64,000 bases of DNA from Lacibacter cauensis (GTDB lineage Bacteria > Bacteroidota > Bacteroidia > Chitinophagales > Chitinophagaceae): assembly GCF_007830055.1 (NCBI RefSeq), contig NZ_VLLE01000004.1:463248-527247 (forward strand), given 5' to 3'. Every line of letters begins with the position of its first letter. Within the stretch, counting starts at the first letter, position 1. Positions 1 through 64,000 of this stretch are shown here, in pieces. Both the position numbers and the translations under genes were made by a program. The notes beneath the pieces are model-generated. The model saw only the letters and a list, made by a program, of their open reading frames with translations, made no database searches and was not told the DNA's origin.

Positions 1-1731
1 AACAACACTGTTAAGATTCGTTTCTGTTGGTTGCTTGTCCATTGCACGGCGTTGCATACGTGTGTCTTTCTTTACATAATTCAATCTTCTGCACTCCTCT
101 TCCAGGTCTTTGGGCGGCGCAATATTAAAGCGGATATAATCTTCTACACGTTCCAGCACAAGAAACGCTGTTCGTTGTGTGACCACCCGTTCATCCAAAC
201 CAAAATCGAGTACATCATTCCAATCGTTGCTAGTTGTTGCCTCCCTGTAACGCATCAACATCTTCAAACGATCGATACCCGATGATACCTGCGTTGATGC
301 AGTTGATAACGGAATCACTTCCACATTACTTGCTAACTGATTGTTGCCATAATAAAAACGAAGCGTATCTGTTGGCACATGCATGCTGCCATAGATCAAA
401 ATGGGTTGATCGATCTTTACAGGCAACGCCGATTCGATGATCGTTTTTCCGTTCACCGATTCTACAGCCATCAGCATCCGCTCGGCCTGCGATGTCTTTT
501 CAATGGCTTCATCAATAGTCAAACGCCTGAGATCAACAACTGCACCACCACTGCCTGCAACAGCTTTTAAATAAACACTGTCGGCCGGTGCAGAATGTAA
601 TGCATAAAGTAATGTATTGCCCTGTGTTGGCATCCGTTTGCCAAAGCTGTTATAGCCATCAGAAAAAAGAAAGGTCACAGTAGAGCTAACAGTTGCAAAA
701 TTTAACCGGCCGATGCCTGTTGCACCTTCGTAGGTCAATGCAGTTAAATACTGTTCCAGCTGACGAATAGTTTTGCTGTTGATGTTGTACACAACTGTAT
801 CGAATGGTTTATGCCGGAATGGAATAACTGTAACTGTTTTTGTTTGATGATAAAGCAGGTATTGTTTTAAAAAGCTGATCTCTTTCTTAGTATCCCGTTT
901 TGCAGAAGAAGCAGAAGCATCCCAAAAAACGGTTACTGTTTTTGGACTGATGGCATAATAACTCGACAACTCTTTATGGAGTTGCAAGGCAAAATAAAAT
1001 TTACTTGCAGCAGGTTTTGTAACCAGTATCTGAGTTGCAGTTAATGGAAGTACAACATCAACAGCTTTGTTTAACACAACCGAATGCATTTCGGCTGTTG
1101 ACAGAAATCCATTGGGGATAGCTGTAAATTCTGCTCCGCTGCCGGGCAACGAGCGAAAAAATGGTTTTGCTGTTTGAATGATCGCTTCAAACCGGAAAGA
1201 GAACGCAGTTGTGACATCATTATTATCAAAAGGAAGCAGATAGGTTTTCTCGTTTGCAACAATGGGCAATACTTCGTGCAAGGCGATGGTTACCTTTCTG
1301 CTTTTCATTGCAGGCACAGGATAAATACGCAGACTATAAGTGTTATCATATTCTTTTACAAGTAACGCAGGGTCGATGCGTTTACCCACAATAGTATTGT
1401 ATGCATTCGTCGCCTTCCATCGCTCTTCAATAGAACCTTCCCTGTATTGACCATTGAGCTCCAATTGAAAATCGGTAACAACCTGTCCCTTTCGTAAATT
1501 AAACCGATACAACCCTTCTATTTCTGTATCCCGGTTGTTATAAAACTCCAGCTCTATAAATGTTACAGCTGTAATACCATCGGTTTTTACTGCTACCGAA
1601 CAACGTTGCAGGATCATCTTTCCATCAAACACCCTCGGCTGAACCGTCGTTTTTACAGGCAGCGAGGGTTTAACCTGGGCAGTTAACAACAAACAAGTGC
1701 TGAGCAGAAAAACAGTAAAGAGCAGGCGCAT
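1..1731 (-). CDS. VIT/vWA domain protein, exported, C-terminus outside window
   Basis: The frame is open from an ATG at 1731 down to position 1, so 577 residues are visible and the C-terminus is missing. A signal peptide (MRLLFTVFLLSTCLLLTAQ) suggests export. Residues of about 30-150 look like a VIT (inter-alpha-trypsin/vault) domain, with EGLYRFNL, GSIEERWKA and the RIYPVPA stretch typical of the family. A von Willebrand A-like domain follows from about residue 255, with a metal-site-like DASAS near residue 262 and a later LFSDGYNSFG segment. VIT/vWA proteins are usually surface or periplasmic adhesion or scaffold proteins; substrate and partner are unknown here. It is divergent from the hydrolase at 1851, sharing about 120 bp of promoter region. 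Confidence 0.8.
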   Translation of the reverse strand, partial: MRLLFTVFLLSTCLLLTAQVKPSLPVKTTVQPRVFDGKMILQRCSVAVKTDGITAVTFIELEFYNNRDTEIEGLYRFNLRKGQVVTDFQLELNGQYREGSIEERWKATNAYNTIVGKRIDPALLVKEYDNTYSLRIYPVPAMKSRKVTIALHEVLPIVANEKTYLLPFDNNDVTTAFSFRFEAIIQTAKPFFRSLPGSGAEFTAIPNGFLSTAEMHSVVLNKAVDVVLPLTATQILVTKPAASKFYFALQLHKELSSYYAISPKTVTVFWDASASSAKRDTKKEISFLKQYLLYHQTKTVTVIPFRHKPFDTVVYNINSKTIRQLEQYLTALTYEGATGIGRLNFATVSSTVTFLFSDGYNSFGKRMPTQGNTLLYALHSAPADSVYLKAVAGSGGAVVDLRRLTIDEAIEKTSQAERMLMAVESVNGKTIIESALPVKIDQPILIYGSMHVPTDTLRFYYGNNQLASNVEVIPLSTASTQVSSGIDRLKMLMRYREATTSNDWNDVLDFGLDERVVTQRTAFLVLERVEDYIRFNIAPPKDLEEECRRLNYVKKDTRMQRRAMDKQPTETNLNSVV

Positions 1732-1749
1732 AAGACAGAGTTTGCCTGA

Positions 1750-1824
1750 TGGATGCAGCCTGTTTTCCAATTACACAAAATATTTTTTCTTTTTTCTGTA
1801 ATAATTCTTCCGCACCTGCATCCA
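1750..1824. promoter_or_regulatory. 9-bp inverted repeat in divergent promoter region
   Basis: TGGATGCAG at 1750-1758 and CTGCATCCA at 1816-1824 are perfect inverted copies separated by an A/T-rich stretch between two divergent genes. It could be an operator or a hairpin in the hydrolase leader. No regulator is identified. Confidence 0.3.
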
Positions 1825-1850
1825 ATAAACAGAAACAAACAACAGACAAT

Positions 1851-2696
1851 ATGAAAAAGCTTATCAGTTTCCTTATCATCAGCCTTATCTTCTTTCAGTC
1901 TAACGCTCAAATAAACGCCTTTAAAGTTGAAGTAACCGGTAAGGGCAAACCCGTTATTCTGATACCCGGCTACAGTTGCAGCGGCGAAGTGTGGAACGAA
2001 ACCGTTGCGCATTTGAAAGACCGTTACGAGTGTCATGTCATCACCATAGCCGGCTATGCAGGCGTACCAAAGCTGGATACGCCCATTTTAAAAACTGTAC
2101 GCAACGAACTGATCAACTATGTACAAACAAACAAGCTCAACAAGCCGATACTGATCGGTCATAGCCTGGGTGCTTTTATGAGTTTGTGGGTGAGCAGTGT
2201 AGAGCCCGATCTGTTTGGAAAGATTATTTGTGTAGATGGGTTACCGTTTGTTTCTGCAATTGCAGATACAACTGCCAATGCAGAAGTATTAAAAAAGAAT
2301 CCGCAGTTCAATCCGGAAACTGTAGCAAAGAATTTTGAAATGCTCCCCACCGAAAATTATGTAAAGAATATGACTGGCGCCATGTTGTACCAGGTTAGTG
2401 ATACAGCCCGTGCAATCCAGATTGCAACCTGGAGTGCACAGTGTGATCGTCGCACATTGGGTTATACCATTGTAGAAATATCAACGACCGATCTGCGTGA
2501 AGCGATTGCCAACATCAAACAACCGGTATTGGTGCTCGGCAGTATTTATGGTACAGAAGCCAACAGTCATATCATGTTGAATCATCAGTATAGAAAAGTA
2601 CCCAACAAAACCATTGAGGTTGCCAACAGTAAACATTTTATCATGTACGATGTGCCCGAATGGTTTTATGCAAAAGTGGATGCGTTCTTACAATAA
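1851..2696 (+). CDS. exported alpha/beta hydrolase
   Basis: A 281-residue alpha/beta hydrolase fold protein. The ATG at 1851 is chosen because it is followed at once by a signal peptide (MKKLISFLIISLIFF...NAQ); upstream in-frame codons would bury it. The nucleophile elbow GHSLGAF lies near residue 105, an oxyanion-type VILIPGYSCSG segment near residue 35, and a C-terminal histidine in SKHFIMYD near residue 260. The predicted place is periplasm or outside; the substrate cannot be read. It lies 39 bp upstream of the sigma-factor gene and may be cotranscribed with it. Confidence 0.8.
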   Translation: MKKLISFLIISLIFFQSNAQINAFKVEVTGKGKPVILIPGYSCSGEVWNETVAHLKDRYECHVITIAGYAGVPKLDTPILKTVRNELINYVQTNKLNKPILIGHSLGAFMSLWVSSVEPDLFGKIICVDGLPFVSAIADTTANAEVLKKNPQFNPETVAKNFEMLPTENYVKNMTGAMLYQVSDTARAIQIATWSAQCDRRTLGYTIVEISTTDLREAIANIKQPVLVLGSIYGTEANSHIMLNHQYRKVPNKTIEVANSKHFIMYDVPEWFYAKVDAFLQ

Positions 2697-2735
2697 GTTT
2701 TGCAAAACCAAATTCAACATTATCTTACCAACCGA

Positions 2736-3227
2736 ATGAAACAGGAAGAACAGTTTACGGCATTATACAAGCAATACGCTCCCGGTATTCGCAAGCTCTG
2801 TTTGGGTTATACCGGCGATGCCATGCTGGCCGAAGATCTGTTGCAGGAAAGCTTTGTAAAAGTATGGAAGAATATGGATAAGTTTCGTGGAGATGCTGCC
2901 TGGAGCACCTGGATCTACCGCATTGCTGCCAACACCTGTTTAACACATCTGCGCAAAAAGAACGAACAGTTTGTGGATGCGGATGAAGAACGATTAGCAA
3001 TGATACCTGATGACGAACGCAATAAAGAACAGGAAGTACAGCTGTTGTACAAATGCATCAGCAAGTTAGCAGAAACAGACAGGCTCATTATTACACTGGT
3101 ACTCGAAGACAAATCGTATGAAGAGATTGCCGACATTACCGGCATTACCGAAAACAACCTGCGAGTAAAAATTCACCGTATTAAAAAACAGCTCAGCGAA
3201 ATTTATAGCAGTTATGAAAGACTTTGA
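2736..3227 (+). CDS. ECF-type RNA polymerase sigma factor
   Basis: A 163-residue sigma-70 family protein with only regions 2 and 4. Region 2 spans about residues 10-85 (LAEDLLQESFVKVWK, then AWSTWIYRIAANTCLTHLR), and region 4 is an HTH at about 120-160 (YEEIADITGITENNLRVKI). The ATG at 2736 is preferred over an in-frame TTG at 2700, which nearly abuts the previous stop. It directs RNA polymerase to a small regulon, usually under control of a cognate membrane protein. The stop overlaps the next gene by 14 bp, so translation of the two is probably coupled. Confidence 0.9.
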   Translation: MKQEEQFTALYKQYAPGIRKLCLGYTGDAMLAEDLLQESFVKVWKNMDKFRGDAAWSTWIYRIAANTCLTHLRKKNEQFVDADEERLAMIPDDERNKEQEVQLLYKCISKLAETDRLIITLVLEDKSYEEIADITGITENNLRVKIHRIKKQLSEIYSSYERL

Positions 3228-3822
3228 TGCATTAAAAGATTTGTGGCAGCAATCGAAACCCGCTGAACAAAAATCAGTGGATCTGCAAGCCATCACCCGT
3301 CAATCGAAAGATACAAAGGCAAAGCTGATGCGTCCTTTACTGATTGGAAGTATTACGTTGTTTCTTACTCCGTTCTTTGTTATTTGGGTGGTGTACTTCA
3401 GCAAGGTGCAATTGAACTGGATCAGTACACACATCAGCGTAGCAATTATAGCACTGGTAGTTTGGCTGCAATCGATCCTTACATTCTTTACCTGGAACAA
3501 ACTCCGATTGATTGACGATACAGCAGCACCCGCACAACATTTGCAGCAATGGGAAACCTATTATGCGTTTCGCAAAAAACAAATTCAATGGAATAAGCCG
3601 CTTTATTTTCTGTTCCTCAATTTAGGGATGGGTTTGTATTTCCTGGAAGTCGTGAATGGTCGCCCGATTGGTTATGTTCTTACGCTGGTTGCCTTTTATG
3701 CAGGCTGGATGCTGTACGCTTATTTTATTCTCGGCAAACGCATTTTGGAAAAAGAAGAAAAACGATTGAAAGGAATTATGGATGAGTTGAAAGGAATTGA
3801 AGAGCAGTTGAAGCAGGAATGA
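3214..3822 (+). CDS. four-helix membrane protein, candidate partner of the ECF sigma factor
   Basis: A 202-residue protein with a soluble N-terminus of about 40 residues, two hydrophobic segments at about 41-100, two more at about 130-175, and a charged C-terminal coiled coil (KEEKRLKGIMDELKGIEEQL). The gene starts inside the sigma-factor gene. In Bacteroidota such overlapping membrane genes often act on the sigma factor; the soluble N-terminal part beginning MKDFDALKDLWQQ could bind it. No zinc anti-sigma motif (HxxxCxxC) and no FecR domain is visible, so the anti-sigma role is inference from position only. Confidence 0.7.
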   Translation: MKDFDALKDLWQQSKPAEQKSVDLQAITRQSKDTKAKLMRPLLIGSITLFLTPFFVIWVVYFSKVQLNWISTHISVAIIALVVWLQSILTFFTWNKLRLIDDTAAPAQHLQQWETYYAFRKKQIQWNKPLYFLFLNLGMGLYFLEVVNGRPIGYVLTLVAFYAGWMLYAYFILGKRILEKEEKRLKGIMDELKGIEEQLKQE

Positions 3823-3891
3823 TAAATTATTACATACGATTTTCTTCCGAAGGAAGTAAACGTTTATAGAACAAACATAAATAAATCACCT

Positions 3892-3986
3892 GCTCCGTAG
3901 GAGCATCCCGTTTATTACAGGCCGCTCCTACGGAGCGAAACCTCCTCTATCTTTATCAGTCTATCAACAGGTAGTCCCTACGGGAC
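3892..3986. repeat. cluster of palindromic repeats
   Basis: GCTCCGTAGGAGC at 3892-3904 is followed by its exact reverse complement GCTCCTACGGAGC at 3924-3936, and a related palindrome GTCCCTACGGGAC lies at 3974-3986. All three share a CCTACGG core. They lie between convergent genes. The form is that of short REP-like elements, different in sequence from those at 10.8-11.6 kb. Confidence 0.75.
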
Positions 3987-3991
3987 ACAAA

Positions 3992-4021
3992 AACTCCTGC
4001 TGCATTTCTGCAACAGGAGTT
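3992..4021. terminator. hairpin terminator between convergent genes
   Basis: AACTCCTG-C-TGC pairs with GCA-A-CAGGAGTT around a short loop. It lies downstream of the membrane-protein gene and downstream of rtcB on the other strand, and may serve both; the U-tract is weak. Confidence 0.5.
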
Positions 4022-4070
4022 GAGCTGGATTATAAATTATCAATTATTCATTACCACTTTATCCGTTCAT

Positions 4071-5516
4071 CTACTCTCCTTCCACTTCTCTGCTTTTCTG
4101 CCAAGGTTTTATACTGGGGCCATCCATCTTTACAATCTTTGGTGTAAACTTTCCAACAACATCAACCAACGATTGCTGACTCTGCATCACCAGTTCAATA
4201 TCCTTGTAAGCAAATGGCGCTTCATCCAATCCGCCGCCCATTAATTTCACGCCATGTTTTTTCAATTCATCTTTCAATGCATTATGCGTAATACTTTGCA
4301 TGGCTCTTGAACGGCTCATTAAACGTCCAGCTCCATGCGATGCTGAGTTAACGGATGCGGATTCACCTTTGCCTTTTACAATAAAACCTGTGGCGGTCAT
4401 ACTTCCGGGAATAATACCCAGTACATCTTTGCCTGCAGGCGTTGCGCCTTTCCGGTGAACGATCACCTCTCTTCCTTCCCACTTTTCTTTCCATGCAAAG
4501 TTGTGATGATTCTCTACCATCTTCATCGGTCTTCGTCCAAGCTGTTTGGCGATCTTGTTATGAATAACATGGTGACAGGCACTTGCATATTCACCGGCTA
4601 AATTCATCGCTAACCAATATTCCATTCCTTCCTCTTCATTCAAATCTAACCAGGCAAGATTTTTTGCATCTTGCGGTAATCGTCTTTTGCTGATGGCTAT
4701 TTTGGTATAATGGTTGGCAATATTTGCACCCAGTGCTCTTGAACCTGAGTGACTCAACAGGCCAACATACTTACCGGGTTCTACTCCCAGCACTTCATCT
4801 TTCTCTGCAATTTCAACTACACCAAACTCTACAAAGTGATTACCACTTCCGCTGGTACCTAATTGCTTCCATGCACGACCGTGCAGATTTTTCAGCAACG
4901 GCAATTCAAAGAACAATTCGTTATCCATCACTTCGTGTTCTTCGCTTTGCTTGAACTGTGCACCGCTTCCGAACAAGGTTGCTTCACCAATTTCTCTTGC
5001 AAAGAAAGCTTCACGTTGCACCAGCTCTTTCGGATCGATATCGTAAATGCTCAAACACATTCTGCAACCAATATCCACACCTACACCATACGGTATCACT
5101 GCATTCTCGGTTGCCAGCACACCACCAATCGGCAAACCATATCCATGATGCGCATCGGGCATTAACGCACCTGCTACTGCCACCGGCAACTTTGCAGCAG
5201 TGTACATCTGGTGCATGGCGCTTTGTTCAATATGTTCGCTTCCGAATACATTGAATTGAATTCCGTTTTGATTCAACGATAACTCTCCTTCACTTTCTTT
5301 TTCTTCCGGCATCAATTGTTTTGCAATCAATGCCAGTACGGCATCATCTAAATAATTTGCAGGCGATGCTAGCACTGCTTTCAACAATTCCATTACTTCC
5401 TCCTTTGCAGTATGCTTATACTGCTTTTGTATAATATTCATAGCGATGCTGATGACCGGTCCTTCCGGGTAGCCAATCGCTCTTAATTCTTTTCCTGCTA
5501 TTTTTAACTTACTCAT
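4071..5516 (-). CDS. rtcB: RtcB family RNA ligase (3'-phosphate/5'-OH ligase)
   Basis: A 481-residue RtcB homologue, longer than the E. coli protein of about 408. RtcB seals RNA 2',3'-cyclic-phosphate or 3'-phosphate ends to 5'-OH ends through a guanylylated histidine, using manganese. Seen in the sequence: PDAHHGYG near residue 120, the metal-binding Cys in GVDIGCRM (C151), SGNHF (H227), HSGSR (H256), and the guanylylation motif SHGAGRLMSR (H394). The N-terminal 90 residues are an extra region. No RtcA or archease gene is adjacent. No Shine-Dalgarno sequence is visible before the ATG, and a terminator-like hairpin separates it from the upstream gene at 5632. Confidence 0.95.
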   Translation of the reverse strand: MSKLKIAGKELRAIGYPEGPVISIAMNIIQKQYKHTAKEEVMELLKAVLASPANYLDDAVLALIAKQLMPEEKESEGELSLNQNGIQFNVFGSEHIEQSAMHQMYTAAKLPVAVAGALMPDAHHGYGLPIGGVLATENAVIPYGVGVDIGCRMCLSIYDIDPKELVQREAFFAREIGEATLFGSGAQFKQSEEHEVMDNELFFELPLLKNLHGRAWKQLGTSGSGNHFVEFGVVEIAEKDEVLGVEPGKYVGLLSHSGSRALGANIANHYTKIAISKRRLPQDAKNLAWLDLNEEEGMEYWLAMNLAGEYASACHHVIHNKIAKQLGRRPMKMVENHHNFAWKEKWEGREVIVHRKGATPAGKDVLGIIPGSMTATGFIVKGKGESASVNSASHGAGRLMSRSRAMQSITHNALKDELKKHGVKLMGGGLDEAPFAYKDIELVMQSQQSLVDVVGKFTPKIVKMDGPSIKPWQKSREVEGE

Positions 5517-5547
5517 TGTTCTTACTTTAAGTTACTGCTTTTTGGAA

Positions 5548-5599
5548 AAGCACCCCTGCTGCATCGCATACCGCTTGCATCGGTAAACAGGGGTTGCTT
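5548..5599 (-). terminator. hairpin between the 5632 gene and rtcB
   Basis: AAGCACCCCTG (5548-5558) and CAGGGGTTGCTT (5588-5599) can pair around a loop of about 30 nt. It lies just after the stop of the upstream minus-strand gene and before rtcB, so it may be a terminator or a partial attenuator. Confidence 0.45.
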
Positions 5600-5631
5600 A
5601 TTTCCTCCTCTGCACATAATCTGTTTATTGT

Positions 5632-6072
5632 TTAATTCAATGTTTCCTGTCTTGCGAAACCGATTACCGTTCTTGTTTGTTCCGCAACAACCGGCTCCGG
5701 TTCTGCCCGAAACACTTTCAATGCTTCCAGCAATCCGTTTGCCCAGTTGTACTGCCGGTCGGTATGCAATACCTGTACATAGTTTCCGGCCAGTTCAATC
5801 ATCCTGTTATCAGTTAATACAAACACAGTGTTGTTGAAAAACATTTTCTGTTCTGTATGATCGAAATAAGAATGTTGATACACGTTCACAATCTCGCTTC
5901 TGTACTGTTCGTTCACATACGCAAATGCTTTGGTTACATCCAGTTCGCCGATAAAGCTTACACAAGGCATCCGGTCGAAGCGTGTTACATAAAACACTTT
6001 CACGTCCATGTAATGCCCGTTAAACAAAGCACCTGCATCATTCATCCGTCTTGCAAATAATCTCCATAACAT
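5632..6072 (-). CDS. protein of unknown function upstream of rtcB
   Basis: A 146-residue soluble protein that I do not recognise. There is no signal peptide or membrane segment. A central part, about residues 20-110, has alternating hydrophobic residues and several aromatics (VKVFYVTRFDR, NNTVFVLTDNRMIELAGNYVQVL). The ATG at 6072 is preceded by an unusually strong GGAGGAG ribosome-binding site, rare in this window. The stop of a 48-residue ORF lies 9 bp upstream. Its position next to rtcB suggests a link with RNA repair, but this is only context. Confidence 0.65.
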   Translation of the reverse strand: MLWRLFARRMNDAGALFNGHYMDVKVFYVTRFDRMPCVSFIGELDVTKAFAYVNEQYRSEIVNVYQHSYFDHTEQKMFFNNTVFVLTDNRMIELAGNYVQVLHTDRQYNWANGLLEALKVFRAEPEPVVAEQTRTVIGFARQETLN

Positions 6073-6081
6073 AACTCCTCC

Positions 6082-6228
6082 TTAGTTTTTTGCAACAGCG
6101 TTTGTTACAGCGTTGCGGTTTTGGTTAATGTGTTCTCGTCTTTTTTCAATCAGCCATTGGATGATGTACGCAACAATCCAGATAGCTGCTCTGATCAATA
6201 CCTGGTTCATAGCATGCTGTTTGAACAT
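6082..6228 (-). CDS. small single-helix membrane peptide (48 aa), candidate
   Basis: An ATG at 6228 opens a 48-codon frame with one hydrophobic segment at about residues 9-26 (VLIRAAIWIVAYIIQWLI) followed by a basic tail (EKRREHINQNRN). An internal ATG at residue 7 is another possible start. The stop TAA is 9 bp before the 146-residue gene, with GGAGGAG between, so the two look cotranscribed. The first ATG comes directly after the T-run of an intrinsic terminator at 6229-6260, so expression would need read-through. Size and shape resemble small membrane peptides, including type I toxins, but no homology is claimed. Confidence 0.4.
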   Translation of the reverse strand: MFKQHAMNQVLIRAAIWIVAYIIQWLIEKRREHINQNRNAVTNAVAKN

Positions 6229-6260
6229 AAAAAAGCCCGGTCGTTCATTCACTCCGGGCC
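6229..6260 (-). terminator. intrinsic terminator or attenuator before the 48-aa ORF
   Basis: On the minus strand GCCCGG, a 13-nt loop and CCGGGC are followed by six T, then immediately by the ATG of the 48-residue ORF. A terminator placed just before an ORF suggests attenuation or the end of an upstream short transcript. Confidence 0.65.
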
Positions 6261-6280
6261 TGTTCTTCTGTACAGCGTCG

Positions 6281-6433
6281 CTATAGAGAATTACATTCCA
6301 GACGGAGATGAAGGATGTATTTGTTTTCGTTTTCGGGCATACGATTCCTGTTACTGTTTTTACTGCAACTTGTAATGTGCAGTTGTAAAAACAGTTGACT
6401 GAATCGCAGATGTTGTACTTGTGTTTTAATCAT
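6281..6433 (-). other. 50-codon ORF in leader region, coding status uncertain
   Basis: An ATG at 6433 opens 50 codons ending in TAG at 6281, just before the hairpin at 6229-6260. The product is basic with two Cys and no recognised domain. It may be chance. The stretch 6073-6762 otherwise holds two terminators, two other small ORFs and one promoter. Confidence 0.2.
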
Positions 6434-6498
6434 TCGTACGTTGTTTACAGTGTTATAGGTTCAGCAACGGCCATGGTTTATAAAAACATTGCATAAAC

Positions 6499-6525
6499 AA
6501 AAAACCCCGCAATCTCTTGCGGGGT
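6499..6525 (-). terminator. strong intrinsic terminator
   Basis: On the minus strand ACCCCGCAA, a 4-nt loop and TTGCGGGGT are followed by TTTTTTG. It ends a short transcript that could start at the promoter at 6677-6708 and carries a 30-codon ORF. Confidence 0.8.
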
Positions 6526-6555
6526 CTGTTTTATAGCGAAATCAGTTTTTCAACT

Positions 6556-6648
6556 TTATTCAACAGCAGCACATGCCCCGCAAACAGTATAGTCACCCTT
6601 GGGACTAAACCGATTCACTGTTTCAATATGTAACTGTATGCGTAGCAT
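6556..6648 (-). CDS. 30-aa Cys-containing peptide, candidate
   Basis: An ATG at 6648 opens a 30-codon frame ending TAA at 6556. The product begins MLRIQLHIETV and ends TVCGACAAVE, with a CGAC pair of cysteines near the C-terminus. It lies between a good Bacteroidota-type promoter and a strong terminator, so the unit (promoter, ORF, terminator, about 170 nt) looks complete. No family is recognised; a small peptide or a non-coding RNA are both possible. Confidence 0.4.
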   Translation of the reverse strand: MLRIQLHIETVNRFSPKGDYTVCGACAAVE

Positions 6649-6676
6649 TGTTTGTTGTTTATAATTTTTGTGAGTG

Positions 6677-6708
6677 CAAAGATGAATTTATTTTTTTGAT
6701 GTTGCCAA
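6677..6708 (-). promoter_or_regulatory. putative primary sigma promoter for the small transcript
   Basis: Read on the minus strand: TTGG at 6708-6705, 20 nt, then CATCTTTG at 6684-6677. This fits the Bacteroidota TTG-N19/20-TAnnTTTG promoter except for one base. The ATG of the 30-aa ORF is about 29 nt downstream. Confidence 0.5.
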
Positions 6709-6762
6709 CTTTTTTGAAAAGAATTTTTAAAAATATTTTTTCAATGTTGTTGCAAACAACAA

Positions 6763-7593
6763 TCAATACTCAAACACGATGGTTTTGTTTTGATACACAA
6801 ACACACGGTCTTCAAACAATAATTTCAACGCTTTTGCCAGCACTGCTTTTTCAATTTCTTTTCCTGCTTTGATCATGTCTTCAATACCGAATGTGTGATT
6901 AACAGGAATAATCTGTTGTTCGATGATGGGACCTTCATCCAGGTCGTTTGTAACATAATGTGCAGTGGCGCCAATCATTTTTACACCACGGCTATGCGCC
7001 TGCCTGTACGGATTTGCACCAATGAACGCTGGCAAAAAGGAATGATGAATGTTGATGATCTTTAACGCAAACTGTTGTACAAACGATGGCGAAAGAATAC
7101 GCATGAACTTGGCCAGTATGATATAATCAAATGCATACGCATTGATCTGTTGCATCAACTCCTGTTCAAATGTTTCTTTGCTTTTGTTTTCATGTGTGAT
7201 AAAATGGAATGGAATATCGAAGCGTTCGCAGATATCCTGCAGCACTGCATGGTTACCGATAACAGCCTGTACCGATGCACCCAATGTGTTAAAATGATTC
7301 CGCACCAGTATATCGCTGAGGCAGTGATATTCTTTTGTAACGAGCAGTACAATTTTCTTTTCGGGTTCGGGGTTGATGCTGATGTTTGCATCAACAGGTA
7401 GTACTGCTTTCAGTTGCAGCTGCAATTCTTCTACAGCTGTTTCCTGCGCACTTACAATACGTGCAAAAAATACATTCGCCTGTACATCCACATGCTCACG
7501 CATGGAAACAATGTTGAGATTGCGTGCTGCCAGCACACCGGTAATAGCGGCTACAAGACCAACTCTGTCTTTACATTGAATGAGAATAACCAT
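6763..7593 (-). CDS. purU: formyltetrahydrofolate deformylase
   Basis: A 276-residue PurU: hydrolyses 10-formyl-tetrahydrofolate to formate and tetrahydrofolate, supplying formate for purine synthesis and balancing one-carbon pools. The N-terminal ACT domain (about residues 1-80, CKDRVGLVAAITGVL) is followed by a formyl-transferase-like catalytic domain. Catalytic signatures are NIHHSFLPAF (Asn and His) and the Asp in NDLDEGPIIEQ. The length is usual for the family. It stands alone between the small-ORF region and a hairpin repeat. Confidence 0.95.
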   Translation of the reverse strand: MVILIQCKDRVGLVAAITGVLAARNLNIVSMREHVDVQANVFFARIVSAQETAVEELQLQLKAVLPVDANISINPEPEKKIVLLVTKEYHCLSDILVRNHFNTLGASVQAVIGNHAVLQDICERFDIPFHFITHENKSKETFEQELMQQINAYAFDYIILAKFMRILSPSFVQQFALKIINIHHSFLPAFIGANPYRQAHSRGVKMIGATAHYVTNDLDEGPIIEQQIIPVNHTFGIEDMIKAGKEIEKAVLAKALKLLFEDRVFVYQNKTIVFEY

Positions 7594-7640
7594 TGTTTAA
7601 ATTTACTGTTTAATTGCAACAACAAGGGTTAGCAAAAGAA

Positions 7641-7705
7641 AACGTCACTGCTTAACAGTTAAAGCAATCTACAAATGAGACTGCTTCGTTCCTCGCAGTG
7701 ACGTT
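7641..7705. repeat. hairpin repeat of the GTCA-TGCGAGGAACGAAGCA type
   Basis: AACGTCACTGC at 7641-7651 is the exact inverse of GCAGTGACGTT at 7695-7705. On the minus strand the arm continues as GCGAGGAACGAAGCAGTCT, a sequence resembling dispersed repeats common in Bacteroidota. It lies between purU and the Dabb gene and may also act as a terminator. Confidence 0.65.
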
Positions 7706-7728
7706 TCCTATATAATCTTCTATCTTAT

Positions 7729-8136
7729 TTATACATCTACCGAATCATACACAATCACCTTACTCCACAAATGCGAATAGTCTTCCACAAATTTTAAATG
7801 AATCGGATCAACCTGGTAGCTGGCCTGGTCGGCAGCATTTGCAAAATGCGTAAACCATGAAACGGCATAGCCACGTTCAATAACATCCCGGTTCGTATCG
7901 GCAGGCTTGCCGATGTGAAAATTTTGGATGGTCTTTACTTTTGAAAGCTTGGTTAAACCTTCAACCAGCTTATCTCTGTCTGTTTTGCTATCAGCATTCT
8001 TTAACCAGAAATATACGTGATGAATAAAAATGTTTTTGAGCTCTTTGTCCATGGGTTTTTGTTTGAACGAAGATAAGCCGGTAATGGCAGCTGCAGCAGC
8101 TGAAAGTTTTGCGATGAAGGATTTTCTTGTTTGCAT
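7729..8136 (-). CDS. Dabb family (stress-responsive alpha-beta barrel) protein
   Basis: A 135-residue protein with an N-terminal export signal that resembles a reduced Tat/Sec signal (MQTRKSFIAKLSAAAAAI) followed by a Dabb domain at about residues 40-135 (HHVYFWLKN, LVEGLTKLSKV, HLKFVEDYSHLW). Dabb domains form small ferredoxin-like dimers found in stress proteins and some cyclases; the reaction is unknown. The ATG at 8136 is chosen over an upstream in-frame TTG at 8157 because it directly precedes the signal. Confidence 0.85.
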   Translation of the reverse strand: MQTRKSFIAKLSAAAAAITGLSSFKQKPMDKELKNIFIHHVYFWLKNADSKTDRDKLVEGLTKLSKVKTIQNFHIGKPADTNRDVIERGYAVSWFTHFANAADQASYQVDPIHLKFVEDYSHLWSKVIVYDSVDV

Positions 8137-8171
8137 TTCGACTGTTTGAAACTCCAATTTACAGCGTATTC

Positions 8172-9281
8172 TTAAAACAAACTCGTCTGCATCCCCGGCC
8201 TACTGAACTTTGTTCTGTCCAAACTCCATTCTTCTGCATTCATGCCATAGAGCTTCCCGTATTTTTTATACTGCTGCGCCACCAGTTGTGCAATAGGTCC
8301 TTCGCCACGCATGCGTACACCAAAGCGTGTATCGTTTACTTTTCCATCATGACTGTGTTCAATATGATGCCAAACTTTATCGGCACGGTCAGGGAAGTTT
8401 TTATACAACCAGTCGTGAAATAAAAATTTGATGGCACCATTCAACCGAATGAATGTGTAAGCAGTAAACGTTGCACCGTTATCTCTTGCTGCTTTCATGA
8501 TGCGTTGCATTTCGTGTTCGTTCAGCCCGGGTATCATGGGCCCCATCATAATACCCATGCGTACACCGGCACTGCTGAGTTCGTTAATCACTTTCAGTTT
8601 TGCTTTTGCTGTAACTGTTCGTGGCTCCATTACTCTTCGCAGGTCTTCGTTGAAGGATGTGATGGATACCATGGCCGATACAATATTTTTCTTTCCCATT
8701 TCCTGCAGCACATCTTTGTCTTTGAGTATCCATGCATTTTTGGTGAGGATGCCAACCGGTTGATTAAACTCATTACATACTTCTAAAAGTCCTCTTGTTA
8801 AACGATAGGTTTGTTCAGCAGGTTGATAGCAATCGGTATTACCGCTGAGCATGATAGGTGTAGCATCCCACTTCGGATGCATTAAAAATTTACGCAGCAG
8901 TTGTGCTGCATTTTTCTTCACCAATATTTTTTGCTCAAAGTCCATACCTGCACTATAGCCCCAGTACTCATGCACATTGCGTGCATAACAGTAAATGCAA
9001 CCGTGTTCGCAACCGGCGTAGGGGTTCATGCTGTAGCTCATCCCCACATCAGGACTTTCCACTTTGTTCACAATGGTTTTCGGATGCACTTCGATGTATT
9101 GTGTTTTGAGATTTGTTTCTTCCCATTCATCAATGCCTTCGATGTGTTCTTTGGTGACTTCGTTTTTTAAAAAGCGGTTCTTAGTGTTAAACTGTGCACC
9201 ACGGCCGGCATGATACGGTTGCGTTTCATCGGCATCTTTCGGTTTTACTTTATAATGATCCTGTTGTAGTTTATCTGACAT
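8172..9281 (-). CDS. PA0069/Rv2578c-type radical SAM protein
   Basis: A 369-residue radical SAM protein with the 4Fe-4S cysteine motif CEHGCIYC (C91, C95, C98), followed by YARNVHEYWG as in the PA0069 family, distantly related to spore photoproduct lyase. The ATG at 9281 is preferred over a start 26 codons upstream. The last five residues are QTSLF (365-369), the form of a sliding-clamp binding motif. From memory, PA0069 belongs to the LexA regulon of Pseudomonas aeruginosa, and the neighbours here include UmuD and UmuC homologues, so a role in DNA damage response is likely. The reaction is unknown. Confidence 0.85.
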   Translation of the reverse strand: MSDKLQQDHYKVKPKDADETQPYHAGRGAQFNTKNRFLKNEVTKEHIEGIDEWEETNLKTQYIEVHPKTIVNKVESPDVGMSYSMNPYAGCEHGCIYCYARNVHEYWGYSAGMDFEQKILVKKNAAQLLRKFLMHPKWDATPIMLSGNTDCYQPAEQTYRLTRGLLEVCNEFNQPVGILTKNAWILKDKDVLQEMGKKNIVSAMVSITSFNEDLRRVMEPRTVTAKAKLKVINELSSAGVRMGIMMGPMIPGLNEHEMQRIMKAARDNGATFTAYTFIRLNGAIKFLFHDWLYKNFPDRADKVWHHIEHSHDGKVNDTRFGVRMRGEGPIAQLVAQQYKKYGKLYGMNAEEWSLDRTKFSRPGMQTSLF

Positions 9282-9402
9282 GGAAAAAATTGTGAACGGT
9301 GAATAGAAATACTGTTGTACAAGAGTGCGACGCCAATTCAGCTTAATAGCAGCACACAACTCTGTTGCATACTATCTCGTTTTCTTTTTTGCTCTTTAAC
9401 TC

Positions 9403-10026
9403 TTAGCCAAATAAGTCTCCCTGCTTTGTGGTGACGGCAAGGTTCTGAAACTCCAACCGCCGTACGATCTGGTAACGCTGTTCGTTCAACGGTCGTTTCA
9501 GCAAGAGCATTCCATCGGCAATAAAACGCCCGGTGAAATGTTTGTGACTGTATTCGAGCCAGCCTTTTTCGTATTGCCAGGGTTCGAGCTTGCGTGCAAT
9601 AGTGAGGTGCGGCTCAAGAATGAAATGCGGTTTGTTATCGTCGTTGAGTTTCATGAGTCGCTGTGCTTCCGTACGAATGGTTTTCACCAATGACTGTATG
9701 GGCAGCTTACTCACTAAATTGATATAAATTGTGTGCGAAGGAAAACTGCCGTAATCACGCAACTCCACTTTCAATGGATGAAAACCCATAGCGATCATGT
9801 TGAGGCGGTTGACCAAGCGTTCTTCCATGAGTTCGTACTGCAGAAAGTTGGCAAGTGTAATGTGTGGCTTGCCCCACTTTGCATAATCGTTCTTGTACTT
9901 TTCTGAAAATTCTGTTTTCACTTTTACAATACGATTACCTAATTCTTCATGCGGACTTAATACGAACAGATACTCGTACACACGATAGCCGGGAATAGTA
10001 GCGGTTGTGATTGATTGTAATTGCAT
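9403..10026 (-). CDS. 2H phosphoesterase (2'-5' RNA ligase family)
   Basis: A 207-residue protein with the two HxTx-type motifs of the 2H superfamily, PHITLANF (H55) and PHLTIARKL (H140). Members hydrolyse cyclic phosphodiesters or act as RNA 2'-5' ligases; the substrate here is unknown. The C-terminus carries QGDLF at residues 202-206, one residue from the end, matching a clamp-binding pentapeptide. The ATG at 10026 is preferred to an upstream TTG at 10035. It is divergent from the UmuD gene across a palindrome-rich 302-bp region. Confidence 0.85.
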   Translation of the reverse strand: MQLQSITTATIPGYRVYEYLFVLSPHEELGNRIVKVKTEFSEKYKNDYAKWGKPHITLANFLQYELMEERLVNRLNMIAMGFHPLKVELRDYGSFPSHTIYINLVSKLPIQSLVKTIRTEAQRLMKLNDDNKPHFILEPHLTIARKLEPWQYEKGWLEYSHKHFTGRFIADGMLLLKRPLNEQRYQIVRRLEFQNLAVTTKQGDLFG

Positions 10027-10099
10027 AACAAACAATTTTAAATTTTTGATTGGCGATTTTAGCTATGCACACGCATTACGCTTTGCTGCATTGTTTCTA

Positions 10100-10113
10100 T
10101 TGTATCAATACAA
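10100..10113. promoter_or_regulatory. palindrome TTGTAT-CA-ATACAA
   Basis: A perfect 14-bp palindrome in the divergent region between the 2H phosphoesterase and umuD genes. A candidate operator; the binding protein is unknown. Confidence 0.4.
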
Positions 10114-10162
10114 CAGCAGTGCAAACGATGCACAAATAGTTCCGGCTTGTTTGTAGTGTACG

Positions 10163-10182
10163 TCAATCAGCGTACTGATTGA
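10163..10182. promoter_or_regulatory. palindrome TCAATCAG-N4-CTGATTGA
   Basis: A perfect inverted repeat with 8-bp arms in the umuD upstream region. A candidate operator for a dimeric repressor. Confidence 0.45.
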
Positions 10183-10198
10183 TGGGATGAGTTTGAAT

Positions 10199-10257
10199 TA
10201 GTGCAGTTGAAAAAAATATTTTCGTCAATTGCACTACTAAATTACTAAAAGTTTTAG
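10199..10257. promoter_or_regulatory. inverted repeats upstream of umuD
   Basis: TAGTGCAGTTGA (10199-10210) and TCAATTGCACTA (10225-10236) pair with one mismatch around an A/T-rich 14-bp spacer. A second palindrome, CTAAAA-G-TTTTAG, lies at 10245-10257. Both sit 70-130 bp before the umuD start. Candidate SOS-type operators; no LexA box consensus for this clade was applied. Confidence 0.45.
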
Positions 10258-10328
10258 CTTTACCAAACTTTCTTACAAACCCAGACATACTTTTTTATCA
10301 CACTCCAAGAGAGAAAAATTTATTCATT

Positions 10329-10766
10329 ATGGATGGGGAAGATTTTTTTGGCAGCGCTTATAAAGGCAGTAAACAGTTTACACAACAACAGGTACGTACA
10401 GCCAATGCCACGGGCTTTGGTGCAGCAGCCGATGACTATGCCGAACGTGGTATTGATTTGAATGAACAACTCATTAAAAACAAACCGGCTACATTCTTTT
10501 TTAAAATGAAAGGCGATGCCATGGAACAGGCCGGCATTTTTGATGGCGATATTTTAATTGTAGACCGTTCGTTGAAATTGGTGAATGGAAAAATTATTGT
10601 TGCCATATTAAATGGCGAACTATTGGTGCGAAGGTTTCACAAAAATTTTTCATCGGCCTTTCTGATACCGGAGAACACAAGGTACAAGCCAGTGAACCTG
10701 GCGGAGTTTAGTGATTTTAAGGTATGGGGAGTGGTTGTCTACTCCATTCGATCATTGGAAGGATGA
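10329..10766 (+). CDS. umuD: UmuD-like protein lacking catalytic Ser and Lys
   Basis: A 145-residue protein aligning over its length with UmuD: AAADDYAERGIDLNEQLI, then FFKMKGDAM, IFDGDILIVD, and NGELLVRRF. UmuD normally self-cleaves with a Ser/Lys dyad and then forms DNA polymerase V with UmuC. Here the Ser of the GDSM motif is Ala64 (GCC codon), and the Lys of the VKK motif is Arg101. The Cys-Gly cleavage site is Thr-Gly. The protein therefore should not self-cleave. It is followed not by umuC but by REP hairpins and a RAYT gene; umuC starts 840 bp later. Confidence 0.85.
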   Translation: MDGEDFFGSAYKGSKQFTQQQVRTANATGFGAAADDYAERGIDLNEQLIKNKPATFFFKMKGDAMEQAGIFDGDILIVDRSLKLVNGKIIVAILNGELLVRRFHKNFSSAFLIPENTRYKPVNLAEFSDFKVWGVVVYSIRSLEG

Positions 10767-10771
10767 TGCAA

Positions 10772-10803
10772 CCCTGACGGCGGCTACAAGCCCCGTCAGC
10801 GGT
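10772..10803. repeat. REP hairpin 1
   Basis: CCCTGACGGCGGC, a 5-nt loop and GCCCCGTCAGCGG form an imperfect hairpin with a perfect CTGACGG/CCGTCAG stem. It is the first of four related elements around the RAYT gene. Confidence 0.85.
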
Positions 10804-10840
10804 TCATTTAGAATTTATTTATTGCTTTCCATTTTCATCA

Positions 10841-10875
10841 AACCACCGTCAGGGCTGTAAGCCGCTGACGGGGTT
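10841..10875. repeat. REP hairpin 2
   Basis: AACCACCGTCAGGGC...GCCGCTGACGGGGTT. It is the near-exact inverted copy of the element at 11550-11584, so the two bracket the transposase gene. Confidence 0.85.
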
Positions 10876-10896
10876 AAAAAACAACTGATCATCAAT

Positions 10897-11487
10897 ATGC
10901 TCACCGAATCACTTGTTGCAGGAAATTATTATCACATCTTTAATCGAGGTGTGAATAGCGAAGATTTGTTCAAAGAAAAAAGGAATTACTATTATTTCCT
11001 GCAGCAGTATCAATTCTACTGTACTGATGTATTAGAAACATACGCTTATGCGTTGTTGAAAAATCACTTTCATTTGTTGGTATATGTGAAAGAGACAGAA
11101 GCTGTTCTTCGTAAAGACGGTCATGGCGTGTATCAGCCAGATGCTTCAAAACAATTATCGCATTTCTTCAACTCCTATGCACAATCGATCAACAGAGCAT
11201 ATAACAGGACGGGACCTTTGTTTGAATCTGCTTTTAAAAGAAAGCTGATTGATGATGACAGCTATCTTACTTCTGTTATTTATTACTGTCACTATAATGC
11301 GCAATTGCATGGATTTGTAAGCGACTTTAAAGAGTGGGAGTTTTCTTCTTATCACTCAATTGTGAATAACAATACCTCTTTTCTGGCATCTTCAAAAGTA
11401 ACAGACTGGTTTGGAGGAAGAGCATTGTTTGAACAAGCACATGTAAACACCTATGAAAGAAAAGATGCAGCAATTTTTTTTAATTGA
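10897..11487 (+). CDS. REP-associated tyrosine transposase (RAYT, Y1_Tnp family)
   Basis: A 196-residue single-domain HUH-type nuclease of the IS200/RAYT family. Seen: YYHIFNRGVN at the start, the metal-binding HxH in LLKNHFHLLVYVK, and the region VIYYCHYNAQLHGFV holding the probable catalytic Tyr, followed by EWEFSSYHS as in family members. RAYTs cut and join single-stranded DNA at REP hairpins and are single-copy domesticated transposases. Two REP hairpins lie upstream and two downstream. The unit sits between umuD and umuC and probably uncouples them. The reading frame is intact. Confidence 0.9.
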   Translation: MLTESLVAGNYYHIFNRGVNSEDLFKEKRNYYYFLQQYQFYCTDVLETYAYALLKNHFHLLVYVKETEAVLRKDGHGVYQPDASKQLSHFFNSYAQSINRAYNRTGPLFESAFKRKLIDDDSYLTSVIYYCHYNAQLHGFVSDFKEWEFSSYHSIVNNNTSFLASSKVTDWFGGRALFEQAHVNTYERKDAAIFFN

Positions 11488-11505
11488 GTAGGAATTCGTT
11501 TCATC

Positions 11506-11542
11506 AAACCGCCGACGGGGCTACGAGCCGCCGTCGGGGTTT
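11506..11542. repeat. REP hairpin 3
   Basis: AACCGCCGACGGGGC, a 5-nt loop and GCCGCCGTCGGGGTT. It resembles the reverse complement of hairpin 1, with a C-to-T-type change in the stem on both sides that keeps pairing. Confidence 0.85.
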
Positions 11543-11549
11543 AGTACCA

Positions 11550-11584
11550 AACCCCGTCAGCGGTTACAAACCCTGACGGCGGTT
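11550..11584. repeat. REP hairpin 4
   Basis: AACCCCGTCAGCGG and CCCTGACGGCGGTT share a CCGTCAG/CTGACGG stem. Inverted copy of hairpin 2. It ends 22 bp before the umuC start, so it lies in the umuC leader. Confidence 0.85.
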
Positions 11585-11605
11585 CGATGAACAAAGGACT
11601 AACAT

Positions 11606-12961
11606 ATGCCGACAACATTACAATCCATACAAACCGATCTGTTTGCACATCATACTTTGAATACAGGCTACCGCAGCATGTATGCTATTGTTGATTGCAA
11701 CAATTTCTATTGTTCCTGCGAACGCTTATTCAAACCGCATCTCGATAACAAACCGGTTGTTGTACTCAGTAACAACGATGGCTGTATTATCAGTCGCAGC
11801 GATGAAGCCAAAGCATTGGGTGTAGATATGGCGGGGCCTTATTTTATGGCGAAGCCATTGATTAAAAAACACGATGTGGCGGTGTTCAGCAGCAACTACA
11901 ATTTGTACGGCGATTTAAGCATGCGGGTGATGGATACGTTGCGGGTCATCATTGGCGAAGAAAACGTAGAAGTGTATTCGGTAGATGAAGCCTTTGTTGA
12001 TCTCAGCATTTTTCCAACACAAGACCTGGAACGTATTGCACGTGATATGCGGGAAACAGTAGAACAATGGACGGGCATTAAAGTATCCATTGGCGTGGCA
12101 CCAACAAAAGTATTGGCGAAGCTGGCCAATCGCCTATCGAAGAAAAACAAAAAAGAAACCGATTGTGTAATGGTGCTCGATACCGAAGAAAAAATAAGAG
12201 CCGGACTGGAGAAAACACCAGTGGGCGATATCTGGGGCGTCGGTCACCAGTACGCCAAAAAACTAAAAGAGCAATGGTTTATTGATGATGCCTTGCAACT
12301 GAGTAAAATGAGCGAAGAGTTCGGACGAATGCATTTAGGCGGCGTGGTTGGTGTGCGGTTGATTCGTGAACTGAACGGTATTGCATCGAAAGATATGCAG
12401 GACGAGCTCGTTACGAAAAAAATGATCGCTACCACCCGCATGTTCGGCAGCCCTGTTGATAACATTCACGATATTAAAGAGGCCGTTGCTACCTATACAT
12501 CAAGGGCTGCCGAAAAATTAAGACGACAGTACAGCGCCGCCAGCATCATCAGTGTGTTTGTGGTGGCAAAAGGCGAAAACCACAACGTTACGTTTAACCG
12601 GGGTATTACACACAGCAGGTATACTATATTACCTACGGCCACAGCCTTCACCAACGAATTAATTAAACCGGCTGTTGCATTGGTTGATCATTTGTACAAA
12701 AAAGGGACGCAGTATAAAAAAGCAGGGGTGATGTTGAGTGGACTTGTACCCGATGCATCCATACAGGGTAATTTATTTTTACCGGAAACAAAAAACAACG
12801 GACGGTTATTGATGGACATGATCGACAACATCAACTTCAGTCAGCGGGATGATGTATTGAAGTTTGCAGCCAGCGGTACAACAAGAGACTGGAAGATGCG
12901 GCAGGAATTACGCAGTCCACGGTATACAACACGATGGGAAGAGTTATATGAGGTGAAGTAA
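11606..12961 (+). CDS. umuC: Y-family translesion DNA polymerase UmuC
   Basis: A 451-residue Y-family polymerase of the UmuC branch: catalytic acids in IVDCNNFY (D30) and VYSVDEAFVDL (D127, E128), the helix-hairpin thumb region, and an unusual KENHNVTFNRGI-like little-finger part typical of UmuC. It copies damaged DNA as the core of polymerase V. QGNLF at residues 387-391 corresponds to the classical internal clamp-binding site (QLNLF in E. coli). A 24-residue N-terminal extension before the usual MYAIVDCNN start holds a second such motif, QTDLF (9-13); if translation starts at 11678 this would be absent. It is separated from umuD by the RAYT unit and is convergent with the DUF72 gene. Confidence 0.92.
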   Translation: MPTTLQSIQTDLFAHHTLNTGYRSMYAIVDCNNFYCSCERLFKPHLDNKPVVVLSNNDGCIISRSDEAKALGVDMAGPYFMAKPLIKKHDVAVFSSNYNLYGDLSMRVMDTLRVIIGEENVEVYSVDEAFVDLSIFPTQDLERIARDMRETVEQWTGIKVSIGVAPTKVLAKLANRLSKKNKKETDCVMVLDTEEKIRAGLEKTPVGDIWGVGHQYAKKLKEQWFIDDALQLSKMSEEFGRMHLGGVVGVRLIRELNGIASKDMQDELVTKKMIATTRMFGSPVDNIHDIKEAVATYTSRAAEKLRRQYSAASIISVFVVAKGENHNVTFNRGITHSRYTILPTATAFTNELIKPAVALVDHLYKKGTQYKKAGVMLSGLVPDASIQGNLFLPETKNNGRLLMDMIDNINFSQRDDVLKFAASGTTRDWKMRQELRSPRYTTRWEELYEVK

Positions 12962-12970
12962 AGTTATAAC

Positions 12971-12988
12971 CAACCCCGTTAGCAGTTA
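12971..12988. repeat. REP half-site remnant
   Basis: AACCCCGTTAGCAGTTAA resembles one arm of the REP hairpins at 10.8-11.6 kb with two changes. It lies between the umuC and DUF72 stops and includes the DUF72 stop codon. Confidence 0.4.
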
Positions 12989-13933
12989 AAAATCTTTATC
13001 AAACAAACCACGCTGTTTTGGCTTTGGTTTTTCACGCACACCTCCTTCAATAAACTTCGGCTTCATTAAATTCAATCCCATCTCTGTATTCATCTTATCA
13101 ACCAAATAAACGGTAAGTTCAGGCGATGTTGCTTCATCGTGCATATGCATAAAGAAATAAATCTCTTCCATACCCTGCTGTTGCCATTGTTTCATACGTT
13201 GCACCCATACATCGCAACGGGTGTAATCCGATTTGTGCAGGCTGTTGCCTACATATCGGATAAATACCTTCGGCACCGTTACATGCATGTGTGCACAATC
13301 TCTTCGGCCAGCAGTATCGGTAATCACTGCACCAATGTTCAGTTGTTTTAATGTAGTGAAGAGTTCGTTCCGTATTTCTTCTTTACCAAACCAATCGGGG
13401 TGGCGCACTTCTAAAAAGAACTGCAAGTCTTTTGGCAACGATGCCATGTAATCGAACAACTCTTGTTTACGCTTCGGCGAAAAGGTATCACTTACCTGTA
13501 CGAAGATGGGACCCAGATGTTCTTCAAACCCAACAATACCACGGAAGAATTCATTGGTAATAAAATCTTTTCCTGTCAAACTTCCACGGTGTGTTACACC
13601 CTGGTACATCTTTGGGCAAAATTTAAAATCCATTCCCTTTGCTTTCTCTGCCCATTTGCGGATGCCTGCTTCGCCGTATACTTTGTAATGCGTTGCATTC
13701 AGCTCAATGCTGTTATAATGTTGCACATAGTGCTGCAGAAAATCTTTCTCTTTTGTTTTGGGCGGATAGATCTTGCCAACCCATTCTGTTCGTCCCCATT
13801 TGGCACAGCCGAGATATACTTTTGCTTTTGCAACGGCTTTACCGCTGAGCACTGTTTTATTAAATGCTGGCTCTGCAGGTAACGAAAAATCAATGCTGTC
13901 GAGAAGCTGTTCATCAACACGTCCAAATTCCAT
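12986..13933 (-). CDS. DUF72 (YecE-like) TIM-barrel protein
   Basis: A 315-residue DUF72 protein: YLGCAKWGRTEWVGKIYP, HYNSIELNATHYKV, KFCPKMYQGVTHRG, LEVRHPDW and FFMHMHDEA are family hallmarks. The fold is a TIM barrel related to endonuclease IV-type enzymes; activity is unproven. The C-terminus reads QRGLF at 307-311, four residues from the end, again of clamp-binding form. It faces umuC with only 24 bp between stops. It is preceded on its own strand by the DUF779/aldehyde dehydrogenase pair, but its motif and neighbours point to the DNA-damage island. Confidence 0.9.
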   Translation of the reverse strand: MEFGRVDEQLLDSIDFSLPAEPAFNKTVLSGKAVAKAKVYLGCAKWGRTEWVGKIYPPKTKEKDFLQHYVQHYNSIELNATHYKVYGEAGIRKWAEKAKGMDFKFCPKMYQGVTHRGSLTGKDFITNEFFRGIVGFEEHLGPIFVQVSDTFSPKRKQELFDYMASLPKDLQFFLEVRHPDWFGKEEIRNELFTTLKQLNIGAVITDTAGRRDCAHMHVTVPKVFIRYVGNSLHKSDYTRCDVWVQRMKQWQQQGMEEIYFFMHMHDEATSPELTVYLVDKMNTEMGLNLMKPKFIEGGVREKPKPKQRGLFDKDF

Positions 13934-13989
13934 CTGTCAATCTTTTTTCAAATCTACAGCAGAATTGATTTTGAAAAAAAGCCTTTGCT

Positions 13990-14370
13990 TCACGCCGTTT
14001 CAATTTGCAAAAGTGGTTGCAGATTTTCCAGTTCATCATCGGTAAACAATCTCGACTCAATAAAGAAGCGAACGCCCAACGGAATTTCCAGTGAGAAACT
14101 GCTGCCCCTGCCCGGCGTAACATTCAAAATAAGTTGTGTATGCTTCCAGTAAGTAAACTGGTCGGCACTCATATAAAATTTGCAACCTTCAATTTCACCT
14201 AAACAAACATCACTGCTGCCCACACGAAATTCGCCTGCAGTAAAACACATGGGCTGGCTTCCATCGCAACAGCCACCACTTTGGTGAAACATCAACGGGC
14301 CATGCATTTCTTTCAGCTTTGCAATTAATTCGTTTGCTGCAGCTGTTGTAACAATACGTGGTATCTGCAT
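13990..14370 (-). CDS. DUF779 family protein
   Basis: A 126-residue DUF779 protein, with GPLMFHQSGGCCDGSQPMCF near residue 25 and GCKFYMSADQFTYW near residue 62. The Cys/His content suggests metal binding. DUF779 genes are very often next to acetaldehyde-type aldehyde dehydrogenases, as here (77 bp downstream of one), so a supporting role in that enzyme's function is likely though the reaction is unknown. A GC-rich hairpin at about 14385-14415 lies in the gap. Confidence 0.88.
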   Translation of the reverse strand: MQIPRIVTTAAANELIAKLKEMHGPLMFHQSGGCCDGSQPMCFTAGEFRVGSSDVCLGEIEGCKFYMSADQFTYWKHTQLILNVTPGRGSSFSLEIPLGVRFFIESRLFTDDELENLQPLLQIETA

Positions 14371-14447
14371 AAAAAAAGTTTAAAAGAAAACAGCGGCACA
14401 GGGCCGCCGTTTCTGTTTTTGCCGTTTACGATTTGCCACTTGCTATT

Positions 14448-15980
14448 CTAAAAAAATCCTAATTTCTGTTTGCTGTACGATATCAGCATGTTCTTCGTTT
14501 GGCGATAATGATTCAACATCATCTTATGTGTTTCTCTTCCGAAACCTGATTTCTTGTAACCACCAAATGGTGCATGTGCAGGATACGCATGATAACAGTT
14601 TACCCATACACGACCTGCCTGTATTGCTCTCGGCACCTGGTATAATTCATGTGCATCACGTGTCCACACACCTGCACCCAAACCATACAATGTATCGTTG
14701 GCAATAGCAATGGCTTCTTCGGTTGTTTTAAATGTTGTAACAGATGTAACCGGTCCGAAAATTTCTTCCTGGAAAATGCGCATCTTGTTATGCCCTTTAA
14801 AAATGGTGGGCTTAATGTAGTACCCATGTTCTAATCCGCTGTTCTGGTGAAACGCTTCACCACCACATAAAACTTCAGCACCTTCCTGCTTACCAATATC
14901 GAAGTAGCTGAGAATTTTTTTATATTGATCTTCCGATGCCTGCGCACCCATCATCACAGTTGAATCGAGTGGATTACCAAGCTTGATGGCATTAGTGCGT
15001 TGAATAACAAGCTTCATAAATTTCTCATAGATATTTTCATGCACCAGTATGCGTGAAGGACAGGTACATACTTCACCCTGGTTCAATGCAAACATCACTG
15101 CACCTTCTACGGCTTTGTCAAAAAACTCATCATCTGCATCTGCTACAGATTCAAAAAAGATGTTGGGGCTTTTACCACCGAGTTCCATTGTAACAGGAAT
15201 TAAATTTTCCGATGCGTATTGCATAATCAAACGACCGGTTGTGGTTTCGCCGGTAAAGGCTATTTTATTAATACGTGGAGAGGTGGCAAGTGGTTTGCCT
15301 GCTTCGGGACCAAAGCCTGTTACAATATTGAGTACACCTTTTGGAAGAATATCGCCCACAAGTTCCATGAGGCACATAATACTCGTTGGTGTTTGCTCGG
15401 CTGGTTTTACAATAACGGTACAACCTGCTGCCAATGCCGGTGCAATTTTCCAGGCAGCCATCAGTAATGGAAAGTTCCAGGGAATAATTTGACCTACAAC
15501 ACCGATGGGTTCGTGCAGATTAATACTTACTGTTGTTTCATCGTGTTCACTAATGCTTCCTTCTTCGCTGCGTAATACGCCGGCAAAATAACGGAAGTGA
15601 TCGACCACCAATGGAAGATCAGCTGCCTTTGTTTCACGAATAGCTTTCCCGTTATCAATTGTTTCAACTGTAGCGAGGTAATCGAGGTTATCTTCAATGA
15701 CCTGTGCAATCTTCAGCATCAAATTACTTCTGTACGAAGCGGCTGTTTTACTCCAGGTTTGAAAAGCTTCTGTAGCAGCATCAATGGCTTTTTCAATATC
15801 CTGCGCATTGCCTCTTGCGGCCTTTGTAAATACTTTTCCATCGAGTGGAGAAACGTTATCGAAATATTCGCCATTGGAGGGAGCAACCCATTCTCCTCCG
15901 ATGTAATGGTCGTATTTCGATTTAAATGTTGGGCGTGCTGCAATAGTTGTTTGGGGTGCAGCGGCTGTAACTGTACTCAT
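14448..15980 (-). CDS. NAD-dependent aldehyde dehydrogenase (AldB/ExaC type)
   Basis: A 510-residue aldehyde dehydrogenase that oxidises an aldehyde to the acid with NAD(P). Seen: the cofactor-loop [28 protein letters not shown], the general-base Glu in MELGGKSPN, and the catalytic Cys in [11 protein letters not shown], the form seen in acetaldehyde dehydrogenases that pair with DUF779. Substrate preference for short aliphatic aldehydes is inferred from that pairing. A divergent AraC-type gene starts 153 bp away and likely controls it. Confidence 0.92.
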
Positions 15981-16133
15981 GGTGCAAGCTGTTTAATCGT
16001 TAAATAATAAACCGAACTTCCCCAAAGCATTTTTCAAAGCGGTGGATTTTTGTATTTTTTTGTAGCACAATTGTACCAAAGCTGTAATTAGGTTTTGCCA
16101 ATTCCTTAATTTCAGGAACAGAAAACGATACTC

Positions 16134-17075
16134 TTGCCGGTAAAAAACTATTTACACAAAATTGATCTTACGCAGCCAAAGCAATTACAAACGCTGGTGG
16201 AAAATCGCCGTGTATTTAACCTGCAGAACTGCGAACTGAATGTGTTTGAAAGTTACCAGGAAGCCTATCGTGTTCCGTTAACCTTCCACGATTTTGTTAT
16301 TACCAGTATGGTGCGTGGTAAAAAAGTAATGCACCTGTTTGATAAGCCCAGCTTTGATTATTTACCCGGCGAAACAGTGATTGTGCCGGCCGATGAAACA
16401 ATGGTGATCGACTTTCCGGAAGCGCAGGCCGATAAACCAACGCAATGTATTGCATTGGCTGTTGATGCACGTTATGTGAACAATACCATTCAGTATTTAG
16501 ATAATTATTACAACAGCGATCCTGATACAGCGCATAACTGGAAACTGCAGTTCAACCAATATCATTTTGCCAATGAGAATGAAGTAACTGACCTTATCAA
16601 TAAACTGATTCGTGTGTGCAGCAGTCCTGATAAAGCAAAAAATATTTATGCTGATCTGAACCTGAAGGAATTGTTGATTCGTTTAATGCAGAGCCAGCAC
16701 CTTTTGCAGGTACGTGCAGAAAGCGGTGAACAGAACAACCATAGCAGGCTGCATCACATTCTGCATTACATCAACGATCATCTTACCGATAAGATTGCTG
16801 TTGATACCCTCAGCCGTAAAGCGTACATGAGCCGTAACGATTTTTTTCGCTGGTTTAAAGAACAATTTGGAATTACACCGTTGGAATACATCAACCGTGA
16901 ACGCATTAAACTCGCCAAACAATTACTCATCGATCCGAAGAACACGGTTACCGCTGTTGCCATGCAATGCGGTTTTGCTGATGTAAACTATTTTGTTCGC
17001 TTGTTTCGCAAAGCGGAAGGTATTACACCCGGCGCTTACCAAAGCTGTTCGTTACAACAAGGTTATTCTGCTTAA
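16134..17075 (+). CDS. AraC family transcriptional regulator
   Basis: A 313-residue regulator with an N-terminal sensor domain (about 1-200) and a C-terminal AraC double HTH (about 215-305: LSRKAYMSRNDFFRWFKEQF, then VAMQCGFADVNYFVRLFRKA). A TAA lies eight codons upstream in frame and no ATG occurs before residue 59, so a TTG start at 16134 is the best choice. It is divergent from the aldehyde dehydrogenase gene, which fits an aldehyde-responsive activator; the inducer is unknown. Its stop overlaps the convergent glycosidase stop by 4 bp. Confidence 0.9.
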   Translation: MPVKNYLHKIDLTQPKQLQTLVENRRVFNLQNCELNVFESYQEAYRVPLTFHDFVITSMVRGKKVMHLFDKPSFDYLPGETVIVPADETMVIDFPEAQADKPTQCIALAVDARYVNNTIQYLDNYYNSDPDTAHNWKLQFNQYHFANENEVTDLINKLIRVCSSPDKAKNIYADLNLKELLIRLMQSQHLLQVRAESGEQNNHSRLHHILHYINDHLTDKIAVDTLSRKAYMSRNDFFRWFKEQFGITPLEYINRERIKLAKQLLIDPKNTVTAVAMQCGFADVNYFVRLFRKAEGITPGAYQSCSLQQGYSA

Positions 17076-19687
17076 CTAAACTCATACAACAGTTCAGCAA
17101 TCAAAGCTGTCCAGCCGGTTTGATGACTGGCGCCTAATCCCTTACCACTATCGCCATGGAAATATTCGTAGAAGAGAATGAGCTCTTCGTTACCCGGTTG
17201 TTTGTAAAACCAGTTGTAGGTTTCATGACTGCGACGTTCACCACTTGCATCAAGCCCCAATAAATTAATGTTGCGGTATGCTAATTCTTTTGCCACATCA
17301 CGCAGGTTGAGATAAGTACCCGAACCTGTTGGATATTCCACTTTCACCGAATCGCCGTAGAAATCGCCAAACTCTTTAATGGCTTGTATGGTTAAGAAGT
17401 TGAGCGGAATCCACACCGGACCACGCCAGTTACTGTTGCCGCCAAACATATCACTGGTACTGTCGCCGGGATCGTATTGAATGGAATAGGTATGTCCATC
17501 AATCACTACTGAATAAGGATTCTTTTCATGATCTTTTGATAATGCACGGATACCACCCACTGATAAAAATTCTGCTTCATCTAACAAGCGTGCAAGTATC
17601 GCCAGCAAACGTTCACGTGGTACCAGCGAAATCAATATTTCTTCACTGTCACTCTTCTCTTCGTTGGGCCAGAAACGGTTTTTCGATTTACGATAGTTTT
17701 CGAACCAGGTGATACGCTTTTTAAAATCAGTTAACCGGGCAAGACTGCTTTTATGAATCGTTGATACCGCAAACAAACTGGTTAAACCAACAGCTGATTT
17801 AATACGCAAAGGCTGATGACTTCCATCGTGCATCACCAACACATCGTAATAGAATTTATCTTCTTCGTTCCATGTGTGTTGCTCGTTCAAGGCTTCAGCA
17901 ATCAATACAAAATGTTCGAAGAAGCGTGTAGCTGTATCTTCAAATGCATCATCGTGCATGGCAATCTCCAATGCAATGTCCATCATGTTCAACGCATACA
18001 TCCCCATCCATGCCGTACCATCGGCTTGTTCTAACTGATGATTGCCGGGAATATGATGAGAGCGATTGAACACACCAATATTATCCAAACCAAGGAACCC
18101 TCCCTGGAATAAGTTGTTGCCGTTTTCATCTTTACGGTTGATCCACCAGGTAAAGTTGATGAGTAGTTTTTGAAAGATGCGTTTCAGGAATTGTACATCG
18201 CCTTTGCCTGTGCGTTTCTTTTCAATATTGTACACATACCAGGCGGCAGTGGCGTGCACCGGCGGGTTTACATCGCCAAAATTCCATTCGTAAGCCGGCA
18301 ATTGTCCATCGGGTTTCATATACCACTCACGCATAATGAGCAGCAGCTGATGTTTGGCAAACACCGGATCAATTGCTGCCATGGCAATACACTGAAAAGC
18401 CAGATCCCAAGCAGCATACCAGGGGTACTCCCATTTATCCGGCATGGAAATTACATCGGCATTTTTCAAATGCACCCAGTCGTGGTTGCGGCCAAATTTT
18501 TTGCCGTTATTCACCGGAGTAATACCATCTGTTCCATTGATCCATTGCTCTACATCAAATGCATAAAACTGTTTGCTCCACAACAAGCCTGCATACGCCT
18601 GTCGTGAAATACGTTTCTGATCTTCTGTAAGCGAAGAAGGAATGATGGCATTGTAATATTCATCTGCTTCCCGCTTGCGCTGATCAAACAGGTTTGTAAA
18701 GCCATCAAAAAAAGCATTGTCTACATAACCATCCACCAAACGGCAATAAATGGTTTTCGTTTCTTGTGCTTTCAAGTGCAAGTCATACACTGCTGCGCAT
18801 TTGGTTCCGTTCTTTTTTTCACGCAGTTTTTTCTTATGCTTATTATTAACTACCGCTTCATGAAAAGCATCTTTCACAAAAATGCTTTCGTTGGCTGAAC
18901 CATTAAGCTTCTCTTTGTTGGTTTCGTTTTCGGTAAACCACAAATCATCGGCTTGTGTAAAATAGAAATAGTAATCGCCCAAACGATTGTACCATGCATG
19001 TACACAGTTATTGTTTACATACTCCAGTACAGGCTTTATCTGCTTTTCATCGGTACTCCACTTATTTGAAAACCACAACGTGGGTAATACCGTAATATCG
19101 GCTGCACGATGGTAACGATTGGTGATATCAATTTTAATGAACACATCGTTACTATGCTGCTTGGCATACGTAACTTTTACATCGAAATAGTGATTGTTTT
19201 TAAATGCTGCGGTATCGAGTATTTCGTATTCCGGTTCGAGACGGTTTCGCTTTTTATTTTCTTCATACAGTTTTTTGTACGGAAATAAACCCTGTGGATA
19301 CTTGTACAAATACTCCATGTAATAATGCGAGGGAAGATTGTCGAGGTAGTAATACAACTCTTTCACATCTTCGCCATGATTACCGCTATAGTTACCTAAA
19401 CCAAATAAGCGTTCTTTTAAGATGGGATCTTTCCCGTTCCATAACGCCACGCAAAAACAAAGATTCTGGAAGTAATCGGAAATACCGGCTAATCCATCTT
19501 CACCCCACAAATACGAACGAAAATGCGAATGCTCAAAAGGAAAATAGCCCCAGGCATCGCCATACTCACCATAATCTTCACGCACTGTTCCCCACTGGCG
19601 TTCGCTGAGGTAAGGACCCCAACGTTCGAGCGGAACAGTTTTATTGGCATTATCTAAAAGTCGTTGTTGTTCTGCTGTCATACTCAT
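17072..19687 (-). CDS. MGH1-like/GH63-type glycoside hydrolase
   Basis: An 871-residue cytoplasmic (no signal peptide) (alpha/alpha)6-barrel glycosidase. Conserved parts are RWGPYLSERQWGTVREDYG at the N-terminus, EYPWYAAWDLAFQCIAMA near 440, and SNWRGPVWIPLNFLTIQAI near 755. Members act on alpha-glucosides such as mannosylglycerate, glucosylglycerate or oligosaccharide ends; the exact substrate is not readable. It stands alone, upstream genes being on both strands, and overlaps the araC-type gene stop. Confidence 0.85.
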   Translation of the reverse strand: MSMTAEQQRLLDNANKTVPLERWGPYLSERQWGTVREDYGEYGDAWGYFPFEHSHFRSYLWGEDGLAGISDYFQNLCFCVALWNGKDPILKERLFGLGNYSGNHGEDVKELYYYLDNLPSHYYMEYLYKYPQGLFPYKKLYEENKKRNRLEPEYEILDTAAFKNNHYFDVKVTYAKQHSNDVFIKIDITNRYHRAADITVLPTLWFSNKWSTDEKQIKPVLEYVNNNCVHAWYNRLGDYYFYFTQADDLWFTENETNKEKLNGSANESIFVKDAFHEAVVNNKHKKKLREKKNGTKCAAVYDLHLKAQETKTIYCRLVDGYVDNAFFDGFTNLFDQRKREADEYYNAIIPSSLTEDQKRISRQAYAGLLWSKQFYAFDVEQWINGTDGITPVNNGKKFGRNHDWVHLKNADVISMPDKWEYPWYAAWDLAFQCIAMAAIDPVFAKHQLLLIMREWYMKPDGQLPAYEWNFGDVNPPVHATAAWYVYNIEKKRTGKGDVQFLKRIFQKLLINFTWWINRKDENGNNLFQGGFLGLDNIGVFNRSHHIPGNHQLEQADGTAWMGMYALNMMDIALEIAMHDDAFEDTATRFFEHFVLIAEALNEQHTWNEEDKFYYDVLVMHDGSHQPLRIKSAVGLTSLFAVSTIHKSSLARLTDFKKRITWFENYRKSKNRFWPNEEKSDSEEILISLVPRERLLAILARLLDEAEFLSVGGIRALSKDHEKNPYSVVIDGHTYSIQYDPGDSTSDMFGGNSNWRGPVWIPLNFLTIQAIKEFGDFYGDSVKVEYPTGSGTYLNLRDVAKELAYRNINLLGLDASGERRSHETYNWFYKQPGNEELILFYEYFHGDSGKGLGASHQTGWTALIAELLYEFS

Positions 19688-19857
19688 TTATTTAACCAAT
19701 GCTTTCTACAGGTACAGGAAAACTAAAGCGGCAATATATTTTATTCTGCAGTGTAATACGTATAAAACTGCTTTGCAAACGTTTCCTGTTGCAATCTTTT
19801 TTAAGATGGAAGCAATTCGAAAGATTATTCCAAACGAATAACCGGAGAAAATTAAAG

Positions 19858-20664
19858 TTACAGGTATTTTTTGTGGAGTTGATACAGCACTTTCGTCGCC
19901 TCAGGCGTCATACCACGGGTGGTATCCATTAAAAAATGACGTTTAAAGCCAACAATGGCAGCTGAAGAATCTTTGATATCGTATCCTACAATACGTATCG
20001 CCGTGAGGTAATCGAAGTTTTGCGGCACCTGCACGTTGGCCGTATCGTTCCACCACAAACCAAAACCTTTTTCGCTGAGTGTTTTCCAGGGAAAGCGCCA
20101 GTTAGGATCGTTTTTACGTGTGGGTGCAATATCACCATGACCAATAAAATTTGCAGCGGGAATATTGAATGATTTTTTCAAACGCTCCAACAACAAATTC
20201 AAACTATTGATTTGTCTTTCATCAAAATACTCAAAACCATTATTATCTAATTCAATACCAATACTGCTGGAATTAATATCGCTTGCATTACCCCATTTGC
20301 TTACACCTGCATGGTGTGCCCGTAGATAATCGTTGAGCATGTGAAACACGGTACCATCTCTGCAGATTACATAATGTGCACTCACTTGTGTACGTGGCAG
20401 CGTAAACGTTTTCAACGTTTGCTCGCAACTGTTTTGTGCTGTGTGATGAATTACAACATAATTCGGTCTTCGCATGGAGAGGTTGGTCGTACCCACAAAA
20501 TAAGGCGCATTGTTTACCGAATCCTGCAGCGGATACTGCCGCAACAATTTCGCAAACGCCTTGCTTTGCTTTTTGTACGATTTATTCGTGGCTTTGTATG
20601 GATTGTTCGAACAGCTTCCGGCCAGCAACAGCAGCACCGGCAGCAGCACATACAGTTTTCTCAT
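19858..20664 (-). CDS. N-acetylmuramoyl-L-alanine amidase lipoprotein (Amidase_2)
   Basis: A 268-residue lipoprotein (LLLLAGSC lipobox at residue 18) with an AmpD-type amidase_2 domain. Zinc-binding residues fit YVVIHHTAQ (about 71), the His pair in LRAHHAG, and FIGHGDIAPTRKNDPNW near the end of the domain. It cleaves the bond between muramic acid and the peptide in peptidoglycan, here probably in the periplasm at the outer membrane, for cell-wall recycling or remodelling. The C-terminal 60 residues resemble a peptidoglycan-binding helical tail. Confidence 0.92.
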   Translation of the reverse strand: MRKLYVLLPVLLLLAGSCSNNPYKATNKSYKKQSKAFAKLLRQYPLQDSVNNAPYFVGTTNLSMRRPNYVVIHHTAQNSCEQTLKTFTLPRTQVSAHYVICRDGTVFHMLNDYLRAHHAGVSKWGNASDINSSSIGIELDNNGFEYFDERQINSLNLLLERLKKSFNIPAANFIGHGDIAPTRKNDPNWRFPWKTLSEKGFGLWWNDTANVQVPQNFDYLTAIRIVGYDIKDSSAAIVGFKRHFLMDTTRGMTPEATKVLYQLHKKYL

Positions 20665-20803
20665 AGTGGCAATTTAGCCCATTTCGTCCAAACGCTGTTT
20701 TTCTGCCCATTGTCATTCGCTCTTCTGCCTGTTATCATAGATTTTCACTGTAACTGTATCTACCTTGTTTAAACGATTTACTCACTATCTAAATACATGA
20801 ACA

Positions 20804-21391
20804 ATGAAAAAGTATTTTATCTTATTCATGCTGTTCATTGCAATTGACACAACTGCACAGAGCTGGGCAAAAGATTACGATTATGTAGATGAATTTGCAT
20901 TTGGACTGGCAAAAGTTACCAAAGGAAGTAAGTATGGTTATGTAAACAAACAAGGTGTGCTGGTTGTACCACTCATTTATGATGAAGCAATGACCTTACG
21001 TGAAGGCAAAGCCACCGTTAAAAAGGATGGCAAATGGGGTTACATTGATTCTACCGGAAAAGCTGTAGAAGAATTTAAATATGAAGATGCAGGCTGTTTC
21101 CGTGAAGGATTGGCAGTAGTACGCTTGAACGGCAAGTATGGTTTTGTAGACCACAATTTCGCTCTTGTTATTCCTTATCAGTTTGAAAACGCCAGAGGTT
21201 TTGCAGAAGGACTTGCTCCTGTTTCAAACAGCAAAGGCTTGTGGGGCTATATTAACAAAAGCGGAAAACTGGTATTCGAATACCAATACAATTTCGCCGA
21301 CTTTTTTGTAGAAGGTCAGGCACGTGTTATGAAAAACGGCAACCTGATCATGATTGACAAAAAAGGAAAAGAAGTAAAAGAAAATGAATAG
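20804..21391 (+). CDS. exported WG-repeat protein
   Basis: A 195-residue protein with a signal peptide (MKKYFILFMLFIAIDTTAQ) and about five WG repeats, each with the pattern GL-x-V-(7-8)-KYGYVN or KWGYID, x-G, V-x-P-x-Y. WG repeats form beta-propeller-like or solenoid surfaces; no enzyme activity is expected. A good terminator follows. Confidence 0.88.
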   Translation: MKKYFILFMLFIAIDTTAQSWAKDYDYVDEFAFGLAKVTKGSKYGYVNKQGVLVVPLIYDEAMTLREGKATVKKDGKWGYIDSTGKAVEEFKYEDAGCFREGLAVVRLNGKYGFVDHNFALVIPYQFENARGFAEGLAPVSNSKGLWGYINKSGKLVFEYQYNFADFFVEGQARVMKNGNLIMIDKKGKEVKENE

Positions 21392-21404
21392 CAAAGTTGC
21401 TTTG

Positions 21405-21437
21405 TAAAAAAATGCCGCTCTGTTGAGCGGCATTTTT
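21405..21437. terminator. bidirectional intrinsic terminator
   Basis: AAAAAATGCCGCTC, a 4-nt loop and GAGCGGCATTTTTT serve the WG-repeat gene on the plus strand and icmF on the minus strand. Confidence 0.85.
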
Positions 21438-21440
21438 TAT

Positions 21441-24400
21441 TTACATATTTCTGCGGTACTGACCGCCAACTTCGTACAAAGCATGTGTTATTTGCCCGAG
21501 TGAACAATATTTTACTGTTTCCATCAGCTGCGCAAAAATGTTACCGTTGCTTACAGCTACTTCTTTCAACTTTTTCAATTGAGCAGCGCTCTGTTGCTCA
21601 TTGCGTTTCCAGAATGCCTGCAGGTTGCTTATCTGTTGTTCTTTTTCTTCAGTAGTACTACGTATTACTTCGCCCGGAATAGTTGTCGGGCTGCCATTTT
21701 TGTTAAGGAATGTATTTACACCTACAATCGGTAATTCACCGGTATGTTTCTGATGTTCGTAATACAAACTTTCTTCCTGTATCTTGTTACGCTGGTACAT
21801 GCGTTCCATTGAACCCAACACACCACCACGTTCGGTAATGCGGTTGAATTCATTCATCACCGCTTCTTCAACCAAATCGGTTAACTCTTCAATTAAAAAT
21901 GAACCCTGATTTGGATTTTCATTCTTCGCCGTACCAAGTTCACGGTTAATGATCAATTGAATGGCCATTGCCCTGCGCACACTTTCTTCTGTTGGTGTGG
22001 TAATGGCTTCGTCGTATGCATTTGTATGGAGTGAATTACAGTTGTCGTAAATCGCATACAACGCCTGCAATGTGGTGCGTATATCGTTGAAGTCGATTTC
22101 CTGTGCATGCAAACTTCTGCCACTTGTTTGAATATGATACTTCAACATCTGGCTGCGTTTGTTGGCTTTGTATTTATACTTCATGGTCTTTGCCCAGATC
22201 TTTCTTGCAACACGGCCAATTACACTGTACTCCGAATCCATCCCGTTGCTGAAGAAGAACGAAAGATTCGGAGCAAAATCATCAATGTTCATTCCACGGC
22301 TCAAATAGTATTCAACATACGTAAATCCATTGGCCAGTGTAAATGCTAGTTGTGTGATGGGATTGGCACCTGCTTCTGCAATATGATATCCACTGATGCT
22401 GACGCTGTAAAAATTGCGGACGTTTTGTTCAATAAAATATTCCTGCACATCACCCATCAACTTCAAGGCAAATTCTGTTGAGAAGATACAGGTGTTTTGC
22501 GCCTGGTCTTCTTTTAATATATCGGCCTGCACTGTTCCTCTTACTTGCTGCAATGCAGTTTGACGGCATTGTTCATATACATCGGCAGGCAACACCTCAT
22601 CACCACTTAAACCGAGTAAACGTAACCCAAGTCCGTTGTTGCCTGCAGGTAACTCACCGGGGAAGGATGTGTTGTTATAAGATGGCTTTGCACCCTTGCC
22701 AAATTTCTTTTCAAATGCTGCATCAACTAAATGCTGTTGTCCATTCGCTTCAATCCATTTCTCACATTGCTGATCAATTGCTGTATTCATAAAGAACGCC
22801 AGCAACATCGGAGCCGGACCGTTGATGGTCATACTCACCGACGTTTTCGGGTCGCAGAGATCAAAACCACTGTAGAGTTTTTTTGCATCATCCACCGTTG
22901 CAATGCTTACACCGCTGTTACCAACCTTGCCATAAATATCCGGACGATGAGCAGGATCTTCGCCATACAGTGTTACGCTATCAAATGCAGTTGATAAACG
23001 CTTGGCCGGTTGATCGAGTGACACATAGTGAAAACGCTTGTTGGTACGTTCCGGGCCACCTTCACCAGCAAACATTCTTGTCGGATCTTCACCTTCACGC
23101 TTCAATGGAAATACACCTGCAGTAAACGGAAAACTGCCGGGCACATTTTCCTGCGCCTGCCATTTGAGCAGATCGCCCCAGTCTTTGTACTTCGGTAACA
23201 CCACTTTCGGAATACGTGAACCACTTAAGCTCGTGCTGAACAAAGGTTGCTTGATAATTTTATCACGTACTTTGTATTCATAAAAATCCTGCTGATAAGC
23301 TTTTACTTTTTCGGGCCAATGTGCAATGAGTTTTTTTGCAACGGGAGTTTGTTGATCTGTATAAAGTTGAATTTGTTGTTGGATGGTTTCCAACAAAGCA
23401 GCATCTGCTTTGTCTTTAATAATCTCTAACGTTCCCTGCAACTGATAAATTTTTGATGCAATGGCTGCCTGCTCTTCTACCAGTTGATTATAATCTTTAA
23501 CTGTATCTGCAATTTCGCTGAGGTAACGCACACGTGCCGGTGGAATGATCAATGATTTACTTACCGTATCTCTGTGTGCAATATGATCAACGCTGCCAAA
23601 TTTTACCTGTGTTTTTGTTTCAACAGCAAGCATAATTTTTTCAAACAATTCATTTACACCTGCGTCATTGAACTGCGAAGCAATGGTGCCAACAATCGGC
23701 AATTCATCATCTTTCGCCATAAACAGTTGATGATTGCGTTTGTATTGTTTGCGCACATCGGCTAATGCATCTAATGCACCAGCTTTATCAAATTTGTTGA
23801 TGGCAATTACATCGGCATAATCAAGCATGTTGATCTTCTCGAGTTGCGATGCTGCACCATATTCCGGTGTCATCACATATAAACTCACATTGCAATAATC
23901 AAGTATTGACGCATCGCTTTGTCCAACACCTGCACTTTCCAAAATAATAAAATCAAAGCCTGCTTCTTTACAAATGTCGATGGCTTCCTGCACATGAGCG
24001 CTTAATGCTTTATCACTTTCTCTTGTTGCAAGGCTGCGCATGTAAGCACGTGGACTGGAAATGGAGTTCATACGAATACGATCGCCCAACAAGGCTCCAC
24101 CTGTTTTTTTCTTCGATGGATCAACTGAAATAACAGCAATCGTCTTATCAGCAAATGCATTCAGGTATCGACGAACAATTTCATCTGTTACGGATGATTT
24201 ACCTGCACCGCCTGTTCCGGTAATGCCCAGTACAGGTATATTGGCACTTGGAGTTTGGATCCGATAGCTATCAGATTTGGAATTTTGGTTTCCATTTTCC
24301 GCATTGGTAATTTTCCGTGCAACCGTTCTTACATCTTTCAGCTCACCTAAGGTCATTGGTGTTTGATAATTACCACTGCCGTTCAGTGAAATATCACATT

Positions 24401-24812
24401 GCTTGATTACATCTTCAATCATTCCTTCCAGCCCCATCTGTCGGCCATCATCCGGCGAATAAATGCGGGTGATGCCGTATTGATGGAGCTCGGCAATTTC
24501 ATCGGGCAGAATAGTACCGCCGCCTCCGCCAAATATTTTGATGTGGCCGCAACCATTCTCCTCCAGTAAGTCTTTCATGTATTTGAAAAACTCCACGTGC
24601 CCGCCCTGATAGCTGGTAATGGCAATACCCTGTGCATCTTCTTCAATGGCTGCTTCTACAATTTCGTGTACACTTCGGTTGTGACCCAGATGAATAATTT
24701 CGGCGCCTTTGCTTTGCATAATGCGGCGCATGATATTGATAGCCGCATCATGACCATCGAACAAACTGGCGGCAGTAACAATACGCACTTTATTGGAGGG
24801 TGTGTAACTCAT
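21441..24812 (-). CDS. icmF: isobutyryl-CoA mutase fused to its G-protein chaperone
   Basis: A 1123-residue fusion: N-terminal B12-binding domain ([11 protein letters not shown] gives the cobalt-ligating His; GGGGTILP), then a MeaB/ArgK-type GTPase with P-loop GTGGAGKSS near residue 205 and VGQSDASI, then the TIM-barrel mutase. It interconverts isobutyryl-CoA and n-butyryl-CoA with adenosylcobalamin while the G domain guards cofactor loading. Substrate residues have the IcmF form: Phe in RMFAGEGG, where methylmalonyl-CoA mutase has Tyr, and Gln in [11 protein letters not shown], where it has Arg. The ATG at 24812 is chosen over a TTG four codons earlier. Confidence 0.93.
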
Positions 24813-24882
24813 AATTTTTATCAATGCTACTTAGCTAACAAATGTTTGCAAAAATAGTTAATTCTGTTGCAAGGTAAAGGGT

Positions 24883-24916
24883 AAAAAAAATGCTCCCGTT
24901 TGCGGGAGCATTTTTT
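24883..24916. terminator. intrinsic terminator after the SusCD operon
   Basis: AAAAAAAATGCTCCCG, loop TTTG, CGGGAGCATTTTTT. It is 19 bp beyond the susD stop, read on the minus strand. Confidence 0.85.
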
Positions 24917-24935
24917 ATTTAAAAGCTTCATCAGC

Positions 24936-26288
24936 TTAGTTCGTATAACCGGGGTTTTGTACCAGGTTAGGATTTGTATTCATTTCACGGAAAGGAATAG
25001 GGAACACTGCACGGTTATCGAAAGCCGGACGACCATTAACTGTTTCGCCCAAACGCTTTGCATCGTGAATGCGGAAACCTTCGTGGGCAAGTTCTAATCT
25101 TCTTTCCAATAAAATATCTGCAAGCGTAACTGTTACAAATGTTGGAGCACCTGCACGTGTACGTAAGCGGTTAATATCGTTTAAAGGAGTATCGCCAACA
25201 GTTGTAGATAAACGCTGGTTACATTCTGCACGAATAAGATACAGCTCGGCTAAACGAATAACTTTTACATTTTTAAATACATCTCTCCATTTGCCACTGC
25301 GCCAATCGCCTGCAAAATCATAAAACAACGCTTTACGTTGGTCAACTGCCGGATAAAGATTCAGGTGGGCCTGTAATATCACGATATCACCATCACGACC
25401 ACCAAAAGGAGGTACAGAGTAAAATGTGTGGCAGTTATTTGTACCGTCCTGATCATTTACTACAATTGAGAAAACATCTTCGCTTGTGTAAGCAGATGTG
25501 TTAAAAGCAGCCGCATAAGTACCTACAGTACTGAAGTTACCTGCTGCCGCAGTTAACCCTGTATTAGCTGCATCACGTGCTGCAGCATAGTTACCCATTT
25601 GAAGATGTACACGTGCCAGTATTGTAGCTGCAGCAACTTTATTTGCATACACGCCATTTTTATTTGGCAGCAGGCTTACAGCTTCATTTAAGTCTGCTAA
25701 AATCTGGGTATAACATTCAGCAACTGTATTTCGAGCAGGAAAATCAACATCGCTGAAACCGGTTGTAGGAGTTGTTCTCACAATTACACCAGGATTTGTT
25801 GCAGGGTTGCCATCATTGTATGCTTTTGCAAAAAAGCGTGTTAATTCAAACAACACCGCTCCACGAATAAAAAGGGCTTCACCTTTTACCTTGTTACGGT
25901 CTGCAGCATTAACCTTATTAACATTTGCAATAACATTATTTGCAATGTTGATTGTGCTATAACCACTTGCCCACATATTAAGTATAATCGGATTAGTGGT
26001 TAAAATGGAGTTACCGTATACTTCTCTGTAAGTATTAAAAGTTCCTGTCCAGTTTAATTCTCCGGAAGCTGCCATCAGGTCGCCAAAAATCTGGATATTT
26101 CCACCATACAAATTACCAGAACTTAAGGCATCATAAGCCCCAACCAACACCTGCTTCACATTTGCATCAGTTGCAAACGCCAGGTCGTTACCAATTGCCT
26201 GTGGATTTTTTAGATCTAATTGCTTGTTGCATGCAGTAAACATTGATCCTGCTGCAATAAGTATCATTGAATATTTTAAAATTTTCAT
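24936..26288 (-). CDS. SusD/RagB family nutrient-binding lipoprotein
   Basis: A 450-residue SusD-like surface lipoprotein: signal with lipobox MFTACNKQLDL, tetratricopeptide-rich N-terminal half (IIANVNKVNAADRNKVKGEA, FIRGAVLFELTRFF) and the C-terminal signature ILLERRLELAHEGFRIHDAKR. It forms the lid of the SusC transporter at 26308 and captures glycans or peptides. The ATG at 26288 starts the signal peptide; an earlier frame start would overlap susC. No glycosidase, sigma or sensor gene is adjacent, so the substrate is unknown. Confidence 0.95.
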   Translation of the reverse strand: MKILKYSMILIAAGSMFTACNKQLDLKNPQAIGNDLAFATDANVKQVLVGAYDALSSGNLYGGNIQIFGDLMAASGELNWTGTFNTYREVYGNSILTTNPIILNMWASGYSTINIANNVIANVNKVNAADRNKVKGEALFIRGAVLFELTRFFAKAYNDGNPATNPGVIVRTTPTTGFSDVDFPARNTVAECYTQILADLNEAVSLLPNKNGVYANKVAAATILARVHLQMGNYAAARDAANTGLTAAAGNFSTVGTYAAAFNTSAYTSEDVFSIVVNDQDGTNNCHTFYSVPPFGGRDGDIVILQAHLNLYPAVDQRKALFYDFAGDWRSGKWRDVFKNVKVIRLAELYLIRAECNQRLSTTVGDTPLNDINRLRTRAGAPTFVTVTLADILLERRLELAHEGFRIHDAKRLGETVNGRPAFDNRAVFPIPFREMNTNPNLVQNPGYTN

Positions 26289-26307
26289 TTTGATCAGTTT
26301 TTTTAAA

Positions 26308-29300
26308 TTAGAAACCAATGTTTAAACCAAACGTTACAGAACGGATCTGCGGTGCAGCATAAAAATCGCCACCCTGATTAATATTGCCTGCTCTGTAATC
26401 TGTGTTTACTTCAGGATCCCAACCTGTATACTTTGTCCAGGTAAATAAGTTTACACCTGTAACATATGCACGCACAGAACTCAATTTCACCTTATTCAAA
26501 ACAGAAGAAGGAATATTGTAAGCTAATGTGAGTTGCTTTAAACGAACATAGCTGGCATCTTCCATATATTGTGTTGAAACACTTGGAGAATTAAAATCAC
26601 CAAACCAATTCAAACGTGCTTCAGGAACATTTGTTACATCACCGGGCTTTTGCCATCTTTTTAACTGATCCTTTGTCTGGTTATCGAACCAATCACCACG
26701 GGCACTCATGAAACCACCTGCACCGTTTACTACTTCGTAATCAAAAACACCCTGGAACAGAACACTTAATTCAAAACCCTTGTAAGTAAATGTATTGGTA
26801 ACGCCACCAAACCATTTTGGATTAGGATCACCTACTACAAAATTTCCTGCTGAATTATAATCGTTTGTTGTTGTTTTGCCATCCTGCTCATAATACAAGG
26901 CATCACCATTTGCAGGATCAACACCTGCATAACGTGGGCCATAATGCACACCAATTGGTTGTCCAACAATCAATGCGTTCATGTAACGACCGTCGTTAAA
27001 TGAAAGAGTATCTTGTTGTCCGTCAATTTTAAGTACTTTGTTTTTGTTGTGCGAAACGTTGATGCTTGTCGTCCATTTGAAATTACGCACATCTACATTT
27101 ATCGTGTTCAGGGTAAACTCAATACCCTTGTTTTCAATTTCACCAATGTTACGTGTAATAGCAGCGAAACCTGATGTTAAAGGCAGGGGATAGTTATAAA
27201 TAAACCCTCTTCCATTTCCTGCAGAACGCTTGTTATAGTAATCTGCTTCAAATACGAGTTTGTTTTTGAGAATACCTAACTCAAAACCAACGTCAAGCTG
27301 GTTGGTAGTTTCCCATGTTAACAGGTCGTTTTGAAGTGAAGCAGGAGCAAGACTTGCGTTACCTGCATAACGGCCAGTACCATAAACACCTCTCCACGCA
27401 TAGTTACCAAAACCTTGCTGGTTACCTAAGCTACCATAACTGGCACGAACCTTCAGGAAGCTGATTGCCTTAACATCACGCAGGAAGCTTTCTTCACTCA
27501 CTACCCAACCAACTGATGCTGCAGGGAAGAAACCATAGCGTTTGTTTTCGCCAAACACAGAAGAACCATCCATACGGGCACTTAAGCCAAGCAGATATTT
27601 ATCGTTAAACTTATAGTTTACACGACCGAAGTAAGAAAGAATTGCAAATTCGCTTAACGATGAAGTTCCTCCTGTAATTGTTGCTGCGTTCGCAATGTTA
27701 CGCAGATCATCATTTGCAAACTGCTGGCCTTCCACAGAAGAAATGTCGTTGGTAAGTTTTTCAAACGCCATACCCAACGTTGCATCCAAATCATGCTTCT
27801 CTTTAATCGTTGTATTATACGTAAAGTAGTTATTGGTTGTATAACGTACGCTTCTTAACCAATCTGAGTTACCAACACCGTTTGTTCCTTGACCTGTGAT
27901 TGTACGACGGCCGTAAAATGAATTATCATTTTGAGTAAGAACATCTAACCCATATTCTGAACGGAAGTTGAGCCCTTTCATTATGTTCAACTGTCCGTAC
28001 ACTGAATTGATGTTGCGGAAAGTAGTTGAAACGTAAGATGCGTTTTCTGTTTCGATCAGCGGATTATAATAAGTAGTTGTTGGACGATCAAAAAGCTGTC
28101 CCTGATTGTTACGCACAGGTGTAATTGGTGCTAAAGCCACAATTTGCATTGGTGTATTAAACAGGTTATCGGCACCAACACGTCTTGCACTTGAACGGGA
28201 AACAGTTGAATTAACACCCACCTTCAAGCGGCTGTTTAATTCCTGATCGAGATTAATACGTCCTGCGTAACGTTTAAAATTATTGTAGAACAGAATACCA
28301 TCCTGATCATTATACGAACCGCTGATGAAGTATTTTGTTTTTTCGTTACCACCTGATGCGTTTGCTTCAATGATTTTGGTTTGTGACTCCTGAAAAGCAA
28401 GATCTTCCCAATTTGTATTTACGGTATCGGCTCTCCAGTTTGCGCCACCAGTGTTTATACCGCTGTAACGGTTAAAACGACCTTCTACAATATTTGTCAT
28501 GTAAGTAATAGCAGCTGCTTCAGATGGAAAACCTGCACCATTACCAGCCCTGTTAAAGTGGTACTTCGCAGCGTTTACTGCAGCCTCTTTAAAGAATGCG
28601 ATATATTCCGTTGAATTCAAAAATCCTCTTTTATTCGTAGGAGTGTTTGTACCGTATTGCATGTTAACGCTAAACTTCGCCTTGCCGGATTTACCTTTCT
28701 TTGTGGTAATCAATACCACACCGTTGGCACCACGTGAACCATAAATAGCTGTGGCGGCAGCATCTTTTAAAATTTCAAAAGATTCAACGTCATTGAAATT
28801 AATATCGGCCAATGCGTTACCTGATAAAGAACCGGTGTTCATTGGAATTCCATCAATTACATACAAAGGATCATTTGATGCACTGATAGAAGATGCACCA
28901 CGGATACGCACTTTAATTCCTTCACCTACCTTACCGCTTTGTGACTCTACGAACACACCTGCTGCACGTCCCTGTACACCTTGTATAAAGTTTGGAACAG
29001 GAGTGTTTGCTACATCCGCTCCTTTAACACGGGAAACAGAAGTCGTTAAATCACGCTTTACTGTTTGGCCATAACCAACCACGAGTACTTCCGTTAAGCT
29101 GGTAGTACCAGGTGTCATGCTGATTGCTACGTCTCCGCCTGAAACAGAAACCTCCTGATCTTCGTAACCTACAGATGAAATTTGGAGTACGGCGTTATTT
29201 CCACTGAAAGAAATTTTAAAGGTGCCGTCAGCCCCTGTGGTGGTAACCTTTGTGGTTCCTTTTACTTTAACGGTGGCTCCAGCAAGGGGAGATCCATCTT

Positions 29301-29397
29301 TGGAATCGGTAACTTTTCCTGTTACGTCTTTGGTTTGTGCCCAAACCTGACATAACGACAATAGCAAGGCTATTGCCAATCCTAACAATTTTCTCAT
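26308..29397 (-). CDS. SusC/RagA family TonB-dependent transporter
   Basis: A 1029-residue outer-membrane barrel. Order: signal peptide (MRKLLGLAIALLLSLCQVWAQ), carboxypeptidase-like regulatory domain (about 24-100, KDVTGKVTDSKDGSPLAGA), a TonB-box-like LTEVLVVGYG, plug domain with GRAAGV and the SusC hallmark DPLYVIDGIPM, then the 22-strand barrel ending in aromatic IGF. It imports oligomeric substrates with the SusD protein encoded next. Expected promoter lies in the 165-bp gap upstream. Confidence 0.95.
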   Translation of the reverse strand: MRKLLGLAIALLLSLCQVWAQTKDVTGKVTDSKDGSPLAGATVKVKGTTKVTTTGADGTFKISFSGNNAVLQISSVGYEDQEVSVSGGDVAISMTPGTTSLTEVLVVGYGQTVKRDLTTSVSRVKGADVANTPVPNFIQGVQGRAAGVFVESQSGKVGEGIKVRIRGASSISASNDPLYVIDGIPMNTGSLSGNALADINFNDVESFEILKDAAATAIYGSRGANGVVLITTKKGKSGKAKFSVNMQYGTNTPTNKRGFLNSTEYIAFFKEAAVNAAKYHFNRAGNGAGFPSEAAAITYMTNIVEGRFNRYSGINTGGANWRADTVNTNWEDLAFQESQTKIIEANASGGNEKTKYFISGSYNDQDGILFYNNFKRYAGRINLDQELNSRLKVGVNSTVSRSSARRVGADNLFNTPMQIVALAPITPVRNNQGQLFDRPTTTYYNPLIETENASYVSTTFRNINSVYGQLNIMKGLNFRSEYGLDVLTQNDNSFYGRRTITGQGTNGVGNSDWLRSVRYTTNNYFTYNTTIKEKHDLDATLGMAFEKLTNDISSVEGQQFANDDLRNIANAATITGGTSSLSEFAILSYFGRVNYKFNDKYLLGLSARMDGSSVFGENKRYGFFPAASVGWVVSEESFLRDVKAISFLKVRASYGSLGNQQGFGNYAWRGVYGTGRYAGNASLAPASLQNDLLTWETTNQLDVGFELGILKNKLVFEADYYNKRSAGNGRGFIYNYPLPLTSGFAAITRNIGEIENKGIEFTLNTINVDVRNFKWTTSINVSHNKNKVLKIDGQQDTLSFNDGRYMNALIVGQPIGVHYGPRYAGVDPANGDALYYEQDGKTTTNDYNSAGNFVVGDPNPKWFGGVTNTFTYKGFELSVLFQGVFDYEVVNGAGGFMSARGDWFDNQTKDQLKRWQKPGDVTNVPEARLNWFGDFNSPSVSTQYMEDASYVRLKQLTLAYNIPSSVLNKVKLSSVRAYVTGVNLFTWTKYTGWDPEVNTDYRAGNINQGGDFYAAPQIRSVTFGLNIGF

Positions 29398-29562
29398 TTT
29401 TACTTGTTTTGGTTTGATAATAGAGGATATCTTAATTTGTACACTCTGAATTTTCAGACAGGATGTTTTTCATTTATGCTGCATCCTTTACTTAATCATT
29501 TAACCGAAAATAAGTAAAAACCAGACAGTTAGCTTGTAGCATTATATGGCAGACGATCAAAT

Positions 29563-30255
29563 TTAATCTCTTCGGCTCATATAAATTAAAATATACTGTA
29601 CTAAAGTTACTAATGATGCCAATGCCGCTACAACATAAGTGGTTGCAGCCCACTTCAAGGCATCTTTTGCTCTAGGGTGCTCCTGCGCTGTTGTGGCATT
29701 TGAGCGTTCGAGCCATGCAAGCGCTCTGTTGCTTGCATCAAACTCTACCGGAAGGGTTATAAGTGAAAAAAGGGTTGTAACCGCAAATAACACAATACCA
29801 ACCAGTAAAACAGTAGGATTGCCACCCCCAAAACCTAACATACCAACCCCGATGGCCAAAATCCATTGGGAGAGCGTTGTACTGATCTGAACAGCCGGTA
29901 CCAGGCGAGAACGCAACATAAGCCATTGATAAGCAGTGGCATGTTGCACAGCATGGCCTACTTCATGGGCCGAAACGGCGGCAGAAGCTATAGAGCGTCC
30001 ATTATAAACATCAGGACTAAGGTTTACCGTTTTGTTTGCCGGGTTATAATGATCGCTTAGAAATCCGTCTACGGACACTACTTGCACATCATAAATGCCG
30101 TTTTCACGCAACATTTTTTCTGCCACTTCTTTTCCGGTTAAACCGCTCATTAAAGGCTGTTGGCTGTACTGCTTAAACTTCGATTTCAGGCGCATTTGAA
30201 CTAAAAAACCAATGCCCATAAAAACCAGGGAAACGAAAAGAATTCCGAACGTCAT
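29563..30255 (-). CDS. YugP-type neutral zinc metallopeptidase, membrane
   Basis: A 230-residue membrane protein with an N-terminal helix, a zinc-metallopeptidase motif HEVGH (about residue 98) and three more hydrophobic segments (about 115-165 and 205-228). The family also shows DGFLSDHYNPANKTVNLSP before the active site, as here. The substrate is unknown. The gene stands alone. Confidence 0.9.
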   Translation of the reverse strand: MTFGILFVSLVFMGIGFLVQMRLKSKFKQYSQQPLMSGLTGKEVAEKMLRENGIYDVQVVSVDGFLSDHYNPANKTVNLSPDVYNGRSIASAAVSAHEVGHAVQHATAYQWLMLRSRLVPAVQISTTLSQWILAIGVGMLGFGGGNPTVLLVGIVLFAVTTLFSLITLPVEFDASNRALAWLERSNATTAQEHPRAKDALKWAATTYVVAALASLVTLVQYILIYMSRRD

Positions 30256-30818
30256 AAACTATTTAAAATTTAAAACAACCTAACATCAAATTAGTTTCCA
30301 AAATATTTTTTTGTCAAAAAATGCAGGGTACAAAAAATGCCTAAGTCGTTTTGACAGAGAGAGTTACGTCTGATCATTGCCGTAAGCAAAAGAAGCAAAT
30401 AAAATCACCATTACAGCAGACGTATCTATTTAATTAACAGCTAGTTATGCGTAATTCAGTAAGCTTCCCGGAGCCTATTAAAAGCAGTAATAATTTGGTA
30501 AAACTTATGCACATCGGCCAAAAATAATTTTGTAATGTGGCGGCAATTTGTAATTTAGCAACAGAATTTAATGGGTTAGTAAGTACAAAGGGTTGGAAGA
30601 AATTCCAGCCCTTTTACTTTGTACAAAACCCTCCATTTTTGGGTTAGCTCTACGCCTCTTTTTTGTAAAAAAAGCCTGCTCAATTGCTAATTCTTTGTGT
30701 CTAAAAAAATAACGGCCTACTTCTTTCTACTTAGTTTTCTGATCTCACTTTTTTTGAAAATAATTTTCATGCAATCGTTTTTTTTGATGCACTTTTATGC
30801 GCTTGAGAAAATACAATC
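30256..30818. other. 563-bp intergenic region with a long hairpin
   Basis: The region is A/T-rich and has no convincing gene; the longest candidate is a 26-codon ORF at 30446. A promoter-like TTG at 30531 and TAATTTAG at 30551 precede a strong hairpin, GTACAAAG (30583-30590) with CTTTGTAC (30617-30624) and an inner GGTTGGA/TCCAGCC stem; flanking ATGGGTT and AAACCC-T-CCAT extend the pairing. A structured RNA or radA leader is possible. Confidence 0.4.
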
Positions 30819-32213
30819 ATGAGTAAAATCAAAACATCTTTTTTTTGTCAGAATTGCGGGTACGAATCGGCAAAGTGGCTGGGCAAATGTCCGGCATGTA
30901 ATGAGTGGAATACTTTCGTTGAAGAAATAATTACAAAAGATAAAAGCAACCCGCAAAAACAAAGCTGGAAAGAACAACCTTCTGCCGGGGAAATGAAAAC
31001 TATTTCGCTGAGCGAAGTAAAAAGCACCGAAGAAAAAAGATTACTTACACAAGATGCAGAACTAAATCGTGTGTTAGGAGGTGGTATTGTACCGGGAAGT
31101 ATTGTATTGATTGCAGGTGAACCCGGCATTGGAAAATCAACTTTGTTTTTACAACTTGGTTTGCATTTAAAAAATGTTACCACCCTTTATGTAAGCGGCG
31201 AGGAAAGTGAGCAACAGATTAAAATGCGTGCAGATCGTTTACAAATGACCAATGAAGATTTCTATCTGCTCACCGAAACATCTACCAACATTATTTTCCA
31301 GGAAATAAAAAAACTGAAACCGAAAGTTGTCATTATTGATTCGATTCAAACATTACAAACACCTTATATTGAAAGCGGACCAGGAAGTATTTCGCAAATA
31401 AGAGAGACAGCAGCAGAGTTGCAACGCTTTGCAAAAGAAACCAACACACCGGTATTTCTTATTGGGCATATCACGAAGGACGGCAATATTGCCGGGCCAA
31501 AAATACTGGAGCATATGGTTGATACGGTACTGCAGTTCGAAGGTGACCGGCACTATGCGTATCGTATTCTTCGTACAATGAAAAACCGTTTCGGCTCCAC
31601 TTCGGAGCTGGGTATTTATGAAATGAACGAAACGGGCATGCGCCCTGTAAATAACCCAAGTGAAATACTCATCACACAAAAAGAAGATCAGCTGAGTGGT
31701 ATTGCCATTGCTGCTACCATGGAAGGCATGCGTCCTTTATTAATAGAAGTACAGGCGCTCGTCACACAAAGTGTGTACGGTACTCCGCAACGCACAGTAA
31801 GTGGTTTCGACTTGCGTCGTCTGCAATTATTATTAGCTGTATTAGAAAAGCGTGGCGGTTTTCATTTTGGAATGAAGGATGTGTTCTTAAACATTGCAGG
31901 TGGGTTGAAAGTAGAAGATCCCTCCATTGATCTGGCTGTATTGTGTGCACTGCTTTCAAGCTACGAGGATGTACCGCTGAATCCGCATATCTGCTTTGCA
32001 GGTGAAGTGGGATTAAGTGGAGAAATAAGAGCAGTCAATCGCATTGACCAACGCATTGCAGAAGCCGAAAAACTTGGCTTCGAAAAAATCATCATCAGTA
32101 AATACAATATTGGTCAGAGTAAAGAAAACGAGAAGAAGTTATTACAGAAGTATAACATTGAAGTAATCACCATGAGCAAAGTAGAAGAACTGTACCAGTA
32201 TTTATTTCAATAA
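30819..32213 (+). CDS. radA: DNA repair protein RadA
   Basis: A 464-residue RadA: N-terminal C4 zinc finger (CQNCGYESAKWLGKCPAC), RecA-like ATPase with Walker A GEPGIGKST near residue 106, the RadA-specific KNRFGS motif, and a C-terminal Lon-like domain. It promotes branch migration of recombination intermediates. Length and all motifs are usual. comF follows after 61 bp. Confidence 0.96.
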   Translation: MSKIKTSFFCQNCGYESAKWLGKCPACNEWNTFVEEIITKDKSNPQKQSWKEQPSAGEMKTISLSEVKSTEEKRLLTQDAELNRVLGGGIVPGSIVLIAGEPGIGKSTLFLQLGLHLKNVTTLYVSGEESEQQIKMRADRLQMTNEDFYLLTETSTNIIFQEIKKLKPKVVIIDSIQTLQTPYIESGPGSISQIRETAAELQRFAKETNTPVFLIGHITKDGNIAGPKILEHMVDTVLQFEGDRHYAYRILRTMKNRFGSTSELGIYEMNETGMRPVNNPSEILITQKEDQLSGIAIAATMEGMRPLLIEVQALVTQSVYGTPQRTVSGFDLRRLQLLLAVLEKRGGFHFGMKDVFLNIAGGLKVEDPSIDLAVLCALLSSYEDVPLNPHICFAGEVGLSGEIRAVNRIDQRIAEAEKLGFEKIIISKYNIGQSKENEKKLLQKYNIEVITMSKVEELYQYLFQ

Positions 32214-32274
32214 ACTGCAGATAGAGTGAACGGCTACTATTGCAATTAACAGGCGTGTTGTTTATCTTACTGAA

Positions 32275-32970
32275 ATGATCAACACCCGAAAATTAGTGAA
32301 TGATTTTCTGCATCTGCTTTATCCGCATACTTGTGCCGGTTGTGGCAGCGATCTGTTAGAGAATGATCAAGAGATTTGTATGCATTGCTTTGCCAACCTG
32401 CCCGAAACAAATTTTTCGTTGTATGCAGACAACCCCATCGAAAAAATATTTTATGGCCGTTTACAAATTGCACATGCAACTGCAGGCTATTACTTTAATA
32501 AAAAATCTGCGCTGCAAAGGCTCATTCATCAATTAAAGTACAAAGGCAACAAAGAAGTGGGTTGGCAATTGGGTAAATGGCTCGGATTACAATTGCATAA
32601 AAGCAACCGCTTTACAAATGTGCAGGCATTGGTTCCCTTACCACTGTTCCCCGACAAGGAAAAACGCAGAGGTTACAATCAATCAACAATCATTTGCGAA
32701 GGTATTGCAGATGTATTGCAACTTCCTGTGTTAACCGATGTTGTAAGCCGCAAGCGTTATACCGATACGCAAACCAAAAAAGGCCGCAGCGACCGCTGGA
32801 CAAATGTTGACAATAGTTTTGCTATCAGCAATACTGAACTGCTTACAAATAAACATGTGCTGCTGGTAGATGACGTAATTACAACAGGTGCTACATTAGA
32901 AGCTTGCGGCACGGCATTGAAAACAGTACAAGGTTTAACCTTAAGTATTGCTGCTTTAACCTGCGATTAA
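32275..32970 (+). CDS. comF: ComF family phosphoribosyltransferase-like protein
   Basis: A 231-residue ComF/GntX protein: N-terminal zinc-finger-like CAGCGSD and CMHCF, then a phosphoribosyltransferase fold with the PRPP motif VLLVDDVITTGAT near residue 200 and PLPLFPDKEKRRGYNQS. ComF proteins take part in DNA uptake in competent bacteria; a role beside radA in handling incoming DNA is plausible but not proven here. Confidence 0.92.
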   Translation: MINTRKLVNDFLHLLYPHTCAGCGSDLLENDQEICMHCFANLPETNFSLYADNPIEKIFYGRLQIAHATAGYYFNKKSALQRLIHQLKYKGNKEVGWQLGKWLGLQLHKSNRFTNVQALVPLPLFPDKEKRRGYNQSTIICEGIADVLQLPVLTDVVSRKRYTDTQTKKGRSDRWTNVDNSFAISNTELLTNKHVLLVDDVITTGATLEACGTALKTVQGLTLSIAALTCD

Positions 32971-33036
32971 ACCAGATGCTAAGTTTAACAATTACGCCAG
33001 GTTGTGTTTCAGCTTTGGTTGCTTATTTTTACAACA

Positions 33037-34428
33037 GTGAAGAACAATTTCCCCATACTGCTTATCCTGTTACTTGTTGTATTTGGCGCCTGCCGTAAAG
33101 AATCGTTTACCAACAGTAAAGAAGCCCGTTTAAATATCGGCAACGATAGTTTGCGATTTGATACGGTGTTTACTTCGGCCGGTTCCATTACCGAATACTT
33201 TTTAATTAAGAACGAAAACAAACAAAAGATCAACATCAGCAATCTGCAGTTAATGGGCGGCACCGCATCGGCATTTAAAATGAATGTTGATGGCAGCCAG
33301 GGAACACAATTCAGCAATATTGAACTGGCAGCCAACGATAGTATGTATGTATTTGTGCGGGTGAATGTAAATCCAACTGCAGCCAATCAACCATTTCTTA
33401 TTCGTGACAGCATTAAGCTGGAATGGAACGGCAATACCAGCTTTAAACAACTGGAAGCATACGGACAAAATGCGCATTACATCCGTAGCACGATTCTTCA
33501 AGGAAATAATAACTGGACCAACGACAAACCTTATGTGATCCTTGGTGGAATGATTGTGGATACCAATGCAGTACTCACCATTCAAAAAGGAACACGTGTA
33601 CACCTGAATGCTGATGCACCTTTTATTGTTGACGGAACGCTTGTTGTGAATGGTACAAAAACAGACAGTGTTGTGTTCCGCAGTAACCGACTCGATGATC
33701 CTTACCGTGATTATCCCGGCAGCTGGCCTGGCATTTATTTCCGTGGCAGCAGCATCAACAATCAACTTACGTATACTTATATAAAGAATGCCTACCAGGG
33801 AATTATTGTAGAACAACCTGCAAGCAACAGCAACCCTAAACTTACGCTCAACAACTGTGTACTCGATAATATTTACGACATCGGTTTGTTTGCAGTCAAC
33901 AGCAGCGTTACCGCCAACAATTGTTTAATTACCAACTGCGGCAACAACATTGCATTGCTGTACGGTGGTAGCTACATTTTTAACCACTGCACTGTTGCCT
34001 CATTTTCCAATTCGTTTGTACAGCATAAAACACCTGCTTTAATTGCCAGCAATTTTGTAAAGCAAAACAACATTGTTTACACATCTACATTAAGTGCAGT
34101 ATTCACCAACAGTATTATCTGGGGCGATGAAGGTTTGGTAGAAAACGAAGTAATAGTGCAGAAAGAAGGAGCTGCGGCTGCTAATCTTACACTCACCAAT
34201 GTGCTGTTCCGGGCAAAGAACGATCCATCGAACACTACATTTAATAACGTACTGCGCAATACCAATCCACAGTTTGATAGTATTGATGTGGTACGCCGCT
34301 ACTACGATTTTCGGTTAAAAACCGGTTCGCCGGCTATTAATAAAGGTGTTGTTACCTCGTTAACCACCGATTTCAATGGCCTGCCCCGTGTTGGCCTCCC
34401 CGACCTCGGTGCTTACGAAAAACAATAA
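33037..34428 (+). CDS. right-handed beta-helix lipoprotein
   Basis: A lipoprotein of about 463 residues. The GTG at 33037 directly precedes a lipoprotein signal (VKNNFPILLILLLVVFGAC); an in-frame GTG at 33004 is the alternative. The N-terminal part is a beta-sandwich with RFDTVFTSAGS, and residues of about 165-400 show right-handed beta-helix repeats rich in Asn (LTLNNCVLDNIYDIGLFAV and following coils). The end, TDFNGLPRVGLPDLGAYE, is the choice-of-anchor-like motif common in Bacteroidota surface proteins. Function unknown, surface exposed. Confidence 0.8.
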   Translation: MKNNFPILLILLLVVFGACRKESFTNSKEARLNIGNDSLRFDTVFTSAGSITEYFLIKNENKQKINISNLQLMGGTASAFKMNVDGSQGTQFSNIELAANDSMYVFVRVNVNPTAANQPFLIRDSIKLEWNGNTSFKQLEAYGQNAHYIRSTILQGNNNWTNDKPYVILGGMIVDTNAVLTIQKGTRVHLNADAPFIVDGTLVVNGTKTDSVVFRSNRLDDPYRDYPGSWPGIYFRGSSINNQLTYTYIKNAYQGIIVEQPASNSNPKLTLNNCVLDNIYDIGLFAVNSSVTANNCLITNCGNNIALLYGGSYIFNHCTVASFSNSFVQHKTPALIASNFVKQNNIVYTSTLSAVFTNSIIWGDEGLVENEVIVQKEGAAAANLTLTNVLFRAKNDPSNTTFNNVLRNTNPQFDSIDVVRRYYDFRLKTGSPAINKGVVTSLTTDFNGLPRVGLPDLGAYEKQ

Positions 34429-34531
34429 ACTTAAAAATGATGAACGGAGAAAATTCTCTGCCGTTTTCATCTCAACTTTGAACTGTATCGTAATTACTGT
34501 GTTATTATTATCAGACTTAAAACGAGAAAAA

Positions 34532-35065
34532 ATGATCCGATTAATTTTAGCAGCTATCGTATTTGTATCGTTTGCTTTCACCGGCATCGATAAACAACCG
34601 ACCGTTTATAGTTTTAAAGTAGAAGGTATTGATGGTAACAGCATCGACTTCTCTAAGTTCAAAGGCAAGAAAATCTTAATTGTAAACACAGCATCAAAAT
34701 GCGGTTATACCAAGCAGTATGCAGAGCTGGAAGAGTTATACAAAAAGTATCAGGATAAGCTGGTGGTTATTGGTTTCCCCGCCAACAATTTTGGCGGACA
34801 GGAACCCGGCACCAATGCAGAAATTAAAGAATTCTGCACCGGTACGTACAATGTAACGTTTCCGATGGCGGCCAAAATAAGTGTGAAGGGCGACGACATG
34901 CATCCGTTATACCAATGGCTTACCAGCAAGGCGAAGAATGGCGTGCTGGATGCGGAGATCAAATGGAACTTCAATAAATTTTTGTTGAACGAAAAAGGTG
35001 AACTGGTTGCTTATTTCCCAAGTAAAATAACTCCGTTGAGCGAAGAGATTACGAGTAAGTTATAA
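34532..35065 (+). CDS. glutathione peroxidase (Cys type)
   Basis: A 177-residue peroxidase with an N-terminal signal (MIRLILAAIVFVSFAFTG), so probably periplasmic. Motifs: NTASKCGYT with catalytic Cys in place of selenocysteine, FPANNFGGQEPGTN with the conserved Gln, and IKWNFNKFLLN with the Trp. It reduces peroxides, in such Cys forms usually with thioredoxin. The ATG at 34532 is chosen because it starts the signal peptide; upstream codons in frame lie in the previous gene's tail. Confidence 0.93.
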   Translation: MIRLILAAIVFVSFAFTGIDKQPTVYSFKVEGIDGNSIDFSKFKGKKILIVNTASKCGYTKQYAELEELYKKYQDKLVVIGFPANNFGGQEPGTNAEIKEFCTGTYNVTFPMAAKISVKGDDMHPLYQWLTSKAKNGVLDAEIKWNFNKFLLNEKGELVAYFPSKITPLSEEITSKL

Positions 35066-35087
35066 GGACTTGTCTAATTATTAAAAG

Positions 35088-35119
35088 GCAGGAGAAGTTC
35101 TAATTCTCCTGCTTTTTTT
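35088..35119 (+). terminator. intrinsic terminator after glutathione peroxidase gene
   Basis: GCAGGAGAA, a 6-nt loop and TTCTCCTGC followed by seven T. It could also serve the convergent DUF4249 gene. Confidence 0.85.
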
Positions 35120-35163
35120 ATTTCAACGGAACCGCTGCCCAGTTTAATGATTGTTTATAACAA

Positions 35164-36285
35164 CTACCAAACCATTTCTCTTTTAATGTGCATGCCAGCA
35201 AAAATGCCATAACCGTTTTGAATATTTGAGAACGTATTTACCGGTTCTGTAAAAGGATTACCTCTATTGGTAACATTTTGTACATAGGTAGAAAAATAAT
35301 TATATCCGGCCTTACTTATTGTAATAATATCAAGAAAATAATGAGCCTCTTTTTTTACAATTTCACCATTTACAATAGAGTACGTACCACCGGGATAATA
35401 GTTGATCAATGTATTTAATTGCTTATTCTGGATGGGTGTTTCACTTAACTTTTCGCCAAAAAGCAAATAATAGTAATCTCCGATTTGTTTAAACTGAACA
35501 TCAGTAATATAAGCCTGATGTTGTTTAAAGTTTGCTTCCTTAAATACTGCAGATGCTCCTTCATAGCTGTATTGATATATTGCAGGAAGTACTGCTGAGG
35601 GATAAAAAACAGAATCGAGATTTCTCTTAAACTCCGACAATCCAATAAATACCTGGCCTGCTAATTTTGAAAGCTTAAACGAATCGGTTTGATAAAGCAG
35701 TCTCTTCACACGCAAAGAATCAAATGTTTTATTTGTAACCGAATAAATAGACAATTCTTCTCTCAAATAGTATAAAGGACGTATAAGGTAACATTTGGGT
35801 TTTAAATCTGTATCTGTGAATGATACTTTAGAAGAAAAAACTGTAGCAGGGTCAAAAAAAGGGCTAAACGAAAATTTAAATGGAACAGTATCCGTTTTAA
35901 TATCCGTAACACTAATAGCAGAGGGGATAGTATCCTTTGCCGTTAAAAGTGGATAACCCGCAACCTGAACACTAATTGAATATGTTTTACCCGTCACAGG
36001 CTTTTTATTAAGTAACGAAATATAATTTCCATCTCGTTCATGTTTTAATTCCTCTACAAAGTTGCCATCCTCAAAAAGCTTTACCAATGCATTATAAATG
36101 GGCTCAGGCAACTCTGATGATGATGAAGGGCTTAATGTTACATTCACTTTCCATATACTATCTGGATAAAACAGACAGTTTACCACAGGCTTTTTCTTGA
36201 ACCGGACTTCTACATCATTCTCAACCTTTACACAGCCGTATAGAAGCAAAATTTGCAAAAAAAGAAAACAGGTGTAACGTATCAT
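35164..36285 (-). CDS. DUF4249 family lipoprotein
   Basis: A 373-residue lipoprotein (LLLYGCVKVEND). The DUF4249 pattern is seen in KPVVNCLFYPDSIWKVNVTLS near residue 33, then VKLFEDGNFVEEL and a Y-rich C-terminus ending NGYGIFAGM. DUF4249 genes occur in Bacteroidota right after a TonB receptor, as here, with a 4-bp overlap at 36282-36285. The pair probably works at the outer membrane; the substrate is unknown. Confidence 0.88.
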   Translation of the reverse strand: MIRYTCFLFLQILLLYGCVKVENDVEVRFKKKPVVNCLFYPDSIWKVNVTLSPSSSSELPEPIYNALVKLFEDGNFVEELKHERDGNYISLLNKKPVTGKTYSISVQVAGYPLLTAKDTIPSAISVTDIKTDTVPFKFSFSPFFDPATVFSSKVSFTDTDLKPKCYLIRPLYYLREELSIYSVTNKTFDSLRVKRLLYQTDSFKLSKLAGQVFIGLSEFKRNLDSVFYPSAVLPAIYQYSYEGASAVFKEANFKQHQAYITDVQFKQIGDYYYLLFGEKLSETPIQNKQLNTLINYYPGGTYSIVNGEIVKKEAHYFLDIITISKAGYNYFSTYVQNVTNRGNPFTEPVNTFSNIQNGYGIFAGMHIKREMVW

Positions 36286-38651
36286 TTTGCGCCAAATTTA
36301 AACTGATAAGAAACGGAAGGCAGAATTGGAAAAAGGTTTACAGATGTAAGAACTAACCCTTTCGATTGAGACTCACGAAGTGTATAAAAAAAAGGATTCG
36401 CCCGTGAGTAAATATTGTAAATACTGATATTCCAAATACGCAGTCCACGCTTCTTTTGCTTATGAAAATTTAAACTTAAATCAGCTCTGTGATAAATTGG
36501 AAAAGTAAAATTATTTCGTTCACTGGCATTAAGTATAATAGTTGCGTTAACATCGTACAGAAAACCCGGGTAATTTGAAACGCCTGCTAAGGCTAAATAT
36601 TGAATATCGGGAAGCGTCATTCGGTTACCGGAGCTTAATGCGAAATTTACAGCAAGATCAATTCTCTTAGAAAACTCATACATCATTACAACCTTAAAAT
36701 CATGTCGCCGGTCATACTTATACCAAAACCATTTGCCATTGTTAATTTCTTCAAACTTTCTTCTTGACCATGATAAAGTATAGCCAGCCCAACCATTAAA
36801 CTTCCCTTTCTTTTTTTGGAAGAACAATTCAGCACCATAACTTTTTCCTAGACCGGTTACAACCTGCTTTTCCCAGTTTGATGAGCTGTTTACAAAACTT
36901 GCGCCATCTGTATATTCTATAACGCCATTCATTTGTTTTAAATAAACATCGGTTGAAATTTCATAGGTATCTTCTTTCCATTTTGTCTTATAACCAACAG
37001 AGTACTGAGTTGCATACTGTGGCGGAATGTTTTTTGTTGCAGGCACCCATAAGTCAACTGGTAACCCTGGCCCATTGTTCGTTAATAAGTGAATAGGCTG
37101 CATGGTATATGTAAATGAAGAATAGATTTCTTGATTGGGGTTTATTAAAAACCGCAGGTTAATTCTTGGTTGAAAAGAAAAAGTCTGCCAGTTGTTAACA
37201 TGATATTGATTTATATGCACACCTGTATTTGTGCGTACCCTTTTCGAAATTTTATATTGTGCCTCTACAAAAGCAAAACCCTCGTACGTATTGATTTCCC
37301 CAGCCGATTGTTGATCTGTTTGCTGTACTCCCGATTGGCTATATCGTAACAGTGAGCCCGCTGGGTTATATTTATTATTACGAATACCTGCACCAAATTT
37401 AAATTGAAGATTATCTGATACATACCAATCTGCTTCGGAACGCCAGCATATTTCCTGCACTTTGGATTTGAATTGAAAAGAAAAGTTTTTAGATAAATCT
37501 TCATTCCCATTTACATCTTTAAACTGATTGCTGTATGTGGATTTGTAGTTGTACAAAGAATAACTTAAACTGTGTGCAATAGTTAAACTGCTTGATTTTA
37601 TAGCCGAATAACGCAAGGAAACAGTAGTGTTGCCCCAAACTAAACCAGATAAAGATTTTGTATTACCTGTAAAAGTTCCGTTATCATCACTCTGCGCTTC
37701 TGTTGTTGTATTTAAAAAATTATCTTGCCCCATGTAAAGGCTTAGTGATAATGATTTTTTCTTCGGCAGCAGGAAGTTCATCTTCGCAATACCATCATAA
37801 AAAAAATAATTGAGCTGATTGGGATTATTTTGCTGAAATGGCTTTGCAAGCAGATCCGCAAAACTGCGCCTTGCAGTAATTATGAAAGAAGATTTTGATT
37901 TTTTAATTGGCCCTTCAATTGTAATTTTTGATGATAGCAACCCGATTGTATAATCAACTAAATGACGCTCTTTATTACCATCTCTCAGTTTTATATCAAT
38001 AACGGAAGAAAGCCTCCCGCCATATCTGGCAGGAAAATCTCCCTTTATCAGATCAACAGTTTTTACAGCATCAGAAGGAAATAAAGAAAGAAAGCCAAAC
38101 AAATGAGAGACATTATAAATGGTAACCCCGTCTAACAATATTAAATTTTGATCGGCTCCACCTCCTCTTACATACAAACCAGTACTACCTTCCCTGCCAG
38201 ACTGAACACCTGGCAAAAGCTGTATAGCTTTTATTAAATCCTTTTCGCCAAACAACATAGGAACTTTAGAAAGTTTTTTTACCGGTATGCTAATAGAGCC
38301 CGGTAAATCGAATGGTTTAGGTGCAACAATTGTAATGTTTGCAATTTCCTGCTCCTGGGGTTTAAGTTGAATTACCAAAAAGGTGTCTGCCTGTAAGTAA
38401 AAAGCAATCTCTTGTTGCAGGTAAGATGTATGTGTAACAATTAATTTTTGTACTTCGCCTGCTTGTAATGCAATGCTAAAAAAACCATTTTCATTTGCAA
38501 CAACTGACGAGCCATTTGAGAGGGCAGTAATTGTTGCTCCGTTCATTCTTTCCTTTGAACCAAATTCTTCAATTACGCCACTTACTTTTTTTAACGATTG
38601 TCCGCTTGCCTCAAGATAAAAGAGGACCAATAAGAGAAAAGCATTTTTCAT
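36282..38651 (-). CDS. TonB-dependent receptor paired with DUF4249
   Basis: A 789-residue TonB-dependent outer-membrane protein: signal (MKNAFLLLVLFYLEASGQS), a carboxypeptidase-like regulatory domain at about 20-100, plug domain with LPGVQSGREGSTGLYVRGGG and NLILLDGVTIYNVSHLFG, then a beta-barrel to the C-terminus. Transports a substrate together with the DUF4249 lipoprotein; not a SusC (no DPLYVIDG). Confidence 0.92.
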   Translation of the reverse strand: MKNAFLLLVLFYLEASGQSLKKVSGVIEEFGSKERMNGATITALSNGSSVVANENGFFSIALQAGEVQKLIVTHTSYLQQEIAFYLQADTFLVIQLKPQEQEIANITIVAPKPFDLPGSISIPVKKLSKVPMLFGEKDLIKAIQLLPGVQSGREGSTGLYVRGGGADQNLILLDGVTIYNVSHLFGFLSLFPSDAVKTVDLIKGDFPARYGGRLSSVIDIKLRDGNKERHLVDYTIGLLSSKITIEGPIKKSKSSFIITARRSFADLLAKPFQQNNPNQLNYFFYDGIAKMNFLLPKKKSLSLSLYMGQDNFLNTTTEAQSDDNGTFTGNTKSLSGLVWGNTTVSLRYSAIKSSSLTIAHSLSYSLYNYKSTYSNQFKDVNGNEDLSKNFSFQFKSKVQEICWRSEADWYVSDNLQFKFGAGIRNNKYNPAGSLLRYSQSGVQQTDQQSAGEINTYEGFAFVEAQYKISKRVRTNTGVHINQYHVNNWQTFSFQPRINLRFLINPNQEIYSSFTYTMQPIHLLTNNGPGLPVDLWVPATKNIPPQYATQYSVGYKTKWKEDTYEISTDVYLKQMNGVIEYTDGASFVNSSSNWEKQVVTGLGKSYGAELFFQKKKGKFNGWAGYTLSWSRRKFEEINNGKWFWYKYDRRHDFKVVMMYEFSKRIDLAVNFALSSGNRMTLPDIQYLALAGVSNYPGFLYDVNATIILNASERNNFTFPIYHRADLSLNFHKQKKRGLRIWNISIYNIYSRANPFFYTLRESQSKGLVLTSVNLFPILPSVSYQFKFGAK

Positions 38652-38773
38652 TATTTGATAAACGTATAGAGAAAAAATAAATTATGAAAAGCTCTATATC
38701 TTTTGATCTTAATCATGTTGCTTAATAATCAACTATATTAAGATTTCATTTCCTCAAATCTTATCTTCGCCGC

Positions 38774-39949
38774 ATGCAATTCTCTCACATCATTGGTCAG
38801 CAATCGGTGGTTCAGCAATTGAAAGAAATGGTTGATAACAACCGTCTCAGCCATGCCCTGCTGTTCATTGGTAAAGAAGGCAGCGGCGGCTTACCGCTGG
38901 CACTCGCCTTCAGCTCCTATGTGGTGAGCCAGAGCGAAAAAAACAAACCTGTTGCCACCACAGCCGGTTTGTTTGGCGATGAACCGGTGGCAGCAGCTAC
39001 CAGTCACGGTGCAGAACTGGCCGAGCAATACATTCACCCCGATATTCATTACAGCTACCCGGTTATTCCCCGCAAGAGTGGCGATAAACCCATCAGTGTT
39101 GATTATGTAAGCGAATGGCGGGAGTTCATCAAACAATACCCGTACGGGAATGTGTATGATTGGCTGCAGTTTATTGGTGCAGAAAATAAGCAGGGAAATA
39201 TTACAGCGGCCGAATGTGCCGACATCATCCGCAAACTGAACCTCAAAAGTTTTGAGAGCGAATACAAAATTCTCATCCTATGGATGCCCGAATACCTCGG
39301 CAACGAGGGCAATAAACTGCTGAAGCTGATTGAGGAGCCGCCGGCCAATACCTTATTTATATTGGTAGCCGAAAACGAAAGCCTGGTGCTGCCCACCATC
39401 CTCAGCCGTTGCCAAACTGTACGCATACCTCCTATTGAAATAAGCGATGTGGCTGATGCCCTGGTGCAACGCAGCAAACTGAGCGAAACACAGGCCCTGC
39501 AAATTGCAGCTGTGAGCGAAGGTAACTACCGGGAAGCCCTGCAACTCATTCAACATGCAGAAGAAGACTGGCAATCGCTGTTGCGGGACTGGCTCAACTC
39601 CATTTTAAAAACCGGCCCCATAGCGCAGGTTAAATGGGTCGATGTGGTGAGTGCACTTGGCCGTGAAAAGCAAAAACAGTTTCTCCGCTACTTTACGCAT
39701 TTGCTGGAGCAGAGTATCCGCCTGCGTACCATGGGCGAAGAGCACCTGCCGCTCACCGGTGCCGAAAAAGATTTTGCCCTGCGTCTCAACAAGCTTTGCG
39801 ATATCAGTCAGCAGCAGGCCATTACCGAACAACTCGACGATGCAGCCTATCATATTGAACGGAATGCCAACGCTAAAATGCTGTTTATGGCGCTTACCAT
39901 TAAACTCTACCATATTATTGCCAACCATACGGTCATTGAAGTGGGCTAG
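38774..39949 (+). CDS. holB: DNA polymerase III subunit delta'
   Basis: A 391-residue clamp-loader subunit: FSHIIGQQSVVQQL, SHALLFIGKEGSGG at the P-loop position without the GKS/T needed for ATP binding, as expected for delta', LLKLIEEPPANTLFILVAE, and the SRC-type LSRCQTVRIPP. A family zinc finger is missing; the region holds an Ala/Thr-rich insertion instead. The gene precedes ricT, an order also found in Bacillus (holB-yaaT). Confidence 0.9.
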   Translation: MQFSHIIGQQSVVQQLKEMVDNNRLSHALLFIGKEGSGGLPLALAFSSYVVSQSEKNKPVATTAGLFGDEPVAAATSHGAELAEQYIHPDIHYSYPVIPRKSGDKPISVDYVSEWREFIKQYPYGNVYDWLQFIGAENKQGNITAAECADIIRKLNLKSFESEYKILILWMPEYLGNEGNKLLKLIEEPPANTLFILVAENESLVLPTILSRCQTVRIPPIEISDVADALVQRSKLSETQALQIAAVSEGNYREALQLIQHAEEDWQSLLRDWLNSILKTGPIAQVKWVDVVSALGREKQKQFLRYFTHLLEQSIRLRTMGEEHLPLTGAEKDFALRLNKLCDISQQQAITEQLDDAAYHIERNANAKMLFMALTIKLYHIIANHTVIEVG

Positions 39950-39954
39950 TTTCT

Positions 39955-40032
39955 GGCATTCCGAGGCTCGAGGAATCTGCCGATCATTCGTAGTTATTCC
40001 TGGCAGCTCTCTCCTTCGTCGAAATGACAGGA
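39955..40032. repeat. hairpin repeat, degenerate GAGG-ACGAAGnATCT family
   Basis: CATTCCGAGGCTCGAGGAATC near 39957 and GGCAGCTCTCTCCTTCGTCG near 40002 form an imperfect inverted repeat with a terminal ATGACAGG. It resembles the elements at 7641 and 42809. Confidence 0.5.
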
Positions 40033-40412
40033 AAAGCAATCTGCTTCTGCACAACTGTTAGCTTTGCATTTAATTCCCTATTTTTGATGGAATTGACCTG
40101 TGGTAAAGGATTTACGTGAAAGAACGGGTCAGGAGTGAACGAAGGATTTTGTGCGTAAGCGAATGAACTACTAATCGTCTTTTGTTGCGTCGATGCAGCT
40201 ATTTTTGGTCTGCATTCCGACTTAAATCGTCGGAGCTCTTGTACTGCATTGCCCGTTTCGGCAAAGCATTTCAACATAACTCTTATCAACCGGCTTTATT
40301 TGCTGCATAGCAAACAAAGCGTACAAGTGAGTGACACAACCAAAGCCCGGCAATATTCTGCAGCTTGCTCCCACATCTTCCTCATTTTTTTAACGTTTAA
40401 TACCTCATTATA
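40033..40412. other. intergenic remainder between holB and ricT
   Basis: Apart from the hairpin repeat I find no supported gene in 39950-40412. A minus-strand reading frame of 101 codons (39984-40289) has its C-terminal end inside the repeat and has no recognised domain, so I treat it as non-coding or a decayed element. Confidence 0.4.
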
Positions 40413-41846
40413 ATGGGTTGTTCAAGTTGTAGTACGGGAAAACCGGGAGGTTGCAAGAGCAACGGCGGCTGCAGTACAGGTGGATGTAACCGCCTGAATG
40501 TGCACGACTGGCTGGCAAACCTGCCCTTCAGCGATCCCGACAGCGATTGCCGTATTGTGGAAGTAACATTTAATAACGGCAGCCGGAAAGAATTTTACCG
40601 CAACAATACCTTGCAGCCGTTCATGAAAGGCGATATGGTTACTGTAGAAGGTGTAAGCGGTTTTGATGTGGGCATGGTGAACCTCAGCGGTGAGCTGGTG
40701 CGTTTGCAAATGAAGAAGAAGGGTGTAAAAGAAGACAACCCCGAGATTAAAAAGATCATGCGCAAGGCCAACGATATGGACCTGCAGAAATGGAGAGAAA
40801 GTAAGGAGCGTGAAAAACCATCGCTGGTACGTGCACGGGCAATTATCATTCAGCTGAAGCTGGATATGAAGCTGATTGAAGTGGAGTTCCAGGCCGATGG
40901 ACGTAAAGCAACTTTCTATTATACTGCCGAAGACCGTGTTGATTTTCGTGAACTGATCAAGATTTACGCCAGTGAGTTTAAGATTAAGGTAGAAATGAAA
41001 CAGATCGGTATTCGCCAGGAAGCAGCAAAAATTGGCGGTATCGGCAGTTGCGGCAGAGAATTATGCTGCAGCAGCTGGCTCAGCGATTTTAAGAGTGTAA
41101 CCACTACCATTGCCCGTTACCAGAACCTTACGATTAATCAAACAAAACTGAGCGGACAATGCGGCCGTTTAAAATGTTGTTTGAATTATGAGCTGGATAC
41201 GTACCTCGATGCATTGCAGCAGTTCCCCAACAATGCCGATACGCTTGAATTAACACGGGGCACTGCACAGCTGATTAAGAAAGATATTTTCAAAAACCTG
41301 ATGTGGTATATTTTACCCGACAGCAACAAACAATATCCTGTACCGATCGATCGTGTAAAAGAAATCAGGGCCATGAATGCAAGAGGTCAGCGCCCCGATG
41401 AATTAGGTGCTATTGAACTTTCGCCTGCAAAAGCAGAAGAAAAAGAACATGCACATGTGGAGTTGGTAGGCCAGATTAGTTTGCGTACGCTGGAGCGTAA
41501 CAGCAAAAAAAGAAGAGATAAAGAAAAAGCACAACAGCAGAAACAACAACCACAACGCCCCGGCGGAAGTCAAGGTCAAGGCCAACGACAAGGCGGGCAG
41601 CAACAACAAAACCGTCCGCCGCAACAGCAACGCCAAGGTGGACAGCAACCGGGTGGCAAACCACAAGGCGGCCAGGGACAGCAGCAGCGGCCACCACAAC
41701 AAAACCGTCCGCAGCAACAGCAGCGCCCAGGTGGACAGCAACAACCAAAGCAAGGTGGGGGCAACCAGCAGCAACGTCCGCCGCAACAAAACCGGCCACA
41801 GATCGAAAAGAAAAAAGATCAACCGCCGCAAAACGATAATGCATAA
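40413..41846 (+). CDS. ricT: PSP1 domain protein RicT/YaaT-like with long disordered tail
   Basis: A 477-residue protein. A Cys-rich start (GCSSCSTGKPGGC) is followed by a PSP1 domain at about 45-300, with the conserved GIGSCGRELCCSSWL and LSGQCGRLKCCLNYE cysteines that ligate an Fe-S cluster in Bacillus YaaT/RicT. About 110 C-terminal residues are low-complexity Gln/Pro/Gly/Arg, disordered. In Bacillus the Y complex (RicAFT) tunes RNase Y; the partners are not visible here. It is expected to follow holB, as in Firmicutes. Confidence 0.9.
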   Translation: MGCSSCSTGKPGGCKSNGGCSTGGCNRLNVHDWLANLPFSDPDSDCRIVEVTFNNGSRKEFYRNNTLQPFMKGDMVTVEGVSGFDVGMVNLSGELVRLQMKKKGVKEDNPEIKKIMRKANDMDLQKWRESKEREKPSLVRARAIIIQLKLDMKLIEVEFQADGRKATFYYTAEDRVDFRELIKIYASEFKIKVEMKQIGIRQEAAKIGGIGSCGRELCCSSWLSDFKSVTTTIARYQNLTINQTKLSGQCGRLKCCLNYELDTYLDALQQFPNNADTLELTRGTAQLIKKDIFKNLMWYILPDSNKQYPVPIDRVKEIRAMNARGQRPDELGAIELSPAKAEEKEHAHVELVGQISLRTLERNSKKRRDKEKAQQQKQQPQRPGGSQGQGQRQGGQQQQNRPPQQQRQGGQQPGGKPQGGQGQQQRPPQQNRPQQQQRPGGQQQPKQGGGNQQQRPPQQNRPQIEKKKDQPPQNDNA

Positions 41847-41850
41847 GCAA

Positions 41851-41882
41851 ACAAACCCCAACGAATGTTGGGGTTTTGTTTT
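41851..41882 (+). terminator. intrinsic terminator after ricT
   Basis: AAACCCCAAC, a 4-nt loop and GTTGGGGTTT with a T-rich tail. Confidence 0.85.
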
Positions 41883-41951
41883 AACCAAACATGAACAAGA
41901 TTGTAATTGAGTTTGTAATCAACCGCATCAAACATTTCGTAACTTACCTGA

Positions 41952-42806
41952 ATGCCCCGCTGGATGAAACGATCGTTTAGAGTTTTGGGAATACTGTTAC
42001 TGCTATGGCTTGTGCTTGCACAAAGCTGTATGAAGATGCGCATCAGCGACAGTAAGGCCAAAGAAAAATTTGCAGAACAGGGTGTTGCATTGCAAACAGC
42101 TACTTTACACATCAACGGGTTTCCGCTGCATTATGCACAAACCGGCAGCGATACATTGCCCACCTTATTATTTGTACATGGTACACCCGGCAGCTGGGAT
42201 GCATTTGCTGCTTACCTGCGCAACAAAGAGTTGCTGCAGCATTACCGCATTATTTCTGTTGACCGGCCAGGTTTTGGTTACAGCGATTTTGGCCATGCCA
42301 TGAATATGACGGAGCAGACAAAGATCATCAGTGCCTGGATGGATTCAGTGTACAACGGTAAGCCATTTGTACTGATTGGTCATAGTATGGGAGGACCGAT
42401 GATTGTAAAACTTGCAGCAGCCCGGCCTTCTTACACAAAAGCATTACTGATACTTGCTGGTTCCATGGATCCTGCAGCGGAGAAGCCGGAAAAATGGCGA
42501 CCGGTATTATTCAAAACACCGTTGAATTATTTAGTGCCCGGTGCCATGCGGCCCAGCAACGAGGAATTATGGTATTTAAAAACCGATCTGAAAGAAATGC
42601 AACCGGATTATGAAAAGATTACCTGCCCCGTTTATATTTTACATGGCACAAAAGACATACTGGTGCCCTACAGCAATGTAGGTTACATGCAGAAAATGTT
42701 TACACAAACCGATTCGGTTTATGTGGGCACATTCGAAAAAGAAAATCACTTTATTGTGTGGACAAAGGAGAAAGAGATTGTAGCGTTGTTGATGAAGATG
42801 AAGTGA
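41952..42806 (+). CDS. membrane-anchored or lipoprotein alpha/beta hydrolase
   Basis: A 284-residue alpha/beta hydrolase. The N-terminal helix (VLGILLLLWLVLAQSC) ends in a lipobox-like LAQSC at about residue 26. The nucleophile elbow is GHSMGG, the oxyanion part LFVHGTPGSWDAF, the acid ILHGTKDILVP and the base NHFIVW. Substrate unknown. It follows ricT after a terminator, so it is probably a separate unit. Confidence 0.85.
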   Translation: MPRWMKRSFRVLGILLLLWLVLAQSCMKMRISDSKAKEKFAEQGVALQTATLHINGFPLHYAQTGSDTLPTLLFVHGTPGSWDAFAAYLRNKELLQHYRIISVDRPGFGYSDFGHAMNMTEQTKIISAWMDSVYNGKPFVLIGHSMGGPMIVKLAAARPSYTKALLILAGSMDPAAEKPEKWRPVLFKTPLNYLVPGAMRPSNEELWYLKTDLKEMQPDYEKITCPVYILHGTKDILVPYSNVGYMQKMFTQTDSVYVGTFEKENHFIVWTKEKEIVALLMKMK

Positions 42807-42807
42807 G

Positions 42808-43010
42808 TTGTCATCCTGAGGAACGAAGGATCTGTTTGGCATCGGTACAATTGTTCAGCAGATCCCTCCTGCGTCGGGAAGACAGCAATACTTGTCGAAG
42901 TACGTCATGTCGACGAAGGAGCCATCTCTGAATAATTTTAATGTCACACTTTATCTGTGTAATTGCAATATACTTACGAAGTAGAGATGTCTCGTGCCTC
43001 GACATGACGG
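42808..43010. repeat. two hairpin repeats in tandem
   Basis: Element 1 (42809-42886) begins GTCATCCTGAGGAACGAAGG, pairs with CCTCCTGCGTCGGGAAGACAG. Element 2 (42904-43008) has perfect 10-bp ends, GTCATGTCGA and TCGACATGAC, and an inner CATCTC/GAGATG pair. They fill the gap between convergent genes. Confidence 0.75.
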
Positions 43011-43054
43011 TCGCAAAGTTTGAGTAAACAGATACCTCACAATTATTAAAGAAT

Positions 43055-45991
43055 CTATTTCCCCAACAACACTTTATAAATCGCATCCTGTACTTTGCCT
43101 CTCACATTCAGCGTTAGCAGCTTCGTGTTGGTACCGCCTTCGGGGTATACACGATTGCTTAAGAAAATATATACGATCTTATTCTCAGGGTCGCCCCATA
43201 CGCCTGTTCCGGTGTAACCGGTATGTCCAAATGTAGAAGGTGAAACCAGCAATGCAGGATAAGGTTCTTTACGGGTGGCATTATCTTTTTCCGGTTTATC
43301 AAAACCTAAACCACGTCTGCTGTTTTCACTGCCGTAGGCGATGAATTTTTGTACAGTTTCGGATTTGAAAAAAGTTTGGTTTCCGATTGTTCCACCGTTG
43401 TTCAGCATTTGCAGAATCATCGCCAGTTCATACGCTGTGCTGAACAAACCTGCATGACCTGCAATACCGCCAAACATCGCTGCACCGGGATCATGTACAT
43501 CGCCCCGTAATAACTGCCGGCGGAACTGCACTTCACGTTCGGTTGGTACAATGCGGTTAACAGGCAAATGATTCAGCGGACGAAACCCTGTTGCGGCAAG
43601 CTGCAATGGTTGATAAAATGTTGTACGAACATATTCATCCAATGTTTGTCCGGTCAATTGTTCAACAATCTTTCCGAGAAAAATAAAATCATTATCGCTG
43701 TACACGTACTTACCGTATTGCCCCATTTCACTTTGCAGAATACGTTGGTACATGGTATCTACCCAATCGTTGCGCATATAAAATGTATCTGCCACACGAA
43801 CATTGTATGTCTCACTCGGACCGTTTACATACAACTGAGCAGATGGTATACCGCTATTGGTATCAATCGTTTCTTTATAAAACGGAATCCACGATTTTAA
43901 TCCGGCCTGGTGCAGGAGAATATCTTCGATAAGCAGATCCTGCTTATTGCTGCCATTTACCCAAGGCAGGTAATCGCCCAAACGTTTTTTCAGATCAAGC
44001 TTTCCTTCTTCATACAACTTCATCACCGAAATAGTAGTGGCACAAATTTTTGTAACCGATGCCATATCAAAAACCGACTCAGTTGTCATCGGTTCCTGTT
44101 GTTCGTACGTATAGTAGCCGTATGCTTTTTCGAAAGCGATCTTTCCATCTTTCACTGCCATTACCACACAACCCGGAAATGCTTTTTTCTCAATTGCATC
44201 TGTAACAATCGAATCAACTGTTGCAAACTTTTCCGGCGCCAGTAAACTACGTGGCAACCCTGCCTGCTTCGGATCGGTATAGGTAATGCCTGTTCCAAAT
44301 TTTAACTGCTCACAAACCGTTACCGGTAATTTACCCGTTGGTTTTTGGTTTCCGTAAATAATATCGAAAGCGGCTTGTTGTGTATAAGCATCATCTTCGT
44401 AACAAACCAATGCATTCTTTGCATCGCAGAAATTTTTCATGGCATAGGGATTGCCAAATAAGACCAATGCAGCATTGGGTAATTGTAACAGGCTATTGGT
44501 TAACTGCAAAGCGGTACTGCTGATGCCGAAATTATTTTGCGGCCTGCGACTGTAACCATGTAAACCAATTACCACATGGCTGTAATTATGTTTGATCAGT
44601 TCCACCAGCGATAAAATTCTTCCTGCATCGCTTTTGTACGAAAAGAAAAATACATCTGCTTTCAACTCGTTGCGCATTTTTTGCGTCATGCCATTTTCTG
44701 TTACAGCGCCGATAGCCACATACGCTATTCGTTTTTCTGCACCTGTTACCTTGCTTACAAACGACATGGCTGCTGTTGACAGCGGTAACATCTGCTGCTC
44801 ATTGCGAACCAGTGTAGCCGATTTTTGTGCCAGTAGTTTTTTAAAGGCATCTGTTTTTACATTGAGATCGTTTACAAGATTATTGGTGTCGATGGGTTTC
44901 AATTCTGCAAGTCCGTGTAAATACTTGGCCATTAACACACGATGCACACGGCTGTTGAGATCATCCCAGTGCAGCTTCTTTTTCTTTAATGCAGTTTTGA
45001 TTTTTTTAATCGCAGCCGGAATATCAGAAGGTAAGCACAACAAATCGTTGCCTGCAATCAACGATTGTACACTGGCTGCACCATCGGGATAAAACTTTTT
45101 TACACCCTGCATTTCCAATGCATCGGTAAACGTAAGCCCTTTGTAGCGCAGTTCTTCACGCAGCAGTTTTGTTACGTTGTTATACGATAAGGAAGTTGCT
45201 TGGCTTTTTGTATTGTCAATTGCGGGAATGTACAAATGCCCGATCATTACACTGCCTACTCCGCTTTCAAACAGTTCCCGAAACGGATAAAGTTCTAATG
45301 AATCAAGTTGCGATTTTGTTTTGCTGATGATGGGCAAATCGTAATGACTGTCTGTTTCTGTATCGCCATGCCCGGGGAAATGTTTGGCACATGCCATCAC
45401 ACCCATGTCCTGCATCCCCTTCATTACCTGCACACCAAACAACGCCACTTTATAACGGTCTTCACCAAAAGAACGATCATTAATGACCGGGTTGTTGGGA
45501 TTATTATTTACATCAACAACCGGCGCAAAATTTACCTGTATGCCCATGCGTTTGCATTGCTCACCCAAAATTTTGCCATAACCATACGCAAGCGATGCAT
45601 CCTGCACAGCGCCAAGCATTAACTGCCGGGGCAGCGATACCACACTATCCAACCGCATACCAAGTCCCCACTCGCCATCAATGGTAATCAGCAACGGTGT
45701 TTGTGCAATGCTTTGATAAAAGTTGGTGAGATTGGCTTGCCGCACCGGTCCACCCTGGAAAAAGCAAAGTCCGCCAACATTGTATTTCTGAATCAGCTCT
45801 GTTACCTGTTGCACATGTGCTGCACCCAAATTACTGTGTGCACGAATGATCATGAGCTGAGCAATCTTCTGATCTTTACTCAGAGTAAGCATTACACTAT
45901 CGGCCCAACGTTTCGCCTGTTCAACTTTTGACTGAGAAAATGAAGAAGAGAACGATGCTGCACAGGCCAGCAACAGGATTAATTTTTTCAT
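43055..45991 (-). CDS. GH3 beta-N-acetylhexosaminidase fused to serine beta-lactamase-like domain
   Basis: A 978-residue exported fusion (signal peptide after the ATG at 45991). Residues of about 30-360 are a GH3 NagZ-type domain with VNFAPVVDVN and the catalytic KHFPGHGDTETDSH; a GH3 C-terminal domain follows to about 560. From about 600 a class C beta-lactamase/S12 serine-hydrolase fold has SVTKI (SxxK, about 642), YSDND and HTGYTG. The fusion is known in Bacteroidota and suggests cell-wall sugar plus peptide or ester trimming; the second domain's substrate is unknown. Confidence 0.9.
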   Translation of the reverse strand: MKKLILLLACAASFSSSFSQSKVEQAKRWADSVMLTLSKDQKIAQLMIIRAHSNLGAAHVQQVTELIQKYNVGGLCFFQGGPVRQANLTNFYQSIAQTPLLITIDGEWGLGMRLDSVVSLPRQLMLGAVQDASLAYGYGKILGEQCKRMGIQVNFAPVVDVNNNPNNPVINDRSFGEDRYKVALFGVQVMKGMQDMGVMACAKHFPGHGDTETDSHYDLPIISKTKSQLDSLELYPFRELFESGVGSVMIGHLYIPAIDNTKSQATSLSYNNVTKLLREELRYKGLTFTDALEMQGVKKFYPDGAASVQSLIAGNDLLCLPSDIPAAIKKIKTALKKKKLHWDDLNSRVHRVLMAKYLHGLAELKPIDTNNLVNDLNVKTDAFKKLLAQKSATLVRNEQQMLPLSTAAMSFVSKVTGAEKRIAYVAIGAVTENGMTQKMRNELKADVFFFSYKSDAGRILSLVELIKHNYSHVVIGLHGYSRRPQNNFGISSTALQLTNSLLQLPNAALVLFGNPYAMKNFCDAKNALVCYEDDAYTQQAAFDIIYGNQKPTGKLPVTVCEQLKFGTGITYTDPKQAGLPRSLLAPEKFATVDSIVTDAIEKKAFPGCVVMAVKDGKIAFEKAYGYYTYEQQEPMTTESVFDMASVTKICATTISVMKLYEEGKLDLKKRLGDYLPWVNGSNKQDLLIEDILLHQAGLKSWIPFYKETIDTNSGIPSAQLYVNGPSETYNVRVADTFYMRNDWVDTMYQRILQSEMGQYGKYVYSDNDFIFLGKIVEQLTGQTLDEYVRTTFYQPLQLAATGFRPLNHLPVNRIVPTEREVQFRRQLLRGDVHDPGAAMFGGIAGHAGLFSTAYELAMILQMLNNGGTIGNQTFFKSETVQKFIAYGSENSRRGLGFDKPEKDNATRKEPYPALLVSPSTFGHTGYTGTGVWGDPENKIVYIFLSNRVYPEGGTNTKLLTLNVRGKVQDAIYKVLLGK

Positions 45992-46171
45992 ATGTTCACT
46001 TTTATTGCCTTTTGCCATCTGTTATTCGCCATAAAATCACGCTCGTTTTTAACACGAATTATTCGCTGATTTTTATAGCTCATTTCATGTACGATTTCTG
46101 CTTTTCGTTGAATTAAAATTAGCCAAAACAGCCTGCTTGCTATTGAGAATAATTTGAATAAATTTGTAACA

Positions 46172-46714
46172 ATGTCATCTGCTCCTAAATATACGCCCCA
46201 TTACACGTATGAAGACTACCTTTTATGGGAAGGGAAGTGGGAATTGATTGAAGGTATTCCGTATGCAATGAGTCCGGCACCATCAATCAAACATCAGCGT
46301 ATCACTTCTGAGTTAAATTTCTTATTTGTGCAGGCATTAAAACAATGCAGGCACTGCAAAGTTTATCAGCCAATTGATTGGAAAATAAAAGACGATACTG
46401 TTTTACAACCAGACATGTTGGTTGTTTGTAAACCTGTTACAAATAACAACTATCTCGATTTTCCGCCAACACTTACAGCAGAAATTATTTCGCCTTCCAG
46501 TTCAAAAACCGACCGCAGAGAGAAGTATGAAATTTATGAAGAACAAGCTGTAAAATATTATCTCCTCATTGATCCTGCGTTCAAAAAACTGGAAGTGTTT
46601 GAATTGATCGACTCCGTTTTTCAAGCTGTTGCCGTAAATCCATCTGTATTTGAATTTTCGTTAGAAGATGGTTGTACAGCAACTGTTGATTTTACCGGCT
46701 TGTTTGATGAATAA
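46172..46714 (+). CDS. Uma2 family (DUF820) putative restriction-like endonuclease
   Basis: A 180-residue DUF820/Uma2 protein with a PD-(D/E)xK nuclease fold: WELIEGIPYAMSP, VLQPDMLVVC, TAEIISPSSSKTDRREK and KYYLLIDP. The function of these frequent nucleases is unknown. The ATG at 46172 is preferred to an in-frame TTG at 46154. It lies 57 bp ahead of mutL, with no shown link. Confidence 0.85.
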   Translation: MSSAPKYTPHYTYEDYLLWEGKWELIEGIPYAMSPAPSIKHQRITSELNFLFVQALKQCRHCKVYQPIDWKIKDDTVLQPDMLVVCKPVTNNNYLDFPPTLTAEIISPSSSKTDRREKYEIYEEQAVKYYLLIDPAFKKLEVFELIDSVFQAVAVNPSVFEFSLEDGCTATVDFTGLFDE

Positions 46715-46771
46715 ACTTCGTATCTGCTTTCGTTTCCCGTAAATTTGCCGTTTCAAAACAGAGAAACGTAC

Positions 46772-48613
46772 GTGCCGGATATCATTCAATTATTACCCGA
46801 TCATATTGCAAACCAGATTGCTGCTGGTGAAGTAATTCAACGCCCTGCCAGTGCAGTAAAAGAATTACTGGAAAATGCAGTAGATGCAGGTGCAACAGAA
46901 ATTCAACTCATCGTTAACGATGCGGGCAAACAACTGTTGCAGGTAATTGACAACGGTGGCGGCATGAGCGAAACCGATGCACGCATGGCCTTTGAACGCC
47001 ACGCCACATCCAAGATCAGGGAAATTGATGATCTCTTCCGCATTAAAACCATGGGTTTTCGTGGGGAAGCATTGGCTTCTATTGCAGCCGTTGCACAGGT
47101 GGAATTAAAAACCAAACGTGCAGAAGATACCGCCGGTACGTATATTGAAATTGAAAACAGCATAGTAAAAAAACAGGAGCCGGTTGCAACTGCCAACGGA
47201 ACAAGCATTGCCATGAAGAACTTATTCTTCAACGTTCCTGCACGACGCAACTTTTTAAAAAGCAATGCAGCCGAAATGCGGCACATCGTTGATGAGTTCA
47301 TTCGTGTGAGCATGGCCTACCCGGATATTTTCTTTTCGCTTACTGCTAACGGGCAACAAATGTTTCACCTCGACAGAGGTACATTAAAGCAACGGATTGT
47401 TCAGCTGCTCGGCAATCAATACAACGCCAAATTAGTTTCGGTAGAAGAGCAAACCGATTACATGAATATCTATGGCTTTATCGGTAAGCCTGAAACAGCC
47501 AAGAAAACAAGAGGCGATCAATACTTTTTTGTTAATCATCGCTTCATCAAAAGTGCATATCTCAATCATGCTGTGGCCGGTGCGTTCCAGGAGTTGATTG
47601 CGACTGATAGTTTCCCGGCATATGTACTGTTTATTGATCTGGACCCTGCACAGGTAGACATCAATGTGCATCCAACCAAACAGGAAATAAAATTTGAAGA
47701 TGAAAAGATTGTGTATGCCTTTGTGCAATCGGCCGTAAAGCATGCGTTGGCACAGTTCAGCATTACACCTACGTTGGATTTTGACCTGGACCCAACCATT
47801 CAGCAACTCGATGCAGTAAGCAAACCGTTTACCAGCGAACAGAAATCCCAGGCTTCTTCTTCATCGCTGTACAATACATTCACCCAAAAACATGCAGCCC
47901 ATAAAATTGATCCGCAGCAAAAGAGTGAGTTGAAACACTGGCGTGATTTTTATGAACCCGTGAACAAGTCGACAGTCGATAGTCAACAGACAACAGTTGG
48001 TAACACTGCCGATTTTTCTGCAATCAGTCCATCAAAGATTTTTATACCGGAGCAGGATTTTTCGCAACAGCACAATACCTACATTCTTGCATCAACTGCA
48101 AAAGGAATGCTGATCATTCATCAGCAAAATGCACATGAGCGTGTGTTGTATGAACGTTATCTTGCTGCAGCCGATGGCAAACCAATAGCAGCACAGCGCA
48201 GTTTATTTCCATCAACCTTACATCTTTCAACTGCCGATGCAGTATTGTTGGGTGAACTGAGTGATGAATTAAAACAGCTCGGTTATTTGATTGAACCTTT
48301 CGGGAAAGATACGTACGTTATTCAGGGCACTCCTGCCGATGTGGAACAGGGTAATGAAGCAATGGCCATTGAATTATTACTGGAACAGTTCAAGCATTAC
48401 ACCAGCGATTTGAAGTTTTCCAAACGTGAAAAGCTCATTCGTTCATTAGCAAAACAACACAGCATTAAAGCCGGTCGTTCACTTACACAAAAAGAAATGA
48501 AACAGTTGGTGGAAGATCTATTCAACTGTGCACAACCCAACGCCACATCCAACGGATTTCCTGTTTACATGGAAATTAAAAAAGATGAACTGGAGAAACA
48601 GTTTGGACGTTAA
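46772..48613 (+). CDS. mutL: DNA mismatch repair protein MutL
   Basis: A 613-residue MutL. The GTG at 46772 gives the usual MPDIIQLLP start. The GHKL ATPase has ELLENAVDAGATEI, DNGGGM, TMGFRGEALASI, and PARRNFLKS. A clamp-binding QRSLFP lies near residue 475 in the C-terminal dimerisation domain. The endonuclease motif DQHAxxE is HQQNAHE (H450...), and the Cys of ACKxxIKA and CPHGRP positions is not conserved, so nicking activity is unlikely. MutL links MutS recognition to strand removal. Confidence 0.93.
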   Translation: MPDIIQLLPDHIANQIAAGEVIQRPASAVKELLENAVDAGATEIQLIVNDAGKQLLQVIDNGGGMSETDARMAFERHATSKIREIDDLFRIKTMGFRGEALASIAAVAQVELKTKRAEDTAGTYIEIENSIVKKQEPVATANGTSIAMKNLFFNVPARRNFLKSNAAEMRHIVDEFIRVSMAYPDIFFSLTANGQQMFHLDRGTLKQRIVQLLGNQYNAKLVSVEEQTDYMNIYGFIGKPETAKKTRGDQYFFVNHRFIKSAYLNHAVAGAFQELIATDSFPAYVLFIDLDPAQVDINVHPTKQEIKFEDEKIVYAFVQSAVKHALAQFSITPTLDFDLDPTIQQLDAVSKPFTSEQKSQASSSSLYNTFTQKHAAHKIDPQQKSELKHWRDFYEPVNKSTVDSQQTTVGNTADFSAISPSKIFIPEQDFSQQHNTYILASTAKGMLIIHQQNAHERVLYERYLAAADGKPIAAQRSLFPSTLHLSTADAVLLGELSDELKQLGYLIEPFGKDTYVIQGTPADVEQGNEAMAIELLLEQFKHYTSDLKFSKREKLIRSLAKQHSIKAGRSLTQKEMKQLVEDLFNCAQPNATSNGFPVYMEIKKDELEKQFGR

Positions 48614-49944
48614 TTCTCTCTCCTCACCTGCTGTAAAAACTTCTCAACTGCTCTGCGTACACTTGTTGCAGATGTATTGTGATTGTTGACAATCACAGAA
48701 AACACTAGTAATTTATTTTTGGACGTGATGAGAAACCCGCTCAATGCCAGGTGACCGGTTAACGAGCCTGTTTTTGCAAAGATGAAACCGGCATCATCTA
48801 CATAATAATTGCGGAGTGTTCCTGTATTACCCGTTGGCAGAATTGTTTTCAAACGTTCGAGACCAAATTCATCCTTCATTTTCAACAACAGCCACACAAA
48901 ATCTTCTGGTGTAAATAAATTATAACGGCTCAATCCGCTTCCATCTACCCATTTTGGTTTTTGCGGAAAGCCGCTTAAATCATTCTTCAGCATATGAGCT
49001 ATAAGTTTCTGTTCATCCATTTCACCAAACAATACATTGCTCACCATCAGCAGGGTTTGCTCGGCAAAGAAATTATCGCTGCGGTACATGAGTGGTTTAA
49101 ACATCGAATCAACCGGCTGCGAATAAATCACTTCAGGATTGGTTATGCGAAAACTCTCTTCCGTGATTGTTTGATGAACAGTGTCTTTCAATAATTCCAA
49201 CGCAGACTGCAGTCCGTTTGTTACAAATGGCACTTCCAGTTCTTTCTTCAACTCCTTGCCTTCCGTGATCGTGTATTTATTTTCGGTACGTGGACGGGTT
49301 ACATCAAACGCCGTGGTCTTACCTGTTTTAAACTGCACATCCCAGTTTACTTCGGGATCAGTAAAAATAATTCCCGATGTATCCATCTTGCCATCACGTT
49401 CTTCTACATTCCGTTGCTGAATCCACTTGATATAGTTGCCATACACCGGCAGCGGACTACGTTCGGTCATGTAATAACCCAGGTAATCATCCCATGCCCA
49501 ACCATAACCCAATGCTTCTGCTTTCCAGTTACTGTTATTAATAACAATGGGCTTGGTTTGCTGCTTTAAAAAATCAACAACGGGTTGTGTTTTATAATCA
49601 ACATGCAAAAGTGTTGGATCACCGGTTGGTTGAATGTATAAGGTGTCGTTCTCTTCTTTGTATTGTAATCCGGGTAATTGTTTTCCTAAATATTTCAACC
49701 CTGCATAAAGTGTAGGCAGTTTGGTATTGCTGGCAGGAACAAAATATTTATTGCTGTTGTATTGATGAATGTATTTACCAGTCTCTGTATCATACACAGC
49801 AATACCTACAAAGGCATTGGTGAATGCAGAATCATTGATGAATTGCTTTTGCAAAGAAGTAGTAGCCGTTTGCTTTTGCACAGAGCATGAAACCAATACG
49901 ACACCTATAAACAGCAGAAAGAAATTTATTTTACCAGCAACCAT
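48610..49944 (-). CDS. dacB: D-alanyl-D-alanine carboxypeptidase/endopeptidase, PBP4 (S13)
   Basis: A 444-residue lipoprotein (VVLVSCSVQK lipobox) of the penicillin-binding protein 4 class. Active-site motifs: SNTKL (SxxK), DGSGLSRYN (SxN), and KTGSLTGH (KTG). It trims peptidoglycan peptides in the periplasm. The stop overlaps the convergent mutL stop by 4 bp. Confidence 0.93.
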   Translation of the reverse strand: MVAGKINFFLLFIGVVLVSCSVQKQTATTSLQKQFINDSAFTNAFVGIAVYDTETGKYIHQYNSNKYFVPASNTKLPTLYAGLKYLGKQLPGLQYKEENDTLYIQPTGDPTLLHVDYKTQPVVDFLKQQTKPIVINNSNWKAEALGYGWAWDDYLGYYMTERSPLPVYGNYIKWIQQRNVEERDGKMDTSGIIFTDPEVNWDVQFKTGKTTAFDVTRPRTENKYTITEGKELKKELEVPFVTNGLQSALELLKDTVHQTITEESFRITNPEVIYSQPVDSMFKPLMYRSDNFFAEQTLLMVSNVLFGEMDEQKLIAHMLKNDLSGFPQKPKWVDGSGLSRYNLFTPEDFVWLLLKMKDEFGLERLKTILPTGNTGTLRNYYVDDAGFIFAKTGSLTGHLALSGFLITSKNKLLVFSVIVNNHNTSATSVRRAVEKFLQQVRREN

Positions 49945-50016
49945 CAGTACTCATTTTGTTGATAAATATACATGCTTTCGCTGGCTGTTACAGGATGTAT
50001 GCCTACCTTGTAAAAA

Positions 50017-50466
50017 ATGACACGGAAAGAACGCACACATCAGCACTGCCTGTTACTGCTGCAACAAAAAATTGATGCATTGCAAAAGAACCTGCACGAT
50101 CTTTCTGCCAGCGCCGGTAACGAAACCAAACGCACCGCCGGCGATAAGCACGAAACAGCCTTAGCCATGTTGCAGATTGAACAGGAGAATAACAGCCGGC
50201 AGTTGAAAGAAGTGCTGCAGCAAAAAGCAATACTTGAAAAAATCGATCCTCAACTGCAAACAGCAACGATTGTGCGTGGCAGTTTGGTTGAAACAAACAA
50301 AGGCCGTTTCTACATCAGTCTTGGTTTGGGAAAACTGAAAGTGGAAGAGGAAACAGTATTCGCAGTTTCACCCGAAGCGCCGCTGGGAAAATTATTGTTG
50401 ATGAAGAAAGCGGGTGATGCATTTACTTTCAACGATACAGACTACAAGATCATCACCATCGAATAA
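50017..50466 (+). CDS. GreA/GreB-like coiled-coil protein
   Basis: A 149-residue protein with an N-terminal antiparallel coiled coil (about 1-85) and a C-terminal FKBP-like part (GSLVETNKGRFYISLGLGKLK, VFAVSPEAPLGKLL, ITIE). The layout matches Gre transcription factors, but the acidic tip residues that drive RNA cleavage are not evident. It may bind the RNA polymerase secondary channel. Family-level assignment only. Confidence 0.65.
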   Translation: MTRKERTHQHCLLLLQQKIDALQKNLHDLSASAGNETKRTAGDKHETALAMLQIEQENNSRQLKEVLQQKAILEKIDPQLQTATIVRGSLVETNKGRFYISLGLGKLKVEEETVFAVSPEAPLGKLLLMKKAGDAFTFNDTDYKIITIE

Positions 50467-50495
50467 GTACTTCGCTTCCTTTGTGCATGCTTTGC

Positions 50496-50550
50496 GCTCT
50501 TTGTGCTACAAAATGAGTTACACCAAGAACACGGAGTTTACACAAAGAGC
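50496..50550. repeat. inverted repeat, gap 50467-50587
   Basis: GCTCTTTGTG (50496-50505) and CACAAAGAGC (50541-50550) are exact inverse copies. The gap has other CTTTGTG-type words, a pattern seen between genes in Bacteroidota. Likely a hairpin terminator-like element. Confidence 0.5.
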
Positions 50551-50587
50551 TTCTGTGGAAACCCGTGCAATCTGTGAGCAATAAAAA

Positions 50588-51724
50588 CTAATCTCTCTCC
50601 TGCGCCCGCAACCAACGCTCCGGTATTTCGCTATGGATGGCGAGTTGATAATCGGTTGCACTGCAGGCAATGAATTTTTTATTCGGTAGCTGCATCCACC
50701 AACGGCCGGTTTTATGACTGCTTAGGAACAGTACATCTGTATCGGCAATGGTTGTATGGTATTCGCTGAACTGGTGACGGTCTTCCAGCGATGCTTCTGT
50801 TTTTCCTTTGCTCAGTCCATCAATAAAATACCAGATCATTTGTGCAATCTGGATCGCTGTCAACTCATCCACATCCAACTTTGCATTGTAACCATAAATA
50901 CCCAGTGTACTTAACTGGTCACTCAATCCTGCATAACGGGTGAGCGTACAAATATCCTGTCCGTTCAATCCGTTTGGTGAAGTTCTGTTCGCTGGAGCAT
51001 AGGCATTCGCCATCGCAGCAATATCAATACTCAGCAGATCGCTGCTGCGGATCACCGGTTCCATTTCTTCCAACGCATCTTTCACCACGCCCACACGGAA
51101 ACAATCGAAACGCAGACGATCCATTGTTTGCAAAATGGTTGGATGAACATAGTAACTCTGGAATGCCATGTGGTTATAGTGGCGGATGAAGTTGGGTTCA
51201 CCCGTTAACATCTCCATTAAAAAGTTTTCGCTGCGAACAGGTGTATCGTTACTTAAATTGATGAATGCATCCACACAGCTCGCTTCAATAATCTGCTGGC
51301 GCTGTACATACGCACCGTATTGTGCCAGTGTAAGATCATGACTGCCGCCAAGAATCAGCACCGTTTTCTTTGCTTCCACCAGTTCTTTAATCACTGCTTT
51401 GGCTGCGGCATAGGTATCTTTCAATGCAGCACCCGCCATCACATTACCAATATCAGCAATCTTTACATCGGGGTGCCAGTTGTATAAACGGTATAAATTT
51501 TTGCGGATAACAGTTGGTGCATCGCCCAACGAAATACCATTGCCTGTGCCACGTTCTTCGGTGATACCCACAATCACCAGGTCAACATCTGTAAGGTCAG
51601 GAAACAGGAATGCATAGGTTTGGATATGACGGCCCAGCTGGGCATCGTTCAATTCTTCATCGCCTAACACAGCCGACAGATCAACCGGCTGCAAAAAATC
51701 TTCAATCATCTGTGAATCACTCAT
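50588..51724 (-). CDS. arginase-fold protein with incomplete manganese site
   Basis: A 378-residue arginase/formimidoylglutamase superfamily protein. GGSHDLTLAQYG keeps the first His ligand and LLSIDIAAM keeps one Asp, but the DAHxD motif is DAFIN, and the second Asp of the SxDxD motif is Ala, so three of six Mn ligands are missing. An amidino-hydrolase reaction is therefore doubtful; it may have lost or changed activity. The ATG at 51724 fits the family start better than longer frames. Confidence 0.8.
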   Translation of the reverse strand: MSDSQMIEDFLQPVDLSAVLGDEELNDAQLGRHIQTYAFLFPDLTDVDLVIVGITEERGTGNGISLGDAPTVIRKNLYRLYNWHPDVKIADIGNVMAGAALKDTYAAAKAVIKELVEAKKTVLILGGSHDLTLAQYGAYVQRQQIIEASCVDAFINLSNDTPVRSENFLMEMLTGEPNFIRHYNHMAFQSYYVHPTILQTMDRLRFDCFRVGVVKDALEEMEPVIRSSDLLSIDIAAMANAYAPANRTSPNGLNGQDICTLTRYAGLSDQLSTLGIYGYNAKLDVDELTAIQIAQMIWYFIDGLSKGKTEASLEDRHQFSEYHTTIADTDVLFLSSHKTGRWWMQLPNKKFIACSATDYQLAIHSEIPERWLRAQERD

Positions 51725-51973
51725 GTGTTTTCGTTTCGGTGGCAAACATAACAAAAAGAAGTACGAGGTAAGAGGTACGAAGTACGAAAAACCAAAATCC
51801 AAAAAAGCAAAGTCCAAAGAAAACAAGGCACAAGGCTCAGGGCACAAGAGAAAAATCCTGTATATCCCCCTGAAGTGGGACTTTTTGCTTGCTGCACAAC
51901 CTTGATTCAGTACAAAAATTCAGAACAGTCACAACTATCAACCAGAAACTGGAAACCAGAAACTTCAAAGAAT

Positions 51974-51981
51974 TATCTTTG
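51974..51981 (+). promoter_or_regulatory. TAnnTTTG promoter element close to pheS start
   Basis: TATCTTTG sits 4 bp before the pheS ATG (51986). The -33 TTG is not clear. If used, the transcript would be almost leaderless. Confidence 0.35.
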
Positions 51982-51985
51982 CGGC

Positions 51986-53017
51986 ATGGAACAGGTGTTA
52001 CAACAGATTGAAACCTTAAAGAAAGAAATTGAAACCTTACAGATCGATAGCGCCAAGGCGTTGGAAGAGTATCGTATTAAATTTCTTGGCACCAAGGGCT
52101 TGGTAAAAGCGCTCATGGGCGAAATGAAGAATGTGGCCAACGAACAGAAGAAAGCCTTTGGTCAAACAATGAATGAGTTTAAGCAGTTTGCAGAAGCGAA
52201 ATACGAAGAGTGGAAAGCATTGGCCGGTAATGGCACCGATGATACGGCTGCTAAAATTGACCTTACGTTGCCCGGCGATGCGTTGCCCATTGGCAGCCGT
52301 CACCCCATCAGCTTAATGCGCAACCGCATGGTGAATATTTTCCAGCGGTTGGGTTTCTCTGTTGCAGAAGGTCCGGAAATTGACGACGACTTCCACAACT
52401 TCACCGCTCTTAACTTACCCGAAAATCATCCTGCACGTGATATGCAGGATACATTCTATATCAGCACCGATCCTGCATGGCTGTTGCGTACGCACACAAG
52501 CAATGTGCAGATTCATGAAATGCAGAAAGGTAAACTGCCCATCCGCATTATTACACCGGGTCGTGTGTATCGTAACGAAACCATCAGTGCAAGAAGTCAT
52601 TGCTTCTTCCACCAGATCGAAGGTTTGTATGTAGATGAGAAAGTAAGCTTTGCCGATTTAAAGCAAACACTCTACTTCTTTGTACAGGAAATGTTTGGCA
52701 AAGATGTAAAGGTTCGTTTCCGCCCTTCTTACTTCCCGTTCACCGAGCCAAGTGCAGAAATGGATATCAGTTGTTTGTTGTGTAACGGCGATGGTTGCAG
52801 TGTTTGTAAAAAAACAGGCTGGTTAGAAATTCTTGGTTGCGGCATGGTGCACCCGAAAGTGTTGGAGAACTGCGGCATCGACAGTAACAAATATTCAGGC
52901 TTTGCATTTGGCATGGGTATCGAACGTCCTGCATTGCTGAAGTATGGTATTAAAGATATTCGTCTCTTCAGTGAAAACGATGTGCGTTTTCTGAAACAGT
53001 TTACGGGAGCGGTGTAA
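51986..53017 (+). CDS. pheS: phenylalanine--tRNA ligase alpha subunit
   Basis: A 343-residue PheS: N-terminal coiled coil (about 1-80), then the class II catalytic core with HPISLMRNRMVNIFQRLGF, motif 2 region RVYRNETISARSHCFFHQIEG, FRPSYFPFTEPSAEMDISC and motif 3 FAFGMGIERPALLKYGI. It charges tRNA-Phe with PheT, which is not in the window. The ATG at 51986 is the standard start (MEQVLQQIETLKKEIE). Confidence 0.97.
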   Translation: MEQVLQQIETLKKEIETLQIDSAKALEEYRIKFLGTKGLVKALMGEMKNVANEQKKAFGQTMNEFKQFAEAKYEEWKALAGNGTDDTAAKIDLTLPGDALPIGSRHPISLMRNRMVNIFQRLGFSVAEGPEIDDDFHNFTALNLPENHPARDMQDTFYISTDPAWLLRTHTSNVQIHEMQKGKLPIRIITPGRVYRNETISARSHCFFHQIEGLYVDEKVSFADLKQTLYFFVQEMFGKDVKVRFRPSYFPFTEPSAEMDISCLLCNGDGCSVCKKTGWLEILGCGMVHPKVLENCGIDSNKYSGFAFGMGIERPALLKYGIKDIRLFSENDVRFLKQFTGAV

Positions 53018-53040
53018 TTAAACAATAAATCTATGTGCAA

Positions 53041-53070
53041 AAGGTAACAACTAAAACTGTTGCCTTTTTT
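53041..53070. terminator. terminator after pheS
   Basis: AAGGTAACA and TGTTGCCTT pair, with one G-U, around an 8-nt loop and are followed by T. It ends pheS and reaches the convergent stop at 53070. Confidence 0.75.
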
Positions 53071-53960
53071 TATTGTTTTATTTTAAACACATACTTTGTT
53101 CCAACTTCAACACTGCTGTATCTGAAATCGTGAAAACCTTGCTGCAGCTGTAGCTGCCAGTTGAAACCCGGCTTTACAGTTCCTGCTTTTATACGACCAA
53201 CTACAGGCTTGTCACCATTGTTTAAATAACCAAGATAACCCGCCACATTTGTTTGCAGCTGAAACCGATTGTGATTGTATTCAATACCTGCTCCAAAAAG
53301 AAATGCATCATTCTGCGGTATATCATTATTCAATTGCCAGACTAAAAAACCGGCCATAGCCGTATATCGCCATTTATTGCTTTTTGAAAAAGAGCCGCCC
53401 GTTGATGCATCAAAAAAATAACCAGGTGCGTCTGTCATGCGTGCAGATGCAACATCGGACGAAGTTGGATATCGATAACCCACCCTCACAGCAAGCGTAT
53501 GTTTATACTTAGCAGGATCGAGCAACTGTATATTAATATTCATGTGTACATCTCCGATTGCCTTGCGGTTGTTGTACGACAGATAAAATACATGCCGTTC
53601 TGTTTTTAATGCATGGCTCATCTGAAAATATTCAACAGGCACCCACATTGCATCAACCGATACTTTGTTTTTAACGATACAATAACTGCCTTTCAGCACA
53701 GCGTTGAAGGTACGGTCGCCCGGCATAAAATGTGCAGCGGCAGCAACAGTTACAGAATGATTACTGTCAACTGTTCCGTTTGTAACAGAAGGAACAGGAA
53801 TTGCATTTGGACCAAGATAAGCAGGACTGAATTTGATATAGTGCCTCCAGTGTGTTACACCATCCCATTGAACATTACGTTCCCACCAATCGGATGTTTG
53901 GGCAATGGAAAAAAGACATAAAAAGATTGCAGATAAAAAGCAGGTTAGTCTGATATACAT
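53070..53960 (-). CDS. outer-membrane beta-barrel-like protein
   Basis: A 296-residue protein with a signal peptide (MYIRLTCFLSAIFLCLFSIAQ) and alternating strands (RHVFYLSYNNRKAIGD, HTLAVRVGYRYPTSS, FQLQTNVAGYLGYL) that end in EVGTKYVFKI. No family is recognised; a small outer-membrane barrel is the likely form. The ATG at 53960 begins the signal peptide. Confidence 0.6.
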   Translation of the reverse strand: MYIRLTCFLSAIFLCLFSIAQTSDWWERNVQWDGVTHWRHYIKFSPAYLGPNAIPVPSVTNGTVDSNHSVTVAAAAHFMPGDRTFNAVLKGSYCIVKNKVSVDAMWVPVEYFQMSHALKTERHVFYLSYNNRKAIGDVHMNINIQLLDPAKYKHTLAVRVGYRYPTSSDVASARMTDAPGYFFDASTGGSFSKSNKWRYTAMAGFLVWQLNNDIPQNDAFLFGAGIEYNHNRFQLQTNVAGYLGYLNNGDKPVVGRIKAGTVKPGFNWQLQLQQGFHDFRYSSVEVGTKYVFKIKQ

Positions 53961-54043
53961 GTAAATTTTTGGATGACGCAAAGTACTACAATTCTGAGCG
54001 GAATTCAATTACTGAAATTATCTTTACCCTTCAACTTTCAAGC

Positions 54044-54892
54044 ATGATCCAATCAATTTGCGTTTGCGGTGCAGGAACAATGGGCAGCGGTATAGCACAG
54101 GCTGCTGCACAAAGCGGCATTTATACACTGCTGTTCGATCTGAACACGGACGTATTACAAAAAGCAGAAACATCCATCAACAGCAATCTCGATAGTTTAG
54201 TTGCCAAACAGAAAATAACAGAAGAACAACGCTCTGCTGTAAAAGCAAATCTGCAATTCATCAACGATATCAATTTTTGCATCGCCGATGTAATCATTGA
54301 AGCCATTATTGAAAAGCCCGAAGCAAAAATTGCGTTATTCAATCAATTGGCAGAAATCAACCACGGCGATACCATTTTTGCCAGCAACACTTCATCGCTC
54401 TCTATTTCACTGTTGCAAAAATCCATCCAGCAACCGCAGCGTGTAGCAGGTTTACATTTCTTCAATCCTGCCACCATTATGAAACTGGTGGAAGTAGTGC
54501 GTGGTGAGCAAACAAGCGAAGAGGTGATCAACACATTGGTTGCTTTAACCAAACAGCTGAACAAAGTGCCGGTGATTTGCAAGGATTCGCCCGGCTTTAT
54601 TGTTAACCGTGTAGCACGCCCCTATTATATTGAAGCTTTGAAACTGGTGGAAGATGGTGTAGCCGATTTTGCAACAGTAGATGCATTGCTGGAAGCAAGT
54701 GGTTTTAAAATGGGACCGTTCAAACTTATGGATCTGATTGGCAACGACATTAACTATGCTGTTAGCTGCAGCGTGTATGAGCAGCTGGGTAAGCCCGAAC
54801 GCTTGAAACCCTCTCCCATTCAACAAGAAAAAGTGGAATCAAATAAGCTTGGTCGAAAAACCGGCGAAGGCTATTACAAGTACTACGGATAA
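54044..54892 (+). CDS. 3-hydroxyacyl-CoA dehydrogenase
   Basis: A 282-residue NAD-dependent 3-hydroxyacyl/3-hydroxybutyryl-CoA dehydrogenase, the length of Hbd/PaaH-type enzymes. Nucleotide-binding loop GAGTMGSGIAQAAAQSG, catalytic His in GLHFFNPATIMKLVEVV, and DSPGFIVNRVARPYY. It oxidises (S)-3-hydroxyacyl-CoA in beta-oxidation or butyrate-type pathways. The ATG at 54044 is preferred to an upstream frame. Confidence 0.93.
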   Translation: MIQSICVCGAGTMGSGIAQAAAQSGIYTLLFDLNTDVLQKAETSINSNLDSLVAKQKITEEQRSAVKANLQFINDINFCIADVIIEAIIEKPEAKIALFNQLAEINHGDTIFASNTSSLSISLLQKSIQQPQRVAGLHFFNPATIMKLVEVVRGEQTSEEVINTLVALTKQLNKVPVICKDSPGFIVNRVARPYYIEALKLVEDGVADFATVDALLEASGFKMGPFKLMDLIGNDINYAVSCSVYEQLGKPERLKPSPIQQEKVESNKLGRKTGEGYYKYYG

Positions 54893-54966
54893 TTGTATAA
54901 TTGCTCAATGATAATCGAACGCACACCTTAATTTTACATTTTCTATTATAAATTATCCATTCCACC

Positions 54967-55953
54967 ATGGTCTTCGTTACCGGCGGCGCAGGTTTAGTTG
55001 GCTCGGCATTGTTAAAACAGTTGTTGCAGGAAAAGCAGGGACCCATTAAAGCATTGTACCGTACCTCGATGCCATTGCTGTTAAGCGAAGAAGAAAAACA
55101 ACAGATCGAATGGATCAAAGGTGATGTGCTCGACGTAAATCTGCTCGACGAAATCATGCAGGATTGCGAAGAAGTATATCATTCTGCTGCAGTTGTTTCG
55201 TACCACAGCAGCCGCAGGGAGCAGATGTATAAAATCAACATCGAAGGTACGGCCAACATGGTGAACATGGCACTCGCCAATAATATCCGCAAGTTTATTC
55301 ATGTAAGTTCGGTGGCAGCGATTGGTCGTCTGCGTGCAGGTGAAAAGATCAATGAAAAAACGGAGTGGACAGAAGAAACGAACAACTCGCACTACGGCAA
55401 AACAAAATTTTTATCGGAGATGGAAATATGGCGGGGTATCGGCGAAGGGTTGAATGCAGCCATCGTTAATCCATCGGTTATACTGGGCGAGTCGAATTGG
55501 GAAAACGGTTCGGTGGCCATCTTCAAAAAAATATACAACCAGTTTCCCTGGTATACCAACGGCGGTACCGGCTTTGTAGATGCGAAAGATGTGGCTGCTG
55601 TAATGATCCGTTTAATGAAAAGCGATATAACAGCCGAACGTTTTTTGTTAAGTGCAGAACATTTAAGTTTTAAAGAGCTGTTTACCAAAATTGCTGCCGG
55701 TTTTGGCGTTCGTGCACCACAACGTTTAGCTCAACCCTGGATGGGTGGTATTGTATGGCGATTGGAAGCACTCAAAGCGATGTTCAGCAAAAAGGAGCCC
55801 TTGCTCACCAAAGAAACAGCCAGCACGGCACAGGTAAAAACATTTTACGATGCATCGAAAGTACAACAGATGCTGCCGGGTTTTCAGTTCACCCCCATTG
55901 ATGAAACCATTGAGCGTACCTGCAACTGGTTAAACGCGTATTATCATTTATAA
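54967..55953 (+). CDS. NAD(P)-dependent epimerase/dehydratase-like SDR protein
   Basis: A 328-residue extended short-chain dehydrogenase: TGGAGLVGSALLKQLL nucleotide loop at the N-terminus, VSSVAAIGR, and the catalytic Tyr-Lys as SHYGKTKFLSE. Resembles dihydroflavonol reductase-like proteins; substrate unknown. Confidence 0.88.
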   Translation: MVFVTGGAGLVGSALLKQLLQEKQGPIKALYRTSMPLLLSEEEKQQIEWIKGDVLDVNLLDEIMQDCEEVYHSAAVVSYHSSRREQMYKINIEGTANMVNMALANNIRKFIHVSSVAAIGRLRAGEKINEKTEWTEETNNSHYGKTKFLSEMEIWRGIGEGLNAAIVNPSVILGESNWENGSVAIFKKIYNQFPWYTNGGTGFVDAKDVAAVMIRLMKSDITAERFLLSAEHLSFKELFTKIAAGFGVRAPQRLAQPWMGGIVWRLEALKAMFSKKEPLLTKETASTAQVKTFYDASKVQQMLPGFQFTPIDETIERTCNWLNAYYHL

Positions 55954-55994
55954 GCCGTTTGCAAACATCAGCAGCAAAGCAGTTAATCCATTAC

Positions 55995-56249
55995 ATGAAA
56001 TTTTATCAATCACCTTTAGTTATCGGCGCTGCAGTTTTGCTTTGTTATGCTGTCTATCTTTTCATTAACGATCTGCAGCACCCCGAAAGCTGGGGTATTT
56101 TATTAGCTGTACCCATGTTGCTGATTGCAGTAACCGGCTTCATCGTTCATTTCCTGTTTAAAAAAATCATCGGCAACAATATCCGCATGCAGTTCTTTAT
56201 TGAACTGGCCATGCTCCTGTCTATTGTACTGATTATGCTCATCCGTTAA
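55995..56249 (+). CDS. small membrane protein (84 aa)
   Basis: An ATG at 55995 gives 84 residues with three hydrophobic helices (LVIGAAVLLCYAVYLFI, WGILLAVPMLLIAVTGFIVHF, FFIELAMLLSIVLIMLI). No family known. It directly follows the SDR gene and may be cotranscribed. Confidence 0.7.
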   Translation: MKFYQSPLVIGAAVLLCYAVYLFINDLQHPESWGILLAVPMLLIAVTGFIVHFLFKKIIGNNIRMQFFIELAMLLSIVLIMLIR

Positions 56250-56314
56250 TGTTTTGTTGTGCGGTTTCCTGCGGGCGGGAAATTGTTTATTTTTAAACCG
56301 AACAATCATCATTT

Positions 56315-57403
56315 ATGAAAACATTCCTTTCCATTATCCTTACGCTTTGCATCAGTTCTGCATCTGCACAATCTTATTTCTATATCAAAGGCAAAGTTGT
56401 TGACGACAGTACACGTTCGCCACTCGAAGGCGCATCTGTGCTTTGCCAGAACACCACCAAAGGAACCATCACCAACAAGGAAGGTGAGTTTAAGATGGAA
56501 CTTCCTTCGGGCGGACATAACCTTGTAATTACGTACACCGGTTATGAAACCGAAAGCATCCGCATCAGCTCTTCGCAGGATAACAGTAATGAGTTAACGA
56601 TTATTTTAAAGAAAAAAGAAAAGAAACTGGAAGAAGTGGTCATACAGGCCAGCACTGAAGTAAAAGACGGCTGGACGAAATATGGCGCTCAACTCAACGA
56701 TTATTTTATCGGCAGCACACCGTTTGCCAAACAATGCAGCATCGTTAATCCCGAAGTATTGAAGTTCTATTTCTCCCGTAAACGAAATGTATTAAAAGTA
56801 AAAGCCGAAGAACCGGTTGTAGTGATGAACTATGCACTGGGCTACCGCATCCAGTACCAGCTCGATTCGTTTATATACGACAACAATACCAAATTCAGCG
56901 CTTATGCGGGTGTAGCATTTTATACCGAACTGGATTCTACTGCCGAACAAAAAACTATCTGGAAACAAAATAGGGAAAAAGCCTATTACGGCTCACGTTT
57001 GCATTTTATGCGTTGTTACTACGACAGTACGTTGAGCGAAAACGGTTTTGCCATAGAACATGTGTATACCGACAGTGCAAGCGGCAAGCCCAAAATAAGT
57101 TCACTTAAAAATCCTTACGACTCTGCTGTGTATGTACTGGTTGATAGTGTTGATAAAGAAATAAACCTGTTTGGTAAATACCGCATCGTATATACACTTG
57201 CGCCAATGGAACGGGAATACCTTGTTGCCAACAAATATCCATTAAGTGCAAAAGAACAACTATCCACATTAGAACTGCTGAACGGTTTTGTAATTACTGA
57301 AAACGGATTCTTTTACGAGCAACACGAAGTGATCAACAGCGGCTACTGGGCATGGAAAAATTTAGCCGATCAACTGCCGTACGATTATTGGCCGGAGGAA
57401 TAG
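56315..57403 (+). CDS. carboxypeptidase-like regulatory domain protein
   Basis: A 362-residue exported protein (signal MKTFLSIILTLCISSASAQ) with an N-terminal carboxypeptidase-regulatory-like beta-sandwich at about 23-105 (GKVVDDSTRSPLEGASV...GYETESIRI) and an unclassified C-terminal part. Such proteins sit in the periplasm or outer membrane; no TonB plug follows. Confidence 0.8.
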   Translation: MKTFLSIILTLCISSASAQSYFYIKGKVVDDSTRSPLEGASVLCQNTTKGTITNKEGEFKMELPSGGHNLVITYTGYETESIRISSSQDNSNELTIILKKKEKKLEEVVIQASTEVKDGWTKYGAQLNDYFIGSTPFAKQCSIVNPEVLKFYFSRKRNVLKVKAEEPVVVMNYALGYRIQYQLDSFIYDNNTKFSAYAGVAFYTELDSTAEQKTIWKQNREKAYYGSRLHFMRCYYDSTLSENGFAIEHVYTDSASGKPKISSLKNPYDSAVYVLVDSVDKEINLFGKYRIVYTLAPMEREYLVANKYPLSAKEQLSTLELLNGFVITENGFFYEQHEVINSGYWAWKNLADQLPYDYWPEE

Positions 57404-57464
57404 AAGAAAGTTGTTAGCCGACGGTAATTAGCCCTTAGCCGAGTCGAGATTGACAATGTCTGCC

Positions 57465-57499
57465 AAAAATAAAAGCAGCTTACGCTGCTTTTATTTTTT
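57465..57499. terminator. intrinsic terminator overlapping the lpxD stop
   Basis: AAAAATAAAAGCAGC, loop TTAC, GCTGCTTTTATTTTTT. It serves the 56315 gene and lpxD; the lpxD stop codon lies inside it. Confidence 0.8.
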
Positions 57500-58447
57500 C
57501 CCTTCCAGCCCTTTCACCTTCTCCCACAGTTCAGGTATGCGTTTTACCCAAACCAGTTCACGGCGTTTGTAACCGGCTTCTTCCGCAGGGTATCCAAAAT
57601 AAACTTTGTTGGCATCGAGCGATGATGGTACACCTGTTTGTGCAAGCACGACTGTGTTTTCGCCAATGGTTAAGGTTTTACTTACACCTACCTGTCCCCA
57701 CAGCACCACACCATCTTTAATATCAACAGCACCGGCAACACCAACCTGTGCAGCAAACAAACAGTTTTTGCCAATCACACTGTCGTGACCAATATGCACC
57801 TGGTTATCGAACTTGGTACCACGGCCAATAACCGTATCGTGTGTTACACCACGATCAATGGTACAACCAGCACCTATTTCTACATTGTCTTCTATTACTA
57901 CACGGCCACAGCTTTCCATTTTTTTATACCACACATCCCGGTTCTTTTTGGTGTTGTAGTAAAACGCATCGCTGCCGATAACTGTACCCGCCTGTATAAT
58001 GACGTTGTCGCCAATAACGGTATAACCAAGTATGGTTACGTTAGGATGAATGATGCAGTTATTTCCAATGCGCACATGCTCACCAATAAATGCGCCGGGC
58101 ATAATTACTGTGCCTTCCCCAATAACAGCTGTCTCACTGATGGGTGAAGTTGCAGGCGTAAACGGACGGAAGTGACGAACGATTTTTAAATAGGCTTCAA
58201 ACGGTTCGTCGCACACCAGCAATGCCTTTCCTTCGGGTACTGTTGTTTCTTTATTGATGATGATGAAACTTGCAGCAGAGTTGATGCACTTATCATAATA
58301 CTTCGGATGATCAACAAACACCAGGTCGCCCTCTTCTACTTTATGTATTTCGTTAATGCCTGTTGCTAGCCCATTTTTATTTCCGGTAACAACTGCTCCA
58401 ATAAGTTCGGCAATCCATTGTACCGGCACCGGCGAAGGAAACTTCAT
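57491..58447 (-). CDS. lpxD: LpxD-type UDP-3-O-acylglucosamine N-acyltransferase
   Basis: A 318-residue left-handed beta-helix acyltransferase with hexapeptide repeats (VRIGNNCIIHPNVTILGYTV) from about residue 100 and the catalytic His in FDNQVHIGHDSVIG. It adds the N-linked acyl chain in lipid A synthesis. Slightly shorter than E. coli LpxD. It stands alone, away from other lpx genes. Confidence 0.85.
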   Translation of the reverse strand: MKFPSPVPVQWIAELIGAVVTGNKNGLATGINEIHKVEEGDLVFVDHPKYYDKCINSAASFIIINKETTVPEGKALLVCDEPFEAYLKIVRHFRPFTPATSPISETAVIGEGTVIMPGAFIGEHVRIGNNCIIHPNVTILGYTVIGDNVIIQAGTVIGSDAFYYNTKKNRDVWYKKMESCGRVVIEDNVEIGAGCTIDRGVTHDTVIGRGTKFDNQVHIGHDSVIGKNCLFAAQVGVAGAVDIKDGVVLWGQVGVSKTLTIGENTVVLAQTGVPSSLDANKVYFGYPAEEAGYKRRELVWVKRIPELWEKVKGLEGKK

Positions 58448-58894
58448 AATCAGAATTTTGCCAAAGGTAATGTGCTTTCATGTTGTTTGCATAAACCTGT
58501 TGCGGCATTCATTTTTCCATTTAAAAGCAATTAAACAAGGGTCTGAATAAAAAATTTTTAAATTTTTTTTGCTCCGGAAAAAGCAATTTTTCTGCCGTTA
58601 AAAAGTGAAATAAACACACTGTTGCAAACCGCTGATCTACTTTTTTATTTTATAACATACGTGTAAGCAACAAAAACAAAATCGCTGAAACACTTGCGTA
58701 CAAGGCATTTCAGAGAATTACTTTTTTAAAGCAACAAGTATGCTTACTGAACTGATAAAACTGTTTGCTGAAAAAATCGTTTTGTAAGAACGCTTACAAG
58801 CCGCAAAACGAATAATCCTTTTCCACAAACATTTTTAAAATGTGAATAAAATTTTTTTGAAAAGTTTTTATAATCGAAGAATTTATTTTTAATA

Positions 58895-58970
58895 TTGTGA
58901 CGGAAATGAAAGTTTCCGGTACTTACTAACCCATCCATCATAAAAGCTCGGTGTCTTCCGGGCTTTTTTG
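58895..58970 (+). ncRNA. possible small RNA with terminator
   Basis: A short hairpin GGAAATGAAAGTTTCC is followed by CCATCCATCA and an intrinsic terminator. A promoter-like TAATATTG lies just upstream. The transcript would be about 75 nt, contains only a 7-codon ORF, and precedes yicC by 125 bp. Function unknown. Confidence 0.3.
58942..58970 (+). terminator. intrinsic terminator
   Basis: AAAAGC-T-CGG, loop TGTCTT, CCG-G-GCTTTTTT. The stem is good; it ends whatever is transcribed from the A/T-rich region to its left. Confidence 0.75.
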
Positions 58971-59094
58971 TTTTAGTTCTCTACGTATTAAACTTTGTAG
59001 TGCGAACCATTACAAAAAGCATCTGCATCAACAGAATTAAAAATAACTGCACACACACGACTTTAATTTGTTTACATTGCTTTAAAAATAAGGT

Positions 59095-59973
59095 ATGCTG
59101 AAATCAATGACCGGTTACGGAAGAACCGAAGAAGCCGCCGGTGACAAAACATTCCTGGTAGAAATAAAATCGCTGAACGGAAAACAGTTTGAACTGAACC
59201 TGAAACTTACGCCGTTATTAAAACCTTACGAGTTTGCTATCCGCAATATGTTATCGGAACAACTGCAACGTGGTACAATTGACTGTACTATTTCTTTAAA
59301 ACAAAACGGCGGCAGTGGTGCTATTACCATTAATAAAGAAATGGCGAAAGCCTACTTTCAACCGCTGAGCGAAGTTGCTGCAGAACTCAATCTCGGCTTA
59401 AGCGAATATATTCTTGCTGCTATGTTGCGTTTGCCCGATGTGGTAGTACCCAACACCGAAGTATTAAGCGAAGAACAGTATGGTCAGTTTCAGCAAAGCA
59501 TGCAAAACGCCATCAACGCCATCAACAAACATCGTATGCTCGAAGGATCGGCGCTGGAAAAAGATCTCATCGAACGCATCAACAATATTCTTGCCTACCA
59601 GGAAAAAATTTCCGAACTCGAGCCACTCCGTCAACATAAAATGAAAGATGAGCTGCGCCGTAAAATGGAAGAACAGGTAGGTAAAGAAAATTACGATGCT
59701 AACAGGCTGGAGCAGGAAATGATCTACTACATCGAAAAGATCGACATCAGCGAAGAGCAGGTACGTTTACGTAACCACTGCGATTATTTCCTCAACATCC
59801 TCAAAGAAGGCGACGATTCAAAAGGTAAAAAACTTGGGTTTGTGTTGCAGGAAATTGGCCGGGAAATTAATACCACGGGTGCCAAAGCCTACGACTCGGG
59901 TATTCAAAAGCTGGTTGTGTTAATGAAAGATGAACTGGAAAAAGCAAAAGAACAGGTGTTGAACGTTTTATAA
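59095..59973 (+). CDS. yicC: YicC family endoribonuclease
   Basis: A 292-residue YicC protein: MLKSMTGYGRTEE start, EIKSLNGKQFELNLKLTPLL, the central helical part RLEQEMIYYIEKIDISEEQVRLRNH (cut here at MIYY...), and KKLGFVLQEIGREINTTGAK. YicC proteins cut RNA and influence small-RNA decay. Length usual. Confidence 0.93.
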   Translation: MLKSMTGYGRTEEAAGDKTFLVEIKSLNGKQFELNLKLTPLLKPYEFAIRNMLSEQLQRGTIDCTISLKQNGGSGAITINKEMAKAYFQPLSEVAAELNLGLSEYILAAMLRLPDVVVPNTEVLSEEQYGQFQQSMQNAINAINKHRMLEGSALEKDLIERINNILAYQEKISELEPLRQHKMKDELRRKMEEQVGKENYDANRLEQEMIYYIEKIDISEEQVRLRNHCDYFLNILKEGDDSKGKKLGFVLQEIGREINTTGAKAYDSGIQKLVVLMKDELEKAKEQVLNVL

Positions 59974-59981
59974 GAAGCTGT

Positions 59982-60013
59982 TTGGGTTTTACCTTTCCGC
60001 CGTATTACATTTG
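59982..60013 (+). promoter_or_regulatory. promoter of the gldH-two-component operon
   Basis: TTGG at 59982, 20 nt, then TACATTTG at 60006-60013. An exact match to the Bacteroidota promoter form. The gldH start at 60029 is 16 bp on. Confidence 0.7.
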
Positions 60014-60028
60014 TAAAAACATTCCGTT

Positions 60029-60526
60029 TTGAAACTGTTGCAACGTTCATACTCCGCTTTCCTTTTTTACAGTGCGCTTTTTTCTTCACTTGTTTGGCTG
60101 GGCAGCTGCAGCTCGCTGGATGCATTTGAAAAAAATGCAGAAATTCCCAAACACGAATGGTATTACAATTACCAGCCCGAAGTAAAATTCAATATTACCG
60201 ATACGGTTTCGGCATACAATGTTTTTGTAACCCTGCGTCATACCGATGCGTATGCGTACAAAAATATCTGGATCTATCTTTCTACCCGTCAGCCCGGCGA
60301 TAGTACGTTTCAAAAAGAGCGTTTCGAATTAACCCTACAGGACCAGGAAGGGAAATGGATCGGTACCGGCATGAGCGATATTTTTGAAATTCGCTATCCG
60401 CTGTTCAACAACATCCGTTTTAAAAAACAGGGTGAGTACAGCATCCGCCTGCAGCAAACAATGCGTGACAATCCGTTGTTACATATCATGAATGCAGGTG
60501 TCCGCATTGAAAAAGTAAAATCATAA
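60029..60526 (+). CDS. gldH: gliding motility lipoprotein GldH
   Basis: A 165-residue lipoprotein (SSLVWLGSCSS lipobox) with the GldH pattern YNYQPEVKFNITDT, TLRHTDAYAYKNIWIYL, GTGMSDIFEIRYPLF and YSIRLQQTMRDNPL. GldH supports gliding motility and type IX secretion in Flavobacterium; in other Bacteroidota its role is less clear. No in-frame ATG is near, so TTG at 60029 is the start. It overlaps the histidine-kinase gene by 1 bp. Confidence 0.88.
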   Translation: MKLLQRSYSAFLFYSALFSSLVWLGSCSSLDAFEKNAEIPKHEWYYNYQPEVKFNITDTVSAYNVFVTLRHTDAYAYKNIWIYLSTRQPGDSTFQKERFELTLQDQEGKWIGTGMSDIFEIRYPLFNNIRFKKQGEYSIRLQQTMRDNPLLHIMNAGVRIEKVKS

Positions 60527-61497
60527 TGGGCTTTACCAATAAAGTATACAGTTTCCGCAGCTTCTCCTTTTGGTTTTGGGTGTTGCTGATTTATGTAATT
60601 GTTGCGTTGGTTTGGTGGTTTGTTTCGCTTGAACGTTTAACAGCCGATATGACGGCGTTGAAACTTGCAGAACTAAACCCCAAAGCTGCCGATTTCGATT
60701 TGTTGCGGGAAGATGTATTACTCTATCAAAAACGACAAACCGCCAAATTTGTTGGTGAAGGTGTGGCCTTTCTTGCATTGATTCTTGCAGGTGCATTTTT
60801 TGTTTACCGCTCCATCCGTAAGCAAATAGAAGTATCGGCCTTACAGCAGAATTTTATGATGGCGATTACACACGAGCTGAAAACGCCCATCGCCACTACC
60901 CGCCTCAGCCTCGAAACGGTGCTGCGTCGCAAGCTCGATGAAGTACAGCAGCAGAAACTGTTGCTGAGTGCCCTCAGCGAAACCAACCGCCTGAACATTC
61001 TTACCAATAATATTCTGCTGGCATCGCAAATGGAAGAGAAAAATTTCCAGCGTGAAAATGAAGAAGTAAACCTGGCCGATGTAGTGGAAACGGTAGTGAG
61101 CGATTATAAAAATCGTTATCCCAACCGCCATATTGAAGCAAGTGCCGATAAAGACTTGTTTATTGAAGGCGATGAATTGCTGATACAGATTGCCCTGAGC
61201 AACCTCATTGATAATGCCTTGAAATATGCCCCCAAGGACAGCCCGGTGTATGTAGACCTGATGAATGATAACGACAACATCCAAGTGAAAGTAAGCGACG
61301 AAGGTTCGGGTGTGCCGGATGAAGAGAAGCAAAAGATTTTCGAAAAGTTTTATCGCAGCGGAAACGAAAACACCCGCAAAGCAAAAGGTACGGGCTTAGG
61401 GTTGTATCTTACACGTAAGATTATTACCGATCATAACGGTGACATTTTCGTGATGGACAATACGCCGCACGGAAGTATTTTTGTAATTCAGTTTTAA
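60526..61497 (+). CDS. sensor histidine kinase
   Basis: A 323-residue inner-membrane kinase with two membrane helices (about 10-33 and 83-103) and a short periplasmic part of about 50 residues. HisKA box ITHELKTPIATTRLSLE (phospho-His), N box LSNLIDNALKYAP, G1 DEGSGVPDEE, G2 GTGLGLYLTRKI. It is the partner of the response regulator that follows after 32 bp. Confidence 0.93.
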   Translation: MGFTNKVYSFRSFSFWFWVLLIYVIVALVWWFVSLERLTADMTALKLAELNPKAADFDLLREDVLLYQKRQTAKFVGEGVAFLALILAGAFFVYRSIRKQIEVSALQQNFMMAITHELKTPIATTRLSLETVLRRKLDEVQQQKLLLSALSETNRLNILTNNILLASQMEEKNFQRENEEVNLADVVETVVSDYKNRYPNRHIEASADKDLFIEGDELLIQIALSNLIDNALKYAPKDSPVYVDLMNDNDNIQVKVSDEGSGVPDEEKQKIFEKFYRSGNENTRKAKGTGLGLYLTRKIITDHNGDIFVMDNTPHGSIFVIQF

Positions 61498-61529
61498 ATA
61501 ACAACAGCGCTTGCTGTTTTGTATACACT

Positions 61530-62240
61530 ATGTCGCAGGCAAAAGCATCCATATTATTGGTAGAAGACGAAGAGCATTTGCTCGACGCACTGAAGTTGAA
61601 TCTTGAACTGGAAGGTTACGAAGTAACAACAGCAGGCGATGGTGTGGCTGCATTGAAGGCAGTGGAGAACGAATATTTCGATCTAATTATCATGGATGTA
61701 ATGATGCCCGAAATGGATGGTATCAGCGCTACCGAAAGTATTCGCATACGCAAGAACGATGTGCCGATTTTGATGCTGAGTGCCAAGAACAGCAGTACCG
61801 ACCGTGTGCTGGGTTTAAAAAAAGGTGCCGATGATTACCTCACCAAACCGTTTAACCTGGAAGAACTGTTACTGCGTGTAGAAAAGCTGATTGAGAAGAA
61901 CAAAAAAATACAGGACAAAGATACCATTGGCGAAACCTACAGCTTCGGTAATAACAGCATCGATTTTAAAGCACAGGAAGCCACCAACTTTAAAGGTGAA
62001 AAAATACAGCTGAGCAAAAAAGAAAGTATGCTGCTGCACCTGCTCATCGAAAACAAGAACGAGGTAGTAACCCGTGAAAAAATTTTACAGGTTGTTTGGG
62101 GCTACAACGTATATCCTACCACACGCACCATCGATAACTTCATCCTCAGCTTCCGTAAGTATTTTGAAGAAGACAGCCGCAACCCGGTTTATTTCCACTC
62201 TGCAAGAGGTGTGGGGTATCGGTTTGTGATTGGGGAGTGA
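61530..62240 (+). CDS. OmpR-family response regulator
   Basis: A 236-residue regulator: receiver domain with acidic pocket VEDEE, phospho-Asp in IIMDVMMPEMDG, Thr/Ser LMLSAKN, Lys in LTKPF; then a winged-helix DNA-binding domain (about 140-235, VVTREKILQVVWG...). It controls genes not identified here; together with the kinase and GldH it forms one likely operon. Confidence 0.94.
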   Translation: MSQAKASILLVEDEEHLLDALKLNLELEGYEVTTAGDGVAALKAVENEYFDLIIMDVMMPEMDGISATESIRIRKNDVPILMLSAKNSSTDRVLGLKKGADDYLTKPFNLEELLLRVEKLIEKNKKIQDKDTIGETYSFGNNSIDFKAQEATNFKGEKIQLSKKESMLLHLLIENKNEVVTREKILQVVWGYNVYPTTRTIDNFILSFRKYFEEDSRNPVYFHSARGVGYRFVIGE

Positions 62241-62277
62241 ACCTGATAATTAAGATAATTACAGCTTTTGCAACAGT

Positions 62278-62652
62278 ATGGAAAACAACGATACTATTTT
62301 CTCAGATATTCAAAAGTCTGAAACAGAAGCATCTTATTTCAAAAAATTCTCGGCAAGCTTGATCGACTGGATTTTTGAGTTAGCACTAATATTCAGTTCT
62401 TACATCTTTTTGCCCAGAAGTATCATTTTAGAAATTTCGGATTCAGATTCAATTCTGCGATTCTTTATCATATTAATCTTCATTATTCTTTACAGGCTTG
62501 TATGCCTATTGTTGTTTAACAAAACAATCGGCATGGGACTGTTACGCTTAAAGTATCTCAACAGCAGTTTACAACCGCTATCTGTTAAAGAGAAGATCAT
62601 TGCATCTTTCGCACCAAAAGTGTCGGATATTAAAACATACAACAACGGCTAA
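62278..62652 (+). CDS. RDD family membrane protein
   Basis: A 124-residue protein with the family's start (YFKKFSASLIDWIFELALIF) and helix (FFIILIFIILYRLVCLLLF), then GMGLLRLKYL. Function of RDD proteins is mostly unknown. Confidence 0.75.
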   Translation: MENNDTIFSDIQKSETEASYFKKFSASLIDWIFELALIFSSYIFLPRSIILEISDSDSILRFFIILIFIILYRLVCLLLFNKTIGMGLLRLKYLNSSLQPLSVKEKIIASFAPKVSDIKTYNNG

Positions 62653-62988
62653 TAAGATTTTTCTTTCCCAGCAACGTCTCCCGATAGATAATGCTGACAT
62701 TTAGCAAAAAGTTAATGGGGACGTTGCGTGCTACGAAGGAAGCTAATATCTAGCATATGTTTGTTATTGCATACTCATCTACTTACACGCAACGTCCTCC
62801 TCGAACTCTGTAATAAAATTGCAACTAATTGCAAGGAGAGACGTTGCTGAGAAGAAATTTGTTCGAAAGTATGATCATTGGAGTATAGTGAACCTCTGCT
62901 TGATTTGATTTTTTATAGGTTGGTGTCTCGAGGGTGATCGATAAGAAAAGTGGATTGTATGATTATCTTTAGAACAAAAAAGTGACCC
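62653..62988. repeat. nested hairpin element, about 190 bp
   Basis: Four copies of a CAACGTC motif alternate in direction: TCCCAGCAACGTCTCC (62666), GGGGACGTTGCGTGC (62717), ACACGCAACGTCCTCC (62786) and GGAGAGACGTTGCTGAG (62835). Outer and inner pairs can form one long hairpin (62666-62853). No ORF is supported here. Confidence 0.65.
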
Positions 62989-63729
62989 ATGGCAGCAACA
63001 AAATGGACCATCAAAAGAGTTCTCAAAACAATTTGGGTAGCTGCAGGTCTGCTGTTCACTTGCTGCATGATCTATTCTTATCAGGCAAAAAATGTAGAGC
63101 CCGCTTTGCTTAAAAGCGATACAAACCTTATCGTACAACAAACCGATTCGTATTACCTGTTCACTCCACGCCAACCGTTTACCCAAGTCGTATTTTTTTA
63201 TCCGGGCGCTATGGTTGAAACAAAAGCGTATGCTCCGCTTTGTAATGCACTTGCTAAAAAGAATCTTCAGGTGTACTTAATTAAAATGCCGTGGCGACTC
63301 GCATCAAAAGGTTACAACAAACCAAAAGAACTCAAGTTATTTACAGACAGCAGTAAAACATTTATTCTTGCAGGCCATTCCCAGGGAGCAAAAATGGCGG
63401 CGCAGTTTGTCTATGAAAATCCGGGGCTGATCGATAAGCTTATCCTTATCGGCACTACCCACCCACGGGATATTTCATTGGCCGAAGCAACTATTCCAAT
63501 ACTTAAAATTTATGGCACAAACGATGGCGTTGCAGATGAAAAAACAATTATTGCCAATAAGCATCAACTTCCGTCTGCAACAAGCTTTGTAAAAATAGAG
63601 GGCGCCAATCATGCTCAGTTTGGCTATTATGGTTTTCAGTTGGGCGATGACAAAGCCAGCATCAGCAGAGAGCAACAGCTGCAGTTAACTGTAAACAGCA
63701 TCATAAATTTTTTGAACAGCGAGCGTTAA
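62989..63729 (+). CDS. alpha/beta hydrolase, membrane-anchored
   Basis: A 246-residue hydrolase with an N-terminal helix (about 13-32), the nucleophile elbow GHSQGAKMA, an Asp in YGTNDGVAD and a His in GANHAQFG. Of the Abhydrolase_5 type. Substrate unknown. Confidence 0.82.
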   Translation: MAATKWTIKRVLKTIWVAAGLLFTCCMIYSYQAKNVEPALLKSDTNLIVQQTDSYYLFTPRQPFTQVVFFYPGAMVETKAYAPLCNALAKKNLQVYLIKMPWRLASKGYNKPKELKLFTDSSKTFILAGHSQGAKMAAQFVYENPGLIDKLILIGTTHPRDISLAEATIPILKIYGTNDGVADEKTIIANKHQLPSATSFVKIEGANHAQFGYYGFQLGDDKASISREQQLQLTVNSIINFLNSER

Positions 63730-63780
63730 TTGCTAAAGCATCGAGCCGTTGCTATAAGAAGGTTTTCATTAATTTTAATC

Positions 63781-64000
63781 ATGCCATCATCAACCTATCC
63801 TCCCCTCAACACCCTTCCGCTTATTCCGAAGCTGGATGCATTACTGATTGATCTATTGCAATCACTATCGCCGGAAGAATGGCAGGCGCCAACAGTTGCC
63901 AAACTGTGGACGGTGAAGGATGTAGCTGCACATCTGCTCGATACAACGTTGCGGAATATCTCTACCTCACGTGATGGTTTCTTTGGTGAAAAAGCGGAGA
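63781..64000 (+). CDS. maleylpyruvate isomerase N-terminal domain protein, partial
   Basis: An ATG at 63781 starts a frame that leaves the window after 73 residues. EEWQAPTVAKLWTVKDVAAH with its His fits the DinB-like/mycothiol-dependent maleylpyruvate isomerase N-terminal domain. The end is not visible. Confidence 0.7.
   Translation, partial: MPSSTYPPLNTLPLIPKLDALLIDLLQSLSPEEWQAPTVAKLWTVKDVAAHLLDTTLRNISTSRDGFFGEKAE

Follow-up and report, generated by a model that had tools for sequence, protein, structure and literature searches.

Reading from left to right across positions 8172 to 13933 of the window (the whole stretch of 64,000 nucleotides of Lacibacter cauensis DNA analysed here, from contig NZ_VLLE01000004.1 of a genome of ~4.95 Mb), we encounter six neighbouring genes. 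A PA0069-family radical SAM protein (rSAM; 8172–9359, 395 amino acids) and a 2H phosphoesterase (9403–10035, 210 amino acids) are encoded on the minus strand; beyond a divergent promoter there follow, on the plus strand, a UmuD-like S24 peptidase (10329–10766), a REP-associated transposase (10897–11487) and a UmuC-like Y-family polymerase with a DUF4113 domain (11606–12961); the last gene, on the minus strand and convergent with that of UmuC, encodes a DUF72 protein (12986–13933, 315 amino acids). The family assignments rest on matches to curated models: NCBIfam NF033668 for rSAM (467 bits, cut-off 360); PF13563 and PF02834, both above cut-off, for 2H, in which both of the HxT motifs of 2H phosphoesterases are present; PF00717 and NF007621 (130.6 bits, cut-off 110) for UmuD; PF00817, PF11799 and PF13438 for UmuC, which also covers the whole of model NF002955 but at 361.8 bits falls below its 431-bit cut-off; and PF01904 (154.2 bits, gathering threshold 25.3) for DUF72. 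The true start of rSAM may lie further in than that of the annotated 395-residue frame.

Direct reading of the translations places all five of the QxxLF motifs listed in the preliminary description of this DNA. QTSLF forms the C-terminus of rSAM (8175–8189, minus strand); QGDLF is followed by a final glycine in 2H (9409–9423, minus strand); UmuC carries both QTDLF at residues 9–13, in an N-terminal extension (11630–11644, plus strand), and QGNLF at residues 387–391, the internal clamp-binding site (12764–12778, plus strand); and QRGLF in DUF72 (13001–13015, minus strand) is followed by DKDF, such that it ends four residues from the C-terminus. The four motif-bearing genes, described as adjacent, are indeed neighbours but not strictly adjacent, since UmuD, without a QxxLF tail, and the transposase, without a terminal motif, intervene. 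Short tags of the QxxLF type normally tether proteins to the sliding clamp, a ring that moves along DNA as it is replicated. In the accessible text of PMC3716654 the clamp-binding consensus is given as QL[S/D]LF, and the internal clamp motif of Escherichia coli UmuC as QLNLF, at residues 357–361.

The tail of the radical SAM protein takes the form Q..[LM]F in 100 of 112 distinct Bacteroidota homologues; the remaining twelve have a relaxed form (five), a six-residue form (two), LF without the glutamine (four) or nothing of the kind (one). As our earlier entropies had come from motif-selected sequences, these were set aside in favour of an alignment of the 112 proteins built without motif selection, in which the tail columns hold Q in 107, L or M in 111 and F in 106 sequences, with entropies of 0.30, 0.37 and 0.38 bits for Q, L and F, respectively, as against 2.6 to 3.0 bits for the five preceding columns. 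The glutamine (Q391) is invariant in 22 order-level sequences, and the two free positions favour L/M and then K/S, near the published consensus. The strict motif is also found in 23 of 30 further rSAM loci from across the phylum (the best 30 of 78 genomes above the family cut-off, among 198 phylum genomes), with GTLSLF, GSLSLF and QQELGL among the seven misses. Ten relatives from outside Bacteroidota, taken from 74 plasmid-collection records with a match (nine from Pseudomonadota, and one, Rv2578c-like, from Actinomycetota), end in QxxLF or QxxMF in six cases and QxxLL in four; matches in phage records are partial only, at <30% identity.

The predicted model of rSAM (mean pLDDT 78.7) finds its best fold match in spore photoproduct lyase (PDB: 4fhc; E 2.2e-7, TM 0.54/0.61, 13% identity), and the CxxxCxxC cluster motif is present in 111 of the 112 homologues. 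Both the spore photoproduct lyase fold and CxxxCxxC are common to many radical SAM enzymes. The NCBIfam matches of rSAM comprise PA0069 and three related models, with no curated spore photoproduct lyase model among them, and so we grade the protein as one that works like spore photoproduct lyase rather than filing it as that enzyme; a sequence search found no close relative among solved structures. The last five residues have a mean pLDDT of 56.

A similar picture emerges for the 2H protein, the predicted model of which (pLDDT 88.5) matches the folds of YjcG and LigT-type proteins, with the last ten residues averaging 53; in the models of both rSAM and 2H, then, the tail lies beyond the folded core in a segment of low pLDDT. 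The strict motif is found within the last 14 residues of 28 of 41 distinct 2H proteins; in two more (L137 and L195) QxxLF lies slightly further from the end, and most of the others without it are a tandem second copy. Both catalytic histidines are kept in 14 of the 28 tail-bearing proteins, the second is lost in seven, the first in three and both in four, although for the most divergent sequences (L141 and L142) the alignment, and hence the calls, may be wrong. Such losses are seen even within the window's own genus (L124, L125, L128 and L129), in close relatives whose tail is unchanged. With the tail outlasting the catalytic histidines, the constant part of what 2H does may well be clamp binding rather than catalysis. 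It was proposed earlier that every enzyme here is tethered to the clamp; the conservation of the tails agrees with this, but the label of ‘tethered enzyme’ may fail for 2H, as half of its tail-bearing members lack a catalytic histidine.

For DUF72 the motif is confined to a single branch of the family. In a tree of 108 unique proteins (a non-random set, consisting mainly of frames of ~300 residues chosen before their ends were seen), all 33 sequences with QxxLF (26) or with only QxxLxL (seven) fall within one clade of 51 members (support 0.99), with neither form present in any of the 57 proteins outside it; the other 18 members have LF without the glutamine (nine) or neither motif (nine). The clade of long, tail-bearing proteins includes that of the window as well as YecE from both E. 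coli and Klebsiella, each ending QQSSLF. The window protein matches the YecE-type model NF007637 at 120 bits, below its cut-off of 412. A sequence search of solved structures returned 1vpy and 1vpq. The preliminary description had proposed asking whether homologues retain the tail over a variable linker; this holds for rSAM, for 2H and for the long clade of DUF72, and their close homologues are not devoid of the motif.

The two motifs of UmuC behave very differently from each other. Q..[LM]F occupies the internal site in 22 of 25 distinct UmuC proteins (one of them a fragment), and with a UmuD-type S24 peptidase alongside a full-length UmuC bearing this motif the pair is assignable to Pol V (UmuDC). 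The N-terminal motif is present in only four of the 25, all from one genus, and whilst its Q, L and F are retained in all four, the extension around it evolves quickly, with dN/dS of about 0.6–1.8 versus about 0.02–0.06 in the next 100 codons. Loss of the usual start methionine of the core in one relative (L129) suggests that the extension is translated. A second, conserved clamp-binding site at the N-terminus of UmuC is nevertheless not borne out.

How often would such a motif be met by accident? Counting Q..[LM]F within the last 12 residues of open reading frames in the window and 120 related loci, we find it in 3 of 369 members of other families in one set (the window plus 40 loci) and in 4 of 1,188 in another (80 loci), or 7 of 1,557 overall, the two sets overlapping in a few genomes. 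In the same two counts the motif is carried by 35 of 38 and 69 of 78 rSAM proteins, 18 of 27 and 11 of 14 2H proteins, 7 of 9 and 3 of 5 DUF72 proteins, and 0 of 17 and 0 of 9 UmuD proteins. Of the window's 51 non-overlapping open reading frames of at least 100 amino acids, no other has the motif in its last 12 residues, and two others carry it internally. In three of the seven background matches the motif stops before the last residue, and these are probably accidental; the other four end exactly in QxxLF, and comprise Ogt (O6-methylguanine-DNA methyltransferase; L145) and SRAP (L270), both DNA-damage proteins, together with a DUF763 protein (L212) and a TcmP protein (L132) that adjoins rSAM. 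We know of no established role for the DUF763 and TcmP proteins. At the DNA level, a Q-x-x-L-F-stop pattern gave 139 + 140 matches in the window's own genome against 109 + 104 for a reversed control, and was discarded as too loose.

The rSAM–2H and UmuD–UmuC genes diverge from a promoter that holds a palindromic candidate operator: a TACTAAA half-site followed by TACTAAAAGTTTTAGC (10235–10258). Half-sites of the form TACTAAA/TTTAGTA or TTTAGC are present in the divergent promoters of most relatives, though L126, as cut, has none. The window's own genome has a single copy of TACTAAANNNTTTAGY (at 10243–10258 of the window), and a copy is found at the UmuD promoter in 13 of 14 genomes of the genus, two of which (G006 and G008) have neither 2H nor rSAM alongside; in G044, from another family of the order, it lies just upstream of rSAM. 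As an operator pattern TACTAAANNNTTTAGY alone is weak: its reversed control yields between 0 and 6 matches in each genome, and the matches in G017, G036, G038, G040, G043 and G045 lie away from the module; the module of G017 has a one-mismatch copy of a longer pattern, TTWGYATAAATWTACTAA. Allowing at most one mismatch, TTWGYATAAATWTACTAA turns up 49 times across 35 of the 60 family genomes (21 of the 49 copies being exact; reversed control, 18), and where the locus was inspected 23 of 30 places, and 16 of 17 exact ones, are at the module, bearing in mind that the pattern was derived from some of the genomes then searched with it. Nearer to an independent result are the exact matches in genomes not used earlier, of which 11 of 11 are at the module (L419, L420, L421, L425, L431, L432, L434, L436, L437, L442 and L447), some of these possibly being the same as relatives already named. 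TTWGYATAAATWTACTAA has no copy in the window's own genome, and we found no operator copy that could be assigned to DUF72. A palindrome at 10164–10183 was rejected as the operator, being present only in the window among the intergenic regions compared. Since the LexA DNA-binding domain (PF01726) has no match at E 0.001 in the window's genome, with 10 of 14 control genomes giving one, we infer that the regulator is something other than LexA.

Gene neighbourhoods define how far this grouping extends. In 20 rSAM–2H regions, selected for having 2H beside rSAM, UmuD is present in 16, UmuC in 16 and DUF72 in six; among 17 other rSAM regions 2H is found in none and a Y-family gene in one. Clustering the neighbours of rSAM at 116 loci, a procedure that skips some overlapping reading frames (2H in L140 and L201, for example), found no further gene constantly nearby, and at 78 of these 116 loci none of the other five genes was picked out, so that the tail marks the families rather than the island. 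The link of DUF72 to the island is loose. The ‘DNA-damage module’ put forward earlier is supported within limits: synteny and the shared, locus-specific operator favour one unit of rSAM, 2H, UmuD and UmuC, with DUF72 in few of the regions. In many Chitinophagaceae these tails and Pol V are genuinely found together under a common operator, and the arrangement is conserved.

We consider that the terminal motifs are very probably sliding-clamp-binding tails: they match the consensus and, in rSAM and 2H, they form a flexible, conserved terminus over a variable linker. Compared with the Pol V (UmuD'2C) described in PMC3716654, so far as its accessible text goes, the locus is alike in having homologues of UmuD and UmuC, with QGNLF where the E. 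coli protein has QLNLF. It is unlike Pol V in the additional N-terminal motif of a few UmuC proteins, in its divergent rSAM–2H operon and in a genome where no LexA DNA-binding domain was found. The QxxLF clamp clients covered by the available part of PMC12926913 are polymerases, in which the placement of the motif is flexible; here the motif is the same, and its placement likewise flexible, but it is carried by a radical SAM protein, a 2H protein and a DUF72 protein.

Precedents exist for the neighbourhood. In SOS neighbourhoods, genes for SplB-like radical SAM proteins have been reported close to damage-response polymerases (PMC3765255, available part). The present locus is similar, in that a mutagenic polymerase neighbours a radical SAM protein with an SplB-like fold, but differs in that this protein is of the PA0069 family and that there is no SRAP or ImuB-C among the six named genes in Bacteroidota; that part of the paper names no clamp motif, 2H or DUF72 protein (0 occurrences of ‘clamp’, ‘DUF72’ or ‘phosphoesterase’). 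Likewise, the accessible portion of PMC11791011 describes DUF72 next to polB2, a damage-response polymerase, and says its fold is close to that of UV-damage endonuclease; DUF72 again stands beside a damage-response polymerase, but neither the tail nor its restriction to one clade appears in that portion. YecE does not occur in the part of PMC13254535 that could be consulted, and the corresponding part of PMC7485682 concerns strain construction. Within an open-access library we found no report tying PA0069, 2H or DUF72/YecE proteins to the clamp, a result that does not prove absence.

Taking the data as a whole, we regard clamp-binding tails together with a co-regulated damage-response island as quite likely to be the best explanation. 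In the mechanism we envisage, the terminal motifs would be DnaN-binding peptides carried on flexible tails, and the two divergent operons, rSAM–2H and UmuD–UmuC, would share one operator, a DUF72 gene in some cases marking the other end of the island. Upon DNA damage, a non-LexA regulator would free the shared promoter; UmuC would load onto the clamp through its internal motif, and the tails of rSAM, 2H and DUF72 would dock in the same kind of clamp pocket, thereby recruiting lesion processing to clamps at stalled or gapped sites. The reaction of rSAM would most likely be direct lesion reversal, that of DUF72 incision or some other form of lesion processing, whilst 2H would most likely bind nucleotides or ends, its catalysis being dispensable in many relatives. 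A bolder reading, which we put at a probability of roughly 0.5, is that both the PA0069-type radical SAM proteins and the DUF72 proteins of YecE type are clamp clients, widespread from Bacteroidota to E. coli but unrecognised as such; in Chitinophagaceae they would join Pol V and a clamp-tailed 2H protein, itself partly pseudo-enzymatic, in a single lesion-processing unit tethered to the clamp, with a dedicated non-LexA operator, coupling direct reversal or incision to translesion synthesis at the clamp.

A serious possibility is that the tails do bind the clamp but that their bearers are independent clients, the Chitinophagaceae neighbourhood representing convenient co-regulation rather than one pathway. 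The many loci at which rSAM is unaccompanied by the other five, the scarcity of DUF72 in the rSAM–2H regions and the position of E. coli yecE, between yecD and yecN with no polymerase alongside, all fit this account; against it stand the single operator common to rSAM–2H and UmuDC across many genera and the frequency of UmuD and UmuC in the rSAM–2H regions, these having been selected for 2H beside rSAM. It seems unlikely, by comparison, that the proteins are engaged in RNA work at the fork, with 2H and perhaps DUF72 processing primer or RNA ends, the clamp serving as a tether and rSAM being unrelated to lesions: 2H does resemble the LigT-type RNA 2',3'-cyclic phosphodiesterases, but the loss of catalytic histidines from half of its tail-bearing members, the central place of a translesion polymerase in the island and the resemblance in fold of rSAM to a DNA lesion lyase all point elsewhere. 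We think it rather improbable that the tails have a partner other than the clamp, or form a structural C-terminal strand, and merely look like clamp motifs; LF without the glutamine in some homologues (rSAM and DUF72, above) would suit such a role, but the identical Q-x-x-L-F occurs on three unrelated folds as well as at the known clamp site of UmuC, the tails are predicted to be flexible, and some of the misses have shifted to QxxLL or to six-residue forms, not to random ends. Chance coincidence of a short and loose five-residue pattern, conceivable for the N-terminal motif of UmuC, is scarcely credible for rSAM, for 2H or for DUF72 proteins of the long clade, where it is refuted by conservation over phyla and where, at the background rate, all three genes would carry the motif about once in ten million.

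To our knowledge the PA0069 radical SAM proteins, the present group of 2H proteins and the YecE-type DUF72 clade are all families without an assigned role. The three now share one cheap and concrete question—whether a terminal five-residue motif is bound by DnaN—and one of these families is found in E. coli. Were the answer positive, PA0069, 2H and YecE-type DUF72 proteins would be placed at the replication clamp, which would explain their siting by Pol V, and a genome without a LexA DNA-binding domain would be seen to control Pol V and its companions through another operator.

In the window, a REP-associated tyrosine transposase (10897-11487), flanked by GC-rich repeats on either side, lies between the genes of the Pol V-like pair UmuD and UmuC; the spacing between these two genes is approximately 37-39 bases at L124, L125 and L129 (L numbers denote related loci from other genomes). 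A perfect palindrome of 8-4-8 form, TCAATCAGcgtaCTGATTGA, is located at 10164-10183, with no perfect-palindrome counterpart seen in those intergenic regions of related loci that we compared.

Near radical SAM genes, proteins ending exactly in the clamp-binding-like motif QxxLF include a SRAP protein (L270:6153-6980), Ogt (L145:7914-8447), a DUF763 protein (L212:6344-7555) and a TcmP protein (L132:8959-9813). Several genera also carry a second, tandem copy of the 2H phosphoesterase, lacking QxxLF but with Q-V-x-V-F close to its end (L136:2647-3255, L202:8725-9321, L137:6056-6658, L140:5912-6514).

The DUF72 proteins at L327, L329, L330 and L341 end in QGxLxL (QGSLNL, QGDLGL or QGNLGL); the clamp motif also has a six-residue form, which these ends resemble. 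The DUF72 protein YecE of Escherichia coli (L283:2007-2825) and Klebsiella (L286:1504-2322) terminates in QQSSLF, its Aeromonas counterpart being QGVLPF; a clamp-like tail is present in a model organism, E. coli.
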